Shown: positions 1-64,000 of the stretch, in pieces
How positions within the stretch are numbered: the first letter of the stretch is position 1
Layout of the letters: each line of letters opens with the position of its first letter
Source of the DNA: Rhodohalobacter sp. SW132
Lineage (GTDB): Bacteria; Bacteroidota; Rhodothermia; Balneolales; Balneolaceae
Reading direction: 5' to 3'
DNA: 64,000 nt
NCBI RefSeq assembly: GCF_003390325.1
Contig: NZ_QUOK01000004.1
Location: forward strand, 1 to 64,000
The notes under the pieces: model-generated
Seen by the model: the letters and a program-made list of their open reading frames with translations, nothing else
What the model was told of the DNA's origin: nothing
The model's database searches: none
Translations under genes and position numbers: made by a program

Positions 1-140
1 TTGTCTAAAACGAAGCCGAAGTCAAGAGCTCAGAAAATGACAATTCGCTCCATATTATATCTCGAAATTTGTACTTTCCGTCATTGGTAAAAAAGAGATA
101 GACATTGAAATTGACCGGCTGACCAACTCTATCGAAAACA

Positions 141-599
141 GTGTCACAGGTGAAGTTTTTGATACGGAAGGTTGTTCAACTTGGTAAACCAGACAAGAAA
201 GAGATCAAACCTGCTGAATGGCTCTTCGATTGGGAAGAAGAATTAAATTTATCAGAACGGGAGGTTTATAAATTAGTTACCGTCAACAATCCTAAAATCA
301 TTCATGGTTTGTTGTGCCTTGAAGACAAGAGCGATCATATTTTTATTCACATTGTTGAAAGTGCGAATTTCAATAAAGGCACCAACAAAATATATCTGGG
401 TGTAGCCGGGAATCTTTTTGCTTTTGCGTGTAAAGCCTCTTTTGAGAAAGGATATGAGGGATATGTTGCCTTTGACTCCAAGTCTGCGTTAATTGAACAT
501 TACAAGAAAAAACTTGGTGCCACACATTTCAAAGGACAACGAATGTACATTGAAACCGTTAATGCATTGAAGCTTGTGAAAAAATATTTTCAGGATTAA
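141..599 (+). CDS. GNAT-like protein of an integron cassette, N-terminus probably frameshifted
   Basis: 152 residues from a GTG that is unlikely to be the true start. The C-terminal half (about residues 75-150) has the look of an acetyltransferase-type fold: a 'GVAGNLFAFACK' segment, then 'GYEGYVAF', then 'HYKKKLGA' and a short final strand. No function is claimed. The adjacent frame immediately upstream (95 to about 163) reads KEIDIEIDRLTNSIEN followed by SVTGEVFDTE, then joins smoothly to VVQLGKP if one base in the run GAAGG at about 163 is removed. I therefore think the real gene begins before 95 and is broken by a +1 shift. I found no ATG, GTG or TTG for that upstream part in its own frame, so the 5' end may be damaged further. 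It lies 4 bp before a small ORF at 604 that probably belongs to the same cassette. Confidence 0.55.
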   Translation: MSQVKFLIRKVVQLGKPDKKEIKPAEWLFDWEEELNLSEREVYKLVTVNNPKIIHGLLCLEDKSDHIFIHIVESANFNKGTNKIYLGVAGNLFAFACKASFEKGYEGYVAFDSKSALIEHYKKKLGATHFKGQRMYIETVNALKLVKKYFQD

Positions 600-603
600 A
601 ATC

Positions 604-780
604 ATGGCTATAGTTAAAGAACCCAAAGGAGTCGATTTCGTTGTTAAGTCAGAACCCTGGTCTGATGAAGAGCTGAAAGAGTTCAGGAAACTGATGAAAA
701 AGCAGAAGTCCGAGCTCGGTGAAAAAAAGCGATCTAAGATCAAAGAGAATTATAAGAAAGTTTCTAAGCAACCAGCGTAG
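604..780 (+). CDS. 58-residue lysine-rich hypothetical protein, partner of the upstream gene
   Basis: ATG at 604, stop TAG at 778-780. The protein begins MAIVKEPKGVDFVVKSEPW, continues with an acidic/basic helical stretch (SDEELKEFRKLMKKQK) and ends in a Lys-rich tail. It has no signal peptide, no membrane segment and no known catalytic motif. It starts 4 bp after the stop of the GNAT-like gene, so the two are probably co-transcribed and sit in one cassette. From memory, short proteins with the KGVDFVV...EPW opening occur next to similar GNAT-like genes in Bacteroidetes. If so they may work as a pair, but whether as toxin and antitoxin or as enzyme and accessory factor cannot be told here. 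Confidence 0.6.
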   Translation: MAIVKEPKGVDFVVKSEPWSDEELKEFRKLMKKQKSELGEKKRSKIKENYKKVSKQPA

Positions 781-808
781 CTTCTACTCACCTTTCCTGT
801 ACTACACC

Positions 809-896
809 AAATGACCAGCGGCTCAAACGGACGAGTTTATGTTTCTGATCTTTGGATAGTTGTTCGTTTAGCCGTTTAGCCGCCAAGCCGTTATTT
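809..896 (+). other. attC site 1
   Basis: R'' AAATGAC at 809-815 and R' GTTATTT at 890-896 are reverse complements apart from one base. The stem pairs GCGGCTCAAACGG (818-830) with CCGTTTAGCCGC (872-883), leaving C824 unpaired. On the bottom strand this is an extrahelical G, the hallmark used by integron integrases. The site is 88 bp long. Confidence 0.75.
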
Positions 897-998
897 GCCT
901 ATCCTTTTCTTAAAATTTCGATTTAAAATCACAATTCATTCATCAGTTGCAGATTATACGTCATTGGCGTACTTTCCTTAAAAATCAATCGTTAGTAA

Positions 999-1316
999 AT
1001 GGAATTCTTTGAAACACCCGTTTTCACAAGGCTGATTCAGAAGCTGATCAACGATGAAGAATATCACCTGCTCCAATTGCAGTTGTCGGTCCGGCCAGAG
1101 TCCGGCGATATTATAAAAGGAAGCGGTGGAATTCGTAAACTTAGATGGGCCGGATCAGGACGTGGAAAACGCGGTGGCATTCGGGTGATTTATTATTACT
1201 TCACTGAGGATGAACAAATTTATATGCTTTATGCGTATCCAAAGAGCAAAAAAGACGATCTCACTGCAGATCAATTGAAGCAATTGAAACAACTGGTTGA
1301 GGAACAACTGCCATGA
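999..1316 (+). CDS. RelE/HigB-2-like toxin of a type II toxin-antitoxin cassette
   Basis: 105 residues. The segment 'GGIRKLRWAGSGRGKRGG' followed by 'IRVIYYYF' and a late 'LYAYPKSKKDDL' is the core of RelE/HigB-type ribosome-dependent mRNA interferases; the basic loop residues would contact RNA. The toxin comes first and its ATGA overlaps the antitoxin start by 4 bp, the order seen in higB-2/higA-2 type modules. Such modules are frequent in large integrons, where they are thought to stabilise the array by killing cells that lose it. Sequence and partner agree, so the class is secure. Whether the toxin is still active cannot be judged from sequence. Confidence 0.88.
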   Translation: MEFFETPVFTRLIQKLINDEEYHLLQLQLSVRPESGDIIKGSGGIRKLRWAGSGRGKRGGIRVIYYYFTEDEQIYMLYAYPKSKKDDLTADQLKQLKQLVEEQLP

Positions 1317-1600
1317 ATGATGAAATGTTTAATGAATTACTCGAAAGCGTCAAACAAGCCGGTGATATTCGGAAAGGCAAACGCAAACCATCCAGACACA
1401 CTGTGATTGAAGAACCTGATGTTGCAGCGATTCGCGAAAAGTACGACATGACCCAACAGGAATTTTCTTCCCTGCTTGGTATCAGTGTTGGTACCCTTCG
1501 AAACTGGGAACAAGGAAGGCGTAAACCTCAGGGGCCGGCCAAAGTACTTTTGAAAATTGCGGAAAAGAGGCCGAAAGCAATTTTGGAGTCTTTATCGTAA
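1313..1600 (+). CDS. HTH (Xre-family) antitoxin, HigA-2/NadS-like
   Basis: 95 residues. The N-terminal half (about 1-45) is the presumed toxin-binding part. Residues about 45-80 form a helix-turn-helix: 'REKYDMTQQEFSSLLGIS' then 'VGTLRNWEQGRRKPQGPA', the standard lambda-repressor-like pattern with the WEQGRRKP end. The start overlaps the toxin stop (ATGA), so the pair is translationally coupled. As in other HigA-type pairs it should neutralise the toxin and repress the common promoter, which must lie between attC site 1 and 999. The stop TAA at 1598-1600 is followed 10 bp later by attC site 2, so the pair fills one cassette of about 0.8 kb. Confidence 0.9.
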   Translation: MNDEMFNELLESVKQAGDIRKGKRKPSRHTVIEEPDVAAIREKYDMTQQEFSSLLGISVGTLRNWEQGRRKPQGPAKVLLKIAEKRPKAILESLS

Positions 1601-1610
1601 ACTGTTCGTC

Positions 1611-1698
1611 AAATAACCAGCGGTTCGTGTGGATTCGTTTTGACTTAGGGACATTGGATCATTTATCGCCTCACCGCACAACCGCCAAACCGTTAGGT
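1611..1698 (+). other. attC site 2
   Basis: R'' AAATAAC at 1611-1617 and R' GTTAGGT at 1692-1698. The stem pairs GCGGTTCGTGTGG (1620-1632) with CCGCACAACCGC (1674-1685), with one mismatch and C1626 unpaired. The unpaired C lies 15 bases after the start of R'', exactly as in site 1, and the total length (88 bp) is also identical. Confidence 0.8.
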
Positions 1699-1729
1699 TT
1701 AAAACGAATAATATTTTAAATCAATATTT

Positions 1730-2161
1730 ATGTTTATAGATTCTGAATTGTATTTAATCTTGGGACTTGCAATAATTCTAGTCTTAATTTTCACTATCGG
1801 CTTCAAGTTTTGGGAGGGCGAAAAACAAGATGAATTAGATAAAGCAATTTCACTGCTAAAAATTAATATTTTCGGAGTAGGTTTTCTATCAATAGTCTTA
1901 TGGTTTATGCTTCCTATAACTTCAACACTTAGTACGTTTGGGTTTCCTGAAACTATCAATGAGATACAATCAAATGAGCAATTACTTGATTATTTACAGA
2001 AATATAATAAAGCAATTGTACGCACAACTGAAATAGTTCATTGGTTTATTTTCATCTTTGTTTGGGGATTTTTAACATCACTTTACTCTATCATAAAAAC
2101 ATTCAAAAGTTTACGTGAAGAGCATTATTCTAAAAATGTGGAGGATAAGTTTAACACCTAA
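1730..2161 (+). CDS. small integral membrane protein, unknown function (cassette gene)
   Basis: 143 residues, unrecognised. Three hydrophobic segments are visible: about 8-26 (LILGLAIILVLIFTIGF), about 48-68 (IFGVGFLSIVLWFMLPI) and about 103-123 (VHWFIFIFVWGFLTSLY). Short charged loops separate them and a polar tail (KSLREEHYSKNVEDK) ends the protein. The coding sequence is clearly AT-richer than the housekeeping genes of the window, which fits foreign cargo. The stop TAA (2159-2161) lies inside the R'' box of attC site 3, so the gene ends exactly where its recombination site begins, as in typical integron cassettes. The start ATG follows attC site 2 by about 30 bp of AT-rich sequence that could hold its own promoter. 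Confidence 0.75.
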   Translation: MFIDSELYLILGLAIILVLIFTIGFKFWEGEKQDELDKAISLLKINIFGVGFLSIVLWFMLPITSTLSTFGFPETINEIQSNEQLLDYLQKYNKAIVRTTEIVHWFIFIFVWGFLTSLYSIIKTFKSLREEHYSKNVEDKFNT

Positions 2162-2245
2162 CAAAGTGGCTAAAGCGGACGAGTTTGCGATTTGGACCTG
2201 TATTAAATTATAATGCCTCGCCGCTAATTTACCAGACCGTTATTT
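2156..2245 (+). other. attC site 3
   Basis: R'' ACCTAAC at 2156-2162 contains the stop of the preceding gene; R' GTTATTT is at 2239-2245. The arm TGG-C-TAAA (2167-2174) pairs with TTTACCA (2228-2234), leaving C2170 extrahelical. The flanking GCGGACGAG closely resembles site 1. The site is 90 bp long and looks intact. Confidence 0.85.
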
Positions 2246-2290
2246 TCTCTGATTGAACATATTCATCAATCTCATTATAAAAACGTAACT

Positions 2291-3484
2291 ATGATTCATC
2301 ATCGATCAAATAATACGATACGATTTGTACTGGGAATGATATTTTTAACAATGTTAACCTCCGAAGGTTTTTCGCAGGGGTTTACTTCGCCTATTCAATG
2401 GCATCATTCGATCCACGAAGCACGTGTATCTGCTTTAGGCCAGTCTACAGCTGCTCTCAACAACGGAACTTCTTACCATGCGAACCCTGCTATTCCATTA
2501 GAAAATGGGGTTTTGAGTTTGTCAAGCTTTCTTTTTTCCGTTACAGCTTTTGATTCACCTACTGACGGAGCCAATTTATATAGTCCGGCTGTAAGTTTTG
2601 CACACGGAAACTTTTCATACTCTGCAATGATTGATTATACATCGTATTCCATCCCTCCAATAGACTCCGAATCCGGCAATTTAGACTTTAGCAACAGGTT
2701 GTTTCGCTTTCAAACAGGTTACCAGCTTAATGAAAACTTTTCCATAGGAATTGGATTTCTTTACAGTTCTTATCAATCAACAGAATTTAGTTTTAATAAT
2801 GAAACTCATGGGGGTGATGCTTCTGCATGGGGAATCACAGCTGGCGCCCATTATCAAAATCAGTTCGAATCCGATAATTTTGTTTTTAGATCACAGACAG
2901 GTTTGTCTCTCAATGATATAAGTGAGGGATTTAGTTTTGAAAGCACTGATATGAATGAAACGAATCTACCCGGTCAAATCAGATTAGGATTGGGATTGGA
3001 CATCTCAAGCAAAAATTTACGACATAACCGTCCTCTGTTTGGAGGTGGAATATATACCGGATTCAGTAAATATCTTGCAAGATGGGAATTTAATGATAAC
3101 CCTTCTCAGGTATCAACCCCAAGCGGTTTTGAAGCTCTGTTTACTACCTGGAATAGTTTTGAAAGATTTACCGGCTCTGAAATAGCAGAGATATCATTGG
3201 GTGAACAAATTTCTACAAGTATCGGCTTTGAACTTCATTACCTGGAAACCATTTATCTGAGATATGGAATCGTAGGTGGTTCAGATTACTGGATTAGGCC
3301 ACAAAATGGTTTAGGTGCAGAAATAGATCTTTACTATATATCACTGGCAGTTACTCACTTGAACTATCATTCGTCCGACCACTGGGGTCCTCGAGATAAT
3401 TCTGCTTATGTTCAAGCGACTTTTCGATTACCCATTGATGGTCAGTCAAGAGACACATTATTGGGCAGATTGTTCAATCGATAA
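2291..3484 (+). CDS. outer-membrane beta-barrel protein (PorV/UPF0164-like), cassette gene
   Basis: 397 residues with an N-terminal signal peptide (hydrophobic core FVLGMIFLTMLTSEGF, cleavage probably after FSQ). The segment 'ARVSALGQSTAALNNGTSY' followed by 'HANPA' matches the start of the PorV/UPF0164 family of outer-membrane barrels, in which this loop precedes the first strands. The rest alternates Gly/aromatic beta-strands, for example 'GIGFLYSSYQS' and 'IRLGLGLDIS', and ends with a strand-like VQATFRLPI. A T9SS shuttle role like PorV is possible, but so is a plain porin-like barrel. At about 1.3 kb with its site it is large for an integron cassette. Its stop codon overlaps the R'' box of the degraded attC site 4. 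Confidence 0.7.
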   Translation: MIHHRSNNTIRFVLGMIFLTMLTSEGFSQGFTSPIQWHHSIHEARVSALGQSTAALNNGTSYHANPAIPLENGVLSLSSFLFSVTAFDSPTDGANLYSPAVSFAHGNFSYSAMIDYTSYSIPPIDSESGNLDFSNRLFRFQTGYQLNENFSIGIGFLYSSYQSTEFSFNNETHGGDASAWGITAGAHYQNQFESDNFVFRSQTGLSLNDISEGFSFESTDMNETNLPGQIRLGLGLDISSKNLRHNRPLFGGGIYTGFSKYLARWEFNDNPSQVSTPSGFEALFTTWNSFERFTGSEIAEISLGEQISTSIGFELHYLETIYLRYGIVGGSDYWIRPQNGLGAEIDLYYISLAVTHLNYHSSDHWGPRDNSAYVQATFRLPIDGQSRDTLLGRLFNR

Positions 3485-3552
3485 CTCTTGTTTGCTGTAA
3501 ATCAGATTTTCAAATGTGAGCCTACAGAAAAATAACCGCCACACCGTAATAT
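3479..3552 (+). other. decayed attC site 4
   Basis: CGATAAC (3479-3485) overlaps the stop of the preceding gene, as in site 3. The downstream end AACCGCCACACCGTAATAT (from 3534) closely resembles AACCGCCAAACCGTTAGGT of site 2, but the invariant GTT has become GTA. The internal stem is poorly conserved, so the site is probably inactive. Confidence 0.45.
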
Positions 3553-3629
3553 CGCTTTTTCAAAATTAAATCGTTATCCAATAGGTGTAATGCTTTGATG
3601 AAGTGTATACATCAATAAAAGAGATAAAG

Positions 3630-4133
3630 ATGCAATTGAGTTCAACATATGGCTTCTCCCTGCTGATAGCTTGCTTAATGCTATCGATATTTCAGTCTGG
3701 TTGCGATTTACTAAGCCAAAACTCAAATGATTTTCAAAATCTTATCATTCAAACCGAGAAGGAAACGTATTCTAAAGAAGAGAACGAGCTTATTACTGCA
3801 AATATACTTAATGAGTCGGCTGAAGCAGTATTTATTACAATGCCGGGCCCTGTAACACTTGATAAAAAAATCGACGGGAAATGGGAGAACTTAGGCAGGT
3901 GGTATATTACAGCTGCAATTGCCCCACGCCTTGTTGAAATAGCACCGGAGGAATTTTTATCTGAAATCGCAAAACTAAATACTGACGATCCGATCATTGA
4001 GGAAACTGGTTTATATCGTTTTCATTTCAGCATGTATTCATCAAAATTTGATATGGCAGGCGGAGAAAATGGCTCAAAATCCATATTACCGTTGAAATTC
4101 CGCATATCAAATACATTCTATATTTCCGATTGA
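3630..4133 (+). CDS. lipoprotein with Ig-like fold, unknown function (cassette gene)
   Basis: 167 residues from the ATG at 3630, which is preceded by GAGATAAAG. A GTG nine codons earlier (3603) is possible but would put a polar stretch before the signal peptide. A hydrophobic segment (LLIACLMLSIFQ) leads to SGC, a lipobox-like cysteine, so the protein should be anchored in the envelope. The mature part starts with a Ser/Asn-rich linker. It then has the alternating beta pattern of a small Ig-like domain: 'IQTEKETYSKEENELITANI', then 'WENLGRWYI', then 'TGLYRFHFSMYSS'. No catalytic residues are recognisable. It fills one cassette between attC sites 4 and 5. Confidence 0.7.
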   Translation: MQLSSTYGFSLLIACLMLSIFQSGCDLLSQNSNDFQNLIIQTEKETYSKEENELITANILNESAEAVFITMPGPVTLDKKIDGKWENLGRWYITAAIAPRLVEIAPEEFLSEIAKLNTDDPIIEETGLYRFHFSMYSSKFDMAGGENGSKSILPLKFRISNTFYISD

Positions 4134-4155
4134 TTATAGGTATTGCTGATAATTC

Positions 4156-4268
4156 CTATAACAAAGCATCTGTTTATGATATAACCAATGCTTCCTGCGA
4201 ATCGGTTCAGGTTTCTTGCTAAACTTTTAAACCAGTCGCCCGGCCGCAGAAGCACCAAACCGTTATAG
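4156..4268 (+). other. attC site 5
   Basis: R'' CTATAAC (4156-4162) and R' GTTATAG (4262-4268) are perfect reverse complements. The inner arms GCATCTG and CAGAAGC pair apart from one base. At 113 bp it is longer than sites 1-3, with a longer loop. Confidence 0.75.
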
Positions 4269-4298
4269 TGCCTAATTAATCAAATCAAGGAGATCACA

Positions 4299-4625
4299 AT
4301 GAAGAACTCAACAATCATACTCCTTTTTACTTTTGTTCTATTTTCCGTGTCAACTGCCTGTAATACAACTTCGAGTGAAGTTGAAGCAGAATATACCCCA
4401 GGTGAAGTAATTATCGCATTAGAAGATGGTATCGAAGAAGCTGATATAGTGCCAAGAATTGAAGAATTTGAACTCCAGTGGAAAGAATATTTCGAGAATA
4501 TTGGCTACGCTTTAATTGGTGTTCCAGTCGGTGAAGAAGAACTGTGGGTAGAGAAGCTTAAACAAGAGCCTATGATTCGAAATGCTCAACTAAATCGAAA
4601 AGTTGAACTAAGAGGAAGTAGTTAA
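4299..4625 (+). CDS. small lipoprotein resembling a free-standing subtilase propeptide domain
   Basis: 108 residues. Translation should be strong: AAGGAG lies 6-7 bases before the ATG, one of the best Shine-Dalgarno sites in the window. The signal peptide IILLFTFVLFSVSTAC ends in a lipobox cysteine at about residue 21. The mature part begins 'YTPGEVIIALEDGIEE' and ends 'EKLKQEPMIRNAQLNRKVEL'. This pattern is that of N-terminal propeptides of subtilisin-like proteases (PGEVIV...V..G.E......L......V..AE.N), which act as folding aids and inhibitors. No protease domain follows, so an inhibitor or anchored chaperone role is an inference. The stop overlaps a decayed attC site. Confidence 0.7.
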   Translation: MKNSTIILLFTFVLFSVSTACNTTSSEVEAEYTPGEVIIALEDGIEEADIVPRIEEFELQWKEYFENIGYALIGVPVGEEELWVEKLKQEPMIRNAQLNRKVELRGSS

Positions 4626-4697
4626 ATATTGCACCGGCACTATATCAATGTGCATTAACTGGGAATGCTAATGTGCCGCTGGCTTCCGGTGTTATTT
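4624..4697 (+). other. decayed attC site 6
   Basis: A canonical R' GTTATTT lies at 4691-4697. The upstream box AAATATT (4624-4630) overlaps the end of the preceding gene and has lost the AAC. The outer arm CCGGCAC pairs only partly with GTGCCG and CCGGTG near the downstream end. Probably an attC with an eroded left half. Confidence 0.45.
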
Positions 4698-4807
4698 GTC
4701 ATGAATTTTTAGCCGTTTATTAACCCATAATCTCCGCGCCCGATCTGCGCTGAGCCGTTTTGAGAGACTTGCTAAACGTTTACAGCGTTTGTATTATATG
4801 AGTAATA

Positions 4808-5203
4808 ATGATAAAAAAAGCTACATACCCTAAAGCCTTTTCTATAAACGGGTTGTTCGCCTTATCCGTGGTGTTCAGCTTGTTTGCTTTTCCGGGACTA
4901 ATAAATACAGCTGAAGCCTGCCGTCCACAACCACAGCATATCGAAGTTGTTGCCGACGAACAAGATGTTGCCAAACCTACGGTTTTTTTATACCAGATAG
5001 CTGATTCGGAGTTTTCCTCTAATTCGTTAAAAACAACAAGAGAGTATCAATGTAACCTACAAATGGTGTATCAGCGGCAAGTCAAAGAAACGCTGGACAC
5101 AATTTTAAAACAATACAAAACTTATTCCCCTCCTAACTTATTCTGGATTGCTAAGGTGATCTCTGCACTTCGCGATGACAACCCACATCTCATTTTAGGG
5201 TAA
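4808..5203 (+). CDS. secreted or membrane-anchored hypothetical protein (cassette gene)
   Basis: 131 residues, unrecognised. A hydrophobic segment at about residues 15-33 (LFALSVVFSLFAFPGLI) is followed by NTAEAC, so it is either a signal peptide cleaved near AEA or a membrane anchor. The remainder is polar: 'QHIEVVADEQDVAKPTVFLY', then a helical stretch with 'MVYQRQVKETLDTILKQYK', then 'SALRDDNPHLIL'. No domain is evident. It lies between decayed attC site 6 and a second small gene at 5296, and both should belong to one cassette ending at attC site 7. Confidence 0.5.
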   Translation: MIKKATYPKAFSINGLFALSVVFSLFAFPGLINTAEACRPQPQHIEVVADEQDVAKPTVFLYQIADSEFSSNSLKTTREYQCNLQMVYQRQVKETLDTILKQYKTYSPPNLFWIAKVISALRDDNPHLILG

Positions 5204-5295
5204 AATCACCTGCCTGCCGGTGTATCCGGTTTTCATTATTTAATCCAATTTATGCTCTTGTCAACAGGCAAAAGCAGGCAATCCAATTATTCACC

Positions 5296-5493
5296 ATGAA
5301 ATCATTCAAAAAAGTCGTACGACTACTTTATCTGGGTTTAGTGATATCATTAGCAACTATAGGTATAGCACTTGTTGGGCCGATTCCTTTGCAAATTACT
5401 CATAAAAAGATGCCACTGGAACATCCTATTGAACTGGTGAGATCTGATGACGAATCTGAACAAGAATCGGATCAAATCAAAATTATACATTAA
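5296..5493 (+). CDS. 65-residue single-TM hypothetical protein (cassette gene)
   Basis: Starts MKSFKKVVRLLYLGLVISLA, giving a basic N-terminus and one hydrophobic segment (about 10-29), followed by a polar tail with an acidic cluster (RSDDESEQESDQ). A secreted or bitopic membrane peptide is likely. It resembles no family I know and may be a marginal gene. Support comes from its plausible signal-anchor, the ATG, and its stop (5491-5493) lying 25 bp before attC site 7, the usual cassette geometry. Confidence 0.45.
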   Translation: MKSFKKVVRLLYLGLVISLATIGIALVGPIPLQITHKKMPLEHPIELVRSDDESEQESDQIKIIH

Positions 5494-5517
5494 CCCATAC
5501 ATCTCAGGCAGCCCGAT

Positions 5518-5642
5518 ACATAACAACGTCTCTTGCGGACGGGGCTGCACATGATGGATTTCCGGTGTTTCTGAACTGGTTAGGTTTTACTACTTTGCAA
5601 AGTGGCAGAACGCACCGTCGCATAACTGCCAAACCGTTATAT
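5518..5642 (+). other. attC site 7 (last convincing site)
   Basis: R'' ACATAAC (5518-5524) and R' GTTATAT (5636-5642). The arm TGCGGACGG (5534-5542) pairs with CCGTCGCA (5615-5622), leaving one G unpaired. The end GCCAAACCGTTATATGGC closely matches the end of site 2. The site is 125 bp long. Confidence 0.75.
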
Positions 5643-5776
5643 GGCAATCCATTTAACAAGCAGATGAAAAAATAAATTCTTTTAGATTCGACTTCTCTAA
5701 ACAAATTTTAAGCTGATTAATCAAATCAGTATACTTTCAGAAGTGTTTAATAATTCTCTATCTAATTCTTTCACGC

Positions 5777-7108
5777 ATGACAACTAAAAGCCTTTTTCTC
5801 TCCCTGCTCTTTCTGGTTCTCGCTTTACTCCCTCTTCAAACAGTTGGCCAAACCTACAACTGGCATTCACTTGAATCTGAAGGAAATGCTACCGAACGCC
5901 ATGAAAATGCTCTTGTTCGAGCCGGTAATAAATTCATTTTACTTGGGGGGCGCGGAATGAAGCCAATTGACATTTACGATACCCAAACCCAGGAATGGAC
6001 CGAAGGTGCTCAGCCACCGTTTGAAATTCATCACATCCAGGCAGTAGAGTTAGAAGGACTCGTCTATGTTGTTGGAGCGATGAGTGGCGGATGGCCGTAT
6101 GAAACATCACTTTCACATATTCTCATTTATGATCCTGTTTTAGATAAATGGGCCATCGGACCAGAAATACCGGAAGATCGCAGACGGGGGGCTGCTGGAA
6201 CCGTTGTGTACGATGGAAAGATTTATGTCGTTTGCGGAATTATCAACGGCCATACTTCGGGATGGGTGAGTTGGCTGGATGAATTTGATCCAAAAACGAA
6301 TGAGTGGCGAACATTGCCAAATGCACCGAGATCAAGAGATCACCTTCACGCCGCCGTTGTTGATGATAAACTGGTCGTTGCCGGTGGACGACGATCCGGG
6401 TATGGCGGCGGCGGTTTTGAAACGACTGTTGCACAAACAAATGTCTTTGATTTTGATACAATGGAGTGGACTGAACTGCCCTCTCCTGAAGGTGATATCC
6501 CAACCCAGCGTGCAGGGATTGCTGCAACCGTCCATCAGGGAAATGTCGCCATAATTGGCGGTGAAAGCGGCAGCCAGGAAACAGCACACAGTGAAGTGGA
6601 GATGCTGGTTCTTTCAACTGGAAGCTGGGAATCCCTCCCCTCCTTAAATCGCGGACGACACGGCACTCAGGCCATCTTATTTGATGATATGATTGTGGTT
6701 GGAGCGGGAAGCGGAAATCGAGGCGGCGGACCTGAACTGAATTCATTTGAAATCTTTTCATCTGAAGAGAATCCTGAATTCCCCGATACACCCCTCACCA
6801 AAGCAGAACTTACCACATCAACCGAAGAAATTATTTTTACTGATGATGATTCCAGCGACAAAGAAGTCATTCTGAGTAGTCAAAACGGAAATCAGGCCAG
6901 TTTGATCCAGTATATTCAATTGGATAACACCTCCGATTTCGCACTTAATTTACCCATTGAGTTTCCGTTTGTCCTTGCGCCGGGTCAGGAGATTCCTATT
7001 GAAATATCCCGGATCAGCACTGAGACAGGAAATCCGCAGGCAACACTTTTCATCAAACCTTTGGGAAATACTGAGCCCATCAGTGTAAGCATTCGGATTA
7101 CCGATTAA
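5777..7108 (+). CDS. secreted Kelch-repeat beta-propeller protein
   Basis: 443 residues. A clear signal peptide (LFLSLLFLVLALLPLQTVGQ) is followed by about five to six Kelch blades: each has a GG pair, then a Tyr or Phe, then a Trp at the usual spacing. Examples are 'NKFILLGGRGMKPIDIYD..TQEWTEG', 'GKIYVVCGI..EFDPKTNEWRTLP', 'DKLVVAGGRRSG..DTMEWTELP' and 'GNVAIIGGESGS'. After about residue 335 the C-terminal 100 residues change to a beta-sandwich-like region with no T9SS-type tail. Kelch propellers of this kind bind ligands or sugars; the substrate is unknown. No attC site follows it, so it is probably outside the integron array, although it directly follows attC site 7. Confidence 0.85.
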   Translation: MTTKSLFLSLLFLVLALLPLQTVGQTYNWHSLESEGNATERHENALVRAGNKFILLGGRGMKPIDIYDTQTQEWTEGAQPPFEIHHIQAVELEGLVYVVGAMSGGWPYETSLSHILIYDPVLDKWAIGPEIPEDRRRGAAGTVVYDGKIYVVCGIINGHTSGWVSWLDEFDPKTNEWRTLPNAPRSRDHLHAAVVDDKLVVAGGRRSGYGGGGFETTVAQTNVFDFDTMEWTELPSPEGDIPTQRAGIAATVHQGNVAIIGGESGSQETAHSEVEMLVLSTGSWESLPSLNRGRHGTQAILFDDMIVVGAGSGNRGGGPELNSFEIFSSEENPEFPDTPLTKAELTTSTEEIIFTDDDSSDKEVILSSQNGNQASLIQYIQLDNTSDFALNLPIEFPFVLAPGQEIPIEISRISTETGNPQATLFIKPLGNTEPISVSIRITD

Positions 7109-7198
7109 ATCGGATATCTTATCATTTCTAAATGATATAAAATCAGTTTAGGTACAATCTGTTATATTGCCTGTTTAAAAAAACAAAATGAATTCGTT

Positions 7199-7465
7199 AT
7201 GAAAAGAGACACCGCATCAAGCATCATAAAATTAACCGCAATTCTTGTAGTATTTTCAGGCATGATACTATTCTCAGTCGTCTATCTTCAAGTTCTGAAT
7301 ATGAATACCATGTTTCAAGAGATGCAAGGTCAGGCGGAAATGTTTAACAGCGCTTTTTCAACTCTCGGCTGGCACGGTTATACAACTCCGATAGTCGTAA
7401 TTATTTGGGGAATAATGTTATATGTTATGAATAGACCGTTATCTTTTCTAATCGCTAAAAATTGA
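7199..7465 (+). CDS. small two-TM membrane protein, unknown
   Basis: 88 residues with a basic N-terminus (MKRDTASS), a first TM at about 9-30 (IIKLTAILVVFSGMILFSVVYL), a polar Met/Gln-rich loop (NMNTMFQEMQGQAEMFN) and a second TM at about 58-78 (YTTPIVVIIWGIMLYVMN). No family recognised. It is a stand-alone gene 90 bp after the Kelch gene on the same strand and could be co-transcribed with it. The next 800 bp contain no intact gene. Confidence 0.6.
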   Translation: MKRDTASSIIKLTAILVVFSGMILFSVVYLQVLNMNTMFQEMQGQAEMFNSAFSTLGWHGYTTPIVVIIWGIMLYVMNRPLSFLIAKN

Positions 7466-7616
7466 CATAAATAACGGCATTGCGCATAAAATCGGTTTCA
7501 ACGCAGTATTGGTCACTTTTTATAAAATTCAAAGTGTAATCCCTTATAGTAATTCTGTTTAATAAAACCCTTATTAGTGTCAAGTCAATTTTGATTTGTC
7601 GGGTTAAGGAAATAGT

Positions 7617-7647
7617 CTCATCCGTTGACTTCCCGTCATCGGATGAG
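7617..7647. repeat. 31-bp hairpin element, copy 1
   Basis: Arm CTCATCCGTTGAC (7617-7629), loop TTCCC, arm GTCATCGGATGAG (7635-7647). One mismatch interrupts a 13-bp stem. Same 13-5-13 layout and the same core (CATCCG / CGGATG) as copies 2 and 3, but with the arms in the opposite order. Confidence 0.6.
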
Positions 7648-7707
7648 TGGATAGGGCTACATGTTACTCTGTGAGCTTATGCAATGGATAATGTAAAGGT
7701 CGGACAA

Positions 7708-7738
7708 TTCACCGGATGAAACGAATTCATCCGGTGAA
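7708..7738. repeat. 31-bp hairpin element, copy 2
   Basis: Perfect 13-bp arms TTCACCGGATGAA (7708-7720) and TTCATCCGGTGAA (7726-7738) around the loop ACGAA. It ends exactly where the recognisable part of the broken higB begins. Confidence 0.75.
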
Positions 7739-7995
7739 GATTTAAAGGCTTGGTTTACTCAATCATCCCAAGCAAATCTGGGACAATGGGATAGGCAGTT
7801 TTTTTTTATAAAAAATAAATATTCACATGCCAGTTTACTTCCTGACAATCGAGTGGTTTTCAATACTATGGGCAATACCTCTAGATTAGTGGTTAAAGTT
7901 ATTTATTGTTACGAACCGGTTTTCATCCGTCTTGTTTATCCATTTTGTAGGTGCACATGCCCAATCAGAAAAAATTAGACGCAACTACAATTTAA
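7739..7995 (+). pseudogene. remnant of a HigB-family toxin gene (multiple frameshifts)
   Basis: Three frames together spell a HigB-type mRNA interferase. Frame A (7739 to about 7925) gives DLKAWFTQSSQANLGQWDRQ, then NKYSHASLLPDNRVVFNTMG, then NTSRLVVKVIYCYEPVFI. Frame B (7932 to about 7970) gives FIHFVGAHAQSEKI. A third frame gives LDATTI and a TAA at 7993-7995. These correspond in order to the LKAWY, NRVVFN.KGN.YRLVV, VYIRFVGTHAEYDKI and DATTI segments of the family. At least two frameshifts are needed and the N-terminal 20 or so residues are missing, replaced by the hairpin at 7708-7738. The gene cannot make an intact toxin. The alignment is from memory of the family, not a search. Confidence 0.6.
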
Positions 7996-8157
7996 AACGG
8001 AACTTTTTTTGCAAATTCATCCAATACATACCTGATACGAATATAAAAATGCCTTTGATGATTTTTGCTCGCATTGAAACACCCCTTCACATTCTGACGA
8101 TACTGAAGATCGGAATGCATGTATTTTATTATCAATAAGAGCAACTATGGTAATGCC

Positions 8158-8187
8158 CCTGAAGGGATGCCTTCATCAGGAGTTTTT
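8158..8187 (+). terminator. weak terminator-like hairpin upstream of the acetolactate synthase gene
   Basis: CCTGAAGG - GATG - CCTTCATCAGG forms a short stem with a 3-nt bulge and is followed by AG and five T. It could stop readthrough from the left or act as a leader structure. Support is modest. Confidence 0.35.
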
Positions 8188-8272
8188 ACAGTATTGCAGT
8201 TATTTGCAGAACTCAGATTTTAAATTAAATTATTAAGGTAATGTTCATTTTTCACTCTCATCAGTCACTCCT

Positions 8273-9913
8273 ATGAAAGCATCCGACCTGTTTGTTAAAG
8301 CCCTTGAAAATGAAGGTGTTGAATATATTTTTGCCGTTCCCGGCGAAGAAAATGTGGATCTGCTGAACTCACTGAAAGATTCTACGATAAAATTCATTGT
8401 AACACGCCACGAGCAGGGCGCTGGTTTTATGGCGGCAACGTATGGCAGGCTGACCGGCAAACCGGGAGTCTGTATGGGAACGCTCGGGCCGGGAGCTACC
8501 AACCTGGTTACTCCCGCAGCCTATGCCCAGCTGGGTGCCATGCCCATGATGATAATTACCGGCCAAAAGCCTATAAAAACCAGTAAACAGGCCCGTTTCC
8601 AAATTCTGGATGTGGTAAATATGCTACAGCCGGTCACGAAATTCACCAAACAGATTGTGAACGGAAACACCATCCCATCACTGGTACGTGAGAGTTTTCG
8701 GCTTGCAACAGAAGAGAGACCCGGGACGGTACACCTGGAACTGCCCGAAGATATTGCCCGTGAAGACACAGACAGCCATTTGTTTGAAGTGGTGGGCCAT
8801 CGGCGTCCGGATGCTGATGAAACTGCAATCAGGGAAGCTGTTAAAATGATAGAAAATGCTAAAATGCCGCTGCTTATGATTGGTGCAGGTGCCAATCGTA
8901 AGGAGACACGGGAGGCATTAACAGAATTCATTGACAGCACTGGTATCTTCTTTTTTTGTACCCAAATGGGAAAAGGGGTGATCGATGAGCGACACCCGCA
9001 ATACCTGGGTACGGCAGCACTTTCCGATGATGACTTTGTTCACCGCGCGATTGATGAAGCCGACCTGGTTATAAATGTAGGTCATGATACAGTAGAAAAA
9101 CCACCCTTTTTTATGCAAGAGAGTGGGAAAAAAGTAATCCATCTGAATTTTTTCCCCGCTGAGGTGGACGCCGTCTATTTCCCGCAGCTCAACGTTGTGG
9201 GTGATATCAGGACCTCTATTGAGCATATATGCCGTCATATTAACGAGGAGATCGAATGGGATTCCGGTTTTTTCCAGCAGATCAAGGAAGATGTTGACTC
9301 CCACCTGAGTAAGTATTTCAACGATACGCGCTTCCCGATGCTGCCTCAGCGGCTGGTCAGTATTATGCGGGACACACTTGCCGATGACGATATCATCACT
9401 CTTGATAACGGGATGTATAAAATCTGGTTTGCCCGGAACTACAAATGTTATGCGCCAAACACCCTTTTACTCGATAACGCACTGGCCAGTATGGGGGCCG
9501 GTCTGCCCTCAGCCATGCTAACAAAACTAATCAATCCCGATAAAAAAGTAGTTGCAGTCTGTGGCGACGGCGGATTTATGATGAATTCACAAGAACTGGA
9601 AACCGCTGTTCGAAACAACCTGGACCTGGTAGTGATCATTGTGAACGACAGTGCCTACGGCATGATCAAATGGAAACAGGAAGATATGGACTTCGACAAT
9701 TTTGGCCTCGATTTCAACAACCCCGATTTTGTATCCTACGCCAATAGTTACGGGGCTACAGGGCACCGGCCCGAAAGTGATGCCGAGTTCCGTGAGACCC
9801 TCAATGACTGCATGAATTCCAAGGGTGTGCACCTGATTGACTTACAGATCGATTACTCATTAAATCACTCTATTCTGAATGTGTTGATCAAAGAGAAAAC
9901 GCAAAATTTATAA
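8273..9913 (+). CDS. alsS: acetolactate synthase-like ThDP enzyme (AlsS type)
   Basis: 546 residues in the three-domain order of ThDP-dependent carboligases. The N-terminal domain carries the catalytic Glu47 in 'TRHEQGAGFMAATYGRLTGK'. The central domain includes 'LLMIGAGANRKETREAL'. The C-terminal cofactor domain has GDGGFMMNSQELETAV at about 430 and 'IIVNDSAYGMIKWKQ' about 25 residues later. Asp follows Asn there (ND rather than NN), as in catabolic AlsS. These enzymes join two pyruvates to 2-acetolactate in the cytoplasm. No regulatory small subunit, ilvC or alsD is nearby, which favours the catabolic type or a relative with another substrate. It stands alone between two copies of a 31-bp hairpin, has no obvious Shine-Dalgarno, and converges on leuS. 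Confidence 0.8.
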   Translation: MKASDLFVKALENEGVEYIFAVPGEENVDLLNSLKDSTIKFIVTRHEQGAGFMAATYGRLTGKPGVCMGTLGPGATNLVTPAAYAQLGAMPMMIITGQKPIKTSKQARFQILDVVNMLQPVTKFTKQIVNGNTIPSLVRESFRLATEERPGTVHLELPEDIAREDTDSHLFEVVGHRRPDADETAIREAVKMIENAKMPLLMIGAGANRKETREALTEFIDSTGIFFFCTQMGKGVIDERHPQYLGTAALSDDDFVHRAIDEADLVINVGHDTVEKPPFFMQESGKKVIHLNFFPAEVDAVYFPQLNVVGDIRTSIEHICRHINEEIEWDSGFFQQIKEDVDSHLSKYFNDTRFPMLPQRLVSIMRDTLADDDIITLDNGMYKIWFARNYKCYAPNTLLLDNALASMGAGLPSAMLTKLINPDKKVVAVCGDGGFMMNSQELETAVRNNLDLVVIIVNDSAYGMIKWKQEDMDFDNFGLDFNNPDFVSYANSYGATGHRPESDAEFRETLNDCMNSKGVHLIDLQIDYSLNHSILNVLIKEKTQNL

Positions 9914-10034
9914 ACGTGAGTTCGATTTTTGAATTTGTCAGATTTCACCTGAACAGATTCAGAAAGATCGGCCCAGCTGGCTGCTCCGGGAAATATCATC
10001 TCACATTCTTTGGTACAGTTATCAAACCGAATCG

Positions 10035-10065
10035 TTCATCGGATGAAGCGAATTCATCCGATGAA
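10035..10065. repeat. 31-bp hairpin element, copy 3
   Basis: Perfect 13-bp arms TTCATCGGATGAA (10035-10047) and TTCATCCGATGAA (10053-10065) around the loop GCGAA. It differs from copy 2 by a compensated C-G to T-A pair in the stem and one loop base. It begins 2 bp beyond the leuS stop codon. It lacks a T-run, so a simple terminator role is not supported. Confidence 0.75.
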
Positions 10066-10067
10066 GA

Positions 10068-12653
10068 TCATTTTACCACAAAATTTATGATCCGTTCCGG
10101 CACAAAGATCTCTTTGATGATGGTGGTTTCATCAAGATAACGCTGAATGTTTTTCTGCTCTTTGGCAAGACCCAGAACATAATTTTTATCTTTCGCTTTC
10201 TCAGCCGGCACTTCGATGTTTGCCCTGACTTTGCCATTCACCTGTACCGGGTAGCTGATGCTTTTCTCAACAAGATACGCTTCGTTCAGCTCCGGCCATG
10301 GTTCGTATGAAATAGACGAAACCTCGCTACCAAGATAGCTCCACAGCTCTTCTGCGATGTGCGGAGCAAAAGGTGAGAGCAGCTTTACAAATGGTTTTGC
10401 GATCTCCGATGGAAGTTCTTCCCACTGCTTTGCCTCGTTCACAAAAATCATAAGTGCGGAAATTGCAGTGTTAAACCGAAGGTTTTCGATGTCATCCGTA
10501 ACTTTTTTTATCGCTTCGTGAAGAACTTTCAGCTGATCGGCATTAGGCTCGGCATCCTTTGACAATAGTGACGCTTCATCCTCATCACCCACAATCAGTC
10601 GCCAGGCACGATTCAGAAAACGGTTCACCCCTTCCACTCCTTTTGTGCTCCACGGTTTTACTTGTTCCAGCGGTCCCATAAACATCTCGTAGAGCCTCAG
10701 TGAATCGGCTCCATACTGATCCACCACATCATCCGGATTGATGACGTTTCCGCGCGATTTCGACATTTTATGTGCTCTCGATTCCACCTGGAAATCAGTC
10801 CCTTTCAAAAAGAAATTCTCTCCGCGTTTTTCAACATCGGTTTCACTGACCCGCTCCCGGGTAATCTCTTCACCATCTTCAGCCTGTTCCGCTGATACAT
10901 ACGATCCGTTCTGTTTAAAAGCTGTGTATTCCATTTCTCCCAGAATCATTCCCTGGTGAACCAGTTTCTGAAACGGCTCCGGAGTAGATACAACACCGCA
11001 ATCGTATAACACTTTATGCCAGAAACGCGCATAGAGCAGGTGAAGCACCGAATGTTCCGATCCGCCAACATATAAATCTACCGGCATCCAATATTTTTCC
11101 TCATCACTCTCTACCGGGCCACCGTCAAATTCCGGGCTGATGTAACGCAGATAATACCAGCAACTTCCTGCCCATTGTGGCATCGTGTTGGTTTCGCGAA
11201 GGGCCTCTTTTCCAGTTTCCGGATCGGTGGTTTTTACCCAGTTTTCAGCTTTGGCAAGCGGCGGTTCCCCGGTTTTTGTAGGCTGATAAATATCTATTTC
11301 AGGGAGTGTAACGGGCAACTCACTTTCAGGCAGCGGTTTCGGTTTGCCATCCACGTGAATAATTGGAAAAGGCTCGCCCCAGTAGCGCTGACGCGAAAAC
11401 AGCCAGTCACGCAGCTTGTAATTTATACTCTTCTCCCCTACTCCATTCTCCTCAAGCCAATCGATAATTTTTGACTTTGCTTCGGTGATTTCCAGTCCGT
11501 TCAGAAAATCACTGTTAATTGCAATACCATCGCCCACATACGCTTCTCCTTCAAAATCTTCCGGAGGTTGTACAGTTCGGATGATCGGCAGATCAAACGT
11601 CTTTGCAAATTCCCAGTCGCGCTGGTCCTGACCCGGAACTGCCATAATAGCGCCGGTACCGTAGTGGGCCAGCACATAGTCGGCCACCCAAATTGGAATC
11701 TCTTGGTTATTCGCCGGGTTGATTGCATACGCCCCTGTAAAAACACCCGTTTTCTTTTTTGACTCTTCCTGCCGTTCCAGGTCCGATTTTAACCCCGCTT
11801 TCAGAACGTATTCTTCCACATCTTTCCGCTGCTCGGAGGTTGTGATATCACGTACCAGGTGGTGTTCCGGGGCCAAAACCATATAGGTTGCGCCAAAAAG
11901 CGTATCAGGACGAGTGGTAAATACGTTCAGCTGTTCATCGTGTTTGGCTACCTGAAACTCAATTTCCGCACCGATCGACCGGCCAATCCAGTTTCTCTGC
12001 ATCTCCTTGGTTGATTCCGGCCACTCCAGATCATCCAGCCCTTCCAGTAGTTTTTCGGCGTATTCTGTAATCTTCAGAACCCACTGACGCATCGGCTTTC
12101 GAACCACCGGAAATCCGCCCACTTCACTTTTGCCATCAATGACCTCTTCGTTGGCAAGAACAGTTCCAAGCTCTGGACACCAGTTCACCGGCGCTTCATC
12201 TTCATACGCCAACCCTTTTTCATACAGCTTCAGGAAAATCCATTGCGTCCATTTGTAGTAGTCGGGATCCGTCGTATTCACTTCCCGATCCCAGTCATAT
12301 GAAAAACCGAGCATCTGCAGCTGTTCCCGGAAAACATTTACGTTTTTTTCTGTCGTTTCTCTTGGATGTGTTCCCGTTTTAACCGCATACTGTTCAGCAG
12401 GCAGACCAAACGCATCCCAGCCAATCGGGTGAAGCACATTAAAACCATTCATTCGCTTGTAGCGGGCAAGGATATCCGTTGCCGTATATCCCTCAGGGTG
12501 GCCCACATGCAGGCCTGAACCGCTTGGATAGGGAAACATATCAAGAACATAATACTTCGGCTTGTCTGAGGCTTTTTCAGTTTTAAAAGTCTTCTGCTTC
12601 AGCCAGTGTTTCTGCCATTTCGGTTCAATTTCAGATGGATCGTATGAACTCAT
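10068..12653 (-). CDS. leuS: leucyl-tRNA synthetase
   Basis: 861 residues from the ATG at 12653 ([17 protein letters not shown]); the frame stays open 36 codons upstream, but that stretch is not typical of the family. The class I HIGH motif is HVGH at 49-52 within '[15 protein letters not shown]'. The CP1 editing domain is present ('[18 protein letters not shown]'). The KMSKS loop is at about 628 ('HKMSKSRGN'), followed by the anticodon-binding and C-terminal domains, ending 'NFVVK'. It charges tRNA-Leu in the cytoplasm and hydrolyses mischarged products. The length is normal for bacterial LeuRS. It is transcribed leftwards after aguB with about 160 bp between them, so it may have its own promoter. 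No strong ribosome binding site is visible. Confidence 0.97.
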
Positions 12654-12810
12654 GCGGTTTTTTGGGTAATTATAAATATTCGGTTTGATTTCAAGACCGT
12701 GAAGATAAGGAAAATAATAACCCGATAAAGAGAGATCACCGCTCCCGGTAGAATATCTCACATTTTACAAAATTGACATACACGTTTCTTTCGTTGATTC
12801 TTGACTTATT

Positions 12811-13674
12811 CTATCCGTCGATTCTTTTTAAAATGGAATGGTAGCTGTCAATGCGTCGATCTCTCATAAATGGCCATGTTTGCCGCTGTGGCTCAATTTG
12901 TGAAGGATCAATTTGTACGGATAAAATTTGCTCGCCCTCCCCGGCTTCGGCAAGGATATCGCCAAACGGTCCCGCTACAAACGAATTCCCCCAAAATAGT
13001 GACTTCTCTTCTCTGCCTACACGATTTACACCGGCAACATAACATCCATTTGCAATAGCGTGACTTCTCTGTATCGTTTTCCATGCATTCAAAAACTGCT
13101 GTTTTTCATCGGATGATTCAGTGTGCAGCGTTCCAATAGCGGTTGGATAGACCAGCAGATCCGCCCCTTTTAAAGCGGTTATTCGGGCCGCCTCCGGAAA
13201 CCACTGATCCCAGCAAATGAGAGTGCCTATTTTACCATAAGCAGTATCAAAAACTTTATAACCCAGGTCCCCCGGTGTGAAGTAATATTTTTCGTGAAAT
13301 CCGGGGTCTTCCGGGATATGCATCTTCCGGTAGATACCCAACAGAGATCCGTCAGCATCAATTACAGCCATAGAATTGAAATATATACCAGCCGATGCCT
13401 TTTCGAATAGGGGAACAAGCAGCACAACTGATAATTCGGCAGCTACTTTTGCCAGGTGATTGGTTGCAGGACCGGGAATGGATTCCGCAAGTTCAAAATT
13501 TTTCTGATCAACCCTTGAACAGAAATACTCCGTGTTGAATAACTCCTGCAGGCAGATCACATTTGCACCTTCTGCAGCAGCTTCCCGAATGAGAGTCTCC
13601 GTGTGTTCAAGATTCTGCTTTTTATCTGATTGAACAGCAGTTTGAATAAGTGAAAGTTTATACGCCCGGCTCAT
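12811..13674 (-). CDS. aguB: N-carbamoylputrescine amidase
   Basis: 287 residues, the usual length for the enzyme, with all three catalytic residues of the nitrilase/C-N hydrolase superfamily: Glu44 (CLQELFNTEYFC), Lys117 (YRKMHIPEDPGFHEKYYF) and Cys154 (LICWDQWFPEAAR). The YFC.....F and WDQWFPE signatures point to N-carbamoylputrescine amidase, which releases putrescine, CO2 and ammonia from N-carbamoylputrescine in the agmatine route to polyamines. The expected partner agmatine deiminase (aguA) is not in the window. A close relative acting on another carbamoyl or omega-amide substrate cannot be fully excluded. Starts MSRAYKLSLIQTAVQ; lies upstream of leuS on the same strand. Confidence 0.92.
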   Translation of the reverse strand: MSRAYKLSLIQTAVQSDKKQNLEHTETLIREAAAEGANVICLQELFNTEYFCSRVDQKNFELAESIPGPATNHLAKVAAELSVVLLVPLFEKASAGIYFNSMAVIDADGSLLGIYRKMHIPEDPGFHEKYYFTPGDLGYKVFDTAYGKIGTLICWDQWFPEAARITALKGADLLVYPTAIGTLHTESSDEKQQFLNAWKTIQRSHAIANGCYVAGVNRVGREEKSLFWGNSFVAGPFGDILAEAGEGEQILSVQIDPSQIEPQRQTWPFMRDRRIDSYHSILKRIDG

Positions 13675-13946
13675 AAGTTTTTTTGTTGATCTCTGACATG
13701 TTACCTGTTACTATCACATCAAATATAAATCAGTGAATCTACAATTCCGAAGCTGGTTTGAGCGGTAATAGTGACCTTCCATTCATGCTGCCAAAAATTT
13801 GCACAACCAACATGGTTCAGTAAACCCTCTACGCGTCTGCATACACTGTATTTTCAACAATTTTCGTCTAATAATATTTGTTCTTTTTATGAGAGCTTCA
13901 CAGTTTTTTGCTACATTGCCTTAAACTCCATAAAAACCTATTTCCC

Positions 13947-14816
13947 ATGAAGATACTTGTCCCAACCGATTTCTCTGAACTCAGCCTGAAAGCCATTCAG
14001 GCAGCAAATACCTATGCATCCATTTTTGGTGGAAAAATCTCACTTTTTAACTCGCATATACCTATCACCGAACTTGACGAACCGTATGCTCTTGGTATGA
14101 GTAACCAGGTGTACCAGGACTATGAATCGATAGAAAATTCAATTCGCGAGCGGCTTACGATTCTGTCTGAAGAAAATGTGGATGAAAAATATCGGGGCGA
14201 CCTAATTGTTCACGTTGGAAACCCGGCACAAAGTATAGTAGAAGAGGCTGAGGCATACGATCTCATCATTATGAGTACTCACGGACGAACCGGCTTTTCC
14301 CGCCTGTTACTTGGTTCAGTAGCTGAAAAAGTGCTGCGGCTTTCAAAAATTCCGGTGATGGTTGTGGAAAATGAGTCTGAAATTGGCTCTTTTAAAAATA
14401 TCCTGGTAACAACGGATTTCTCAGAGAATGCTGAAGCTGCGTTCCCTCACGCCCTGAATATTGCGAAAAAAACCGGCGGGAATGTAGATGTACTGCATAT
14501 TTTAAGCCTCGACCAGTTTGAGGAAAATGAAACCGATCCGTCTGTAAAAAAAATCCGTGAACAGCGGATGAAACTAATTGAAAAAGAGCATTTTCATGAG
14601 CTGGATGATCGGGTGAAGAGTTATACAATTGTTTCAGAAGATTCACCTCATGAGGCTATCCTGAAGTTTGTAAAGGGATCTTCATACAACCTGATCGTGA
14701 TGGCTACCGTGGGTAAAACAGGGATCAACTATATGATGATGGGAAGCACAACTGCCAATGTTGTGCGTCACGTAAAAACGGCGGTACTAAGTGTTAAACC
14801 ACCCAGCCTGGATTAG
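13947..14816 (+). CDS. tandem-domain universal stress protein (UspA family)
   Basis: 289 residues from the ATG at 13947 (MKILVPTDFSELSLKAI); a longer frame from 13908 adds 13 atypical residues. Two UspA domains are fused. The first (about 1-140) ends with the ATP-binding pattern G-x2-G-x9-G-S: 'STHGRTGFSRLLLGSVAEKV'. The second (about 145-285) begins 'NILVTTDFSENAEAA' and ends 'ATVGKTGINYMMMGSTTANV'. Both keep the glycines that bind nucleotide. Such proteins are cytoplasmic and linked to survival under starvation, energy stress or oxidative stress; the exact role is unknown. Its 3' end overlaps the oppositely oriented barrel gene by 4 bp, a tail-to-tail arrangement. Confidence 0.93.
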   Translation: MKILVPTDFSELSLKAIQAANTYASIFGGKISLFNSHIPITELDEPYALGMSNQVYQDYESIENSIRERLTILSEENVDEKYRGDLIVHVGNPAQSIVEEAEAYDLIIMSTHGRTGFSRLLLGSVAEKVLRLSKIPVMVVENESEIGSFKNILVTTDFSENAEAAFPHALNIAKKTGGNVDVLHILSLDQFEENETDPSVKKIREQRMKLIEKEHFHELDDRVKSYTIVSEDSPHEAILKFVKGSSYNLIVMATVGKTGINYMMMGSTTANVVRHVKTAVLSVKPPSLD

Positions 14817-16363
14817 TTAAATTTTATTCGGAGGGTTCCCATAATCTGGAACAGGTCAGCGGTTCTGAATGCATCTTCCGATCGTAAGCCTGCTACATTT
14901 GGAGCGGCATCCGGAAGAGGACTGTAGTCATATTCAGTGTATGTATAGACTGCAGATTCTTCTTCCCAGCGGGTGTAGAGTCCGCCTATTTCAAAGAATG
15001 TATCCCTGTTGAGGGCGAAACCTGCACCGGCCGAGAATGTGCTCCTGTCATCTATACCATCAACAAATCTCGATGGCTGATACGCATATCCAGCCCTGAT
15101 ATTCACCAGCGGATTTACACGGTAAGATACCCCGCCCTTAAAGTTCCAGATGGCTTCAAACTGGTTGCTGATAAATTCGTTTTCGTCAATCTGATCTTCA
15201 AAAAGCGCATCATCCTCAAAGTCGATCTCAACATTTGCATAGTTCACATATTCCGTCGCCAGGGAAATGGAAAATCCATTGATATTTTCAAAAGCTAATC
15301 CGAGGTTGGTTCTGGAGGGATAGCGTATGGAGTAGGAGAACTGGCCATCCAGCTCATCAACGAACGTCTCATTATTATTAAAGGTGGTTCGGATAGTCGC
15401 ATCGTAGTTCTCATCAACCGAAATACGAGAAGGTAGTGTGTAACTCGCTCCGAGATTTATATTCGGAGTGATTTTATACAAGCCGCCAACCCTGGCCCTG
15501 AATCCGCTGTATCGGCTGCGGATTTCATCAGAAAGAAGAATGTTGTCGATATCGGTATCCGGTTCGCCATCACCACTGGAATCAATTGCCAGGAAATTGT
15601 AATCGTTAAATTCATCAACCTCCTGGAAAACACGGTCGTATGTTGATCTTCCCGCAATGATTCCCACGCTTGCACCCAGCATCAGGTTGGGCTGGAATTC
15701 AGTTGCAATAAACGCCGAATACTCGCCGCCATAACCGCTTTGAATAATTTCACCTTGCTGGCGAATACCGAGAAAATCACCAAACTGATCAAATCCTGTT
15801 CTCAATATTGATTCATCCCAGTCCTCAAATTCATCACCATGATCAATCGCGAAGGTATTAAAAGCGATATCGTTATATGTGTTACCTCGTGATTTAAATT
15901 GATCTGTGATGGTGCTCCGCTCATTTCTTGCATTAAACCCGAGGGCACGATTTGCCGCACTGTGCTGATTATACCCTGCCCCAATTACGAGACTTCCCTG
16001 TGCTGTTGGAAATGAATACACAAATCCAAGATTTGAAAGAGTGGTCTGCCCGTCATTTATAGAACGGGTGTTCCCAAGATAGGTTGCATCTTCATTCACG
16101 GTTCTGTAGGTCAGTCCAAACTCACCAAAACTATTATTCATAAGGGCCACACTTGCAGGATTATCTAAAAATGTTGCAAACCCGGATGCCAGCGCCGTGC
16201 CGGGCATGATCCCTGTAACCGGATTTATAAGCTCTCTTTGATCGCCAAACTGAACGGCTTGATTACTGTATAGAAGCGGATCATTTACATTCTGGGCGAA
16301 TGTAGTCACACTCAAAAATGCGCAGAAAATTCCCAGTAAAGTAATTCTTTTTAAGGCAGACAT
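14813..16363 (-). CDS. FadL/OmpP1-like outer-membrane transport barrel
   Basis: 516 residues with a signal peptide (ITLLGIFCAFLSVTTFAQ). Mature features fit the OmpP1/FadL/TodX group: an early 'GTALASGFATFLDNPASVAL' resembling the NPA plug motif, alternating amphipathic strands such as 'GSLVIGAGYNQHS' and 'PNLMLGASVGIIAGR', 'PNINLGASYTLPSRIS', and late strands 'VNIRAGYAYQPSRF' and 'FSAGAGFALN' ending in the strand TLRIKFN. FadL-type proteins let hydrophobic molecules cross the outer membrane. Identity within the family is not certain and the substrate is unknown. An Asp/Glu-rich insert (about 165-260) may form surface loops. Stands alone, convergent with the usp gene. Confidence 0.7.
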   Translation of the reverse strand: MSALKRITLLGIFCAFLSVTTFAQNVNDPLLYSNQAVQFGDQRELINPVTGIMPGTALASGFATFLDNPASVALMNNSFGEFGLTYRTVNEDATYLGNTRSINDGQTTLSNLGFVYSFPTAQGSLVIGAGYNQHSAANRALGFNARNERSTITDQFKSRGNTYNDIAFNTFAIDHGDEFEDWDESILRTGFDQFGDFLGIRQQGEIIQSGYGGEYSAFIATEFQPNLMLGASVGIIAGRSTYDRVFQEVDEFNDYNFLAIDSSGDGEPDTDIDNILLSDEIRSRYSGFRARVGGLYKITPNINLGASYTLPSRISVDENYDATIRTTFNNNETFVDELDGQFSYSIRYPSRTNLGLAFENINGFSISLATEYVNYANVEIDFEDDALFEDQIDENEFISNQFEAIWNFKGGVSYRVNPLVNIRAGYAYQPSRFVDGIDDRSTFSAGAGFALNRDTFFEIGGLYTRWEEESAVYTYTEYDYSPLPDAAPNVAGLRSEDAFRTADLFQIMGTLRIKFN

Positions 16364-16417
16364 AGTTATTCCGTTCGTATTGGCTGTTAAGAATGAGAGA
16401 GTAAAAAACGTCCGATT

Positions 16418-18043
16418 TTATCTATTCCGGTTATTTGAAGAAGACCGGCTTCTTGTTGATGAACCTGAATTGTTGTTACTGCTTCTGGTTCTCGTCACAG
16501 AACTTCCGCTGCTCCGAGTGTTAGACGATGAACGTACAGTTGTTGATGATGACCCCGAATTTGAAGAAGATCGGGATACGTTTGCGCGGCTCCGGCTGCT
16601 GTTACCTGAGGATGTGGAAGTCCGGACCTGACTACTCGCAACTTCACCAACGGATCTTGCAACAGCCCGGCCAATTCTGCTTAACGTACCTGATGTTGAA
16701 CTTCGATTGACTGATGTGCTGCGACTTACAGAAGAACTCCCTCCTTCCACCGTTCTGATCCTGTTTTGAACAGCGGCTGAGGGTGTCGATGAGGTATTGC
16801 TTCTTGAAAGTGTAGATGTATTTCGTGTAGAAAGCGCAGAACCACTACTCGTGATCGTTCGCGGTTCGCTGTTCTGACTTCGAAGAATGGTTACAGCACT
16901 GGCCTGGGAATCGTCATTTCCTCTTTGCCTTGTATTACTGCTGCCGGAACTTCGGTTATTGTTATTACTGCGCTGAACATTACCACTGCTTCTGTTATTA
17001 TTATTTCCGGATGACCGGTTCACGTTTCCACTTGAGCGATTGTTGTTACCTGAACGATTTACATTTCCGCTGGACCGGTTGTTATTGGAACTGCTTCGAT
17101 TTTGAACATTACCGCTGCTTCGGTTATTGTTGTTGGTGCGTCCAACTGAGCCTCGGTTTGTTGAACTGCCGGTTGAACGATTATTCACCGTACCTGATTC
17201 GGTTCTCGAACGTACCGTATTGCTTCGGCTATTTACTCTTGTAGACGGAGTTGTGCGTTCAATTTGACGAGTTCGGGTTACGCTTCTGATATTTGAACGG
17301 GCATCTGTGCGCTGCGTTTGAATATTACTTCTGCTGGAGGCAGCATTCGTTCCCCGGTTTCTGTTCGAAGCTACACCACCGGATCGCAAACCTGTGGATC
17401 GAATCTGATTACTACGTACAGCCCTTGAACTTGTGTTGTTTATGTATACGTAAGTGTTACCGTAAAATCCGTAGTAAGGTCTGTGACCGTAGTGGTATCC
17501 CCAGGGATAAACCGAATAATAGGGTGAATGGTGTCTGTAAAAACCATGATGGTGATATCCCCATCCCCAGCCGAATGACATTGAAAAGCTGTGCCGGTAC
17601 CTCGGGTAGCTATAATAAATCGGGTAGGGATAATACGCATAGTGGTATGGAGCGTAGTAGAATCGGTCGCTGTACCCGTAATAGTTATTAATTACAGTCG
17701 TTCCGGGTTGAGCAGAGAGAGTAACCCCGTTTTCATTGTACCAGTTTTGAGCTTCATAATCTTTGAAGAAAAAGGATTCAGCATCTTCCCAGCCATCTTC
17801 ATACCCCAACTCATAATCTTCCATGTTAACAATTTGTTCCTCACGCTCGGGGCGATCTGCTCTTGCTGTAGCTGGATCCTGTTGTGAGCGCTGAGGTGCA
17901 GTAGTTGAAACTGTTGAGCGTTCAGGAGATCCGCTTTGTACTCCTTGTGAACGATCTACCGTTTCAAGCTGGGTATAGCACCCTGTGGTTAGTACGCCGG
18001 CTAAGGCTGCAATCAAGACTGTTTTTAAAGTTACTGAGTTCAT
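16418..18043 (-). CDS. low-complexity Ser/Asn/Arg-rich lipoprotein
   Basis: 541 residues from the ATG at 18043 (MNSVTLKTVLIAALAGVLTT), giving a signal peptide ending in a lipobox cysteine (TTGC); the open frame extends 22 codons further but would bury the signal peptide. Order: a Gln/Ser linker; a conserved-looking acidic patch (NMEDYELGYEDGWEDAESFF); a very Tyr/His-rich stretch (about 120-200, with YYYPYP-like runs); then some 330 residues of Ser, Asn, Arg, Thr and Gly, including degenerate repeats of NNNRSSGNV. No enzyme motif. An extended basic, possibly nucleic-acid- or polymer-binding surface protein is an inference. The opposite strand carries long open frames only because of this composition. 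Confidence 0.7.
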   Translation of the reverse strand: MNSVTLKTVLIAALAGVLTTGCYTQLETVDRSQGVQSGSPERSTVSTTAPQRSQQDPATARADRPEREEQIVNMEDYELGYEDGWEDAESFFFKDYEAQNWYNENGVTLSAQPGTTVINNYYGYSDRFYYAPYHYAYYPYPIYYSYPRYRHSFSMSFGWGWGYHHHGFYRHHSPYYSVYPWGYHYGHRPYYGFYGNTYVYINNTSSRAVRSNQIRSTGLRSGGVASNRNRGTNAASSRSNIQTQRTDARSNIRSVTRTRQIERTTPSTRVNSRSNTVRSRTESGTVNNRSTGSSTNRGSVGRTNNNNRSSGNVQNRSSSNNNRSSGNVNRSGNNNRSSGNVNRSSGNNNNRSSGNVQRSNNNNRSSGSSNTRQRGNDDSQASAVTILRSQNSEPRTITSSGSALSTRNTSTLSRSNTSSTPSAAVQNRIRTVEGGSSSVSRSTSVNRSSTSGTLSRIGRAVARSVGEVASSQVRTSTSSGNSSRSRANVSRSSSNSGSSSTTVRSSSNTRSSGSSVTRTRSSNNNSGSSTRSRSSSNNRNR

Positions 18044-18158
18044 ATCTGCCACCGGGAACTTAATTTTGGGGTTTTTCTCTACCTGAAATTTAACCAATAT
18101 CAACCACAAAGTATATCACATAAACATGTGAAGGATCTTCTGAACATCAGGTAATACG

Positions 18159-18791
18159 TCAGATCTCACCTCGAAGCGACTTTGCAATCACTTCCGCTTT
18201 GGAGTTTACGTGCAATTTCTTATAAATGTTCCGTATATGCGCCCGAACGGTATCTATCGAGATATCAAATCGGTCTGCTATAAGCTTATAACTCAAACCA
18301 TCGACCAATCCGTTCACTATATCCTGCTCGCGCGGAGTGAGGTCGCTTTCCGGTTTCTTTTTTTTGCCCGGATCGTTAAAGTGCTGAATCACTTTTCTTG
18401 CAATTTGAGGTGACATTGGGGCTCCGCCTTCTGCCAGGTTTTCGATCGACTCTTTAATTTCGGGCAAAGATGTATGTTTTAACAAATAACCGGATGCACC
18501 GGCCACCAGCGAATCGAATATTTTGTGCGAATCGTGATAAATGGTGAGCATAATGATCTCAATCTCGGGGTATTTTTCCTTGATGATTCCTATCCCTTCA
18601 ATCCCTGACATGCCGGGAAGCTGGATATCCATCAGCATCACATCCGGCCTATCATTCTCATTCAGATATTCAAGCATATCTTCTACCGAATCCATTGCCG
18701 CTTTACAGCTCATGGTTTCCTGCATGTCAAGATATTTCCGGATTAAATCCCTGATTTTTGTGTTATCCTCTACGATTCCAACATTTATCAT
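18159..18791 (-). CDS. LuxR/NarL-type response regulator
   Basis: 210 residues: a receiver domain (about 1-120) with acidic pocket 'GIVEDN', phosphoacceptor Asp55 in 'VMLMDIQLPGMSG', a conserved Thr (MLTIYHD) and Lys (GYLLKHTSLPE), then a linker and a LuxR-type HTH (about 145-205; 'LTPREQDIVNGLVDGLSYKL' and 'DTVRAHIRNIYKKLHVNSKA'). It starts 23 bp after the stop of the histidine kinase on the same strand, so the two form one operon and a cognate pair. Phosphorylation should switch DNA binding. Target promoters are not known; the HisKA_3 kinase class pairs regularly with this regulator class. Confidence 0.95.
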   Translation of the reverse strand: MINVGIVEDNTKIRDLIRKYLDMQETMSCKAAMDSVEDMLEYLNENDRPDVMLMDIQLPGMSGIEGIGIIKEKYPEIEIIMLTIYHDSHKIFDSLVAGASGYLLKHTSLPEIKESIENLAEGGAPMSPQIARKVIQHFNDPGKKKKPESDLTPREQDIVNGLVDGLSYKLIADRFDISIDTVRAHIRNIYKKLHVNSKAEVIAKSLRGEI

Positions 18792-18814
18792 ACCGATCCT
18801 CTTTCTTTATGTAT

Positions 18815-21694
18815 TTATACGGTTCCTTTTACATGAACTGTAAATCCATCGCTATTGTAGATCTGAACATCCGCTCCAATTCGCCTGGAACGCAGTTCGA
18901 TATTTCGCAAACCTTGTCCGCTTTTTCGCTTGCCGTTTGATTGTGTTCCGTTATCGGAAACTTTCAGTTCAAAATTCTTGCCGTTATATACAAACGTTAT
19001 ATCAACCGTATCCGCATTTGAATGTTTTGCGATATTGTTAACGGACTCTTTAAAAATAAGGTAGATATTCTCTTTAACGTGAACCGGAAGGCGATCGTCC
19101 ATTTTAATATTTTCAAAATGATAATGGACATCCGGTGTGCCCGCGCGGAACACGTGATTCACATAATCCTGCATTCTGTCGGTCACATCACCAGCTGTAT
19201 CATTTCTTGCATCAATCGACCAAACGATATCATCCAGGCTTGAAACAATTTTTCTGCTCTGATCACCAAGCTGTTTTAATGTATCCCTCAGCTCATCACT
19301 TACATTTCCTGCGCGCAGAAAGTCGGTTTGGAGGGCTAATTCAGTAAGGGATGATCCCACATCATCATGCAGATCACTTGCTATCTGAACCCGCATTCGC
19401 TCAATATCAACCTGCTTACGCGTTTTAAAGAACCTGTAATAAAAGAAAATCAACCCGATAATGCCTGCTGTAATGAGCACCAAAAACCACCACTGCATCC
19501 ATATCGGGCTTTTGATCAAAAAACTGATGGAGGCTTCATCTGTACTTCGGAATCCATCTGCATTGTACGATCTAACCCTGAAATTATAATTCCCCGGCGG
19601 CAGCGAAGTGTAGCGCACGGTACGCTCACGTGTGGTTTGCCACTCATCTTCCAATCCTTCAAGGCGATATTCATAAAGTATCTGAGCAGGACTCTCAAAA
19701 CTCAATCCGTGAAAACTAACCTGGAAAAAGTTCTGATCATGATTAAACTCTTCCGATTGGTCTGCTTCCATCTGCCTCCCGCTCATCATCACCTCTTCAA
19801 ACTCTATTCCCGGTGGTGTTTCATTAATTCGGACACGATCGGGGAAAAAACGGCTCAGTCCCTCTACGGTTCCCAGCCAGACAGACCCGTCAGATGCAAC
19901 AAATGAGGCGCCGGCATTCAACTCATTTGCAACCAGCCCCTGGTTTTGGTCAAACAATTTAAACGATTTTAAACGCTCCACCCTCGTACGGGCAGAAAAA
20001 AAATCAACGGGATTAAATCTATATAATCCCCGGTTTGTACCCACCCAATACTGTTCTTCCTGATCCTGGAATGAAAAATAAGTAATTGTACCGGACTGAT
20101 TATCTGATATGATTGATCGCACATTTTCACCATCGTAATAGGCCAGGCCGCTGAAGGTAGAAAACCATTTTATTCCGTCAACATCGATATTGATGTGGAT
20201 TACACCATTGTTAGGCAAGCCATCCGCAATTGTCAGATGTTCAAACATTCCATCTTTTAAGACTGCAACACCACCATAGGTAGCAAACCAAAAATCCCCC
20301 TCCTCATCCTTTTTGATATCCATTACGGTATTGTTCAGCAAACCGCTGCTGGTATTAAACTGCTCATACGATTCGCCATCATACCGAATCACTCCGCTGT
20401 TATAGGTGGCTATCCAAAAATCACCAGTGTCTTCATCTTCATACACTTTTCGTATGGTTTGAAAAGGAAATTCACTTTCTGGCAGCGGCGTGAATTCTCC
20501 GTTTTCATAAATTGTCAAACCAGCCCTTGCCCCGATCCATATCCTGTTTTGACTATCTTCAAAAATCGTATACACTTTATTGTCTATAAGACCGTCTGAT
20601 TCACTAAAATGCTCGAACTCTTCACCATCATACCGTAATACTCCGCCTCCGTAGGTTGCTATCCAGATATTTCCAAGTCGATCTTCCTCAAAACCGGTGA
20701 CTACGTTATTTGTAATTCCGGTATCTACATTGTAATTCTGAAAGAGTTCACCAAGAAAAATATTTGCTCCTGCTCCAAGAGTCCCCAGCCAAACATTGCC
20801 TTCCCTGTCAATCATGGTTTCATGTACAATCACCGCATTCAGCCCATCTTCAGTCGTATAGTTTGTAAATGAGTGTCCATCAAAATAGGATGCCCCGGCG
20901 TCTGAGCTGACCCATGCACTGCCTTCGCCTGTTATAGAGACTGAGTTGAGCCTGCACTCATTTAACCCGGCTGCTTCATGAAAAATTTGAAACTCCTCCC
21001 CCTCTTTTTTGATAAGGCCTGCGTTCGAAGCTATCCACAAAACGTCGTCTTGGTCAACGGTCATATCATTCATTGGAACTTCGGGGTAGCCATTTTGCGA
21101 TCGATATTTCCTGAAAGTGTTTCCGTTAAAGCTGAATAGCCCCTCTGATGTGCCAAGCCACAACATACCATCTTGTGTTATAGCAAGTGATCTTACCTGC
21201 ATATTTCGGTATCCGTGCTGATGCGTGATGTTTTCAAATCGCTGCTGTCTGTCGTATCTCCACAATCCGTTTCCTTCGGTGGCTACCCAAATATTTCGGT
21301 TTTCATCTTCAACAATAGACAGAATTACCGATTCATTCACCGAATTAAACTGTTCAGGCGAGTGTATTTCCCCATTCTCATAAAAAGCCAAACCACTGTC
21401 CGTACCAATCCAGATGCGACCCCGATAATCCTGGAAAAGTTCATTTACCCGGTTGTTAGGCAAGCCATGTTCCTGGTAGAATTGAGTAAACCGTACTCCA
21501 TCGAATCGATTCAGCCCAAAACCGGTGCCTAACCAAATGTATCCACTTTCGTCCTGGAGCATACTATGAACAACGGATTCACTCAAGCCATGCTCAATAG
21601 AATAACTGCGAAAAGGGGTCATTTGGGAGTAAAGGGATTCCCCAAAAAAAGTGAGCAACAGAAATAATATGGCAGAAATTGACGCAGTTCTCAT
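18815..21694 (-). CDS. two-component sensor histidine kinase with periplasmic propellers (HisKA_3)
   Basis: 959 residues. A signal sequence (SISAILFLLLTFFGESLYSQ) is followed by about 600 residues of two-component-regulator propeller repeats: recurring 'G.IW.GT..GL..YDG..F..' units such as 'ESGYIWLGTGFGLNRFDG' and 'RGRIWIGTDSGLAFYENG', forming one or two seven-bladed propellers. A Y_Y_Y domain (about 640-715, 'YEYRLEGLEDEW') and one TM (about 722-745) follow. The HisKA_3 domain has the phosphorylated His at about 775 ('IASDLHDDVGSSLTELALQ'), then an HATPase domain with an N-box (FKESVNNIAKHS) and G-box (GQGLRNI). Unlike HTCS proteins it has no fused receiver or AraC domain; the partner is the LuxR-type regulator 23 bp downstream. 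The ligand is unknown. Confidence 0.92.
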   Translation of the reverse strand: MRTASISAILFLLLTFFGESLYSQMTPFRSYSIEHGLSESVVHSMLQDESGYIWLGTGFGLNRFDGVRFTQFYQEHGLPNNRVNELFQDYRGRIWIGTDSGLAFYENGEIHSPEQFNSVNESVILSIVEDENRNIWVATEGNGLWRYDRQQRFENITHQHGYRNMQVRSLAITQDGMLWLGTSEGLFSFNGNTFRKYRSQNGYPEVPMNDMTVDQDDVLWIASNAGLIKKEGEEFQIFHEAAGLNECRLNSVSITGEGSAWVSSDAGASYFDGHSFTNYTTEDGLNAVIVHETMIDREGNVWLGTLGAGANIFLGELFQNYNVDTGITNNVVTGFEEDRLGNIWIATYGGGVLRYDGEEFEHFSESDGLIDNKVYTIFEDSQNRIWIGARAGLTIYENGEFTPLPESEFPFQTIRKVYEDEDTGDFWIATYNSGVIRYDGESYEQFNTSSGLLNNTVMDIKKDEEGDFWFATYGGVAVLKDGMFEHLTIADGLPNNGVIHINIDVDGIKWFSTFSGLAYYDGENVRSIISDNQSGTITYFSFQDQEEQYWVGTNRGLYRFNPVDFFSARTRVERLKSFKLFDQNQGLVANELNAGASFVASDGSVWLGTVEGLSRFFPDRVRINETPPGIEFEEVMMSGRQMEADQSEEFNHDQNFFQVSFHGLSFESPAQILYEYRLEGLEDEWQTTRERTVRYTSLPPGNYNFRVRSYNADGFRSTDEASISFLIKSPIWMQWWFLVLITAGIIGLIFFYYRFFKTRKQVDIERMRVQIASDLHDDVGSSLTELALQTDFLRAGNVSDELRDTLKQLGDQSRKIVSSLDDIVWSIDARNDTAGDVTDRMQDYVNHVFRAGTPDVHYHFENIKMDDRLPVHVKENIYLIFKESVNNIAKHSNADTVDITFVYNGKNFELKVSDNGTQSNGKRKSGQGLRNIELRSRRIGADVQIYNSDGFTVHVKGTV

Positions 21695-21811
21695 CTTCGA
21701 AAGCTAACAACAATTGTTTAAGGTACAAATCGCATATTCATGTTAAGTGTACAATTGACGTCAAGCCCCATTCTCATTTTTTTTAGCGCCAAAAAGATCA
21801 CTTTCCACAAA

Positions 21812-21843
21812 TAAAAAACCCCGCCGTTTCTGGCAGGGTTTAT
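21812..21843 (-). terminator. intrinsic terminator of the sigma factor gene
   Basis: Read on the minus strand, AACCCTGCC - AGAAAC - GGCGGGGTT is followed by a T-run. It lies about 45 bp after the stop of the primary sigma factor gene. Confidence 0.8.
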
Positions 21844-21888
21844 AATATGATCATTCGATAAAAACTACTTCAGAAAAGTAGTAGCTGA

Positions 21889-22743
21889 TTACCCGAGATA
21901 CGCCCGGAGTGCAGCGCTTTTGTTATGATGACGCAATTTCCGGAGTGCTTTCTCTTTAATCTGACGTACTCGTTCGCGAGTCAGGTCAAATCGTTCGCCG
22001 ATCTCTTCAAGTGTGAGTGAATGTTCGCGACCGATACCGAAATAGAGACGAATCACTTCGGCTTCTCTTTTGGTCAGTTTTGAAAGAGCGCGTTCAATTT
22101 CAACCTTCAGAGATTCTCCCATCAGCTCATTATCCGGATCGGGGATCTCTTCATTTTCCAACACATCAAGCAGGCGGTTATCTTCACCTTGCGCAAATGG
22201 TGCATCCATGGAAAGATGTCGACCGGAAATTTTAAGAGTATCGGCAACTTCCGATACGGTCATCTCCAGGCTTTCAGCAAGTTCTGCAGCAGATGGTACT
22301 CGTTCATACTCCTGCTCCAGTTTTGAAAGTTCTTTTCCAATTTTATTTAGTGCGCCAACACGGTTCAGCGGCAGACGAACAATACGGCTCTGCTCGGCAA
22401 GTGCCTGAAGAATGGACTGCCGGATCCACCAAACAGCATATGAAATAAATTTAAAACCACGGGTTTCATCAAACCGTTTTGCCGCTTTAATCAAGCCAAG
22501 GTTTCCTTCGTTAATAAGGTCACCCAGAGATAATCCCTGGTTTTGATACTGCTTGGCTACAGATACAACAAACCGGAGGTTGGCTTTGGTCAGATCTTCA
22601 AGTGCCCTCTGGGAGCCTTTCTGGATCTCTTTGGCTAAGCGAACTTCATCATCAGGTGTGATAAGCTTCTCTTTTCCAATTTCATGAAGGTAGCGATCTA
22701 ATGATTCAGATTCGCGGGTAGAAATTCCTGAACTTTTAGCCAC
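21889..22743 (-). CDS. rpoD: primary-type RNA polymerase sigma factor (RpoD/SigA, short form)
   Basis: 284 residues. It lacks region 1.1 and the non-conserved insert of proteobacterial sigma-70, as is normal for the primary sigma of the Bacteroidetes/Balneolaeota side. Region 1.2 ('[20 protein letters not shown]'), region 2 ('[18 protein letters not shown]' and '[16 protein letters not shown]'), region 3 and region 4 with the HTH ('[20 protein letters not shown]') are complete. It should direct core polymerase to housekeeping promoters. Divergent promoters of this group use TTTG/TAnnTTTG-like elements, which limits promoter calling in the window. Single-gene unit with its own terminator. RpoD is preferred over a stress sigma because all regions are canonical. 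Confidence 0.93.
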
Positions 22744-22898
22744 AATTGATATTATTTAGTTGATTTTACTACGAGAGGATTGTCTCAGCAAATGGGACAC
22801 TCAGTTTTTATACGTTCGAAAGCGCAAATTGTTGCTTATTTGTATAGTTTCTGACAATCAGGAAAGATACGATTTTTCCAGATAAACCGAAAATCCCT

Positions 22899-24062
22899 CT
22901 ACCTGCCAAACGTTCGTCCGGGAAGAGGGTTTGAAATACCAAAAAAGTCGAGTGTAGTAGCAGATACATCAGAAAATGTTTCTCTGATATTCAAACCGCC
23001 TGCAGCACTACCCTGCTGATACACCAGGAGCGGAACAAATTCCCGGGTATGGTCGGTGCTGTCATCTGCCGGATCGTTTCCGTGATCACCAGTTATGATC
23101 AGAAGATCTTCCGGATCCAGTTTTCCAATCAGTGCCGGGATAGCCCTGTCGATCTCTTCAAGCGCTCTGCCATACCCATCCGGATCCTGACGGTGTCCGT
23201 AAATCTGATCCGTATCTATTAAATTTGTAAACACAAAACTACGGTCCATTTTTGCACTTAATAAACTCAGCAGCTGGGACACCCCTTCAGCATTGCTTCT
23301 GGTTTTTCTATATTGAGTAAATCCATTTCCCGCAAACAGATCAGCCACCTTACCGATTGAATAGGTTTTAATTCCATTTTCCTGTAACAAACTGAGCAAG
23401 TTGGGTTCCGGCGGAACGGATGAGAAATCTCTCCTTTGATCGGAAATTCGCTCATACGTTCCCGGAGATCCGGTAAAGGGACGCGCAATCACTCTTCCCA
23501 CTTCAAATTCTCCTACCATAATTTCATTCCGCGCAAGTTCACACCATTCATATAGCACGTCAACCGAAACTACGTCTACATGACAAGCAACCTGGAACAC
23601 GCTGTCTGCCGAGGTATAAACTATCGGCTGACCAGTTTCACAGTGCGCTTCACCATAATCGCGAATTACATCTGTACCGGAGTATGGGGCATTACACAGA
23701 ACACCTTGCACACCGGTCTGCTCACAAAATGCATCAATCACAGATTCCGGGAAACCACTTGGAAACGTTGGAAAAGGACGATCAAGATGAATTCCGGCCA
23801 GCTCCCAATGCCCGGTTGTAGAATCTTTTCCTGCAGATACCTCACGCATTTTCCCCCAGGATGCGAGTGGCTTTTCAACCGGTGGCACCGAAGCGAGCGG
23901 TTTGATATTTCCCAGCCCAAGTTTTGCAAAGTTTGGAAGCTCACATTCGGAAATTTCACTAACATGGCCAAGGGTATCCGCTAAAGAATCACCATATTGG
24001 TCTGCATCTTCCTGTGCTCCAATTCCAAGGCCGTCAATTACCAAAAGTACAACTCGTTTCAT
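22899..24062 (-). CDS. deoB: phosphopentomutase
   Basis: 387 residues, family-typical length. The alkaline-phosphatase-superfamily metal site is visible: Asp9 in 'LLVIDGLGIGAQEDADQYGD' and the late cluster 'LLIITGDHGNDPADDSTDH' for the second Asp and His ligands. The activating threonine lies in 'AGKDSTTGHWELAG'. It interconverts ribose- or deoxyribose-1-phosphate and the 5-phosphates in nucleoside salvage. It lies 19 bp before a GAF/GGDEF-like gene's 3' end (24082), so the two are likely in one transcript, followed after deoB by the sigma factor gene. No nucleoside phosphorylase is in the window. Confidence 0.96.
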   Translation of the reverse strand: MKRVVLLVIDGLGIGAQEDADQYGDSLADTLGHVSEISECELPNFAKLGLGNIKPLASVPPVEKPLASWGKMREVSAGKDSTTGHWELAGIHLDRPFPTFPSGFPESVIDAFCEQTGVQGVLCNAPYSGTDVIRDYGEAHCETGQPIVYTSADSVFQVACHVDVVSVDVLYEWCELARNEIMVGEFEVGRVIARPFTGSPGTYERISDQRRDFSSVPPEPNLLSLLQENGIKTYSIGKVADLFAGNGFTQYRKTRSNAEGVSQLLSLLSAKMDRSFVFTNLIDTDQIYGHRQDPDGYGRALEEIDRAIPALIGKLDPEDLLIITGDHGNDPADDSTDHTREFVPLLVYQQGSAAGGLNIRETFSDVSATTLDFFGISNPLPGRTFGR

Positions 24063-24081
24063 ATTCTGACTTCTGAGATAT

Positions 24082-25521
24082 TTATCCGGTGGCGTTCAGA
24101 ACTCCTTTAAGCTCCTCTTTCGCTTTTGCAATCACAGAGTGAACATCACCCGAACCCGGCAGCACTTTGGCAGATCCATATTTGATTCCAACCTGTATTT
24201 TTTTTCCATCTGACAATTCCAGCGGATTACTGAATTTCTCGTGAATGCTATCAACCCAACGCTGATGCTCTTGTTCCGATTTACAGTACACCATGCTGGT
24301 AAAAACGTAATCACTGTTAAAACCGATGTATCCTCTGAAATCGTAGAGTGAGGGATTCAGATTTTTCACCATCGTTCGCTGAATGCGATTTAGTTCTTCA
24401 AGCCTGTATTTTGACCGAAGGGTTTGAAGGTTATCCAGGGTAATCATCCCAAACCATAACGAATGGTCTGATTTCCGGTCACCTGCCAGTTCACGATTCA
24501 GTGCTGCTTCCCAAATATCGGGAATAAAATTTCCATAGTTCTCTGTAAAAAGATCTTGATCAACCGGCAGTTTCCCAAGATTTACCTGGATAGCCAGAAC
24601 CGCCATCCGGACAAGATTAATCAACTGATGTTTTGTTGATTCTTTGAACGTTAGTGGATTTTTATCATACGCAATCACCACTCCGTGACGCCTGCCATTT
24701 ACAAGCATCGGAATTGCAAGTGTGGCACCATCGGTGTTAATCTCGTCCGTGGAAACTCGTTTTGGATTCTGATTAAAATGGATAGAAAATTGAGTCTCCC
24801 CTTTTTGCAATGCGTCATACGCCATAGATTTCTCTTCAAGAGAAAGGCCGGGAAGAAGCGCAGAACCCGCCGATCTCTCTGACTGCAGCACCGTAGTCCA
24901 GACTTCCATACCCCGCAACAATACAGAAACACCTCCATCCGGCAGAAGCTGCTGCATCTCCGTCACCATATTGTTCAGAATTTCTGCTTTATGCTGGCGC
25001 GGAGTAATTGAGGAGAGTGACTCTTCGTACTGTTCCCACATTTTCTCTGAGTTATACAGATCGGTCAGCTCCAGGTACGTGTTCAGAACATTTAAAATCG
25101 CACTTCGGTATGCAGAAATTGCCTGTTCGCTTGCTGAAGATTTTAGTGGTGTTTCTGTTTCCAAAACGGTAATCGCCACCGTTTCGCCATTATTTACGAA
25201 TGGAATAAGCATGAGGTGCTTTACCGGCATAAAATCGTAATAATGAGTGAGTTCCTCCTCCTCAATATCAAAACCAACTTTTAGCCGCACAGTTGATTCA
25301 AGATCCCGGTATGAATTTAGAAAATGCGCATCAAAACCGGTTCTGTCGCTGAACATTACATTTGGAAGTGTTGTTGAATTGGTTTCCAGAACGAACTGCT
25401 CTCTCGCCCGGTTCACCCAGTACAGGCAGGCTGTTTGCGACCCGGTGGATTCGCGCAACAGATGCACCAGGTCATCGATAATTTGTTTAAATTCTACAAG
25501 TGCTTTTTCTTCGCGTTTCAT
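24082..25521 (-). CDS. GAF-domain protein with a degenerate GGDEF-like C-terminus
   Basis: 479 residues, cytoplasmic. Two GAF-like regions are suggested: about 10-150 ('ESTGSQTACLYWVNRAREQF', 'HLMLIPFVNNGETVAITVLE') and about 175-320 ('TLAIPMLVNGRRHGVVIAYD'). The last 130 residues follow the GGDEF fold pattern ('LWFGMITLDNLQTLRSKY' and 'KKIQVGIKYGSAKVLPGSGD' followed by a helix IAKAKEEL). Where the GGDEF loop should be, the sequence is 'YIGFNSDYVFTS', so diguanylate cyclase activity is unlikely. A signal-sensing or nucleotide-binding role is inferred. It lies between pepF (23 bp gap) and deoB (19 bp gap), consistent with a pepF-GAF-deoB operon. Confidence 0.65.
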   Translation of the reverse strand: MKREEKALVEFKQIIDDLVHLLRESTGSQTACLYWVNRAREQFVLETNSTTLPNVMFSDRTGFDAHFLNSYRDLESTVRLKVGFDIEEEELTHYYDFMPVKHLMLIPFVNNGETVAITVLETETPLKSSASEQAISAYRSAILNVLNTYLELTDLYNSEKMWEQYEESLSSITPRQHKAEILNNMVTEMQQLLPDGGVSVLLRGMEVWTTVLQSERSAGSALLPGLSLEEKSMAYDALQKGETQFSIHFNQNPKRVSTDEINTDGATLAIPMLVNGRRHGVVIAYDKNPLTFKESTKHQLINLVRMAVLAIQVNLGKLPVDQDLFTENYGNFIPDIWEAALNRELAGDRKSDHSLWFGMITLDNLQTLRSKYRLEELNRIQRTMVKNLNPSLYDFRGYIGFNSDYVFTSMVYCKSEQEHQRWVDSIHEKFSNPLELSDGKKIQVGIKYGSAKVLPGSGDVHSVIAKAKEELKGVLNATG

Positions 25522-25543
25522 GATTGTGATATTACCTTAGTTT

Positions 25544-27346
25544 CTATATATCAATATCATCGGCCAATTTTTCAGCTTCATCAATCATTTTTTCAAAAAG
25601 CTTCAGACCCTGGTTCCAGAACGATTTATCCCGGATATCGATGCCGAGTCCAGACACCAGTTCATGCGGCCAGTCGGATCCACCCGCTTCGAGCAGTTTA
25701 ATGTAATTTTCTTCAAACCCATCCTGCCCTTCGCGATATGCGTTGTAGAGTGCCAGTACGAGCAGCTCACCGAATGCATACGCATACACATATCCAGGAG
25801 TGTGCAGAAAATGCGGAATATAACACCACCATAACTTGTACTCATCCGTAATTTCCACGGAATCGCCATAAAGATCCCGCTGCGTTTCAAGCCAGAGATT
25901 AGAAAATTGCTCGGTAGTCTGCTCACCATTTGTCCGCCGGGCAGTATGGATTTTGTCCTCAAAACGATTCATTGAGATCTGCCGGAATACGGTTGCAATC
26001 GTATCGTCAATTTTGCTTACCAAAAGCGCCAGTTTTTCCGCCGGATCATCCAGCTTATTCATCAGCCGGTTAAACACCAGCATTTCACCAAACACAGATG
26101 CCGTTTCAGCCGTAGTGAGTGGGGTTGATGACTGCAGTTCACCCTGCTTTCCGGACAGGTATTGATGTACTCCGTGCCCCAGTTCATGGGCCAGCGTCTG
26201 TACATCACGCAGCTGCCCGTCGTAATTCATAAACACATACGGATGCACAGTTGTTACCGTACTTGCGGAATATGCCCCGCCTCTTTTTCCCGGCTTAATG
26301 GCCGCGTCAATCCATTTTTTTTCAAAGAACTCGCCCGCGATTCGCTTCATTTCCGGGTGAAAATCGCCGTATGCTTCCAGTACATTAACTTTTGCTTCTT
26401 CCCAGCGGATCTGTTTACGGTTTTTGGCCAGTGGAGCGTAGCGGTCGTAATCGTAGAGCGTATCATAGCCCAGCAGTTTTTTCTTCAGCTTGTAATATCG
26501 CTGCACCAGGTGATAGTTGTCCGTCACGGCATCCACTAAACTATCTACAGTAGATTGATCTATTTCGTTGGCAAGGTTTCTTGATGATATCCAGCTTTCA
26601 TAACCGCGCAGTTTGTCGTTTGTGAATTTATCTGCAAGGATCGTATTGAAAATGTAGGTAAGCGAGCGGGAGTGATCCCTGAAAGTTGCAGTAAGCGATT
26701 GATGTGCTTTTTTTCTTAGATCCCGATCCGGGTTGTGCAGTTTGCTTAGTACTTGTTGTTCGGTAAGAGACTCTCCATCAAGTTCAAACCGGGCTGCACC
26801 AAGAGTTTCATCAAAGTACCTGTTCCAGGCAGAACGGGAAGTAACCGATTTGGCGCTCATCACTTTTTCAGCCTCTTCAGTGAGCGTATGATCTTTGTAT
26901 CGGCGGGAAGTGATCAGGTAGTGTTTCCAGCCGGACAGCAGATCTGATTGAATCATCTTATCCGCTTTTTCATCGTCCACTTTCAGCCATTCAACATCAA
27001 AAAACACAAGTTTCTGGCTGATTTCAGATCCAAGTTCCCTCGCCTCCTGAAGTAATTTTCCAAGTGCGGGGTCTTCGGTATTTGTAGACCAGATCAGCTG
27101 AGCGTATGAGCCGATTTTCCCTGCAAGCTCAATAATAGCCTCATATTCCTGCATGGCCGTTGCAAAACCTGAGGCTTCAAGACGGCTTACTTTTCCTTTA
27201 TAGGATTCGGAAAAACGATCGGCCAGCAATCTTAATTTCTCTTTATCCTGATGTAGTTTTTTATCGTCCGGTGAAGCGTACAGATCTGAAAGATCCCACA
27301 CGATTTCTTCAGCTCCGGTTTGCTCATTTTTTTGGGTAGTGCTCAT
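25544..27346 (-). CDS. pepF: oligoendopeptidase F (M3 family metallopeptidase)
   Basis: 600 residues from the ATG at 27346 (MSTTQKNEQTGAEEIVWDL); the frame is open 19 codons further up but homologues start near here. The zinc motif HEXXH is at about 385 ('QTLAHELGHGVHQYLSG') and the third ligand Glu follows in 'LTTAETASVFGEMLVFNRLM'. The rest matches M3B oligopeptidases, including 'HPYVFMNYDGQLRDV' and the late 'TPGYVYAYAFGELLVLALY'. It cleaves short peptides in the cytoplasm during protein turnover. It is the first gene of the probable pepF-GAF-deoB unit and is divergent from the Kgd-type gene, sharing a 160-bp intergenic region with it. Confidence 0.95.
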   Translation of the reverse strand: MSTTQKNEQTGAEEIVWDLSDLYASPDDKKLHQDKEKLRLLADRFSESYKGKVSRLEASGFATAMQEYEAIIELAGKIGSYAQLIWSTNTEDPALGKLLQEARELGSEISQKLVFFDVEWLKVDDEKADKMIQSDLLSGWKHYLITSRRYKDHTLTEEAEKVMSAKSVTSRSAWNRYFDETLGAARFELDGESLTEQQVLSKLHNPDRDLRKKAHQSLTATFRDHSRSLTYIFNTILADKFTNDKLRGYESWISSRNLANEIDQSTVDSLVDAVTDNYHLVQRYYKLKKKLLGYDTLYDYDRYAPLAKNRKQIRWEEAKVNVLEAYGDFHPEMKRIAGEFFEKKWIDAAIKPGKRGGAYSASTVTTVHPYVFMNYDGQLRDVQTLAHELGHGVHQYLSGKQGELQSSTPLTTAETASVFGEMLVFNRLMNKLDDPAEKLALLVSKIDDTIATVFRQISMNRFEDKIHTARRTNGEQTTEQFSNLWLETQRDLYGDSVEITDEYKLWWCYIPHFLHTPGYVYAYAFGELLVLALYNAYREGQDGFEENYIKLLEAGGSDWPHELVSGLGIDIRDKSFWNQGLKLFEKMIDEAEKLADDIDI

Positions 27347-27475
27347 TTTTTTCAATGTAAAAATCTGTTTATAAATTTCGTGATCAATATAACCAATCAA
27401 CAAGAGGCTTTAAATCTAAGTTTGATAAAAGATTTTACCGTATCCGAATGGGCGAATTGAATCGTTTTTTTGTGA

Positions 27476-27481
27476 TATAAT
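27476..27481 (+). promoter_or_regulatory. candidate -10 element (TATAAT) of the Kgd-type gene
   Basis: A perfect TATAAT lies 25 bp before the GTG start. The nearest TTGAAT (27457-27462) is only 13 bp upstream, too close for a classical -35, so this is a weak call. Confidence 0.3.
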
Positions 27482-27505
27482 GGTTAATTTAACAACCGCT
27501 TTTTA

Positions 27506-30500
27506 GTGTTTCTGAAGGCTTTTCGGGAAATTTATCTACCCACCTCAGAACTTCACGGCCAAAGTTTTGTTACAGAACATACTGTTATTACCATAACCAA
27601 CATAGATTCAAATATTTTGAAATCCTTAGAAGCTGTTTTTGGACCTAATTCTGCACTGGTAGAAGAATTATATAACCAATATAAAGAAGACCCCGACAAG
27701 GTACCCGATCATTGGCGAACCTATTTTGATGAACTGAACGGAGACAGTGCTAAAGCCCCGGAAGTAAAAAAAGAAGAGCAAAAAAAAGCCCCGGAAAAAC
27801 CCCGGAAAGAAAAGCAAAAGAAAGAAAAACCGGATGAAGTTTCTATCCCTGAAGGGGCCGAACTTCATAAAATTAAAGGCGTGGCATCCAAGATTGTTGA
27901 AAACATGGATGACAGCCTGCAAGTGCCCACTGCCACATCACTTCGGGTACTGCCGATGAAGATGCTCACGGAAGATCGAGCAATCATCAACCGTCATCTG
28001 CTGCAGCATGGCGAACCCAAAGCTTCTTTCACCCACTTTATAGCGTGGGCTGTGATCCAGGCGCTGAAGGATTTCCCTTCACTGAATACGTATTACACAC
28101 GCAAAAACGGAACTCATTATAAAGTTGAACCAGGCCAGGTGAACCTGGGAATTGCGGTAGACCTGAAGTCCCGTGACGGTTCAAGAAATTTAGTTGTACC
28201 CAACATTAAGGGCGTTGATAAAATGAACTTTAAGGAGTTCCTCTATGCCTACGCTGTAGTGATCGATAAAGCGAGAAACGGCAATCTTGAGATTAAGGAT
28301 TTCCAGAATACGACAATTAGTGTTACCAATCCCGGCACCATTGGTACAGTCTCATCGGTACCCCGCCTGATGCAGAACCAGGGTGCCATTATCGCTACAG
28401 GCGCCATCAATTATCCGGCAGAATTTCAGTCGATGGCGCAGGATGTTCTCAACCAGCTTGGCGTTAGTAAAGTAATGTCGATTACCTGTACCTACGATCA
28501 CCGAATTATTCAGGGTGCTGAATCGGGTTCATTTCTACAAAAAATTCATCAGCTGTTAAATGGTGAAGAAACATTTTATGAGAAGATTTTCAAAGATCTG
28601 GATATCCCATACGAGCCTCTCCCGTTCGGGGAAGATCAGTACCAGGGACAGCTCAGTGGCGGATCAAACACGCTGGAGCACGATCGGCGGGCGATCGCCG
28701 TTTGGCGCCTGATCAATATGTACCGTATGCGGGGACATGTTCTGGCTGATCTCGATCCGCTCGAAGCGTCTCCGGGACACGGCCCCGAACTCGATCTTGA
28801 GTATTACGGCCTCACACTCTGGGATCTTGACCGCGAATTTTACTGTGGCGGTCTTGGAGGTTTCAAAACAGCCAAACTGCGCGATATCATCAAACTTCTG
28901 CGGGATACGTACTGTGGTAAAATCGGTGCGGAATATATGCACCTCCTTGATCTGGATGAGCGCAAGTGGCTCCGCAAGCAGATGGAATCCACAACCAATA
29001 CGCCCGATCTTTCAAAAGATGACAAAGAGAACATTCTGCATAAACTGAACCAGGCTATGGCCTTTGAACAGTTTTTGCATAAAAAGTACATCGGGCATAA
29101 ACGATTTTCGCTCGAAGGTGCTGAAACCATGATCCCCATGATGCATTTCCTCATGGAACGGGCGGGTGAAAATGATATCGAGAAGTTCTTCCTCGGAATG
29201 GCTCACCGCGGCCGTCTGAATATTCTTGTAAACATTCTGAATAAGCCTTACAGCAAAATCTTTGCTGATTTTGAAGGCAACATCGATCCAAGCACCATCC
29301 AGGGATCGGGCGACGTGAAGTATCACCTGGGTACAAAAGGCACATTCAAGACCGGTGATGGAAAAGAGATCGGACTCGAGCTTTTGCCGAATCCAAGTCA
29401 CCTCGAATCGGTAAATCCTGTTGTAGAGGGTGCAACCCGCGCACTCCAGGATATGAGCAAAGATGAAAAGCCATCGAAGAAAATTGCACCGATTCTAATT
29501 CACGGAGATGCCGCTTTTGCCGGTCAGGGTGTCGTGGCTGAAACATTGAACATGTCGCAGCTTCGCGGATATGAAACCGGCGGTACAATTCACATTATCA
29601 TTAACAACCAGATTGGTTTTACCACGCTGCCGAGTGATGCGCGATCTACCGAATACGCTTCGGATATCGCCAAAATGATTCTTGCCCCGATTTTTCACGT
29701 AAACGGGGATAATCCCGAATCTGCGGTTCACGCAGTTAAAATGGCTCTCGACTATCGCCAGAAGTTTGGCAAGGATGTAGTGATTGACCTGATCTGCTAC
29801 AGAAAACACGGCCATAACGAAGGTGATGAACCTGCGTTTACCCAACCGGGAATGTACGAAGAGATTGAAAATCACGAAGCAGTGCGTGATATCTATGTGA
29901 AAGAGCTCCTCAGAAAGGGGGAGTTCACCGAATCGGAAATGCAGGAAATTTTTGATGAGTTTGATGAGCTGCTGCAACAGGCATTTGAAGATGCCAAGAG
30001 CTCTCCAGCCCTGGAAGTTACCGAAAAGATGCTCGACCGATCAGAAACCGGTCAGAAAGAGTGGGATGAATATCCCGATACCACATATCCCGTGGATGAC
30101 CTGAAAGATATTGCCGTTCAGCTGAATACGGTACCGTCTGATTTTGATGCCAACCCAAAACTGTTGCGTCAGCTCGCAAAACGTGCCGATGCCGCTAAGA
30201 AAAACAAGAAGAAAATTGATTGGGGCTTTGCGGAGGCTCTTGCCTTTGGCTCACTTCTCAAAAAGGGAACCCCAATCCGAATAACAGGTCAGGATGTGGA
30301 ACGGGGTACCTTCAGCCACAGACATGTAGTTCTGCACGGTACAAAAACCCAGCAACGGTTTGTACCACTGAATCATCTCACTGAAGACCAGGCCCGGTTT
30401 TATCCCTATAACAGTCTGCTGAGTGAGTTTGCCGCGCTGGGATATGAATTTGGCTACAGTGCCAAAAATCCCGAAGCGCTCGTTATCTGGGAAGCTCAGT

Positions 30501-31240
30501 TTGGAGATTTTGTGAATGGAGCACAGGTTATTATCGATCAGTATATCTCATCCTCTGAGGCAAAATGGGGGCAACAATCGTCGCTTGTGATGACGCTTCC
30601 ACACGGTTATGAGGGGCAAGGTCCAGAGCACTCTTCTGCACGGCTCGAACGATTTTTGCAGCTGTGTGCCGAAGATAATATGCAGGTCGCAAATCTCACA
30701 AATCCGGCGCAATATTACCACGCTCTCCGCAAACAGGTGCTTCAAAGCAAGCGTAAACCGCTGGTTATTATGTCGCCCAAGAGCTTGCTTCGGCATCCAC
30801 AAGCGGTATGTAGTGTGGAGGAGCTGGCCAACGGTTCTTTCCAGCCGTTCATTGATGATGCCCGCGAAGACAAAGAAAATGTTGAGCGCCTGGTTATTTG
30901 CTCAGGCAAAGTGTACTACGATATCCTGAAAGAGATAGAAGAGGATAAAGGCTCGATTGCCGTTGCAAGACTCGAGCAGTTTTATCCATTTCCGAACAAA
31001 GATATCACCAGGGCGTTATCGGCGTATAAAAACGTCAAACAGGTCGTCTGGTGCCAAGAAGAGCCTAAAAATATGGGTGGCTGGTCGTTTGTTGCCCCTC
31101 GTATTCAGGCACTTCTCTCCTCTTCTCACGAACTGATTTACGCAGGACGCCATGCTTCGGCATCTCCTGCGGCGGGTCAGAAAAAAATTCACGAGGCTGA
31201 GCAGCTCAAACTGATTGAAAAAGCTCTCGGTAAATCTTAA
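27506..31240 (+). CDS. kgd: fused 2-oxoglutarate dehydrogenase E1 / dihydrolipoyl succinyltransferase (Kgd type)
   Basis: 1244 residues from a GTG; a TTG at 27617 is an alternative, and no ATG precedes the conserved 'FGPNSALVEELYNQYKEDP' segment. After a Lys/Glu/Pro-rich linker comes an E2 acyltransferase domain (about 110-360) without a lipoyl domain, with the active-site 'TYDHRIIQGAESGSFLQKIH' at about 330. The E1 domain (about 390-1240) holds 'FFLGMAHRGRLNILVNIL', the ThDP motif GDAAFAGQG at about 667 with NN about 30 later, and 'HGYEGQGPEHSSARLERFLQ'. This is the architecture of actinobacterial Kgd/OdhA, oxidising 2-oxoglutarate to succinyl-CoA in the TCA cycle. The missing lipoyl carrier must come from another E2. 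Monocistronic with a strong terminator. Confidence 0.93.
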   Translation: MFLKAFREIYLPTSELHGQSFVTEHTVITITNIDSNILKSLEAVFGPNSALVEELYNQYKEDPDKVPDHWRTYFDELNGDSAKAPEVKKEEQKKAPEKPRKEKQKKEKPDEVSIPEGAELHKIKGVASKIVENMDDSLQVPTATSLRVLPMKMLTEDRAIINRHLLQHGEPKASFTHFIAWAVIQALKDFPSLNTYYTRKNGTHYKVEPGQVNLGIAVDLKSRDGSRNLVVPNIKGVDKMNFKEFLYAYAVVIDKARNGNLEIKDFQNTTISVTNPGTIGTVSSVPRLMQNQGAIIATGAINYPAEFQSMAQDVLNQLGVSKVMSITCTYDHRIIQGAESGSFLQKIHQLLNGEETFYEKIFKDLDIPYEPLPFGEDQYQGQLSGGSNTLEHDRRAIAVWRLINMYRMRGHVLADLDPLEASPGHGPELDLEYYGLTLWDLDREFYCGGLGGFKTAKLRDIIKLLRDTYCGKIGAEYMHLLDLDERKWLRKQMESTTNTPDLSKDDKENILHKLNQAMAFEQFLHKKYIGHKRFSLEGAETMIPMMHFLMERAGENDIEKFFLGMAHRGRLNILVNILNKPYSKIFADFEGNIDPSTIQGSGDVKYHLGTKGTFKTGDGKEIGLELLPNPSHLESVNPVVEGATRALQDMSKDEKPSKKIAPILIHGDAAFAGQGVVAETLNMSQLRGYETGGTIHIIINNQIGFTTLPSDARSTEYASDIAKMILAPIFHVNGDNPESAVHAVKMALDYRQKFGKDVVIDLICYRKHGHNEGDEPAFTQPGMYEEIENHEAVRDIYVKELLRKGEFTESEMQEIFDEFDELLQQAFEDAKSSPALEVTEKMLDRSETGQKEWDEYPDTTYPVDDLKDIAVQLNTVPSDFDANPKLLRQLAKRADAAKKNKKKIDWGFAEALAFGSLLKKGTPIRITGQDVERGTFSHRHVVLHGTKTQQRFVPLNHLTEDQARFYPYNSLLSEFAALGYEFGYSAKNPEALVIWEAQFGDFVNGAQVIIDQYISSSEAKWGQQSSLVMTLPHGYEGQGPEHSSARLERFLQLCAEDNMQVANLTNPAQYYHALRKQVLQSKRKPLVIMSPKSLLRHPQAVCSVEELANGSFQPFIDDAREDKENVERLVICSGKVYYDILKEIEEDKGSIAVARLEQFYPFPNKDITRALSAYKNVKQVVWCQEEPKNMGGWSFVAPRIQALLSSSHELIYAGRHASASPAAGQKKIHEAEQLKLIEKALGKS

Positions 31241-31257
31241 CGACAAAACGATTTATA

Positions 31258-31300
31258 AAAAAAGCTGTGCCATCTTACCGGCACAGCTTTTTTATTTTTT
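31258..31300 (+). terminator. intrinsic terminator of the Kgd-type gene
   Basis: AAAGCTGTGCC (31261-31271) pairs with GGCACAGCTTT (31280-31290) and is followed by a T-rich tract. The A-run on the left makes it usable by the convergent folE2 transcript too. Confidence 0.9.
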
Positions 31301-31328
31301 ATCAAATGCGACTTTCGATTAGTTCTGA

Positions 31329-32228
31329 TCACCTCATCCCATTCGGCACACCTTTGCATATCCGGCTGACCGCATCGTGGCTGTGAAGGCTTTCAAGGTG
31401 GGCGCACCGAACCAAGAAATCGTAGATTCGATCCTCCTCAGAAAGTTTATCGTAAAGGAGCCTTGCCGCGTCTTCCACAAACTTTTGATACGCTCCATTC
31501 ATCTCTGCAAATGCCTGTTCATCTTCTCTTTTTACCATCACCTGTGTTTCGGTGTGAAGCGCATCCCTGCTGATTTCAACCAGTTCGTCGACAAAAATAT
31601 CATCCGAAAGCTCAACAGAGATCGATGCCACACTTCTCTGGCTGTGAGGTATAGCTGCTACATCGCGCTGTTCGCGTGCATGCTCTGCAAGTTCAAATGA
31701 ACAGGGGCATGCGCTGCTGTAGACAAAATCGAGATGCATGAACTTTCTGAAATTTCCATATTCATCCAGCTTTCCCTCGATGGACACATCGTAATACTGG
31801 TATCCTTCAAGTCCCGATCGTAAGCTCTTTTTGATCATCGGGTAGCTGTATGAAAGTTTCAGAAAAGCCGAACGGCTATCGAGGTCTCTTTGGTACGCCT
31901 CAAGAAGATCTTTTAATTTGCCCGGGTAGAACACCTCGTCTCTGAAATCATAGAAGGTTCGCATAATGCGGCTCATGTTAATTCCCTTTTTGCCGGCATC
32001 CAGACCAACGTAACCATCAACTGAGGTTTCCAGGGTCAACAGCTCACCACTCGGCGTGGGATATTTAAGCGGAAGTTTGAAGTTAGAAATTCCTACCTGC
32101 TGAATCGGCACATTGGCTCCTTCAATCAGAGAAGATGGTCCGTTTTGAAGATCTGGCAGGCTGGCTTTGTACTGATCGGTTACTGTGAACGTAGGGTCGT
32201 AGAATCGTTTTAACTGGGTGGTAATCAT
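31329..32228 (-). CDS. folE2: GTP cyclohydrolase I type IB
   Basis: 299 residues from the ATG at 32228 ([12 protein letters not shown]), chosen over the longer frame from 32300, which would overlap the upstream gene. Signatures of the FolE2 (COG1469) family are present: '[17 protein letters not shown]', '[20 protein letters not shown]', the catalytic/metal Cys in '[20 protein letters not shown]' at about 170, and '[13 protein letters not shown]'. It converts GTP to dihydroneopterin triphosphate, feeding folate, queuosine or tetrahydropterin synthesis, and works with metals other than zinc, which helps under zinc limitation. It follows the PTPS-family gene by 22 bp, so the first two pathway steps are co-transcribed. 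Confidence 0.94.
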
Positions 32229-32250
32229 ACTTCTGAGAGTTGTAGCACTT

Positions 32251-32682
32251 TTAAATGCGAGGGTTAGGACGATATTCTGCGATGTTTCTTTCCGTCTCAT
32301 ACAATTTTACGGAGTAGAGAAAAGAAGATCCGTAAGATTTCGCATTGATATCGTCTTCAAGTTCCTGGAAAAATGCTTTTACCAAATTCTCTGATGTTGG
32401 ATTGATCCCTTTTAAAAAAGAGACTTCCAGATTCAAATTTTTATGGTCACACTTATCCAATATTCGTTTTTGGATGATATTTTTTAATACACCGAGATCA
32501 ATTACATAACCTGTATCGGGATCTGCTTCACCCGCAACGGTTACCTCAAGCCGGTAGTTGTGGCCGTGCCAGTTTGGATTGTTGCATTTACCGAAAGTTT
32601 TGACATTCCATTCTTCCGTTTTATCGGGGTTATGCAGCCTGTGAGCCGCATTGAAATGGGATTTTCGCGTTACGTAGATCAA
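32251..32682 (-). CDS. 6-pyruvoyl-tetrahydropterin synthase / QueD family enzyme
   Basis: 143 residues. Zinc ligands His14, His39 and His41 and the catalytic Cys33 lie in '[11 protein letters not shown]' and '[20 protein letters not shown]', with the spacing of animal PTPS (19 residues from first His to Cys, then +6 and +8). '[10 protein letters not shown]' follows, then '[14 protein letters not shown]' and a C-terminal 'VKLYETERN'. The substrate is the dihydroneopterin triphosphate made by the adjacent FolE2. Products could be 6-pyruvoyl-tetrahydropterin (biopterin route) or 6-carboxytetrahydropterin (queuosine route); the CNNPN.HGHNY form resembles the former, but the family is hard to split by eye. 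Two strong hairpin terminators lie upstream. Confidence 0.88.
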
Positions 32683-32766
32683 TGTTTGTGTATTTATTTC
32701 TGTATCGACTGATACAACGCAGACGAGCTGATGCGGGTTCCCTCTGATGTTAATTATTTATCGTTC

Positions 32767-32796
32767 CAAAAAAAAGTGCCGGTTCCCCGGCACTTT
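32767..32796 (-). terminator. intrinsic terminator 85 bp upstream of the pterin operon
   Basis: AAAGTGCCGG (32773-32782), loop TTCC, CCGGCACTTT (32787-32796). On the minus strand it is followed by a run of T. It is either a second terminator for the beta-helix gene, the end of a small RNA, or an attenuator in the leader of the PTPS-folE2 operon. Confidence 0.8.
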
Positions 32797-33007
32797 CCTT
32801 GTGATCAGCTCATCTCATGTTGAGAGATGAAGTTCATGCAGTAATTTCTTTTACTAAAATTATGATTTTAAATCACCTTAATATTGAGTCTGGATTAACT
32901 TCATGTTACCATCAAAAATATATAATAATGATAAGTTTACGATTTAGGAATCCATATATCTGAGGCCTTCCTTTTTTCGGTTGTTACCTGTAACGGGCCA
33001 ATTATTT
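32797..33007. other. gap between two minus-strand terminators, no ORF
   Basis: About 210 bp of AT-rich sequence bounded by strong terminators at both ends. It contains a small hairpin (CATCTC - ATGTT - GAGAGATG near 32813). It must hold the promoter of the PTPS-folE2 operon; a small RNA or leader RNA is possible. No known riboswitch motif was recognised. Confidence 0.4.
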
Positions 33008-33039
33008 ATAAAAAAGGCTCTGGTTTCCCAGAGCCTTTT
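33008..33039 (-). terminator. intrinsic terminator of the beta-helix surface-protein gene
   Basis: AAAGGCTCTGG (33013-33023) pairs with CCAGAGCCTTT (33028-33038), with T-runs on both sides. It lies about 60 bp after the stop of the 33098-34750 gene. Confidence 0.85.
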
Positions 33040-33097
33040 GGTGTTCAGCACACCAATCAGATTCACCGGACAGTGAACCTAATCGTGGTTTCTTTTT

Positions 33098-34750
33098 TTA
33101 TTTTAACAATGTCATCTTCCTCGTAATTGTAGCACTATTACTTTGCAGCCTGTAAATGTACATGCCACTGGAAAGATTTGAAGCGTCAAAACTCACTGTG
33201 TTCGTACCTGCCTGCTGAACTCCATCTACCAATGTTGCAATTCGTCGCCCGGTAATCTCAAATACTTCAAGTTTTACGTTCTCATTTTGTGGTAGTGTAA
33301 AGGATATTTGAGTAGTTGGGTTAAATGGGTTTGGATAATTTTGGGAAAGTTCAATTGATGTTGGCAGCTGAGAAACCTGTTCTTCTGTATTTGTGGAAAC
33401 GGCTGCCAGAATTCCAAGTTCAGAAATAGCAGTCCATCCGCTGGCCCAGTTTTCAAGGCCAAATGCACCCCGGTAATCAACTTCAGTGAAGAAATCATCA
33501 TCTTCAGGTATGGGACGAACATTTTGAAATGCCGGACCTGAAGTATTAGGTAATGGATTTAATCCTCCGTCATTCGTTCGGCTGATGCCTTCGAGCTGCG
33601 GATCGGCAACTTCATTGAACTTGCCAGATGCCAACAACGCATCGCGTACAAAATCCTGGGGGATAAAATCTTCTGCATTGTTGCCGGCGCCAAAATTCCA
33701 CCAGATATTGTTGGCAAGATCCAGCTCTCCATCATCGAGCCGCTGACGACTGTCCTGACCTGATTCCAGATCTTCAATGGTGATCCCGCGGCCGCCAAAA
33801 TCAGTGAAGATGGAATTGTAATAGTAACCACCGGCATTATCCCGAAAGATGAGAGCATCATTATTGCGCGGGTCATCTGCTCCGCTTCCAATATAGGTGA
33901 CATTGTAAATCAACGGAGTTGCATACGGCTGGCCATCTTCCGGGTCAGTTCCGCCATCGTGCTCCCCTGCCCGGTCGGCATCGGATCCCTGGATTGCAAA
34001 CCAGAACTGGCCTTTCCCGCGGAATCCTTCATCGTAATCAAAGGAATCATCACCGGCAAACGCGGCCACCAGGTAACGGGTATTTACCGTTCCGCCAAAC
34101 CATTCAAAACCATCATCAAAGTTGTTAAACACTTCTACATATTCAATAGTGGTGCCACGCCCTACACCGCCCATCGTCAACCCGTTGATCTCATTACCGG
34201 CACCAATTTCGGAGCCGCCATAGCGAATTGAAACGTATCGGAACACACCGGAATCATCATCGTCATCGCAATCCATGGTAACCCCGCACCCGTAGATTCC
34301 CCGGGTTTCTGTAGACGGAATCCCTTCAATCACCGTTTCACCGGGCTCTGAGTTCAGCGTGGTATTACCCAGGATGATCACTCCACCCCACAGACCATTG
34401 ACATCCAGCGGTAGATTGCCATTGAGTTCATCGGCTTCAGCAGTAAAGATAATTGGCTGCGTAGATGTACCTTCAGCGAAGATCTTTCCACCACGCGCTA
34501 CAATCAGTGCACTGGCTTCGGCACCGGTTCCGGGAAGGCCCTTAATCACAGTTCCCGGCTCGATGTTTAGTACCGCACCCTCTTCCACGAACACAAATCC
34601 ATCCAGAAGATAGATTGTATCATTTGTCAGCGTTAGCGTCTCTCCCGGATTGATCGAAGCATCGTTCAAGGTTACTTCAGCCTGTGCAATTACCAAATTT
34701 GGTAACAGCAGCAAGAGAAATGTTAATATGGAAGCAATTTTGTATTTCAT
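33098..34750 (-). CDS. T9SS-exported right-handed beta-helix protein, partner of a TonB receptor
   Basis: 550 residues. A signal peptide (IASILTFLLLLLPNLVIAQ) is followed by a beta-helix-like body with many G-G, N and D turns: 'LLDGFVFVEEGAVLNIEPGT', 'LIVARGGKIFAEGT', 'LWGGVIILGNTTLN', 'GTTIEYVEVFNNFDDGFEWF'. It has an Asp run (MDCDDDDDSG) that may bind metal. The last 90 residues are a type IX secretion C-terminal domain: 'IELSQNYPNPFNPTTQISFT', 'VKLEVFEITGRRIATLVDG' and the final 'GMYIYRLQ' and 'RKMTLLK'. It should therefore be exported through the T9SS to the cell surface. It is 61 bp downstream of a TonB-dependent receptor on the same strand. The substrate is unknown; a Pho-box-like region upstream of the pair hints at phosphorus acquisition. 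Confidence 0.85.
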   Translation of the reverse strand: MKYKIASILTFLLLLLPNLVIAQAEVTLNDASINPGETLTLTNDTIYLLDGFVFVEEGAVLNIEPGTVIKGLPGTGAEASALIVARGGKIFAEGTSTQPIIFTAEADELNGNLPLDVNGLWGGVIILGNTTLNSEPGETVIEGIPSTETRGIYGCGVTMDCDDDDDSGVFRYVSIRYGGSEIGAGNEINGLTMGGVGRGTTIEYVEVFNNFDDGFEWFGGTVNTRYLVAAFAGDDSFDYDEGFRGKGQFWFAIQGSDADRAGEHDGGTDPEDGQPYATPLIYNVTYIGSGADDPRNNDALIFRDNAGGYYYNSIFTDFGGRGITIEDLESGQDSRQRLDDGELDLANNIWWNFGAGNNAEDFIPQDFVRDALLASGKFNEVADPQLEGISRTNDGGLNPLPNTSGPAFQNVRPIPEDDDFFTEVDYRGAFGLENWASGWTAISELGILAAVSTNTEEQVSQLPTSIELSQNYPNPFNPTTQISFTLPQNENVKLEVFEITGRRIATLVDGVQQAGTNTVSFDASNLSSGMYIYRLQSNSATITRKMTLLK

Positions 34751-34811
34751 ATTTGATTGGTTGGTTTTTTAGGGTTGATTTATGATTAGCTGTTTTTGGT
34801 TGAAGCATTAT

Positions 34812-37721
34812 TTAAAAAGAGTAGCTGACTCCCAGCGATAGCGAACGACCCAGCTGGTAGCGCTGTACAAAAAAGTCATTACCTTTAAATTCATGCCCCT
34901 TTCTGAACTCTTCGTTCAGAATATTCTTGACAGATGCGTTTATTTTCATCTCACCAAAAATTCTCTGTTCTGCAATAAAATCCAGTTGATTTCTTGAGTA
35001 CTCAAACACGTTTGGGGTACCACCCACGCTTACTTCCGACATTCTTGGCCCGAATACATTGTAGAACAGACTCATTACGGTGCCGATAGACGGGTTACTG
35101 TAGGTAATATCTGTATTCACTACATAAGGGGACTGTCCCTGTAGCGGTCGTTTACTGCCGGAGCCGGGATTAAGCGCCCGGATTAACTGTAGCTCATCGT
35201 CAGCTATGCTCACTTCGGAATGGACAAAGGTCAGGTTCAGCCCCACATCAAAGTTTTGGAAGATTCCTGAAAGCTGATCGAGTTGTTTACGTAATTCAAA
35301 TTCAACTCCATAAACTCTTGCTTCACCAACATTTCTGAATTGGATTTCAGGATTGGAAGCTGCTGCGATTGGATTAAACACTTTTTCGATTGGCTTATCG
35401 AAATCTTTCATGAATAAACTGATGGCATACAGCTCACCCGGTCTTGGAAACCATTCGAATCTGAAGTCGTAGTTTTGAACCAGTGTTCGCTGAAGTGAAG
35501 GGTTGCCAACAACAATATTGGAATTCACAAAATCAAATGAAGCAAACGGAGCCATCTCCCTGAATGTAGGCCGGGCTAGCGTTTTCCCGTAAGCGAGTCT
35601 CAGATTGATGTTATCAAAAAGTTCATACACAATGCTGACTGATGGCAAAAGATCTTTTTCGTCAATTCTCCCTGCTGTAAGAGCTGTATCTGCACTGGCT
35701 ACGTTAATTTCCGTCGTTTCCAATCTCACCCCGCCCGATACCCTTAAGCGGTCAAAAAGAGTCATTTCAGCCATTCCAAATGCAGCCTGAACGGTTTGAT
35801 TTCCGGAATAACTGTTTCGGCGTTGGGTATTATCAATCAGATAATGATTAAAACGAAAGAAACTCTCGTTTGATCTCTCTTCATCAATTCCTAAGTTTTC
35901 AGGGGCGAAAAACTGATTTGGGTCCCCAGTGTAGTTAAATCTGTCTTGTGCGAGCTGAAATTCGCGATCGTTAAATTCACGTTCTTTTTCACTCAAGCTT
36001 CCACCAAATTTCACCCTTGTTCTTGTATTAGTGACATTGTCGAGTGGGATTTCTACAAATGCATCAAGCGATCGGTTTTCTTCCTGCAGATCCCTGAAAT
36101 ACCGGGTGGGCCTTGGGTAAATAGATGTACTGACCTGGTAGGTCGTATCAAAATCTCCATTCGAACGCTGCCGGGTCAGAACGTCATTTGTAAAGAACCG
36201 AAGATCTGGTTCATTCTGCTCTGTTGTTGATCTGTTGGCATTCCATTCAACACGGATTCCATTTCTCTCCCCAAAAAGCTGATGCTCTCCTTTTAGTTGA
36301 ACCGAATTCAGTGATCGTTCAGTATATTTCAGTACACGGGTCTCAAATATTCCGTCCTCAGGCAAATCCCGTGTAAACGGACCTGATAAGAATCTTGCTG
36401 ACGATTCTACATTTTTGCTGTACATATAGTTGACCCCAACTTTATGATTTCTCAGCGGGCTGTATGCCAGATTGACCATTCCGCCCCACAACACCTCCTC
36501 TTTTCCATACTGATCGTTTAAAAGAAATTGATTGGAAAGTCCTTCTGTTGTTGCTGCATTACTCGTGAGCTGATACCGGGCTGATTCCCCATCCGTATAG
36601 CCAGATATATCTTTTGACTGGCTGAAGGCAGCCATGATACCAAGTGGTTTTCCAAACAGATCGAATTGATTTCCTGCCGACGCAGAAAAACTTTGATCAA
36701 ATGGGGCCTTTATCTCTCTTGGTGCCATCACTGAGCTAAATGATTTGGTTAAGCGATCCAGCTCAAGGGCGTTTTCTTCATTGGTAAAAGATGAAGATAA
36801 AGGTGGAATATTATTGGCGCTTAAAACAGCTTCGGGTATCTGTCTGTTCGATCCCGGGTTCCCAAATATCCCGGTTCGTCCGCCATCATATAAAAGCATA
36901 TCGCCTCCTGCCCCAACTGCTGTGTTGAACCCGCTTGAAGCAGATAATTTTATCTCAAATCTGTCAGGATAATCTTTCGTCTGAATGTTTACAGATCCAC
37001 CTGTAAAATCTCCCGGCAGATCTGGTGTGAAAGATTTAGTTGTGGTGATATTTTCCAGGAGAGAAGATGGAAACAAGTCAAATGGAACAGCATTTTTATC
37101 AGGATCGGATGATGGAATCTTAGAGCCGTTCATGTTGGTATTCATGTAACGGTCGCCAAGCCCGCGAACGTAAACATACTTGCCATCCAATACACTTGCT
37201 CCGGAGACTTTTTCCATGGCGTCTGCAGCGTTCGAACTACCAGAGCGACTGATATGCTCTGCACTGATTGCGTTACTGACAACCATAGATTTTTGTCTCA
37301 ACGACAAAAGCGAAGCCTCATTATTTCGCATGACTCTGGCAGAAACTATCACTTCATCCATTTCGGAAGTGGCTTGCTGCAGATCTACTTCAAGCCGTAA
37401 TGTTTGTCCGCTCTCAACTTCAACATCAGTTATCACCTTGGTTGCATATGAAACATAACTGACTCGAAGCGTATACAGACCCGGTTCCACGTTCCCTATA
37501 GAGAAGTAACCATCCAGGTCCGTTACTGCACCCTGTTCAGTTTCCTCCACATATATCGTGGCACTAAGTAAAGGTTCACCGGTGCTGCTATCAACTACTC
37601 TGCCAACAATCCGTACACCGTCTGATAGTGTTGGTTGTGCGTAAAGATCTGTCGTATCAACTAAACTTACAGCAGAAAGGAGTGCTGCAAGAATGATTGT
37701 AAATTGAATTCGTGTTTTCAC
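34812..37721 (-). CDS. TonB-dependent receptor with CarboxypepD_reg-like N-terminal domain
   Basis: 969 residues. A signal peptide (IILAALLSAVSLVDTTDLYA) leads to a CarboxypepD_reg-like domain (about 35-120: 'RIVGRVVDSSTGEPLLSATI' and 'DLDGYFSIGNVEPGLYTLRV'). The plug comes next ('DAMEKVSGASVLDGKYVYVR', then 'GLGDRYMNTNMNGSKIPSSD' and 'TPDLPGDFTGGSVNIQTKD'), then a barrel of about 700 residues ending in the strand SLGVSYSF. It imports a ligand across the outer membrane using ExbB/ExbD/TonB energy; an exbB-exbD cluster lies 4-6 kb upstream. No SusD-like gene is present; the partner is the surface beta-helix protein downstream. Four 11-bp-spaced repeats lie 75-113 bp before its start codon. Confidence 0.93.
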   Translation of the reverse strand: MKTRIQFTIILAALLSAVSLVDTTDLYAQPTLSDGVRIVGRVVDSSTGEPLLSATIYVEETEQGAVTDLDGYFSIGNVEPGLYTLRVSYVSYATKVITDVEVESGQTLRLEVDLQQATSEMDEVIVSARVMRNNEASLLSLRQKSMVVSNAISAEHISRSGSSNAADAMEKVSGASVLDGKYVYVRGLGDRYMNTNMNGSKIPSSDPDKNAVPFDLFPSSLLENITTTKSFTPDLPGDFTGGSVNIQTKDYPDRFEIKLSASSGFNTAVGAGGDMLLYDGGRTGIFGNPGSNRQIPEAVLSANNIPPLSSSFTNEENALELDRLTKSFSSVMAPREIKAPFDQSFSASAGNQFDLFGKPLGIMAAFSQSKDISGYTDGESARYQLTSNAATTEGLSNQFLLNDQYGKEEVLWGGMVNLAYSPLRNHKVGVNYMYSKNVESSARFLSGPFTRDLPEDGIFETRVLKYTERSLNSVQLKGEHQLFGERNGIRVEWNANRSTTEQNEPDLRFFTNDVLTRQRSNGDFDTTYQVSTSIYPRPTRYFRDLQEENRSLDAFVEIPLDNVTNTRTRVKFGGSLSEKEREFNDREFQLAQDRFNYTGDPNQFFAPENLGIDEERSNESFFRFNHYLIDNTQRRNSYSGNQTVQAAFGMAEMTLFDRLRVSGGVRLETTEINVASADTALTAGRIDEKDLLPSVSIVYELFDNINLRLAYGKTLARPTFREMAPFASFDFVNSNIVVGNPSLQRTLVQNYDFRFEWFPRPGELYAISLFMKDFDKPIEKVFNPIAAASNPEIQFRNVGEARVYGVEFELRKQLDQLSGIFQNFDVGLNLTFVHSEVSIADDELQLIRALNPGSGSKRPLQGQSPYVVNTDITYSNPSIGTVMSLFYNVFGPRMSEVSVGGTPNVFEYSRNQLDFIAEQRIFGEMKINASVKNILNEEFRKGHEFKGNDFFVQRYQLGRSLSLGVSYSF

Positions 37722-37795
37722 TGTCCTTTTTTTTGTCAGTTAATGATGTGCTGGACAGCAAGTTACACGGGCAATGTTTCAACACTATTACCGGC

Positions 37796-37834
37796 TTGTT
37801 AACAAATTGTTCTCTTAATGTGTTCTTAATGTAA
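37796..37834 (-). promoter_or_regulatory. Pho-box-like direct repeats upstream of the TonB receptor
   Basis: On the minus strand, four hexamers follow each other with a strict 11-bp period: TTACAT, ACACAT, GAACAA, TAACAA (plus-strand starts 37829, 37818, 37807, 37796). The 5-bp spacers of the first two are identical (TAAGA). This is the geometry of PhoP/PhoB binding sites (TTAACA-like units every 11 bp). A TAATAG -10-like element follows about 10 bp further on. No PhoB/PhoR gene is in the window. Confidence 0.5.
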
Positions 37835-38047
37835 CCTTCACTTAGAGGGCTTTGGAAAACCGTGCTTTCGTCAAATTTCGGCGTTATCGTGGAATCGAAA
37901 TCCTCACGTATTGTATATACGCTCCGGTTCCGATTCCACTCTGGTCTTGAACTATGACAAAATCCCTGGTTTTGCAAAACCCTCACTTACTCTATTTTTT
38001 CTGTATTGAACGTGAGTATTATTGCTGCTCTAAGTGTATGGCGGACA
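37835..38047. other. intergenic region between the TonB receptor promoter and the ftsH terminator
   Basis: About 210 bp in which I see no gene, no further repeat and no RNA structure that I can support. Confidence 0.4.
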
Positions 38048-38081
38048 GAAAAAAAGGCTGAATTCTATATGAATTCAGCCT
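38048..38081 (-). terminator. intrinsic terminator of ftsH
   Basis: Perfect 11-bp stem AGGCTGAATTC (38055-38065) - TATAT - GAATTCAGCCT (38071-38081). On the minus strand it is followed by seven T. It lies 30 bp after the ftsH stop. Confidence 0.9.
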
Positions 38082-38110
38082 ACGTTGAGTATTCTTAAGT
38101 AATAAAAGTG

Positions 38111-40249
38111 TTACACGTCTTCTTTAGTCTGTTCCTTTTTTTTATCCTGTGGTTCTTCAGGCTGTTCTTTCACAGATTCAGATTCACTTTTCTCTTCCTC
38201 TTTTTCCGACATCAGATCGAGCTGTTCAGGTCCGTTGCTCTTATCCTTTTTTTCTTTTTCTTCGGAACTCGAGCCATTTGTAACTGCTTTTTTCGAAGTG
38301 TCATTCGTTTCAAAAATTCCTTCCGGATAATTTCCTGTGGGACGGTCGCCTAACAGGTCTCGGATATCGTGATGGTTGATCACCTCTTTATCCAGCAGGG
38401 TTTCAGCCATTTTCTCCAGTTTATCCTGGTGATCTTTCAGCAGATCAAATGTTCGTTTATAATTAGTTTTTATGATCTCCTGAATGGCCATATCAATTCT
38501 CTGGGCCGTTTTTTCAGAGTACTTTTTGTTAAATCCATAACTATTATTCGGATTATTGGAATCTTTAAGTGAAAGGTATCCCAGCTCTTCACTCATTCCA
38601 TATTCTGCCACCATTGCAAATGCCATAGTGGTAATCCGTTCAAGATCATTCTGAGCACCGGTAGAAATCTTACCAAAGATAATCTCTTCAGCCACACGGC
38701 CGCCAAGCAGTGCGCAAATTTTATCGTTTAGTTCTTCAGTAGTCATCAGGAACCGGTCTTCAAGTGGTGTTTGCAGCGTATAGCCTAAAGCAGCAAGCCC
38801 ACGCGGCACAATACTCACTTTTAGTACCGTATCGGTATGTTCCAGATACCAGCCCACAATTGCATGACCCGCCTCGTGATACGCAACAATTTTACGTTCG
38901 TTTGGATTGATCAGTTTATTCTTTTTCTCTAAACCAGCCACAACCCGTTCAATAGAATCCTGGAAATCAACCATTTCCACGGCTTTCTTATTTCGTCTTG
39001 CAGCCATTAATGCTGCCTCGTTACACAGGTTTGCAAGTTCAGCCCCTGCGAATCCCGGAGTTTGTGATGCGAGTACTTTTAAATCGATATCATCTGAAAG
39101 CTTCAGCTTTTCAACATGGACTTCCAGTACCTGCATCCGTCCTTTCAGATCGGGTTTATCGATCAGAATTTGCCGGTCAAAACGTCCCGGGCGCAAAAGT
39201 GCGGAGTCGAGAACGTCCGGGCGGTTTGTTGCCGCCATAATGATTACACCATTATCGGAGTTAAAACCGTCCATCTCACTCAATAGCTGATTGAGCGTAT
39301 TTTCACGTTCATCATTAGAGTTCATCTGCATACCACTTCCCCGCGATCGCCCGATTGAATCAATCTCATCAATGAATACAATACACGGAGCTTTTTCCTT
39401 GGCCTGTTTAAACAGATCACGTACACGGGCAGCACCAACACCTACAAACATCTCAACAAAATCGGACCCACTGAGTGAGAAAAACGGCACATCGGCTTCA
39501 CCCGCTGTCGCTTTGGCAAGCAGTGTTTTACCTGTTCCCGGAGGGCCGACAAGCAGCACACCTTTGGGAAGGCTGCCGCCAAGATTTGTAAATTTCTTAG
39601 GATTGCTCAAAAATTCGACAACCTCTTCGACTTCTGCCTTTGCTTCTTCGAGTCCGGCAACATCCTGGAAAGAAACTTTGCTCTCGGTCTGTTTGTCGTA
39701 AAGAGAGGCTTTATTTTTGCCAATATTTAGAACCTGCTGCCCCGGATTCATTCGCTTGAAGATAAAAATCCAGAAGGCAATAATAAGCGCTATAGGAATC
39801 AGCCAGATAAAGATTCCGCTCCACCAGTTCTCTTCGACTCTCACGTCATACACTACGTTATATTCATCAAACATAGCCCTGACTTCATCACCCTCAAGCA
39901 TTGTGGTGGTAAATTTAGGTCCGGAGGGTTCAGATGAACGCCACCTGCTTTCTTCCTGCTCAGGGCGTTCAACTATTCCTTCTTCAATAGCTTTTTCAGA
40001 GTATTCCCCTTCAATCTCTGTGTTGTTAATAATCAGGATTTCCTGTACATACCCCTCCTGAACATACTCCAGGAACTCACTATATTTTATTCTTTCAGAG
40101 CTGTCACCGGGAGCAACAAGAAAATTAAATCCAATTAAAACGAGAAACAGAACAACGTAGATCCAGATTGGAAAACGAGGTGCTTTCTTTTTTTCGTTTT
40201 TGTTTGAACCGGAGTTAGAAGAATTTTTGGATGTCTGTTTTTTAGTCAT
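38111..40249 (-). CDS. ftsH: ATP-dependent zinc metalloprotease FtsH
   Basis: 712 residues. The first TM is at about 28-48 ([19 protein letters not shown]), followed by a periplasmic domain of about 100 residues and a second TM at about 145-163 ([19 protein letters not shown]). The AAA+ domain has Walker A at about 230-240 ('[20 protein letters not shown]'), Walker B ([13 protein letters not shown]) and the second region of homology ('[20 protein letters not shown]'). The protease domain has HEAGH at about 457 ('[16 protein letters not shown]') and the third zinc ligand further on. It extracts and degrades membrane and damaged proteins. The last 70 residues are an unusually long Lys/Glu/Ser tail. 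Own terminator downstream; about 220 bp separate it from thiL. Confidence 0.98.
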
Positions 40250-40471
40250 TTAACTTTTTTGAATATCTTAGCAACCCTAAAGATAGTGTTTTTTCTGCAG
40301 AATTATACATTATCAGAATGGGTTCTGAAGATTTTTTCACGGAAATAAAGTTTTTCGAAAGTTGCTATAGTCAACGATTGTAATCCGTTTGGTGAGGATA
40401 CACCGGTCTGGAAGTGCTTAGAAAGTATAACACAGTGGGTAAACTGAAAGGATAACGGTTATAAGCATTGA

Positions 40472-41506
40472 TTATGTTTCAAAAAGATCAAATTTTATGG
40501 TCTCTTCTTCCCCGGTATTGATCACAAACTGTTTTTCGCGTCCCACAATTTTACCAATAACAGCAAAATCCTCAAATTCTGTTTTTAGCTTTTCAACATC
40601 TTCTTCTTTGAGTGTAAATAGCATCTCAAAATCTTCGCCGCCATAAAATGCGTATTTATCAACATCTTCCTGCATCTCATCGGCTACATTCCGAACCTCA
40701 AAAGAAATGGGAACAGCCGGTGAATACATTTGAACCCCCATATTGGAACTTCTGGCTATATTTTGAAGGTCATTAACAACACCTTTCGTGACATCCGTCA
40801 TGCTTGTAGGACGAATACCTGTGTTTTTAAAACTTTCGATCAGATCAAACCGCGCTTTAGGCACCAGCTGGCGCTGAACAACAAACTCATATTTTTCAAG
40901 ATCAGGTTGAAAATGGTCACTGCCGCTCTCTTGCCATGTTTTTTTTTCTCTTAGTAAAATTCTCAGACCAGCCATCGCTGCGCCCAGTTCACCAGTCACG
41001 CATATAATGTTATCTTCTTCAGCATCAGACCGTTTTACAGCAGATCCTTTTTCCACTTCGCCGGTAACAGAAACAGAAACGACTAATATTTGATGAGATG
41101 CAGTTGTATCACCACCCGTGATCTGTACCCCATAGTCTTTACATGCTGCATCAATTCCTTCGTAAAGCTGTTCCATCATCTGTACCGAATACCGATTGGG
41201 AACAGCGAGATTTATATTTATTGTTTTTGGCTGACCATTCATCGCATAAATATCACTTACAGCAGCCGTAACAATTTTATATCCTAAATGTTTGAATGGA
41301 GTGTAGGTCAGATCAAAATGAACCCCTTCTAAAAAGATTTCCGAAGACGTTGTGATTTGGCAGCCTTCCTGAACATTGAAGAGTGAAGCATCATCCCCCA
41401 TTCCGAGTTCTGTTTCCTTTGAAACTGATCCGGTGAATTTTGAGAGTCGTTCAACAAATCGGGCAAAACCGATCTCCTGAATTGTTTTAAAATCGTTTTT
41501 TTTCAT
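40472..41506 (-). CDS. thiL: thiamine-monophosphate kinase
   Basis: 344 residues with the ThiL/PurM-type layout: 'ELGMGDDASLFNVQEG' (metal- and ATP-binding Asp pair near the N-terminus), 'SDIYAMNGQPKTININLAVP', 'GVQITGGDTTASHQILVVSV' and a late 'YAFYGGEDFEMLFTL' (the GGEDYELLF motif). It phosphorylates thiamine monophosphate to the active diphosphate, the cofactor needed by the acetolactate synthase-like and Kgd-type enzymes in this window. No TPP riboswitch was recognised upstream and no other thi gene is near. It follows exbD after two hairpin terminators, so it should be transcribed separately. Confidence 0.93.
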   Translation of the reverse strand: MKKNDFKTIQEIGFARFVERLSKFTGSVSKETELGMGDDASLFNVQEGCQITTSSEIFLEGVHFDLTYTPFKHLGYKIVTAAVSDIYAMNGQPKTININLAVPNRYSVQMMEQLYEGIDAACKDYGVQITGGDTTASHQILVVSVSVTGEVEKGSAVKRSDAEEDNIICVTGELGAAMAGLRILLREKKTWQESGSDHFQPDLEKYEFVVQRQLVPKARFDLIESFKNTGIRPTSMTDVTKGVVNDLQNIARSSNMGVQMYSPAVPISFEVRNVADEMQEDVDKYAFYGGEDFEMLFTLKEEDVEKLKTEFEDFAVIGKIVGREKQFVINTGEEETIKFDLFET

Positions 41507-41525
41507 GAATGGGATTTTAATAAAA

Positions 41526-41562
41526 TAAAAAAAGGCATTTACACAAAGTGTAGACGCCTTTT
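41526..41562 (-). terminator. intrinsic terminator after the exbB/exbD operon (second of two)
   Basis: AAAGGC and TTTACAC pair with GTGTA and GCCTTT with one bulge. On the minus strand it is followed by seven T. It stands about 60 bp beyond the last exbD stop. Confidence 0.75.
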
Positions 41563-41576
41563 GATCGTTTGAAAAA

Positions 41577-41600
41577 GATTCCCGGTTAAAACCGGGAATC
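41577..41600 (-). terminator. terminator-like palindrome after the exbB/exbD operon (first of two)
   Basis: Perfect 11-bp arms GATTCCCGGTT and AACCGGGAATC with a 2-nt loop. On the minus strand it is followed by TTTTTC. It may act in tandem with the next hairpin. Confidence 0.6.
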
Positions 41601-41623
41601 GATAATTTTTGATTCGTATCAGA

Positions 41624-42070
41624 CTAAATTTCGCGAAGTGTTGAATAGTTGATACGCAGTGTTCCTGCATGCCTGAGTTCCTGCTGAACATCGGTTACGA
41701 TGCCAAATTCGGAGTCTGCATCTACGCGAAGAGAAACAATGAGCCTGGGCTCGTCCATCAGTTTATCATACATGATATTACGGATCGACCCCATATCATC
41801 TATCAGGGTATCATCAATCTGAACGCGGGTTTCACCAAGTTGTCCGCCACCAAGGCGTTGCGGGCCGATATAAATATAGCTAACGAGCCTTTTCTGCTCG
41901 ATCTTCTCTATATTTTCAGCCGAGGTATACTCAATCTGTACCTGCAGTTCAACCTCACGAAGTACCGTTGTAACCATGAAGAAAATAAGCAACATGAATA
42001 CAACATCCGGCATCGCAGAGGTTGGCACCCCCTGTTTCGTTTTCGCCTGCTTCTTTTTAAATCTACTCAT
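41624..42070 (-). CDS. exbD: ExbD/TolR-family proton channel subunit
   Basis: 148 residues. A basic cytoplasmic N-terminus (MSRFKKKQAKTKQGVPTSAM) leads to a single TM that carries the conserved Asp: 'MPDVVFMLLIFFMVTTVL' (Asp at about 22). This residue takes up protons in ExbD/TolR proteins. The periplasmic part is about 105 residues ('DTLIDDMGSIRNIMYDKL', 'ELRHAGTLRINYSTL'). It is the last gene of the exbB-(89 aa)-exbD-exbD operon, 3 bp after the first exbD. With ExbB it harvests the proton gradient for TonB-type transport or T9SS/gliding-like machinery; which one cannot be told here. Confidence 0.9.
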   Translation of the reverse strand: MSRFKKKQAKTKQGVPTSAMPDVVFMLLIFFMVTTVLREVELQVQIEYTSAENIEKIEQKRLVSYIYIGPQRLGGGQLGETRVQIDDTLIDDMGSIRNIMYDKLMDEPRLIVSLRVDADSEFGIVTDVQQELRHAGTLRINYSTLREI

Positions 42071-42073
42071 AAG

Positions 42074-42616
42074 TTAGCCCTCATCCGGTTCAGCGATTGA
42101 TATTCGTCGGGGATACATGTCCCGAATCTCGTCCTGTTGAACACTGTCATCCTCAAGTGCCGAGTATGGAACACCAAAACGATTCTGAGAGGCGACATTC
42201 CGCAATTCTGCGTACGCCCCCATCACTTCATCGAGCATATCGATATAAACGTTATACGGTGTTCGCCTGTCGGTTTTGATGGATACGATCGCATCATCCG
42301 GTGATTCTGACAAGTTTGGATCGTTCGTTGGATTGTCAACAAAATCCATGACCCTTTGCCTGATTTCAGATATTGCGGCAGGTTCTTCATCGAGAAGCAC
42401 CATTCCCTGAGCATTCACAAGAATGTTCAGGAGGTTTCTTTCACGAACCGGTGGCGGCTCAATATCATCCGGAATCGGAGGTAATGTCATTCCGATACCG
42501 GCGTCCACATCAATGGTTGTTACCACAAGGAAGAATATCAAAAGCAAAAATGCGATATCCGCCAGTGATGAACCATTGATTTCCGGTTCTTCTCTACGTT
42601 GTTGTTTATTGAGCAT
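42074..42616 (-). CDS. exbD: ExbD/TolR-family proton channel subunit, second copy
   Basis: 180 residues. The N-terminus (MLNKQQRREEPEINGSSLAD) is followed by the TM with the conserved Asp: 'LADIAFLLLIFFLVVTTIDV' (Asp at about 20). The periplasmic domain is longer than in the downstream copy and has a Pro-rich linker (LPPIPDDIEPPPVRE), then 'NLLNILVNAQGMVLLDEEP' and 'NVYIDMLDEVMGAYAELRN'. The two ExbD proteins differ clearly, so a hetero-dimer in one channel is possible. The pattern of two adjacent exbD genes after an exbB is common in Bacteroidetes relatives. Gaps to neighbours are 3 bp on each side, showing tight co-transcription. Confidence 0.9.
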   Translation of the reverse strand: MLNKQQRREEPEINGSSLADIAFLLLIFFLVVTTIDVDAGIGMTLPPIPDDIEPPPVRERNLLNILVNAQGMVLLDEEPAAISEIRQRVMDFVDNPTNDPNLSESPDDAIVSIKTDRRTPYNVYIDMLDEVMGAYAELRNVASQNRFGVPYSALEDDSVQQDEIRDMYPRRISIAEPDEG

Positions 42617-42619
42617 CGC

Positions 42620-42889
42620 TTAGAGATTAAATGTTCTTCTTGTACTTGATATCACGATAGCCAGAGCCATAAGCGACATCATGATCACAAGAGTGAGCAT
42701 AGCCGCTCTGTCGACGCTGTTTAAAATTGCGTAACAGATACCAAATATCGCAAGCGGTACAATCATCACGCTCACCTTTTTAAGGCTTGCGCGTCCCTGT
42801 GCTACGTTGCGTATGCCTGCAGCCAGTGCTAATATCGCACCGATTGCAATCAATCCCAATCCAAGTCCAATTGCTATTGTTTCAACCAT
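42620..42889 (-). CDS. 89-residue three-TM membrane protein in the exbB-exbD operon
   Basis: Three hydrophobic segments are visible: about 4-25 (TIAIGLGLGLIAIGAILALA), about 39-59 (VSVMIVPLAIFGICYAILNS) and about 64-84 (MLTLVIMMSLMALAIVISS). Short basic loops separate them (NVAQGRASLKK, STRRTF). No family recognised. It is fixed between exbB (38 bp) and the first exbD (3 bp), so it is probably an accessory subunit or assembly factor of this energising complex. That role is inferred from position only. Confidence 0.7.
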   Translation of the reverse strand: MVETIAIGLGLGLIAIGAILALAAGIRNVAQGRASLKKVSVMIVPLAIFGICYAILNSVDRAAMLTLVIMMSLMALAIVISSTRRTFNL

Positions 42890-42927
42890 AAGTTATACCT
42901 GTTGGTGTGGTTAAATTGAGATTATAA

Positions 42928-43686
42928 TTACACTTCGTCTTCGTCAGATACCTGATCATCTTTAACTACAACAATTGGCTTGCCTTCTTTCATTAAAATA
43001 ATGGAATCGATCAGCGTAATGGAGCTCTCTTCCATATCTGCAATTATTCGATCGATCTTAGACACGCAGTAGTTATAACCAATCTGCAGAATAATACCTG
43101 CGAGAAGACCGGCTGCTGTTGTCAAAAGTGCAATTTTAATACCACGTGCAACAAGACTTGGTGAGATATCAGCTGCTGCTTCAATAGCGTCAAACGCCTC
43201 AATCATACCTACAACAGTTCCAAGGAATCCAAGCAGAGGGGCGATCGCAATAAAAAGCGCAAGCCACACAAGTCCTCGTTCAAGGAAGCTCATCTCAATG
43301 GAGCCGTAGGTTGTAATTGCTTTTTCCGCGGCTTCAACTCCTTCATCAGCGCGCATAAGTCCGGCCTGAAATACAGAAGCGATTGGACCTCTTGTTTGTG
43401 CGCAAAGTTCCTGGGCTGCCGGAATCCCACCGTCTTGAAGAGCTTGCTGAACATCGAGAATAAATTTTCTTGTGTTAATATCAGCAAGATTGAGAGTGAT
43501 TACTCTCTCGAGAAAAATTGCAAGGCCCAAAATGAGAGCGATCAGCACAGGCCACATCCACTCCTCACCTTCGTTGAATTTTTCTACTAAGACGTTAAAG
43601 AAGCCAGCATCAGTTCCTGCCTGTAGGAAAAAATATCCGAGATCCGCTCCCATTTGAAGAACAGACTGAGCTAAAAGTGAAGTCAT
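42928..43686 (-). CDS. exbB: MotA/TolQ/ExbB proton channel family protein
   Basis: 252 residues. Three TM segments are visible: about 40-62 (MWPVLIALILGLAIFLERVI), about 133-155 (RGLVWLALFIAIAPLLGFLG) and about 175-200 (GIKIALLTTAAGLLAGIILQ). The family signature 'LLGFLGTVVGMIEAFDAIE' in TM2 and 'LTTAAGLLAGI' in TM3 are the proton-path segments. The cytoplasmic loop between TM1 and TM2 includes 'GPIASVFQAGLMRADEGVEA'. It forms the pentamer around the ExbD dimer in the inner membrane. First gene of the exbB-(89 aa)-exbD-exbD operon, with about 300 bp of upstream sequence in which no clear promoter was found. Confidence 0.92.
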   Translation of the reverse strand: MTSLLAQSVLQMGADLGYFFLQAGTDAGFFNVLVEKFNEGEEWMWPVLIALILGLAIFLERVITLNLADINTRKFILDVQQALQDGGIPAAQELCAQTRGPIASVFQAGLMRADEGVEAAEKAITTYGSIEMSFLERGLVWLALFIAIAPLLGFLGTVVGMIEAFDAIEAAADISPSLVARGIKIALLTTAAGLLAGIILQIGYNYCVSKIDRIIADMEESSITLIDSIILMKEGKPIVVVKDDQVSDEDEV

Positions 43687-43986
43687 AAGATTACTCCGCG
43701 TTATGTTTTGGTTTTGGGCTTAATTTAAAGCAAAATGATAGATCATTTGAAACTAAATGTCAAAACGTAGTATGGGTTTTAACAATATTATATTGATCTA
43801 ATCATTCGCATATCAATGATTTAAAATGAGATTTATTAACCAGCTGAGAATTTTAGAAAAACTGAAGTGTAATTTTAACAATTATATTCCGGCTCATCTG
43901 CAATTCATTGCGAGATTGAGCCACAATACTCCGAAACCTTTCTATACATTAAGCTTCAGCAGTTAATAAAGCTTGGCTACAATATA
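43687..43986. other. 300-bp intergenic region without a gene
   Basis: AT-rich sequence between the exbB start and the end of the 1151-residue envelope protein gene. It must contain the exbB operon promoter. No terminator hairpin with a T-run and no repeat stands out. Confidence 0.4.
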
Positions 43987-46900
43987 TTAGAACACAGCAC
44001 TAACTACCAAACGTAATGTTTGAATTATTTGATTTTGTGCTGTAGTCCTTCCATTGTACTGCAAAGATAACCGAACGAGTGATGTTGCGCGGTAATCACT
44101 GTTTAAACTCCATACGATATTTGTACCCGTTCCAATGCCGTCTGTTAATTCAAATTCCGCTTGTCCGGCTGCCGGCCCGTCGATTATAGTGCGCCTCAGT
44201 TGCAGCCGCAGCCGGTTTTGAATTCTATTGAAGAGAAAAAGCTGTGTGCGGTTCTCTACTGAAATAGTTCGTGCTGATGCATCACCACCCGGGGCACGGT
44301 TCCGCTTAAAGCCATAGAGTGTCCTGAATTCGGTTTGTGCGGAACGATTAATAAATAAACTGAAACCCGGTTCTGCCTCAAAACCTGAGATATTAAAGTT
44401 TCGGGATGAAAAGCGTGAGTTTTGATTTTCACTTTCGAGCATACGAAATTGTGACAACAGTCGCAGTGGCCTGCTTACCTGCAATTCTCCTTCAAACAGC
44501 ATTTCACGATTTTTTGCAGTCTGTACTCCTGCTGCGCGCTGAAACAGACTGTTTGATTGATTGTAGGACATCGAAGCTTCTGCTGTGCGTTCTTCACTTC
44601 TCCAGCTTAGCCGCTGCCGAAAAAATTGCTGACCGTTAATGGAAGTTTCTTCATCGAGCAGGACAGATCGGTTCAGAAAATAAACTTTCCGGAGCTCTTC
44701 TTCCCGGCTGGTTTCCCTGATTTCAAATAACGACCGAAGTACAAGATGCTCAAGTGCTCCCGTATCTCTTCCCCGCAAGTGTGCGATCATCTCGCCGATC
44801 CGAAACTCATTTCTTGCCCTTAACGTTACATCGATCACGGGAAGAAGTTCATCGGATGGCACAAACTGCCGAATGTATGTCCCCTCATTGGGTGTGACCT
44901 CCGGAAAGAATTCATCAACCTGCCGAACCCCGTCTTCATTCAGGTCAATCCAGACATACTGGCCAAGTTCAGGCCCTACTTCGATATACGTTTCCTGCAG
45001 AAGTGCTCTGCGCTCGGTGTTGGCTTCGTAAAATAGCTCTCCGTCCGCCAGATTATTCAGCAATGAGTAATTCGTTGCTGAACGCATGAGTACTCCCCGG
45101 CTTCTTGGCGCGGCACTCTCCTGCTGAAATTCATTTTCAAACGTTTTTTGACGAAACTGCACGCTATTTTCAGTTCTGAAACTGTCTGATGGTCTGTATT
45201 CCATCCGAAATCGCTGTGAACGGCTCACAGATTCATCCGCAAGTTGATTATCCAACGGACGCCGGTTCCTTCGATATCCAAGCCCCCCTTCCAGCATTAA
45301 TGAAGAAAGTTGAAGCTGCAGGCCGGGATTGAGATCGTAAAACTGGAGTGATTCTGAGAGCAGATCCCCATCAAGTGTACGCTGATCCCGGTTTTCAGCC
45401 TCCCAGTGAAAAAACGGAGTTACTGTCGATTGGTTCACAGAAAAATCCTGACGGATCGTACCCCGGTTTCTCAGCCAGTCCCCCCTGCGGTTAAGGATTT
45501 CATCCCGGCTGTTTACATAACTTGCCGTGGTGAAAATTTGTGGTACTCCCGATTCCTGCAGCTGAAGTTCACCTTCTGCCCGCCTGCCCTCGAACCTGTT
45601 GCGCTGAAGCTCTCCAGCGTTTAATCGAAGACGTGAACCGGTATCCCTGGTCAGGCCGGCATAGATCGTTGTTTCGCGCTCCTGATCGCCATCCTCTTCT
45701 CGCTGGATATTCCAGCGGCGATCAAACTCAATAACCCGGGGACGATCAAAAAACTCAAACTGTTCGCCGATGTAGTTCTGTTCGATTCCGGCATCAAATG
45801 TGCCCATTCGCGATTCAATGCCGGCTATCGAAAGTTCGCCGTTCACTGCATGATCCACGTTTCCGCTGCCGGTTTCTGAGAAACGGTTCGGATCGAACTC
45901 ACTTATGGCCCATTCCCCGCTCAGCTGAATATGCTCACTTAATTGAAAAGATGAGTTCAGCGACACCATCTGGTGACTCTTCGGGGCCTGCAGCCTGATT
46001 ACCGGCTCATATCTTCCCTGTCCCGGTCCGGCCCACTCATATAAAATACCATTCACCGCACCACCCACTCTTCGATATGATCCATTTCCTTCGCCAAGAT
46101 TTGAGAATCGCACCCTGTATACGCCTCGCGGATCCCCGGGCAGATGCCTGAAAATTTCGTACACTTCCCCATTATATACTGTATCAACCCTTGCGTATTG
46201 CAAATACTGAGCGTCTTCCCGGAATCCAACGGAATCAGCCCCGCTTACAAAAAGCTCATCCTGATCATCTCCAAGATTTCTGAGCCTGTCGATATCTTCA
46301 TCAGAAAGATTCAACTGTGTTGCCGGGTTCTTGTTATCCGCCTCACGAATGTAAGTCGCCCCAACCGACAATCTTCCCCCAGCCAGGTTATCTTCGCTGC
46401 CGCGTGCTGTAAACAGAGTGCGCGTAAAATTTTGAGTGATATATTGAAACTCCACTACAATTCGGGTTTCATCCGTCACCACCAGGTTGTTTGTGAACGT
46501 AATTTCACCCAGGCTATAATCGATAATATATTCATTTTCAGCACCCCGGTTTACTTCATTGCCGTCGATATAAACTGTTTCTGAACCTGCAATCACAATA
46601 ATAAATGCCTCGTTCTCTGCGCCAGATAACCGGTACGGCCCCTGCACACCTTCGAGACCATTGAACCGCTGTGTTCGAAACTGCCCTCTTGCAACCGAAG
46701 CTCCGCCACCAAAATCACCGACAGGCGTGGTGCCGGATCCTACCGCACCCTGTACTCTCCGATTGATGCGTGCAAACCGGCTTTGATCGTACCGAATATC
46801 CACATCACCCAGTTCAAGTTCTCCAACGGGAGCCTGAAGCTGGATGTACACCCTGTCGAACTCACGAATAGTTTGAGTCGTGCCATCCGGCTGAATGGGG

Positions 46901-47463
46901 GTCGACCGATCCGTGAGAGATGCCAGGATCGTAATTTCGTCCGTGATGTTTCCACTCAGATCGAGCCGTAAGCCGCTGTCCAGTGCTAAATCCTGCCGGT
47001 TTCCAACGGTAAAACCCCGGGTTAAGCTGCCACTTTGTGACAGATCGGCCTCTCCAAACAAATCATCGCCGGTAAGAATCTGGCGCCTGACAGGTTCATC
47101 GATTCCGGTCATACCCTGAAGTGTATCATCAATCACCTGAAATTCTCTGAGACGGAAACTCTGAGTAATATCAAACAGTGGTTTTTCATAGGTGATTGCG
47201 ACCTCTGTGTATTCCAAAAAAATCTCTTCAGGGATGTGAAATGATATCATTCCGCTATGCGGATCAAACGTCCACCAATCAGAGTTGATTTCCAGGTCAT
47301 CCGACATTACCTCCACGGTTTCCCAATCGATCAGAAATCCGAGAAAAAAAGTTGTATCACTATCAGCGAGAGTTACCTCTAAGGTGTCCAGATCTGCGCT
47401 CTGAGAGTACGACGGTGCTGCAGCCTGCGTGAGCATCACCACAAGTAGGATAAGCAGTTTTAT
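43987..47463 (-). CDS. very large envelope protein, unknown; probable ATA start codon
   Basis: About 1158 residues. The first standard start in frame (GTG at 47442) would cut the signal peptide in half. Seven codons upstream an ATA (47463-47461) gives 'MKLLILLVVMLTQAAAPSYS', a textbook signal peptide, and no other ATG, GTG or TTG exists before the upstream in-frame stop. The mature protein is rich in beta-strand patterns: 'GLRLDLSGNITDEITILASL', 'LELGDVDIRYDQSRFARINR', 'TVYIDGNEVNRGAENEYIID' and many RG.L and F/Y-alternating segments. It ends 'TAQNQIIQTLRLVVSAVF' with a terminal aromatic as in outer-membrane barrels. I do not recognise a named family. A large outer-membrane barrel with N-terminal Ig-like or plug parts is likely. 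Confidence 0.65.
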   Translation of the reverse strand: MKLLILLVVMLTQAAAPSYSQSADLDTLEVTLADSDTTFFLGFLIDWETVEVMSDDLEINSDWWTFDPHSGMISFHIPEEIFLEYTEVAITYEKPLFDITQSFRLREFQVIDDTLQGMTGIDEPVRRQILTGDDLFGEADLSQSGSLTRGFTVGNRQDLALDSGLRLDLSGNITDEITILASLTDRSTPIQPDGTTQTIREFDRVYIQLQAPVGELELGDVDIRYDQSRFARINRRVQGAVGSGTTPVGDFGGGASVARGQFRTQRFNGLEGVQGPYRLSGAENEAFIIVIAGSETVYIDGNEVNRGAENEYIIDYSLGEITFTNNLVVTDETRIVVEFQYITQNFTRTLFTARGSEDNLAGGRLSVGATYIREADNKNPATQLNLSDEDIDRLRNLGDDQDELFVSGADSVGFREDAQYLQYARVDTVYNGEVYEIFRHLPGDPRGVYRVRFSNLGEGNGSYRRVGGAVNGILYEWAGPGQGRYEPVIRLQAPKSHQMVSLNSSFQLSEHIQLSGEWAISEFDPNRFSETGSGNVDHAVNGELSIAGIESRMGTFDAGIEQNYIGEQFEFFDRPRVIEFDRRWNIQREEDGDQERETTIYAGLTRDTGSRLRLNAGELQRNRFEGRRAEGELQLQESGVPQIFTTASYVNSRDEILNRRGDWLRNRGTIRQDFSVNQSTVTPFFHWEAENRDQRTLDGDLLSESLQFYDLNPGLQLQLSSLMLEGGLGYRRNRRPLDNQLADESVSRSQRFRMEYRPSDSFRTENSVQFRQKTFENEFQQESAAPRSRGVLMRSATNYSLLNNLADGELFYEANTERRALLQETYIEVGPELGQYVWIDLNEDGVRQVDEFFPEVTPNEGTYIRQFVPSDELLPVIDVTLRARNEFRIGEMIAHLRGRDTGALEHLVLRSLFEIRETSREEELRKVYFLNRSVLLDEETSINGQQFFRQRLSWRSEERTAEASMSYNQSNSLFQRAAGVQTAKNREMLFEGELQVSRPLRLLSQFRMLESENQNSRFSSRNFNISGFEAEPGFSLFINRSAQTEFRTLYGFKRNRAPGGDASARTISVENRTQLFLFNRIQNRLRLQLRRTIIDGPAAGQAEFELTDGIGTGTNIVWSLNSDYRATSLVRLSLQYNGRTTAQNQIIQTLRLVVSAVF

Positions 47464-47623
47464 GTAGCTGGATATCGGGATAAAGAAACCTGTTTTGCGC
47501 TTGAACGAGGAGCTCCAATGTAAGAATCCCTGCTGATTTTTTATATATCCGCCACTTGTGAATTAACGGAGCAATCTGATCTGAATAATTCTGCGTATCC
47601 CGATATCAGAGTTTGATACCATG

Positions 47624-48280
47624 CTAAACTTTCTGATTCCTCAGAATAAAACCGACCGCTATTAGAAAGATAAGAGATCCCCAAAACATCCACTCTCTCT
47701 CGTTCAAGACTGGCAATACTTCTGCAGGAGATGAATAAATCGAATAAAATAGGTTTGAGGATCGGGTAGCTGCAGGCTGGAAAGGAGAGTCTGAAACTCC
47801 GGAAACAAAGATCTCAGTAGAAACCTGTTTAGTTTTGGGAGGCAGGCATGAGCGATCATCACACACCTGGTAAAGAACTTCGATCGTTACGTTTTGTATA
47901 CCTCTGCTGGTGGTATCGAACGCTACGGGGAGCCTAAACACTGCACGTTCGGAGTGCCAGCCAAGTTCTGCGTTAAAATTGGGATCCAGGACAATCTTAG
48001 GTTCTGTTTCTTCGATGTCTCCCGCCAGGAACAGGTGATCTTCTACAGATGAGAACGTAGTTGGATAAGGCCCCGCATCTGGATCGTTTTTTGCAGAATA
48101 GAGGTGCCAGTCTCCATCAATAGTGGCCGTAACAGAGATCGTAAAGATTTCCCCGGCCTGAACCTCATCGGGAATATCTGAAATTTCATATGAAACAGGG
48201 TCAAGTAACTGGGCCTGTGCTGATAAGACGAACATCAGCAGTAAAAAAAGGGGCAGGAACAATTTGCAGAAATTAACCAT
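47624..48280 (-). CDS. stand-alone nDsbD-like thiol-disulfide domain protein with C-terminal TM
   Basis: 218 residues. A signal peptide (LFLPLFLLLMFVLSAQAQ) is followed by an immunoglobulin-like domain of the DsbD N-terminal (DsbD-alpha, DsbC_2-like) type: 'AGEIFTISVTATIDGDWHLY' and the redox pair in 'VLYQVCDDRSCLPPKT', the expected Y.VC....CLPP motif. A C-terminal TM (about 196-213, 'MFWGSLIFLIAVGFILRN') anchors it. In DsbD this domain passes electrons to periplasmic thiol proteins, but it depends on the eight-TM beta domain and the thioredoxin-like gamma domain, both absent here. It presumably receives electrons from a separate DsbD/CcdA-type protein. It lies just downstream of the ribosomal protein group, apparently in its own unit. 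Confidence 0.8.
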   Translation of the reverse strand: MVNFCKLFLPLFLLLMFVLSAQAQLLDPVSYEISDIPDEVQAGEIFTISVTATIDGDWHLYSAKNDPDAGPYPTTFSSVEDHLFLAGDIEETEPKIVLDPNFNAELGWHSERAVFRLPVAFDTTSRGIQNVTIEVLYQVCDDRSCLPPKTKQVSTEIFVSGVSDSPFQPAATRSSNLFYSIYSSPAEVLPVLNEREWMFWGSLIFLIAVGFILRNQKV

Positions 48281-48496
48281 AAGTTTACTGAAGAGGTACG
48301 GATATGTACTGATTCTGAGATTTACTTAACACCTCATCAAGGCACTTTAGTACAATAGAATCAGAGTTCGGCAATAATGTACTGAATAAGTTGAGTTTAG
48401 GGAATTCACCAAGGTGATCAGAAACCTGATTTATCAAATAGGATTTATAATCTTGATTTCAGAGATCATTTCCCTGAATTGATAGGTTTCGCAAAC

Positions 48497-48528
48497 AAAA
48501 AAGGCTGCTCAAAGAGCAGCCTTTTTTG
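48497..48528 (-). terminator. intrinsic terminator of the rpsF-rpsR-rplI operon
   Basis: AAGGCTGCTC - AAA - GAGCAGCCTT with T- and A-runs on both sides, 30-50 bp after the rplI stop. Confidence 0.9.
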
Positions 48529-48552
48529 AATACAAAGCTGGAAGCTGAATGA

Positions 48553-49011
48553 TCAGGCTTCGTCTTCATCGGCTTTAACTACCCAAATTTTGATCTTTGG
48601 ATTGAGATCGCCAAGAAGATCAATCGTAGCCGTGTATTCACCCAGAGATTTGATATCCTGATCGATGGAGATTTTACGTCTGTCGATCAAAATATCTCTT
48701 TCTTCAAGAGCATCAGCTACATCAATATTTGTAACAGTTCCGTGAATTTTGTCGTCTTCTCCCACGGATGCAGGAATAGTAATGGATGTGGTTTCCAGTT
48801 TCTGAGCGAGTTCTTTCGCTTTTTCAACCGTGAGTTCAGCACGAAGTTCAGCTTCTCGCTGAAGTGCTTCATACTCTTTTACAGCGCCTGCTGTAGCCAT
48901 TACAGCCTTGCCCTGCGGGATCAGAAAATTACGTCCGTAACCCGGCTTCACGTCAACCAGATCACCGGCTGAACCGAGTTTATCAACATCATCTTTTAAT
49001 ATCAGTTTCAT
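48553..49011 (-). CDS. rplI: 50S ribosomal protein L9
   Basis: 152 residues, family-typical. The N-terminal rRNA-binding domain is 'MKLILKDDVDKLGSAGDLVD' followed by 'VKPGYGRNFLIPQGKAVMAT' (the GYGRNFLIP signature), then a long helix (EYEALQREAELRAELTVEKA) and the C-terminal domain ('ITIPASVGEDDKIHGTVTN', 'KIKIWVVKADE'). It binds 23S rRNA near the L1 stalk and helps maintain reading frame. Last gene of rpsF-rpsR-rplI, 14 bp after rpsR and followed by a strong terminator. Confidence 0.98.
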   Translation of the reverse strand: MKLILKDDVDKLGSAGDLVDVKPGYGRNFLIPQGKAVMATAGAVKEYEALQREAELRAELTVEKAKELAQKLETTSITIPASVGEDDKIHGTVTNIDVADALEERDILIDRRKISIDQDIKSLGEYTATIDLLGDLNPKIKIWVVKADEDEA

Positions 49012-49025
49012 TCGATTGCTCCGGT

Positions 49026-49277
49026 TTATCTTAGATTTTCAGTTACATAAGGAATAAGTGCCATAAATCGGGCTCTTTTAACAGCTGTTGAAAACTGACG
49101 CTGATGGCGTGCACTATTGCCGGTTACACGACGAGGTAAAATTTTGCCTTGGTCGTTTATAAATCGAAGCAGAGTTTCGGTGTCTTTGTAATCGATGTAC
49201 TCGATTCCTGCTTTTGTAAATTTACACTCTTTTGTTTTTAAGTGTCCTTTTTTCGGATGGGATGGATTATTAATCAT
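49026..49277 (-). CDS. rpsR: 30S ribosomal protein S18
   Basis: 83 residues. Hallmarks of bS18 are '[19 protein letters not shown]', '[20 protein letters not shown]' and '[19 protein letters not shown]'. The basic centre binds 16S rRNA in the platform next to S6. It carries a single Cys at the start of the conserved part, so it is not a zinc-ribbon form. Lies 14 bp from the rpsF stop and 14 bp from rplI; the usual ssb gene between rpsF and rpsR of many bacteria is absent. Confidence 0.98.
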
Positions 49278-49291
49278 AGTAGTGGGGTTTA

Positions 49292-49675
49292 TTAATTATC
49301 GTCAGTGTTTTCTTCCTCTTCGAGATCTTCAAATATGACCGGCAGATCTCCTTTTTTCTTGAGATCGTAGTGGCGCTTCATTTTTGCATCATATTTGAGC
49401 GTCAGGTAACGCATGATGTCATCATGGATTCTCATGTTTCTCTCTACAGGTTCAATGGCTGTTTTAGGTGCATTGAAATAGAGGTTCACATAATAGCCGG
49501 AGTTTTTCTTCTCAATCGGATAGGCAAGCTGTTTTACTCCCCACTCATCGGTATCAACTACGTCTCCGCCGTTGTCTTCAATCAGTTTCTGAACGTGATC
49601 AACAAGTTCTTTAAATTTTTCGTCATCCAGAACCGGGTTCAGGATGTACGTCATTTCATAAAATTCTTTTTTCAT
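49292..49675 (-). CDS. rpsF: 30S ribosomal protein S6
   Basis: 127 residues from the ATG at 49675 ([20 protein letters not shown]). A frame from 49702 adds nine residues that homologues lack. The ferredoxin-like S6 fold is seen in '[19 protein letters not shown]', '[20 protein letters not shown]', '[20 protein letters not shown]' and '[12 protein letters not shown]'. The acidic C-tail ([12 protein letters not shown]) is typical of the protein. It binds 16S rRNA as a pair with S18, encoded next. First gene of the operon; sequence upstream to 49887 shows no other gene. Confidence 0.97.
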
Positions 49676-49886
49676 CTGAATTTTTCTTTGGTTGTATTCC
49701 ATTATTGGAAACAGTCACCGATCTATCGCCGGCAACAGAGCCTGTAAAGATAAGCAAGGCTATTCATTAAAACAACGTGAAGCTCCTCTACTTTTTACGA
49801 AAAACCTCAGTTGGATTGTTGAATATTAATTATCAAAGTTCCAAGGCAAAATTCGACGAAACACCCCTCCTAAACTCCCCTTGTTA

Positions 49887-50098
49887 GAGGCTGTGAGGAA
49901 ATTGTTTTCCAAAAAATTGCACTTAAAAAACTAAGATTTCTGCCATTTTCACAGCTCGCAGACTTTCTGACCCACCCCCGTCCCCTCCCTATCGCGCCCT
50001 GACGGGACTTGATAGGGAGGGGAGCTTCAATACAAGCTTTCATACCTTAAAAAATAATGAATGCCTACAAATGAGAGGGTAAATTCTCACACAGCCTC
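49887..50098. repeat. possible MITE-like element with terminal inverted repeats
   Basis: GAGGCTGTGAGGAA (49887-49900) faces the complement of GAGGCTGTGTGAGA (50085-50098), 212 bp apart. The inside has no ORF. It contains a perfect 12-bp stem CCCCTCCCTATC (49982-49993) / GATAGGGAGGGG (50011-50022). The termini resemble those of IS5-like elements, but no clear target-site duplication flanks it. Confidence 0.4.
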
Positions 50099-50154
50099 AT
50101 TAGCGGAGACTTCTACTTGGATACTTCAAGTAGATTATTCATCGAAATGAGGCT
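50093..50154. other. nested hairpin downstream of nuoN
   Basis: AGCCTCATT (50093-50101) pairs with AATGAGGCT (50146-50154), enclosing CTACTTG (50113-50119) / CAAGTAG (50127-50133). It lies 15 bp beyond the nuoN stop and overlaps the end of the MITE-like repeat. It could end the nuo transcript, but there is no T-run. Confidence 0.4.
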
Positions 50155-50168
50155 ACTGTATTCTAACT

Positions 50169-51608
50169 TTAGATCGTGTAGTAAGATGAGATCAGCTCGA
50201 TCAACCCGGAAAACGGAAGAACCGGTTCTACACCATAATAGACCGTAAGGATTGCAAGAAATGCCAGTGTAGATGTAAAGAGCATACTTGGCGTTTTGAG
50301 TTTGAACTCTTTGTGCGCCTCTTTAAAGTACAGATAAACCATTACGCGAAGGTAGTAGTAAACACTCGCTGCGCTTGCAAGTACCCCGATAATTGCCAGG
50401 GGGATCAATCCTGCGTTCACTGCTGCTGCAAATACATAATATTTACCGATAAAACCTACAAACGGAGGAATACCCGCAAGTGAGAACAGAAAGATGGAGA
50501 GCATCACACCCATAACAGGCATTTTAAAACCGAGCCCTGCATAGCTTTCAATACTTGTGAAATCAATACCGCGGTTTCTCTCGTAAAAGGCGATCACTCC
50601 GAATGCTCCTACGTTCATCAGGGTATAGGCAAAGAGATAGTATAAGACTCCGGAGTATCCCTCTGCTGTACCAGCTGCAAGGCCGACCAATAAATAACCG
50701 GCATGGGCGATACTTGAATAGGCGAGCATCCGCTTTACGTTATCCTGAACAAGTGCGATAAGGTTTCCGATGATCATTGTCAGGATTGCAATCACCTGAA
50801 TTACATTGGTCCAGTCTCCGCCCTCAGCACCCGGAAGCATTCGCGTCATTATCAGAATAAATGCCACAAAAGTTGCTGATTTTGCAGCTGTTGCCATAAA
50901 GGCGGTTAATGTTGTAGGAGTACCTTCGTATACATCAGGGGTCCACATGTGAAAGGGAACAGCGCCAAGCTTAAAGAATATCCCCACAAGTAAGAGTCCG
51001 GAACCACCAAGAAGCAGCAAAGACGGCTCGGCAGCAGCGGCAATTTCATTAAAGTTTGTGTGCCCGGTCGCCCCGTAAATCAGCGCAATACCGTAGAGCA
51101 AAAATCCTGTTGCAAAAGCACCTAATAAAAAATATTTGAGTGCAGCCTCTGCTCCTGTTTTTTCCTCAGATATCAGGCCGGCCAGCACAAAAAGACAGAT
51201 AGACATTGTTTCCAATCCCAGGAAAAATGAGATCAAGTCGTTCGAAGTTGCAAGTGCAAGCATTCCTACCGTTGCAAAAAGGATCATTGCATATACACTT
51301 CCGTCGTGCAGATGAAGTTCATTGAGATAATCCCTGGATATCATCACACAAAAAAGAGTACCGGCAAGCACTACTGCAGACCCAAAAGAACCTACCCCGC
51401 CGTATACAATCATCCCTGAAAATGCCACTCCGGTCTCCCCGAACATTGCTGGAAAGACAGCCACAAGCGCAGCAAAAATACCAGCAATTGAGAGTGCATA
51501 CACCGTATCAGCACTCTTTTTATACGCATCTAACAAGAGTGCTAAAAGCCCGGTTACAGCAATGATAATACCGGGTAAAAAAGCCAATAAATCGTGGGTA
51601 TAGTTCAT
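50169..51608 (-). CDS. nuoN: NADH-quinone oxidoreductase subunit N
   Basis: 479 residues, about 14 TM segments, proton-channel antiporter fold. Typical NuoN features: 'MILFATVGMLALATSNDLIS', then 'FFLGLETMSICLFVLAGL' with the TM5 Glu, 'GIFFKLGAVPFHMWTPDVYE' with the TM7 Lys and 'GTPTTLTAFMATAAKSATFV' with the TM8 Lys, and 'VQDNVKRMLAYSSIAHAGYL'. It is one of three proton-pumping subunits in the membrane arm of complex I. It is the last gene of the leftward nuoL-nuoM-PCD-nuoN group; nuoA-K are not adjacent. Confidence 0.96.
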   Translation of the reverse strand: MNYTHDLLAFLPGIIIAVTGLLALLLDAYKKSADTVYALSIAGIFAALVAVFPAMFGETGVAFSGMIVYGGVGSFGSAVVLAGTLFCVMISRDYLNELHLHDGSVYAMILFATVGMLALATSNDLISFFLGLETMSICLFVLAGLISEEKTGAEAALKYFLLGAFATGFLLYGIALIYGATGHTNFNEIAAAAEPSLLLLGGSGLLLVGIFFKLGAVPFHMWTPDVYEGTPTTLTAFMATAAKSATFVAFILIMTRMLPGAEGGDWTNVIQVIAILTMIIGNLIALVQDNVKRMLAYSSIAHAGYLLVGLAAGTAEGYSGVLYYLFAYTLMNVGAFGVIAFYERNRGIDFTSIESYAGLGFKMPVMGVMLSIFLFSLAGIPPFVGFIGKYYVFAAAVNAGLIPLAIIGVLASAASVYYYLRVMVYLYFKEAHKEFKLKTPSMLFTSTLAFLAILTVYYGVEPVLPFSGLIELISSYYTI

Positions 51609-51609
51609 A

Positions 51610-51900
51610 CTAAAACGTTTTGTAAATCGCGTCTATCGCTTTTGCAAGTTTAATATCTTTGCCTGTTACTTTATCACCGGCGTCGTGAGTGGCAAGACTG
51701 ATCTGAACCGTGTTGTAAACATTAAACAGTTCCGGGTGATGCCCCTGATCTTCTGCATCGAATCCAACCCTGACAATGAATGAGAGAGCTGTTTTGAAAT
51801 CCTCGAATGAAAATTCCCGGTGAATTTTATCATCCGTAAAATTCCAGTCGTTCAGATTTTTGAGTTCCGTCTGAATCTCTTTTTCGGTAAGTGGTTTCAT
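51610..51900 (-). CDS. pterin-4a-carbinolamine dehydratase (PCD/DCoH family)
   Basis: 96 residues. The family signature 'EDQGHHPELFNVYNTVQISL' followed by 'ATHDAGDKVTGKDIKLAKAI' contains the catalytic His pair (HHPE), the later His and the terminal Asp. The N-terminus 'IQTELKNLNDWNFTDDKIHR' is also typical. It dehydrates 4a-hydroxy-tetrahydropterin to regenerate the pterin cofactor of aromatic amino acid hydroxylases; family members are also linked to molybdopterin cofactors. It is embedded in the nuo group, 6 bp after nuoM and 1 bp before nuoN, so it must be co-transcribed with complex I subunits, an odd context. The enzymes FolE2 and PTPS at 31-32 kb make the matching pterin. Confidence 0.93.
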   Translation of the reverse strand: MKPLTEKEIQTELKNLNDWNFTDDKIHREFSFEDFKTALSFIVRVGFDAEDQGHHPELFNVYNTVQISLATHDAGDKVTGKDIKLAKAIDAIYKTF

Positions 51901-51906
51901 AATAGA

Positions 51907-53523
51907 TCAGTCTCCTAAAACGATTTGTTTATCTGTTTGAGATTGATTGTCAAGCCCATATACTCTTGCTGTCCAATCGGGCAGTTCATCACGGTTCACT
52001 TGTTCAAGAACAGCGATGCTTTTGTCCTCTGTTACCGAGATAAAATTATCAACCCAACCTTCTGAATAGACCGTGAAGTCTACCGGACGAATTCCAATCC
52101 AAATCATGAAAATGACAAGAGGTACAAGCAGGGATATCTCCCTGGCATTCAGATCGATCATTTTTCGGTTCTCTTCTTTATCGATCTCGCCAAACATCAC
52201 CCGCTGATACATCCATAGCATATATACTGCTGCAAGAACAACACCTGTTGCAGCCAATACCGCAAAAGTTATATTGCCGTAGAGTTCTGAATTAAATGAT
52301 CCGATCAGGATAAAAAATTCGCCTATAAATCCATTCAGTCCCGGGAGGCCGATTGAAGCGAGCGTAGCGATCATAAACATCACTGCAAGAACGGGTACAG
52401 ATTTGGCAATACCGCCAAAATCATCAATCATTCGGGTATGCCGCCGGTCGTAAATCATCCCAACAATCAGGAAAAGTGCTCCTGTGGACAGGCCGTGATT
52501 TACCATTTGAATAATTGCTCCCTGAACTGCAATTGTATTGAATGCAAATATTCCAAGTACCACAAAACCAAGGTGGCTTACAGATGAGTATGCTACAAGT
52601 TTTTTAACGTCTTTCTGAACCATGGCGACCAGTGCTCCGTAAATAATGCCGATCACAGCGAGCCCGGCGAGCCAGGGAGCAAATTCCATAAATGCATTGG
52701 GGAAAACAGGCATGCAAATTCTGAGGAGTCCGTAAGTACCGAGTTTAAGCATGATCGCCGCAAGTACAACAGATCCTGCTGTGGGAGCTTCGGTGTGCGC
52801 ATACGGGAGCCAGGTGTGGAATGGGAAAAGCGGTACTTTAATACAAAATGCGAGTGCAAAAGCGAGGAACATGTAGGTCTGTTCTACCAGTCCGATCGTA
52901 AATTCAGGACTTGAAATAAACCGCCAGTCGGCTGTAAAGCTGTACGTGCCTGTTGCCTCTCCTGCCGTGAAACCGAGATAAAGAAGCGCCACGAGCATGA
53001 TCAGTGAACCAACAAGCGTATAGATAAAGAATTTAATTGTCGCCTGAATTCTATCGGCCCCACCCCAAATACCAATCAGGAAGTACATGGGGATCAGGGA
53101 GAGTTCAAAAAATACGTAGAATACTACAAGATCAAGTGAGGCAAAGGTACCGAGTGATGCCGTCTGCAAAATCAGCAGCATCGCATAATATCCTTTCAGA
53201 CTTTTTGATACCGATTCCCAGGAGGAAAGAATAACAATCGGCCCCATCAGCGTAGTTAGCATGAAGAGCAAAAGGCTAAGGCCGTCGAGACCTACAAGGT
53301 ATTTCACATCCATTGTGCTCAAAATCGCAGAACCTTCCGTGACATATTGCGGAACGGCAGAATTTGCAATATCAAAATTCAGCAGAAGCGGAATAGACAA
53401 CAGAAATGTAGCCGATGTTGCCAGCAACGCAGTCCATTTTACAGCCGTGTCATCTCTGAGCAACAGAACCGCAAGCACACTAAGAAGCGGCAGGTAAATA
53501 ACTAAGTTTAGAAGAAACTCCAT
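51907..53523 (-). CDS. nuoM: NADH-quinone oxidoreductase subunit M
   Basis: 538 residues, about 14 TM segments. Key positions: TM5 'LVVFYVFFELSLIPMYFLIG' with the catalytic Glu, TM7/8 'FALAFCIKVPLFPFHTWLPY' with Lys and the HTWLP motif, 'HTEAPTAGSVVLAAIMLKLG' with the second Lys and 'VQKDVKKLVAYSSVSHLGFV'. It follows nuoL by 17 bp and precedes the PCD gene by 6 bp. The C-terminal 60 residues beyond TM14 are longer than usual and polar. Confidence 0.97.
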   Translation of the reverse strand: MEFLLNLVIYLPLLSVLAVLLLRDDTAVKWTALLATSATFLLSIPLLLNFDIANSAVPQYVTEGSAILSTMDVKYLVGLDGLSLLLFMLTTLMGPIVILSSWESVSKSLKGYYAMLLILQTASLGTFASLDLVVFYVFFELSLIPMYFLIGIWGGADRIQATIKFFIYTLVGSLIMLVALLYLGFTAGEATGTYSFTADWRFISSPEFTIGLVEQTYMFLAFALAFCIKVPLFPFHTWLPYAHTEAPTAGSVVLAAIMLKLGTYGLLRICMPVFPNAFMEFAPWLAGLAVIGIIYGALVAMVQKDVKKLVAYSSVSHLGFVVLGIFAFNTIAVQGAIIQMVNHGLSTGALFLIVGMIYDRRHTRMIDDFGGIAKSVPVLAVMFMIATLASIGLPGLNGFIGEFFILIGSFNSELYGNITFAVLAATGVVLAAVYMLWMYQRVMFGEIDKEENRKMIDLNAREISLLVPLVIFMIWIGIRPVDFTVYSEGWVDNFISVTEDKSIAVLEQVNRDELPDWTARVYGLDNQSQTDKQIVLGD

Positions 53524-53540
53524 AATCTATTTTTGCGCGA

Positions 53541-55562
53541 TTAAAACAGTAACATTGACATTACAAGGATTACGCCGAGTATAAGGGCGAATGCGTAACT
53601 GCTGGTTACCCCGGTTTGGATATAACGAGTGAGGCTGCCTACGAGGCGAACCGTTCCTGCTACGGCATTTACAAATCCGTCCACAATCTTAATGTCGAAT
53701 ACAGCCAGCACACGATCTGAAAATTTCACGGTTGGCCGGACAATGACTGCTTCGTAGAACTCATCAAAATTATACTTCTCTTTCCAAACCACGTAAAGGG
53801 AACCAAACTTGGTTGCAATTTTTTCATCAGAAGCCAGCTGCTGGTTATTCCCATACATTCTGAAAGCTGTATACACTCCGCCGACGGCTACAAGAATGGA
53901 AAGCATCATCAACCCCCACTCTGCCGGCACGGAAAGTGTAAGTGCAATATCTGCTGCGATTGGTTCCAGCCAGCCCTGCAGCCAGTTGATATTCACATAT
54001 TCACCTGTAAAGGTTTTCCCGATAAAATTCGGTATCCCCATAAATCCACCGACAATGGAAAGCCCGGCGAGTGTCCAGAGCGGAATGGTCATTGTTTTGG
54101 GGCTTTCATGCAGATATTTTTCAGAACCTTCAGCCTCTTTAAATAGCTGTGAGAGTTTAAAGCTGCCATGGAACGTGGTAAGCGTTAGCCGGAACATATA
54201 AAATGCTGTCAGGAATGCAGTAATCATCGCAACACCCCAAAGGATGAAATACATAGCGCCGGCAAACTCGCCATAACCCATATTCGTTGCGTGCATCAAA
54301 ATCTCATCTTTGGAGAAAAATCCGGCCAGCGGCGGAATACCCGCAATCGCGATGGTTGCGATCATAAATGTTTTATAGGTGGAAGGCATCCATTTTTTCA
54401 AGCCTCCCATGTTACGAATATCCTGGTGGTCAAACTCCACGTGCTTTCCATCATCGTGCAGTTTATGCTTCAGATGCTCCATCGTATGGATAACAGATCC
54501 GGATCCAAGAAAGAGACACGCTTTGAAAAATGCGTGAGTTACCACATGGAACATAGCCGCAGTAAACGCCCCTGAACCGAGAGCCAGGAACATGAAACCA
54601 AGCTGTGAAACTGTAGAGTAGGCAAGCACTCCTTTAATATCATTCTGAGTAATGGCAATTGTTGCAGCCACGATTGCCGTAAGCGCACCGACCACAGCGA
54701 TAATCATCATCACTTCAGGTGATATTACGAACATTGGCGAGAGCCGCGTAATCAGGTAGATACCGGATGTAACCATCGTAGCGGCGTGAATCAGCGCAGA
54801 AACCGGCGTCGGACCTGCCATCGCATCGGGCAGCCAAACAAAAAGAGGAATCTGCGCACTTTTACCCGTTGCTCCAATCAGCATCAGTAATCCGATCCAG
54901 AAAACCGCGCCTGCAGAGAACAGATCAAGATTGGAGAGAACCACATCAAAATCGAGGCTCCCAACCGCATTAAAGACCATAAACATCGCAATCAGGAAGG
55001 CAAAATCCCCTACCCTGTTATATAGAAAAGCTTTTTTGGCAGCATCGGATTTAGCCATATCGGTATACCAAAAACCGATCAATAGATAAGAGCAGAGCCC
55101 TACACCTTCCCAGCCGAGAAACAGAAGCAGCAGATTATTCCCCATAATGAGGTTCAGCATGGCAAAAATAAAGAGATTCAGGTAAGCAAAATACTTCCAG
55201 TACCCTTTATCGTGATGCATATACCCAATAGAATAGAAATGGATCAACGAACCCACACCAGTTACCACGAGTGCCATAATCAGTGAAAGCTCATCCAGGC
55301 GGTAGGCAATATCAACCGTTAAATCACCAACTGTAATCCAGTTAAAGAGTGTTACAATAAGAGCATCTGCCCCTGAACTGTGCCCAATAAAAAAAGAAAG
55401 GGATATAAGAAAAGGTATAAATACAGCAAGATTAGCAATGATACCGATCAATGATTTCTTTTCCCGGTAGCCTTCAGAAGCCAAACCGGCCAATCCATTA
55501 ATAAGAAAGCCAAGTAACGGTAAACCAACAATCAAACTGACTAACGCAGTAGGTGATTCCAT
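53541..55562 (-). CDS. nuoL: NADH-quinone oxidoreductase subunit L
   Basis: 673 residues: the NuoL antiporter core plus the C-terminal extension forming the lateral helix. Motifs: 'GSLIHFYSIGYMHHDKGYWK', 'LLLFLGWEGVGLCSYLLIGF' (TM5 Glu), 'LIGATGKSAQIPLFVWLPDA' and 'MAGPTPVSALIHAATMVTSG' (TM7/TM8 region), 'ITQNDIKGVLAYSTVSQLGF' and 'PFVISIFFKACLFLGSGSVI'-like TM12 sequence (HAFFKACLFLGSG). First gene of the leftward group and directly divergent from the Mrp operon, so the upstream nuoK found in most bacteria is missing here. A separate role of L-M-N as a cation antiporter module is possible. Confidence 0.96.
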   Translation of the reverse strand: MESPTALVSLIVGLPLLGFLINGLAGLASEGYREKKSLIGIIANLAVFIPFLISLSFFIGHSSGADALIVTLFNWITVGDLTVDIAYRLDELSLIMALVVTGVGSLIHFYSIGYMHHDKGYWKYFAYLNLFIFAMLNLIMGNNLLLLFLGWEGVGLCSYLLIGFWYTDMAKSDAAKKAFLYNRVGDFAFLIAMFMVFNAVGSLDFDVVLSNLDLFSAGAVFWIGLLMLIGATGKSAQIPLFVWLPDAMAGPTPVSALIHAATMVTSGIYLITRLSPMFVISPEVMMIIAVVGALTAIVAATIAITQNDIKGVLAYSTVSQLGFMFLALGSGAFTAAMFHVVTHAFFKACLFLGSGSVIHTMEHLKHKLHDDGKHVEFDHQDIRNMGGLKKWMPSTYKTFMIATIAIAGIPPLAGFFSKDEILMHATNMGYGEFAGAMYFILWGVAMITAFLTAFYMFRLTLTTFHGSFKLSQLFKEAEGSEKYLHESPKTMTIPLWTLAGLSIVGGFMGIPNFIGKTFTGEYVNINWLQGWLEPIAADIALTLSVPAEWGLMMLSILVAVGGVYTAFRMYGNNQQLASDEKIATKFGSLYVVWKEKYNFDEFYEAVIVRPTVKFSDRVLAVFDIKIVDGFVNAVAGTVRLVGSLTRYIQTGVTSSYAFALILGVILVMSMLLF

Positions 55563-55860
55563 TCAAAAGGTTTATTTATTTCACTCTTTCACAAGGCACA
55601 ATATAGTCGCCGTGATTTAACAGGAGGCAAAGATACAAAAATCTCTTTCAAGATAAACTCAAAAGACAGGATTATTGCCCTATTCTTGAAAAAGATTTCT
55701 GATATCTCTTCTTGATTTTTTCCAAAACGTTTTTTCACCGATCTCATGTAAATTTTTATAATTCAGCACGAACTTTAATTGCAGGTAACCCATCTTTTTT
55801 GATAAGCTTGGGGCTTAAAATAATTCTGCTGCTAACTGCCTGGCCGAACGCAAAAAACTG

Positions 55861-56412
55861 ATGCATAAACTTTCGACCTATAACCTAACACTCTCTTTCA
55901 TTTCTCTTATGGCTTTTTGGCTGGCTATGAGCGGAATACTGGATTTTGTACATATCCTGTTTGGAGTTATCACAGTAGCCGGTGTGATGGCACTCAATTA
56001 TCGCTTAAAGATGTTCCACTTCTTTAAAGATGATATGGATGATCTGCGTGAACTGCGTTTCTGGAAGGCTCCAATTTATGCAATTTGGATGTTTGGCCAG
56101 ATTATTCTCGCGGGACTTCATGTGCTCAGAGTTATTGGCTCACCCAGAATGCATATTGAAACAACAATGGTAACTTTTAAAGTAAATTTGCCAAGCGCAC
56201 ATGCCAAGATGATTCTTGGTAATTCTATTACCCTCACACCCGGCACGCTAACTATTGATATTGTAGGTGATACGTTTACAGTACATGCGCTTGATAAAGC
56301 CTCCTACGAAGGTATCATTGATGATACAATGCCCAAAAAAGTCCTTCAGCTGTTTGAAAATACAGACCGGCCGGTCGTCAGTGACGTAAATATTCAAATC
56401 TCAGATTCATAA
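55861..56412 (+). CDS. mrpE: Mrp-type antiporter subunit E (MnhE/MbhA)
   Basis: 183 residues. Two to three N-terminal TM segments (SFISLMAFWLAMSGILDFVH, LFGVITVAGVMALNY and, after 'RFWKAP', IYAIWMFGQIILAGLHVLRV) are followed by a cytoplasmic domain with the family pattern 'MVTFKVNLPSAHAKMILGNS' and 'ITLTPGTLTIDIVGDTFTVH'. The TLTPGTLT element is diagnostic of MnhE. It opens an operon of eleven close or overlapping genes. The complex exchanges Na+ or other cations for protons and supports pH and salt tolerance, energised by the membrane potential. About 300 bp separate it from nuoL; no promoter was pinned down. Confidence 0.93.
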   Translation: MHKLSTYNLTLSFISLMAFWLAMSGILDFVHILFGVITVAGVMALNYRLKMFHFFKDDMDDLRELRFWKAPIYAIWMFGQIILAGLHVLRVIGSPRMHIETTMVTFKVNLPSAHAKMILGNSITLTPGTLTIDIVGDTFTVHALDKASYEGIIDDTMPKKVLQLFENTDRPVVSDVNIQISDS

Positions 56413-56420
56413 CCTTTTTG

Positions 56421-56702
56421 ATGGAAACCTTTTTTCTTTACAGTGCTGTGTTTCTGACGATCATTATCGCTGTGCCCATCATACGCGTGATTAAAGGGCC
56501 AACAGTTTTCGACAGATTGCTTGCAACAAACGCTATTGCGACCAAAACTATCGTATTAATCTGTCTGATTGGTTTTATTTTTGACCGGGTTGATATGTTT
56601 CTGGATATCACACTTGCTTACGCAATCCTTGGATTTATCGGCTCATTGATGATTGCAAAATACCTTACCTCAGAAGCAAAAAAACGGGGTGAAGCCAAAT
56701 GA
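56421..56702 (+). CDS. mrpF: Mrp-type antiporter subunit F (MnhF/MbhB)
   Basis: 93 residues from the ATG at 56421 (a TTG directly before it is also in frame). Three TM segments: about 4-22 (FFLYSAVFLTIIIAVPII), about 35-52 (TNAIATKTIVLICLIGFIF) and about 59-82 (FLDITLAYAILGFIGSLMIA). The conserved 'VIKGPTVFDRLLATNAIATK' between TM1 and TM2 and 'LDITLAYAILGF' in TM3 identify MrpF. Overlaps the next gene by 4 bp (ATGA). Confidence 0.94.
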   Translation: METFFLYSAVFLTIIIAVPIIRVIKGPTVFDRLLATNAIATKTIVLICLIGFIFDRVDMFLDITLAYAILGFIGSLMIAKYLTSEAKKRGEAK

Positions 56703-57022
56703 CAATCATCAATATAATCAGCATTATATTTATCACTTTTGGAATAATCTTCATGTTTGTTGGAAGTTTTGGGATTTTGCGGCTGCCCGATTTTTATGCC
56801 CGCACACACGCAGTGAGCAAAAGTGATACGCTCGGGATTATCTTTGTCATTCTTGGACTCGTTATATATGAAGGATTTACGCAAAGCGGCTTAAAATTAA
56901 TTTTGATAGTCATTTTTATTGCACTCTCAAACCCTATTGGCTCACACGCACTTGCAAGGGCCGCACTTAAGAAAGGGCTCAAACCTCTGTTTAGTAGTTC
57001 AAAACAAAACAAGAAAAGCTGA
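56699..57022 (+). CDS. mrpG: Mrp-type antiporter subunit G (MnhG/MbhC)
   Basis: 107 residues, three TM segments: about 5-24, about 44-62 (TLGIIFVILGLVIYEG) and about 67-85 (LKLILIVIFIALSNPIG). The MnhG signature is 'GSFGILRLPDFYARTHAVSK' followed by 'SDTLG', and 'NPIGSHALARAAL' is typical of the C-terminal half. Starts and ends in 4- and 1-bp overlaps with its neighbours. Confidence 0.94.
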   Translation: MTIINIISIIFITFGIIFMFVGSFGILRLPDFYARTHAVSKSDTLGIIFVILGLVIYEGFTQSGLKLILIVIFIALSNPIGSHALARAALKKGLKPLFSSSKQNKKS

Positions 57023-57267
57023 TGATCTGGGAACTGGAGCTTGTTATCTACATTTTCATTTTGATTTCAGCCATTGTTGCGCTCGAAGTGAAAGATCTAC
57101 TCGTAGCTGTGGTTATGATGACCATCTTCAGCTTTTTGATGGCTCTTTTGTTTGTAGCCATGGGTGCTATTGATGTGGGATTCACAGAAGCCGTAATTGG
57201 AGCCGGCGTTACCGGACTCTTTTTTGTAGCAGCTCTTTATAAAACTTCAAGAAAAACAAACGATTGA
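57022..57267 (+). CDS. MbhD-like subunit (DUF4040; split-off MrpA C-terminal part)
   Basis: 81 residues, three TM segments with the motif 'VGFTEAVIGAGVTGLFFVAA' (compare D.A.TEA.VGAGL in MrpA) and 'ISAIVALEVKDLLVAVVMMT'. In most Mrp systems this sequence is part of the C-terminal half of MrpA. Here it is an independent gene, as in the mbhD position of membrane-bound hydrogenases and in group-3 type Mrp operons. It overlaps the preceding gene by 1 bp and the next by 4 bp. Confidence 0.88.
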   Translation: MIWELELVIYIFILISAIVALEVKDLLVAVVMMTIFSFLMALLFVAMGAIDVGFTEAVIGAGVTGLFFVAALYKTSRKTND

Positions 57268-57569
57268 AAGCACTTAAAATACTTACGCTCGTATTTTTTG
57301 CCGCGGTGCTTATTTATGCATCACTGGACTTGCCCTATCGGGGCGATCCGGGTAACTATATGCATGCCGAACGAAGCATGACCGATACACCTGTGAAGGG
57401 AAGTTACTTCATTCAGGAGGCATATAATGACGCACGCACCCCAAATATGGTTACCGTTGTTCTTGGCGATTACAGAAGTATTGATACGTTTGGCGAACAG
57501 GTGGTGATCTATGCCGTTGGATTGATCACACTGCTCATTTTCAAAAAACGACGGAGGGACAAGGAATGA
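57264..57569 (+). CDS. MbhE-like subunit (end of MrpA, split off)
   Basis: 101 residues starting at TTG that overlaps the stop of the previous gene (TTGA); no ATG is available upstream, so the unusual start is likely real. TM at about 3-20 (LKILTLVFFAAVLIYASL), a periplasmic segment, then 'TPNMVTVVLGDYRSIDTFGE' and a second TM (QVVIYAVGLITLLIF). The N.V..VL.D.R..DT.GE pattern is the last domain of MrpA (MbhE). Together with the preceding gene it replaces the MrpA C-terminus. Confidence 0.88.
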   Translation: MKALKILTLVFFAAVLIYASLDLPYRGDPGNYMHAERSMTDTPVKGSYFIQEAYNDARTPNMVTVVLGDYRSIDTFGEQVVIYAVGLITLLIFKKRRRDKE

Positions 57570-58006
57570 AACGTCATTTCGAAAGTCCGATCGTATTACT
57601 GGGTGCCCGACTTTTAAGCCCGTACATCATGGTTTTTGGATGGTATGTGATTTTTCATGGCCATTATAGTCCGGGCGGCGGATTCCAGGGAGGCGCACTT
57701 TTAGCAGCTTCCGTTTTGTTGATTCGTGTAGCGGGCGGTGCACATCTGGGAAATCTTCAAATTAAAGAGTGGGTCAATAATCCCATTGCGGCAATCGGCG
57801 TGTTAATCTATTTCGGAACAGGGTTAGTTGCCGCTCTTGCCGGCGGATATTTCCTTGATTATGGCGAACTGCCTATACCTGGTGTAGAAGCCGCCTGGCT
57901 CCGGTACATAGGAATTTTAATCATTGAGGTTGGCATCGGGCTCACGGTAATGGCTGTGCTTGTGATGATTTATGATAACATCGTAACAGGAGAAGATAAT
58001 GATTGA
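57566..58006 (+). CDS. mrpB: Mrp-type antiporter subunit B (MnhB/MbhF)
   Basis: 146 residues, four TM segments. The MnhB signature is 'FHGHYSPGGGFQGGALLAAS', a conserved turn after TM1, followed by 'LAGGYFLDYGELPIPGVEAA' and 'IEVGIGLTVMAVLVMIYDNI'. Forms part of the MrpA-C-B-like core around the ion path. Overlaps the previous gene by 4 bp and the next by 8 bp. Confidence 0.94.
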   Translation: MKRHFESPIVLLGARLLSPYIMVFGWYVIFHGHYSPGGGFQGGALLAASVLLIRVAGGAHLGNLQIKEWVNNPIAAIGVLIYFGTGLVAALAGGYFLDYGELPIPGVEAAWLRYIGILIIEVGIGLTVMAVLVMIYDNIVTGEDND

Positions 58007-58367
58007 GTTTTTTACAGGCCACTACGCCTATTGGTTTACCGTAATTCTGCTTTGCGTTGGCACATACGGCATACTGTTCAAGAAAAACCTGATCAAAAAA
58101 ACAATTGGGCTTTCCATACTGCAAATTTCGGTGGTGATGTTTTTTGTATCGATTGCATCAAAGTGGGATGCTACTGTCCCGGTTCGCGACACAGCTTTTC
58201 CGGTTGAAGATGTAGCAAATTATCTGAATCCCCTCCCGCACACCTTAATGCTCACCGCCATTGTTGTGGGTGTTGCAACTCTTGGTGTAGCTTTCACTCT
58301 GCTGGTTGCGATTTATAACCGTTACGATACACTTGACGAACAAGAACTGTTAGAAAAAATTCAATGA
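57999..58367 (+). CDS. mrpC: Mrp-type antiporter subunit C (MnhC/MbhG, NuoK-like)
   Basis: 122 residues, three TM segments (about 8-25, 30-55, 82-105). NuoK-like features: 'TYGILFKKNLIKKTIGLSIL', 'QISVVMFFVSIA' and 'NPLPHTLMLTAIVVGVATLG' followed by 'VAFTLLVAIY'. The DPLPQALVLTAIVI motif of MrpC appears as NPLPHTLMLTAIVV. It is homologous to NuoK of complex I. Four-bp overlap (ATGA) with mrpD. Confidence 0.94.
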   Translation: MIEFFTGHYAYWFTVILLCVGTYGILFKKNLIKKTIGLSILQISVVMFFVSIASKWDATVPVRDTAFPVEDVANYLNPLPHTLMLTAIVVGVATLGVAFTLLVAIYNRYDTLDEQELLEKIQ

Positions 58368-59848
58368 TCGATTCGCATTTACCGGCAATCATTGCTTTAA
58401 CCTTTCTGCTATTTTCTGTCCTGATTCCGCTTTTTGGTCTTTGGAAAGAAAAGCTTTGCCACCCGCTTGCTGTGCTTGGTGCCGGCATTGCTGCAGCCTA
58501 TTCCATCTATGGATTTATCACCTACCTTGATACCGGTGCCATCCGGTACTTCTTTGGCGGATGGGAGGCTCCCATTGGAATAGAGTTCGTCTACGATGGA
58601 CTCTCCGCCTTTTTTGCGATGGTGATCAACACTGTTGCATTTATTGTACTGATTTACGCTTTAAAACCGGCCCGAACGGAGCTTGAAGGCAAAGAGATGC
58701 CGTACTACTCCATTATTATGCTGATGATGTTCGGTTTCAATGGCATGGTAATGACCGGCGACCTGTTTAACCTCTATGTTTTTCTTGAAATCGCATCACT
58801 CACTGGTTATGCGCTGATTGCAATCGGGAGCAAACCGGCCCCATATGCAGCGTTTCGCTATTTGATCATCGGAACCGCTGGCGGAACACTTTACCTGCTC
58901 GGTGTCGGGTTTCTGTACACCGTAACAGGTACGCTGAATATTATTGACATGACGGCGATGCTGCCGATGGTTGCTGAAAATACCGCCGTTGTAGCTTCAC
59001 TGATCCTTATGGTTATAGGTATAGGGGTAAAAGCGGCTATATTTCCTATGCACGGATGGCTGCCCGATTCGTACACCTATACTGCAACTCCAACCTCAGT
59101 GCTGATTGCACCCATTGGCACCAAAGTTGCCGCATATATCCTGTTCCGGGTTTTTCTTTACCTGTTCGGAATAGAGCTTGTTGATGCCGTCGTACCTCTA
59201 TCCTATCTTCTCGGGCTTTTTGCTTGTGCCGGAATCCTTTACGGATCCATAATGGCCATCGCACAAAATGAAATGAAGCGGATGCTGGCCTACAGCAGTA
59301 TTTCCCAAATCGGGTACATTATTATGGGGCTTAGTCTCGCAAATCCGTGGGGATTTGCCGGCGCACTGCTTCATGTGCTCAACCACGCCGTGATGAAAGC
59401 ATGTCTCTTTATGATTGCCGGAAACATACGTATGCAGGAGGGCCATTCCGACATCAGCCGTTTTGATGACGGTTATCGAAAAAAATATCCCTGGACAATG
59501 GCATCACTCAGTGTTGCTGCGATCTCCATGATCGGCCTGCCTCCTCTTGCAGGATTCTTTAGTAAGTGGTACCTGGCACTCGGAACTGTGGATAACGAAA
59601 ACTGGCTCTTTTTAGCCGTGATTCTCATCAGTTCACTTCTGAATGCTGTGTATTTCTTCAGAATGCTTGAGAAAGTATATATGAAGGATCCAAACAAACC
59701 GGATGAGAAAACCCTTGAAGTGGCTGAATACAACGAAGTTTCCGGAAGTATGCTCAGCCCGACTATTTTGCTGGCTATATCCATGTTTGTGATCGGACTC
59801 GCAAACGTGGCCATTGTAAGTGTTTTGCTGGGAATAGCACCATTTTAG
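58364..59848 (+). CDS. mrpD: Mrp-type antiporter subunit D, first copy (MnhD/MbhH)
   Basis: 494 residues, about 14 TM segments. Conserved sites: TM5 'GDLFNLYVFLEIASLTGYAL' with the Glu, TM7 'GIGVKAAIFPMHGWLPDSYT' with the Lys, then 'TYTATPTSVLIAPIGTKVAA' with the TM8 Lys and 'IAQNEMKRMLAYSSISQIGY'. Homologous to NuoM/NuoN and thought to carry protons or Na+. All the charged residues needed for a half-channel are present. It is followed after 34 bp by a second large antiporter-like subunit. Confidence 0.93.
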   Translation: MIDSHLPAIIALTFLLFSVLIPLFGLWKEKLCHPLAVLGAGIAAAYSIYGFITYLDTGAIRYFFGGWEAPIGIEFVYDGLSAFFAMVINTVAFIVLIYALKPARTELEGKEMPYYSIIMLMMFGFNGMVMTGDLFNLYVFLEIASLTGYALIAIGSKPAPYAAFRYLIIGTAGGTLYLLGVGFLYTVTGTLNIIDMTAMLPMVAENTAVVASLILMVIGIGVKAAIFPMHGWLPDSYTYTATPTSVLIAPIGTKVAAYILFRVFLYLFGIELVDAVVPLSYLLGLFACAGILYGSIMAIAQNEMKRMLAYSSISQIGYIIMGLSLANPWGFAGALLHVLNHAVMKACLFMIAGNIRMQEGHSDISRFDDGYRKKYPWTMASLSVAAISMIGLPPLAGFFSKWYLALGTVDNENWLFLAVILISSLLNAVYFFRMLEKVYMKDPNKPDEKTLEVAEYNEVSGSMLSPTILLAISMFVIGLANVAIVSVLLGIAPF

Positions 59849-59882
59849 AATCAACTAACGTTAAATTTTTGACTGTCGATTG

Positions 59883-61370
59883 ATGGATCTATCTATCGTA
59901 CCTTTATTAGCAATTTTAGTGTCACTGGCCGTTGTGCCACTGATACTGATGAGCTCTGCAAAGCCTAATTTGCGAGAGACATGGACCATTCTGGCTGCAC
60001 TGATTAAGTTCGGGCTGGTCCTGACGCTCCTCCCCGGGGCGATCGATGGTCAGAGTGTGGAGATTCATATTCTGGATCTCGCCCCCGGCCTTCCGCTTGC
60101 GCTGAAAGCCGATCCCTTTGGTGTCTTTTTCGCCGTAATTGCATCCGGACTCTGGATTTTCACTTCGTTCTATTCCATCGGGTATATGCGGGGTGCAAAC
60201 GAGAAGCATCAGACCCGGTATTTTGCCAGTTTTGCCGTCTGTCTCTCCGCTACGATAGGTATTGCGTTTAGTGCCAACCTGCTCACATTTATCCTTTTTT
60301 ACGAAGCGCTGACGCTGGCCACCTATCCGCTGGTGATTCACAAAGAAAATAAAGCTGCGATTAAAGCCGGTCGCGGATACCTGGCGTATACACTTACGGC
60401 CGGTTTACTGCTGGTTGGCGGTGCTGCAATTATCTACTCTTACACCGGCACACTCGACTTCACTCCCGGAGGGCTTTTTACTGAGGTGGATCTTCCTCAA
60501 CATGTCATGCTGGTACTGTTTATTATGTTTCTTGGTGGTGTGGGTGTAAAAGCCGGTATCATGCCGATTCACAGCTGGCTGCCCGAAGCGATGGCTGCTC
60601 CTACTCCCGTGAGTGCCCTCCTGCACGCTGTGGCCGTTGTTAAATCTGGTGTTTTTGCTGTCATTCGTGTGGTAGGATTTGTATTCGGCACCGATGTGAT
60701 ACTCGATTACGGCTTCCAGGATATTCTAATCGTTATTTCCGGAGCCACCATTTTACTGGCTTCACTTCTTGCTTTCGGGCAGGATAACCTTAAACGGCGG
60801 CTTGCCTACTCAACAGTCGGTCACCTTTCTTATATCGTTTTAGGTGTAGCCATGCTCACTCCTCTTGGCATGACCGGAGGAATTATGCACATCGCAGCGC
60901 ACGCCACCATGAAAATCACTTTATTCTTCTGCGCCGGTGCAATTTATGTGAATCTGCACAGAGAAAACATCAGCAATCTGAATGGAATCGCGACCGTTAT
61001 GCCGTGGACGATGGCTGCGTTTGTGATCGGCTCGATGGGACTTGCCGGCCTTCCCCCGATAAACGGATTTTTCAGTAAATGGCATCTGGCTATGGGTTCA
61101 CTGGAAGGTGATATGGTTATCCCCATCACAATTCTTGTTGTTTCCGGTCTTTTAAATGCCGGGTATTTTTTCCCGATTATTAAACGAGCGTACTTTGGAA
61201 AACCCGAGGGCCTGGAAAAGTATGGTGAAGCTTCACCCTTTATGGTTGTACCGATTATGGTAACCGCCACGCTCTCTGTGCTATTTGGACTCTTTCCGAA
61301 TCTATTTTTCAACTTTTTTGATCTGGCTGTCGATATTTCAGCATCGATCTTTAATTCTGCATCGCCATGA
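59883..61370 (+). CDS. second antiporter-like large subunit (NuoL/MrpD family)
   Basis: 495 residues from the ATG at 59883; a TTG directly before it is in frame. About 14 TM segments. Elements: 'IFTSFYSIGYMRGANEKHQT' (NuoL/MrpA-like), TM5 'LTFILFYEALTLATYPLVIH' with the Glu, TM7 'GGVGVKAGIMPIHSWLPEAM' with the Lys, then 'AAPTPVSALLHAVAVVKSGV' and 'FGQDNLKRRLAYSTVGHLSY'. It resembles the N-terminal antiporter half of MrpA (or NuoL) without the C-terminal extension, which fits the separate MbhD- and MbhE-like genes upstream. It could therefore supply the MrpA function. The stop overlaps the next ATG (ATGA). Confidence 0.88.
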   Translation: MDLSIVPLLAILVSLAVVPLILMSSAKPNLRETWTILAALIKFGLVLTLLPGAIDGQSVEIHILDLAPGLPLALKADPFGVFFAVIASGLWIFTSFYSIGYMRGANEKHQTRYFASFAVCLSATIGIAFSANLLTFILFYEALTLATYPLVIHKENKAAIKAGRGYLAYTLTAGLLLVGGAAIIYSYTGTLDFTPGGLFTEVDLPQHVMLVLFIMFLGGVGVKAGIMPIHSWLPEAMAAPTPVSALLHAVAVVKSGVFAVIRVVGFVFGTDVILDYGFQDILIVISGATILLASLLAFGQDNLKRRLAYSTVGHLSYIVLGVAMLTPLGMTGGIMHIAAHATMKITLFFCAGAIYVNLHRENISNLNGIATVMPWTMAAFVIGSMGLAGLPPINGFFSKWHLAMGSLEGDMVIPITILVVSGLLNAGYFFPIIKRAYFGKPEGLEKYGEASPFMVVPIMVTATLSVLFGLFPNLFFNFFDLAVDISASIFNSASP

Positions 61371-61582
61371 AGAAAATTTACTGGATCTTAATAGGCCTTG
61401 TACTGTTGCTTACACTTGTGCTCGAATTCATGTTTCTGGCTGATTATGACAGCCACTGGTGGAACGCTATACCGGGATTCTACGCCATTTTTGGCTTCCT
61501 CGGGTGTATACTGCTGGTTTATGCGGCAACTTTTATTTCAAAGAAAATCGTAAACCGCGATCTTGACTACTATGACAATTGA
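61367..61582 (+). CDS. 71-residue two-TM membrane protein in the Mrp operon
   Basis: Two TM segments: about 4-24 (IYWILIGLVLLLTLVLEFMFL) and about 35-57 (AIPGFYAIFGFLGCILLVYAA). A polar loop 'ADYDSHWWNAIPG' and a C-terminal 'FISKKIVNRDLDYYDN' follow. The pattern HWW...PGFYA.FGF.GC is known to me from small proteins beside MrpD-like genes in other phyla, so an accessory subunit is likely. It overlaps the previous gene by 4 bp and the next by 11 bp. Confidence 0.75.
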   Translation: MKKIYWILIGLVLLLTLVLEFMFLADYDSHWWNAIPGFYAIFGFLGCILLVYAATFISKKIVNRDLDYYDN

Positions 61583-63290
61583 GTTACTTGCCATACCGGG
61601 AGTTCTTCTTGTGCTCGGAGCTGCACTGCTTCCGCTGATTCCGGAAAAACTACGCAGTTCTGTATTTTTGATTTTCCCCGTTGCCGCCCTCGCTATGGCA
61701 GCTATGCACCAGGATGGCTACACCCTAACCGGTGCAATCGGAAACTACGATCTTATCCTTCTGGAAGTTGATTCTCTAAGCCGTGTGTTTGGCTTGATTA
61801 TAGCCTTCGCAGCCGTATTTGGCGGTATTTATGCATATCATCTGAAGGATCTTGGTCAGCAATGCGCGGCCCTGCTCTATGCAGCCGGTGCCCTCGGCGT
61901 TGTCTACGCCGGTGATCTTTTCACCCTGATTGTCTACTGGGAGTTAATGGCCGTGAGTTCCACATGGCTGATCTGGGCTACACGAACAGATGCCGCGCGA
62001 GCTGCAGGTATGCGATACCTGGTCTACCACGTGCTTGGTGGAGGGCTCCTTTTCGCCGGAATCATTTTACATGTAACCCAAACCGGTTCGCTGGCAATCG
62101 AGTCGTTTGAACAGGTTTACTCGATTTCAAACATCCTCATTTTCCTGGGTGTTGGCGTGAATGCTGCATTTATTCCGATTCATACCTGGCTGTCTGATGC
62201 ATATCCCAAATCGACGATTACAGGTGTTATTTTCCTGAACTCTTTTACGACAAAGTCAGCGGTTTATGTGCTGATCCGAATGTTCCCCGGCTGGGATATT
62301 CTCATCTGGATCGGGGTTATTATGGCGATCTATGGTGTGATGTACGCTGTGATCTGCAAAGATATCCGTGAAATTCTTACCTACCATATTATCAGTCAGC
62401 TCGGTTTCATGATCGCAGCGATTGGTGTGGGTACAGAACTGGCACTCAACGGTGCCGCCGCACTCGCTGTGAGTAATATTCTGAATAAATCTCTCCTTTT
62501 TATGGCTTGCGGAGCCGTATTATATGCAACAGGAACATCCAAAATGTATCACCTGGGCGGATTGGTGAAAAAATTGCCCTATGTGCTGGGCCTCTACCTT
62601 GTGGCAAGTTTGTCGATTTCCGGCTTACCGTTGTTTACTGCTTTCGTGACCAAACCGATGGCAGTTACGGCTATAGGCTACTCCGGTTATGATACTGCCA
62701 TGTTACTTCTGATTTTTGTATCGATTGGTACGTTTTTAAGCGTGGGTCTGAAACTCCCATATTACACCTGGTTCCACGCTGATTCATACGACAAGGAAAT
62801 CAAACCGATTCCTTTTAACATGTATATTGGAATGGGATTTGTGGCGGTTGTTTGTATGGTTATCGGAATTGCACCATCCACTCTCTATGCATTTCTTCCC
62901 TACGAAACTGATTTCAATCCATATACAATCTACCTGTTTGTAGAGATCATGCAGATCGCAATAATGACATTTATCGGTTTCTGGATGCTTAAACACCTCA
63001 TGAAAGGCAAGCTTGTTATTGCACTTGACCTGGATTGGTTCTACAGAAAAGCTTCACCGGCAGCCTACAGAATGTTTATCAAATCAACCGATGGTTTTTT
63101 TGGATGGGCTGAAAAAGTGGTGCTCAACACAGCTGTACTCTCTACAAAGGTTTTCCGTAACCCGATGACATGGCTAAATCCGTTTGGCAATAAAGAAAAT
63201 GATGCAACAACCTATAGTCCCGGTATGGAAGTGGTGATGAGCTTTATCCTGGTCTGCTTTCTTGCATTCTCTCTTTTTTACTTCTTATAG
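61572..63290 (+). CDS. third antiporter-like large subunit (MrpD family, divergent)
   Basis: 572 residues from the ATG at 61572 (MTIELLAIPGVLLVLGAALL); a TTG at 61563 is also in frame. About 14 TM segments plus a C-terminal tail with a final TM. TM5 has the Glu: 'LFTLIVYWELMAVSSTWLIW'. At TM7 the usual Lys is replaced: 'LGVGVNAAFIPIHTWLSDAY' (GVNA instead of GVKA), followed by 'ITGVIFLNSFTTKSAVYVLI' with a Lys in TM8. 'VICKDIREILTYHIISQLGF' matches the TM10 loop. This GVNAA / TTKSAVY form is a recognisable subgroup of MrpD-like proteins found with other Mrp operons. Last gene of the operon; convergent with the DUF421 gene after 43 bp. Confidence 0.85.
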   Translation: MTIELLAIPGVLLVLGAALLPLIPEKLRSSVFLIFPVAALAMAAMHQDGYTLTGAIGNYDLILLEVDSLSRVFGLIIAFAAVFGGIYAYHLKDLGQQCAALLYAAGALGVVYAGDLFTLIVYWELMAVSSTWLIWATRTDAARAAGMRYLVYHVLGGGLLFAGIILHVTQTGSLAIESFEQVYSISNILIFLGVGVNAAFIPIHTWLSDAYPKSTITGVIFLNSFTTKSAVYVLIRMFPGWDILIWIGVIMAIYGVMYAVICKDIREILTYHIISQLGFMIAAIGVGTELALNGAAALAVSNILNKSLLFMACGAVLYATGTSKMYHLGGLVKKLPYVLGLYLVASLSISGLPLFTAFVTKPMAVTAIGYSGYDTAMLLLIFVSIGTFLSVGLKLPYYTWFHADSYDKEIKPIPFNMYIGMGFVAVVCMVIGIAPSTLYAFLPYETDFNPYTIYLFVEIMQIAIMTFIGFWMLKHLMKGKLVIALDLDWFYRKASPAAYRMFIKSTDGFFGWAEKVVLNTAVLSTKVFRNPMTWLNPFGNKENDATTYSPGMEVVMSFILVCFLAFSLFYFL

Positions 63291-63333
63291 ATACTATCCA
63301 AAGTCGTATGGCTAACTGCCCGGAACAGGAAGT

Positions 63334-63891
63334 TTATTGATTTTCATCTTTCATAAACGACAGATGCTCCTCTCCCCGGATTCCCTTAAAGATCCAGGGT
63401 GAGATCCTGTCACTTCGTTTCATCACAGATACATCGCCGGTTGTTTCAAGTACAACTGCCAGAACCTGATCCTCACTCACAACTCCTGCTTCACGCAATT
63501 TTGATTTGAGGTCCTCCTCTGTTATTCTCCCGGTGTTTAAGTGATCAGTCAATACTTTCTCCCCCGCCATCAATAACAGCGGCCTGTTATCTACAATCAA
63601 CTCTACAGTTTTAGAAAGCCTCCGTGAATGAGAAACGATATACTGGATACCGTAGAGCAAAGTTAATCCAAATGCACCTGCAAGAAGCGGAGGATCGTCA
63701 GTCAGAAGTGTACTCGCAATAATCGTCCCGATAGCAACCGTAATTGCGAAATCGAAGCTGGACATTTTCGAAAAACTTCGAAGACCTGTTATGCGGGTTA
63801 GAATCATCAACGCGATATAAATCCCCGCAGCAGAGAGTAGAATCATAAGAAGTGTGGTGCCTGTAGTTGTTATCCAGCTCCAATCGATCAT
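63334..63891 (-). CDS. DUF421 (YetF-type) membrane protein
   Basis: 185 residues from the ATG at 63891 (MIDWSWITTTGTTLLMILLS), which has AAAGAGAT upstream; a frame from 63933 adds 14 atypical residues. Three TM segments (about 10-28, 48-65, 70-88) precede a cytoplasmic DUF421 domain. Signatures: 'RITGLRSFSKMSSFDFAITV' followed by 'AIGTIIASTLL', and 'ELIVDNRPLLLMAGEKVLTD' followed by 'EEDLKSKLREAGV'. Homologues (YetF/YrbG-like) are inner-membrane proteins of unclear function, often linked to stress or spore phenotypes in Bacillus. Single gene, convergent with the Mrp operon. The 109 bp to the end of the window hold nothing I can support. Confidence 0.9.
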   Translation of the reverse strand: MIDWSWITTTGTTLLMILLSAAGIYIALMILTRITGLRSFSKMSSFDFAITVAIGTIIASTLLTDDPPLLAGAFGLTLLYGIQYIVSHSRRLSKTVELIVDNRPLLLMAGEKVLTDHLNTGRITEEDLKSKLREAGVVSEDQVLAVVLETTGDVSVMKRSDRISPWIFKGIRGEEHLSFMKDENQ

Positions 63892-64000
63892 AAGAATCTC
63901 TTTTTTTTGGTTAAATGTTGATTTAAAAAGCACACAGAATGATTGACAATCATGAGCTCCCTCTTGATGGATATCTACGAAACTTTTTAGACCTGTGAAC

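Follow-up and report, generated by a model that had tools for sequence, protein, structure and literature searches.

Studies of integrons have already reported an outer-membrane protein carried as a cassette: one is included among the cassettes in a figure legend that deals with Dechloromonas aromatica (PMC2426708, as far as that legend goes). In Vibrio rotiferianus, deletion of cassettes changes the cell surface, with effects on polysaccharide and porin expression (PMC3590141, in the part covered). Excerpts from two other articles give signal peptides for 11.6% of Xanthomonas cassette proteins (PMC12444791) and suggest roles for cassettes in cell interaction (PMC10963911). The portions of PMC8876359 and PMC7923331 that we covered contain nothing on outer-membrane barrel cassettes. 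Within the small part of the integron literature considered here we found no account of a PorV-type barrel cassette, and an earlier report is possible.

Here we analyse the start of contig C4 (NZ_QUOK01000004.1) of Rhodohalobacter sp. SW132, a member of the Balneolaceae whose genome assembly comprises 45 contigs. The window, meaning the whole stretch of DNA that was analysed, is the first 64 kb of this contig. Near its beginning lies a gene for a probable outer-membrane barrel. With a probability of about 0.8, we interpret it as a mobile cassette of a Balneolaceae chromosomal integron that reached a second genus and later lost the middle of its own attC by deletion, and that encodes an accessory barrel of the PorV/FadL superfamily.

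A cassette array at the start of the contig

A hand-made attC scanner proved unspecific and was replaced by covariance models. Model R1 was trained on four attC sites of the window and one from a genome of another genus (G085). Model R2 was built without any window site, from 109 sites found by R1 at E 1 or better in 25 sources, drawn from relatives and from contig C15 of the same genome. R2 lists 149 sites up to E 0.5 in the 25 sources, 19 of which contribute, and by eye the strand of every listed site agrees with that predicted from the position of the integrase. In the five-row alignment, the attC stem has 19 pairs, seven of which change on both sides, and 87.4% of cells pair, against at most 50% when the stem is slid; this covariation is support and not proof, since the stem was drawn from the same five rows that were counted. 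Folded singly, the bottom strands of two of the five training sites reach z of about -2, and the other three are not set apart from shuffles.

In the window, R2 lists six sites and nothing else in 64 kb up to E 10 (Table 1). All are on one strand and restricted to the first 5.7 kb, where the G+C content of the whole array is 39.5%. This segment is an integron cassette array. Its toxin–antitoxin cassette recurs, borders included, between two attC sites of an array in a genome of G085's genus (G062, L118:6622-7220), with protein identities of 94.5% (91 aa) and 94.7% (95 aa). The final attC of the array is followed by a gene for a Kelch-repeat protein (window 5777-7108) whose G+C content, near 48% in the kilobase from 6001, exceeds that of the array; it is perhaps a cassette without attC, perhaps the first host gene. 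Also beside the array, at 8273-9913, is a gene that by eye resembles those of thiamine-pyrophosphate enzymes. It occurs in three of 142 genomes, its own included (E 1e-150), and lies elsewhere in the same-genus genome G003.

Table 1. Features of the barrel cassette and its surroundings (window positions unless a locus is named)
Feature	Position	Strand	Details
attC	809..896	+	54.6 bits (R2)
RelE-type toxin and HTH antitoxin cassette	999..1600	+	Pfam RelE 38.3 bits, HTH_3 41.1 bits
attC	1611..1698	+	43.7 bits (R2)
attC of preceding cassette, 5' border of barrel cassette	2156..2245	+	76.8 bits (R1, training member); 35.8 bits (R2, independent)
Barrel cassette, 1307 bases	2240..3546	+	From cut point of preceding attC to remnant of own attC
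Outer-membrane barrel ORF (probable)	2291..3484	+	397 aa, ATG start; PorV/FadL superfamily
Remnant of barrel cassette's own attC (best reading)	3530..3552	+	R'' joined to L'-R' half; middle deleted; core GTT reads GTA
Lipoprotein-like gene (Big_14) of following cassette	3630..4133	+	Big_14 26 bits, cut-off 27
attC, next intact site 3' of barrel	4179..4268	+	35.4 bits (R2)
attC, weak, probably decayed	4640..4763	+	14.1 bits (R2); E 2.7 (64 kb), 0.017 (1.7-kb search)
attC, last detected in array	5518..5642	+	21.1 bits (R1), E 0.0029, outside training set; 17.0 bits (R2)
Barrel copy in G085	L041:5006-6196		
Complete attC at cassette end in G085	L041:4870-4957	-	86.8 bits (R1, training member); 35.9 bits (R2)

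The genome encodes a full integron integrase (C15:945-1883; 433 bits, cut-off 265), on a contig other than that of the array. Beside it, where C15 begins, is an attC truncated by the end of the contig. We infer that the integrase and the array on C4 are one integron split in assembly, a reading that the orientation fits. Integron integrases are widespread in the group, being present in 71 of 142 genomes, this one included (E 1e-60; 69 above the cut-off). G003 resembles this genome in a gene read as udk, in the integrase, in attI and in the beginning of its first cassette; the sequences upstream of integrases that were compared are those of plus-strand integrases and of G000. An attempt to link array and integrase by synteny through G003 failed: the genes 3' of the C4 array lie elsewhere in that genome, with no attC detected there, and the best counterpart that the genome studied here has for the G003 gene next to leuS is a 33% match. 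The integrase contigs of six other genomes (G060, G024, G107, G078, G076 and G030) start roughly 300 bases 5' of the integrase gene, close to attI; incomplete assembly of arrays is therefore probable in this group.

Borders of the barrel cassette and its broken site

The reading frame, of 397 codons as in the original prediction, begins with ATG on the forward strand and is the only one in the cassette, running in the same direction as the attC. Homology with the copy in G085 starts at CGTTATTTTCTCTGA (window 2238), which in the alignment is the cut point of the preceding attC; further upstream, the two agree at only 16 of 60 bases. The 3' end common to both is CAGAAAAATAACC. There a full attC follows in G085, whereas the window continues with the second half of the site, CGCCACACCGTAATAT.

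Thus the cassette's own attC, complete in G085, is internally deleted in the window. According to the alignment, R'' (AAATAAC, 3530-3536) is fused to an L'-R' half at 3537-3552, which agrees at 11 of 13 letters with a consensus written by hand from the neighbouring sites; equally good matches occur once on the forward strand and never on the reverse strand of window positions 8001-64000. We found no fold in the remnant. The segment is best read as an attC that has lost its middle; with lower probability, R' may instead lie at 3573-3579 (6.3 bits). The original prediction placed the gene between attC site 3 and a decayed one whose R'' overlaps the stop codon; the first of these is borne out, but the decayed site was misplaced, for its R'' does not touch the stop codon and lies 45 bases past the end of the reading frame.

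Since the middle of the site is deleted and no fold remains, the barrel of the window should not excise alone. R2 detects no intact attC between it and the lipoprotein-like gene that follows. The two genes would instead move together, the attC sites 2156-2245 and 4179-4268 delimiting a stretch of about 2.0 kb (2240-4262). The window copy is thus less mobile than originally proposed, and is now probably fixed in place. It is a clear example of how an array can fix one of its cassettes.

A fixed cassette could be a passenger without function in this genome. Its attC is broken, the gene is not beside attI on the assembled contigs, and in a same-genus genome (G001) the barrel gene survives as no more than an 87-base remnant with a stop (L047:4771-4857; 69 of 87 bases identical). 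Against this, all 397 codons are open and dN/dS relative to the G085 copy is 0.19, a value indicative of purifying selection. We regard the passenger reading as unlikely, and favour a barrel that is still in use.

A second copy in another genus

The nearest copy of the barrel is in G085 (contig 286, SKRK01000011.1), with 73% amino acid identity. Barrel and attC are thus found together elsewhere, which the original prediction had proposed as a check, and the cut-point border in the window together with the complete attC in G085 bears out its claim that the barrel is integron cargo. That the cassette has moved is very probable, as it has the same borders in a second genus; lone mobility should no longer extend to the window copy, given its broken site.

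Matches to the barrel at E 0.001 occur in 90 of 146 genomes, its own included, most of them at about 30% identity over residues 141-340; these are PorV and other paralogues. Near-full-length matches of at least 36% are limited to six of 145 genomes, its own left out: besides G085, these are G097 (56%), G113 (54%), G054 (53%), G100 (41%) and G092 (36%). R2 lists no attC at the loci of the latter five. A weak attC-like match at L044 (R1, 14.4 bits) was set aside; it is about 8 kb from the barrel and R2 does not list it, scoring 6.1 bits at most near that barrel when unfiltered. The G054 homologue adjoins the end of a gene read as rpoC, and those in G097, G113, G100 and G092 are beside other genes (the names rpoC, udk, acetolactate-synthase-like and EF-G-like were read from the sequence by eye). 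A conserved position in relatives without attC, which the original prediction had named as telling against it, is therefore not seen in these five. Palindromic repeats unlike attC (GGGACTCGTGTGA...; L045:2240-2320 and 3620-3710) stand on both sides of the G100 homologue, which is followed by another gene that may, by eye, be a barrel. A tandem run of six PorV-like barrel reading frames occurs in G050 (L048:5243-12731), with no attC detected.

Such homologues without attC would be expected if this were a resident chromosomal barrel that merely stands beside attC sites and resembles the G085 copy by vertical inheritance. The gene tree also agrees with taxonomy. We had considered a conflict between the two and rejected it: the tree follows families and both copies stay within their own family, so topology alone shows no transfer. 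Vertical inheritance is nevertheless very unlikely, as the likeness to G085 ends where the cassette is cut, the homologues have differing neighbours, and synonymous divergence is too low. Third-position identity between the two barrels is 0.59 (dS 0.92), compared to 0.39-0.46 when the resident PorV is paired with that of ten genomes and 0.43-0.49 when LeuS is paired with that of three; dS in the PorV and LeuS comparisons is 1.99 or more, or not computable. G085 has no LeuS match, and other genomes of its genus were used in its place. Lower synonymous divergence than in LeuS and PorV between the same genera supports horizontal transfer, and the surface-barrel gene has probably moved between bacteria. 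Base composition is similar in the two copies (G+C 39.0% in the window, 38.9% in G085; surroundings 44.6 and 48.5%), and the low value is not peculiar to the barrel gene, since the whole array is AT-rich.

The G085 contig stops 170 bases to the left of the cassette, and this stretch contains no attC and gave no useful match. On the other side, the gene that follows the cassette was detected at E 1e-50 in 11 of the 28 genomes available for that genus, one of them G085. No empty insertion site was seen among the genomes that align to the junction, which besides G085 are represented by G058 alone. Contig 31 of G058 (L055, ending at base 8039) stops 5 bases past the position of the cassette end, as if an array or a repeat began there too.

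The two copies form a mosaic. Third positions are equal at 64 of 150 in residues 1-150, which are near synonymous saturation, and at 170 of 244 in the much closer remainder (p 1.8e-7). This patchy divergence suggests recombination inside the barrel gene. Outer-membrane barrels are common phage receptors, and a part of the protein far more diverged than the rest might be expected of a surface-variation gene that alters phage adsorption. Set against that are the absence of any relative in the viral contigs, plasmid records and phage records searched, and of any defence family for the barrel in PADLOC, whose matches were weak only and fell on the antitoxin of the neighbouring cassette. We give the phage interpretation very little credence, and retain that of a transferred accessory barrel.

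Identity of the barrel protein

The protein is a member of the PorV/FadL superfamily. Its N-terminus, judged by eye, is hydrophobic. NCBIfam PorV_fam (NF033709) matches at 54.5 bits (E 1.3e-14), missing the curated cut-off of 90, and the T9SS PorV equivalog NF033710 at 30.9 bits, where the cut-off is 250. In the Pfam scan, OMP_b-brl gave a weak match below its cut-off (18.5 versus 28.7 bits), PF19572 (T9SS PorV) and UPF0164 (PF03687) had no match up to E 1, and Toluene_X was not reported. The sub-threshold PorV_fam and OMP_b-brl matches are compatible with a barrel. Searched against the PDB, a profile built from 32 relatives retrieves PorV at E 1.8e-49, and a five-row profile does so at E 0.0054. 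Confidence in the predicted structure is low (pLDDT 55.9, pTM 0.58), and its strands are too indistinct to be counted against the 14 expected of a PorV-like barrel. Foldseek of this model places PorV chains on top (E 2.4e-10). VIA-align likewise ranks PorV chains first (Z 23.0 and 22.4), followed by BAM-complex chains of Porphyromonas and Flavobacterium (Z 20.0 and 19.6) and, further down, CymD, FadL and TodX; OmpG is at Z 16.4 to 18.7. The margin of PorV over other barrels is modest. An NPA motif at residues 65-67 presumably corresponds to the hatch motif of FadL; across 32 aligned rows, P66 and A67 never vary and N65 hardly does.

The prediction of a PorV/UPF0164-like protein thus stands as regards the PorV-like fold and superfamily; the scores are below the PorV cut-offs, and UPF0164 drops out. 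By sequence, we classify the cassette protein as a divergent PorV/FadL-type paralogue, distinct from PorV. A true PorU–PorV pair is encoded on contig C5 of the same genome, where a sorting-domain protein adjoins it.

One could picture the cassette as a mobile T9SS part, a barrel that takes secreted cargo from the translocon as PorV and PorP-like barrels do and so enlarges the surface repertoire. In favour of this are the rank of PorV as top structural match, the presence in the genome of PorU, PorV and a sorting-domain protein, and the description of PorV and PorP-like barrels as cargo carriers in the part of PMC9143113 consulted. Yet the scores are far under the PorV cut-offs, porU adjoins the resident PorV gene and not the cassette barrel, and none of three scanned cassette or neighbouring proteins of the window has a sorting-domain family. 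A role in T9SS seems quite unlikely to us. Rather, the barrel is most likely an accessory outer-membrane channel or binding barrel that would act alongside the resident PorV.

Cargo of related arrays

In 18 array loci, the 130 site-to-site intervals have a median of 795 bases; 38 exceed 1000 and 24 are at least 1307, although long intervals may hide missed attC sites. Cassettes were originally said to exceed 1 kb only rarely, which these intervals do not bear out, and the length of the barrel cassette is no oddity. The claim that barrels are uncommon as cargo fared better. Against 429 reading frames in the intervals, a profile of the barrel family gave one weak match (E 3.2e-5), to a 223-aa protein of G009 (L115:1412-2080) that scores 30.4 bits with Pfam OMP_b-brl (cut-off 28.7), and no other full-length PorV-type barrel was seen among them; the family table covers 25 of 139 families, and other barrels may be hidden. 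The G009 protein is a second, smaller barrel carried by an integron. Among the families listed, toxins are the commonest named cargo (ParE_toxin in nine and PIN in six of 130 proteins). The barrel cassette is genuine and its mechanism ordinary; its cargo is uncommon.

Discussion

We propose that the integron integrase of this lineage inserted a cassette in which a single barrel gene stood between a short leader and an attC. The same cassette would then have reached a second genus, the direction of transfer given here being presumed, and the middle of its attC would subsequently have been deleted in Rhodohalobacter sp. SW132, ending its capacity for lone excision.

Integron cassettes can accommodate a large gene for an outer-membrane barrel, here in two genera, a finding of interest for the evolution of the cell surface. 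Should the barrel act as a receptor or as a partner in secretion, integrons would offer a direct means of exchanging surface properties. A far bolder conjecture, which we consider a long shot, is that Balneolota integrons trade PorV-like barrels, each recombination step supplying a new T9SS shuttle or receptor, and that recombination within the gene, with an old 5' part and a young 3' part, shuffles the outer face.

Compared to T9SS PorV (6h3i, 8gl6), its best profile and structure match, the cassette barrel is below the family cut-offs and not beside porU. With FadL/TodX-type channels it shares the barrel fold (Z about 17 to 19.5) and the NPA motif, but only 10-14% identity. Among cassettes, that of PMC2426708 encodes an outer-membrane protein, as here, but belongs to another phylum, and the passage names no family. 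Vibrio rotiferianus cassettes affect the surface (PMC3590141, in the part covered), whereas here the cassette itself encodes the barrel. Like other chromosomal integron cassettes, this one is a single gene within an array, delimited by an attC at its 5' border and by a remnant of one at its 3' end, with an integrase in the genome and another cassette of the array shared between genera. It is set apart by its cargo, a full-length PorV-type barrel, and by the internal deletion of its own attC.
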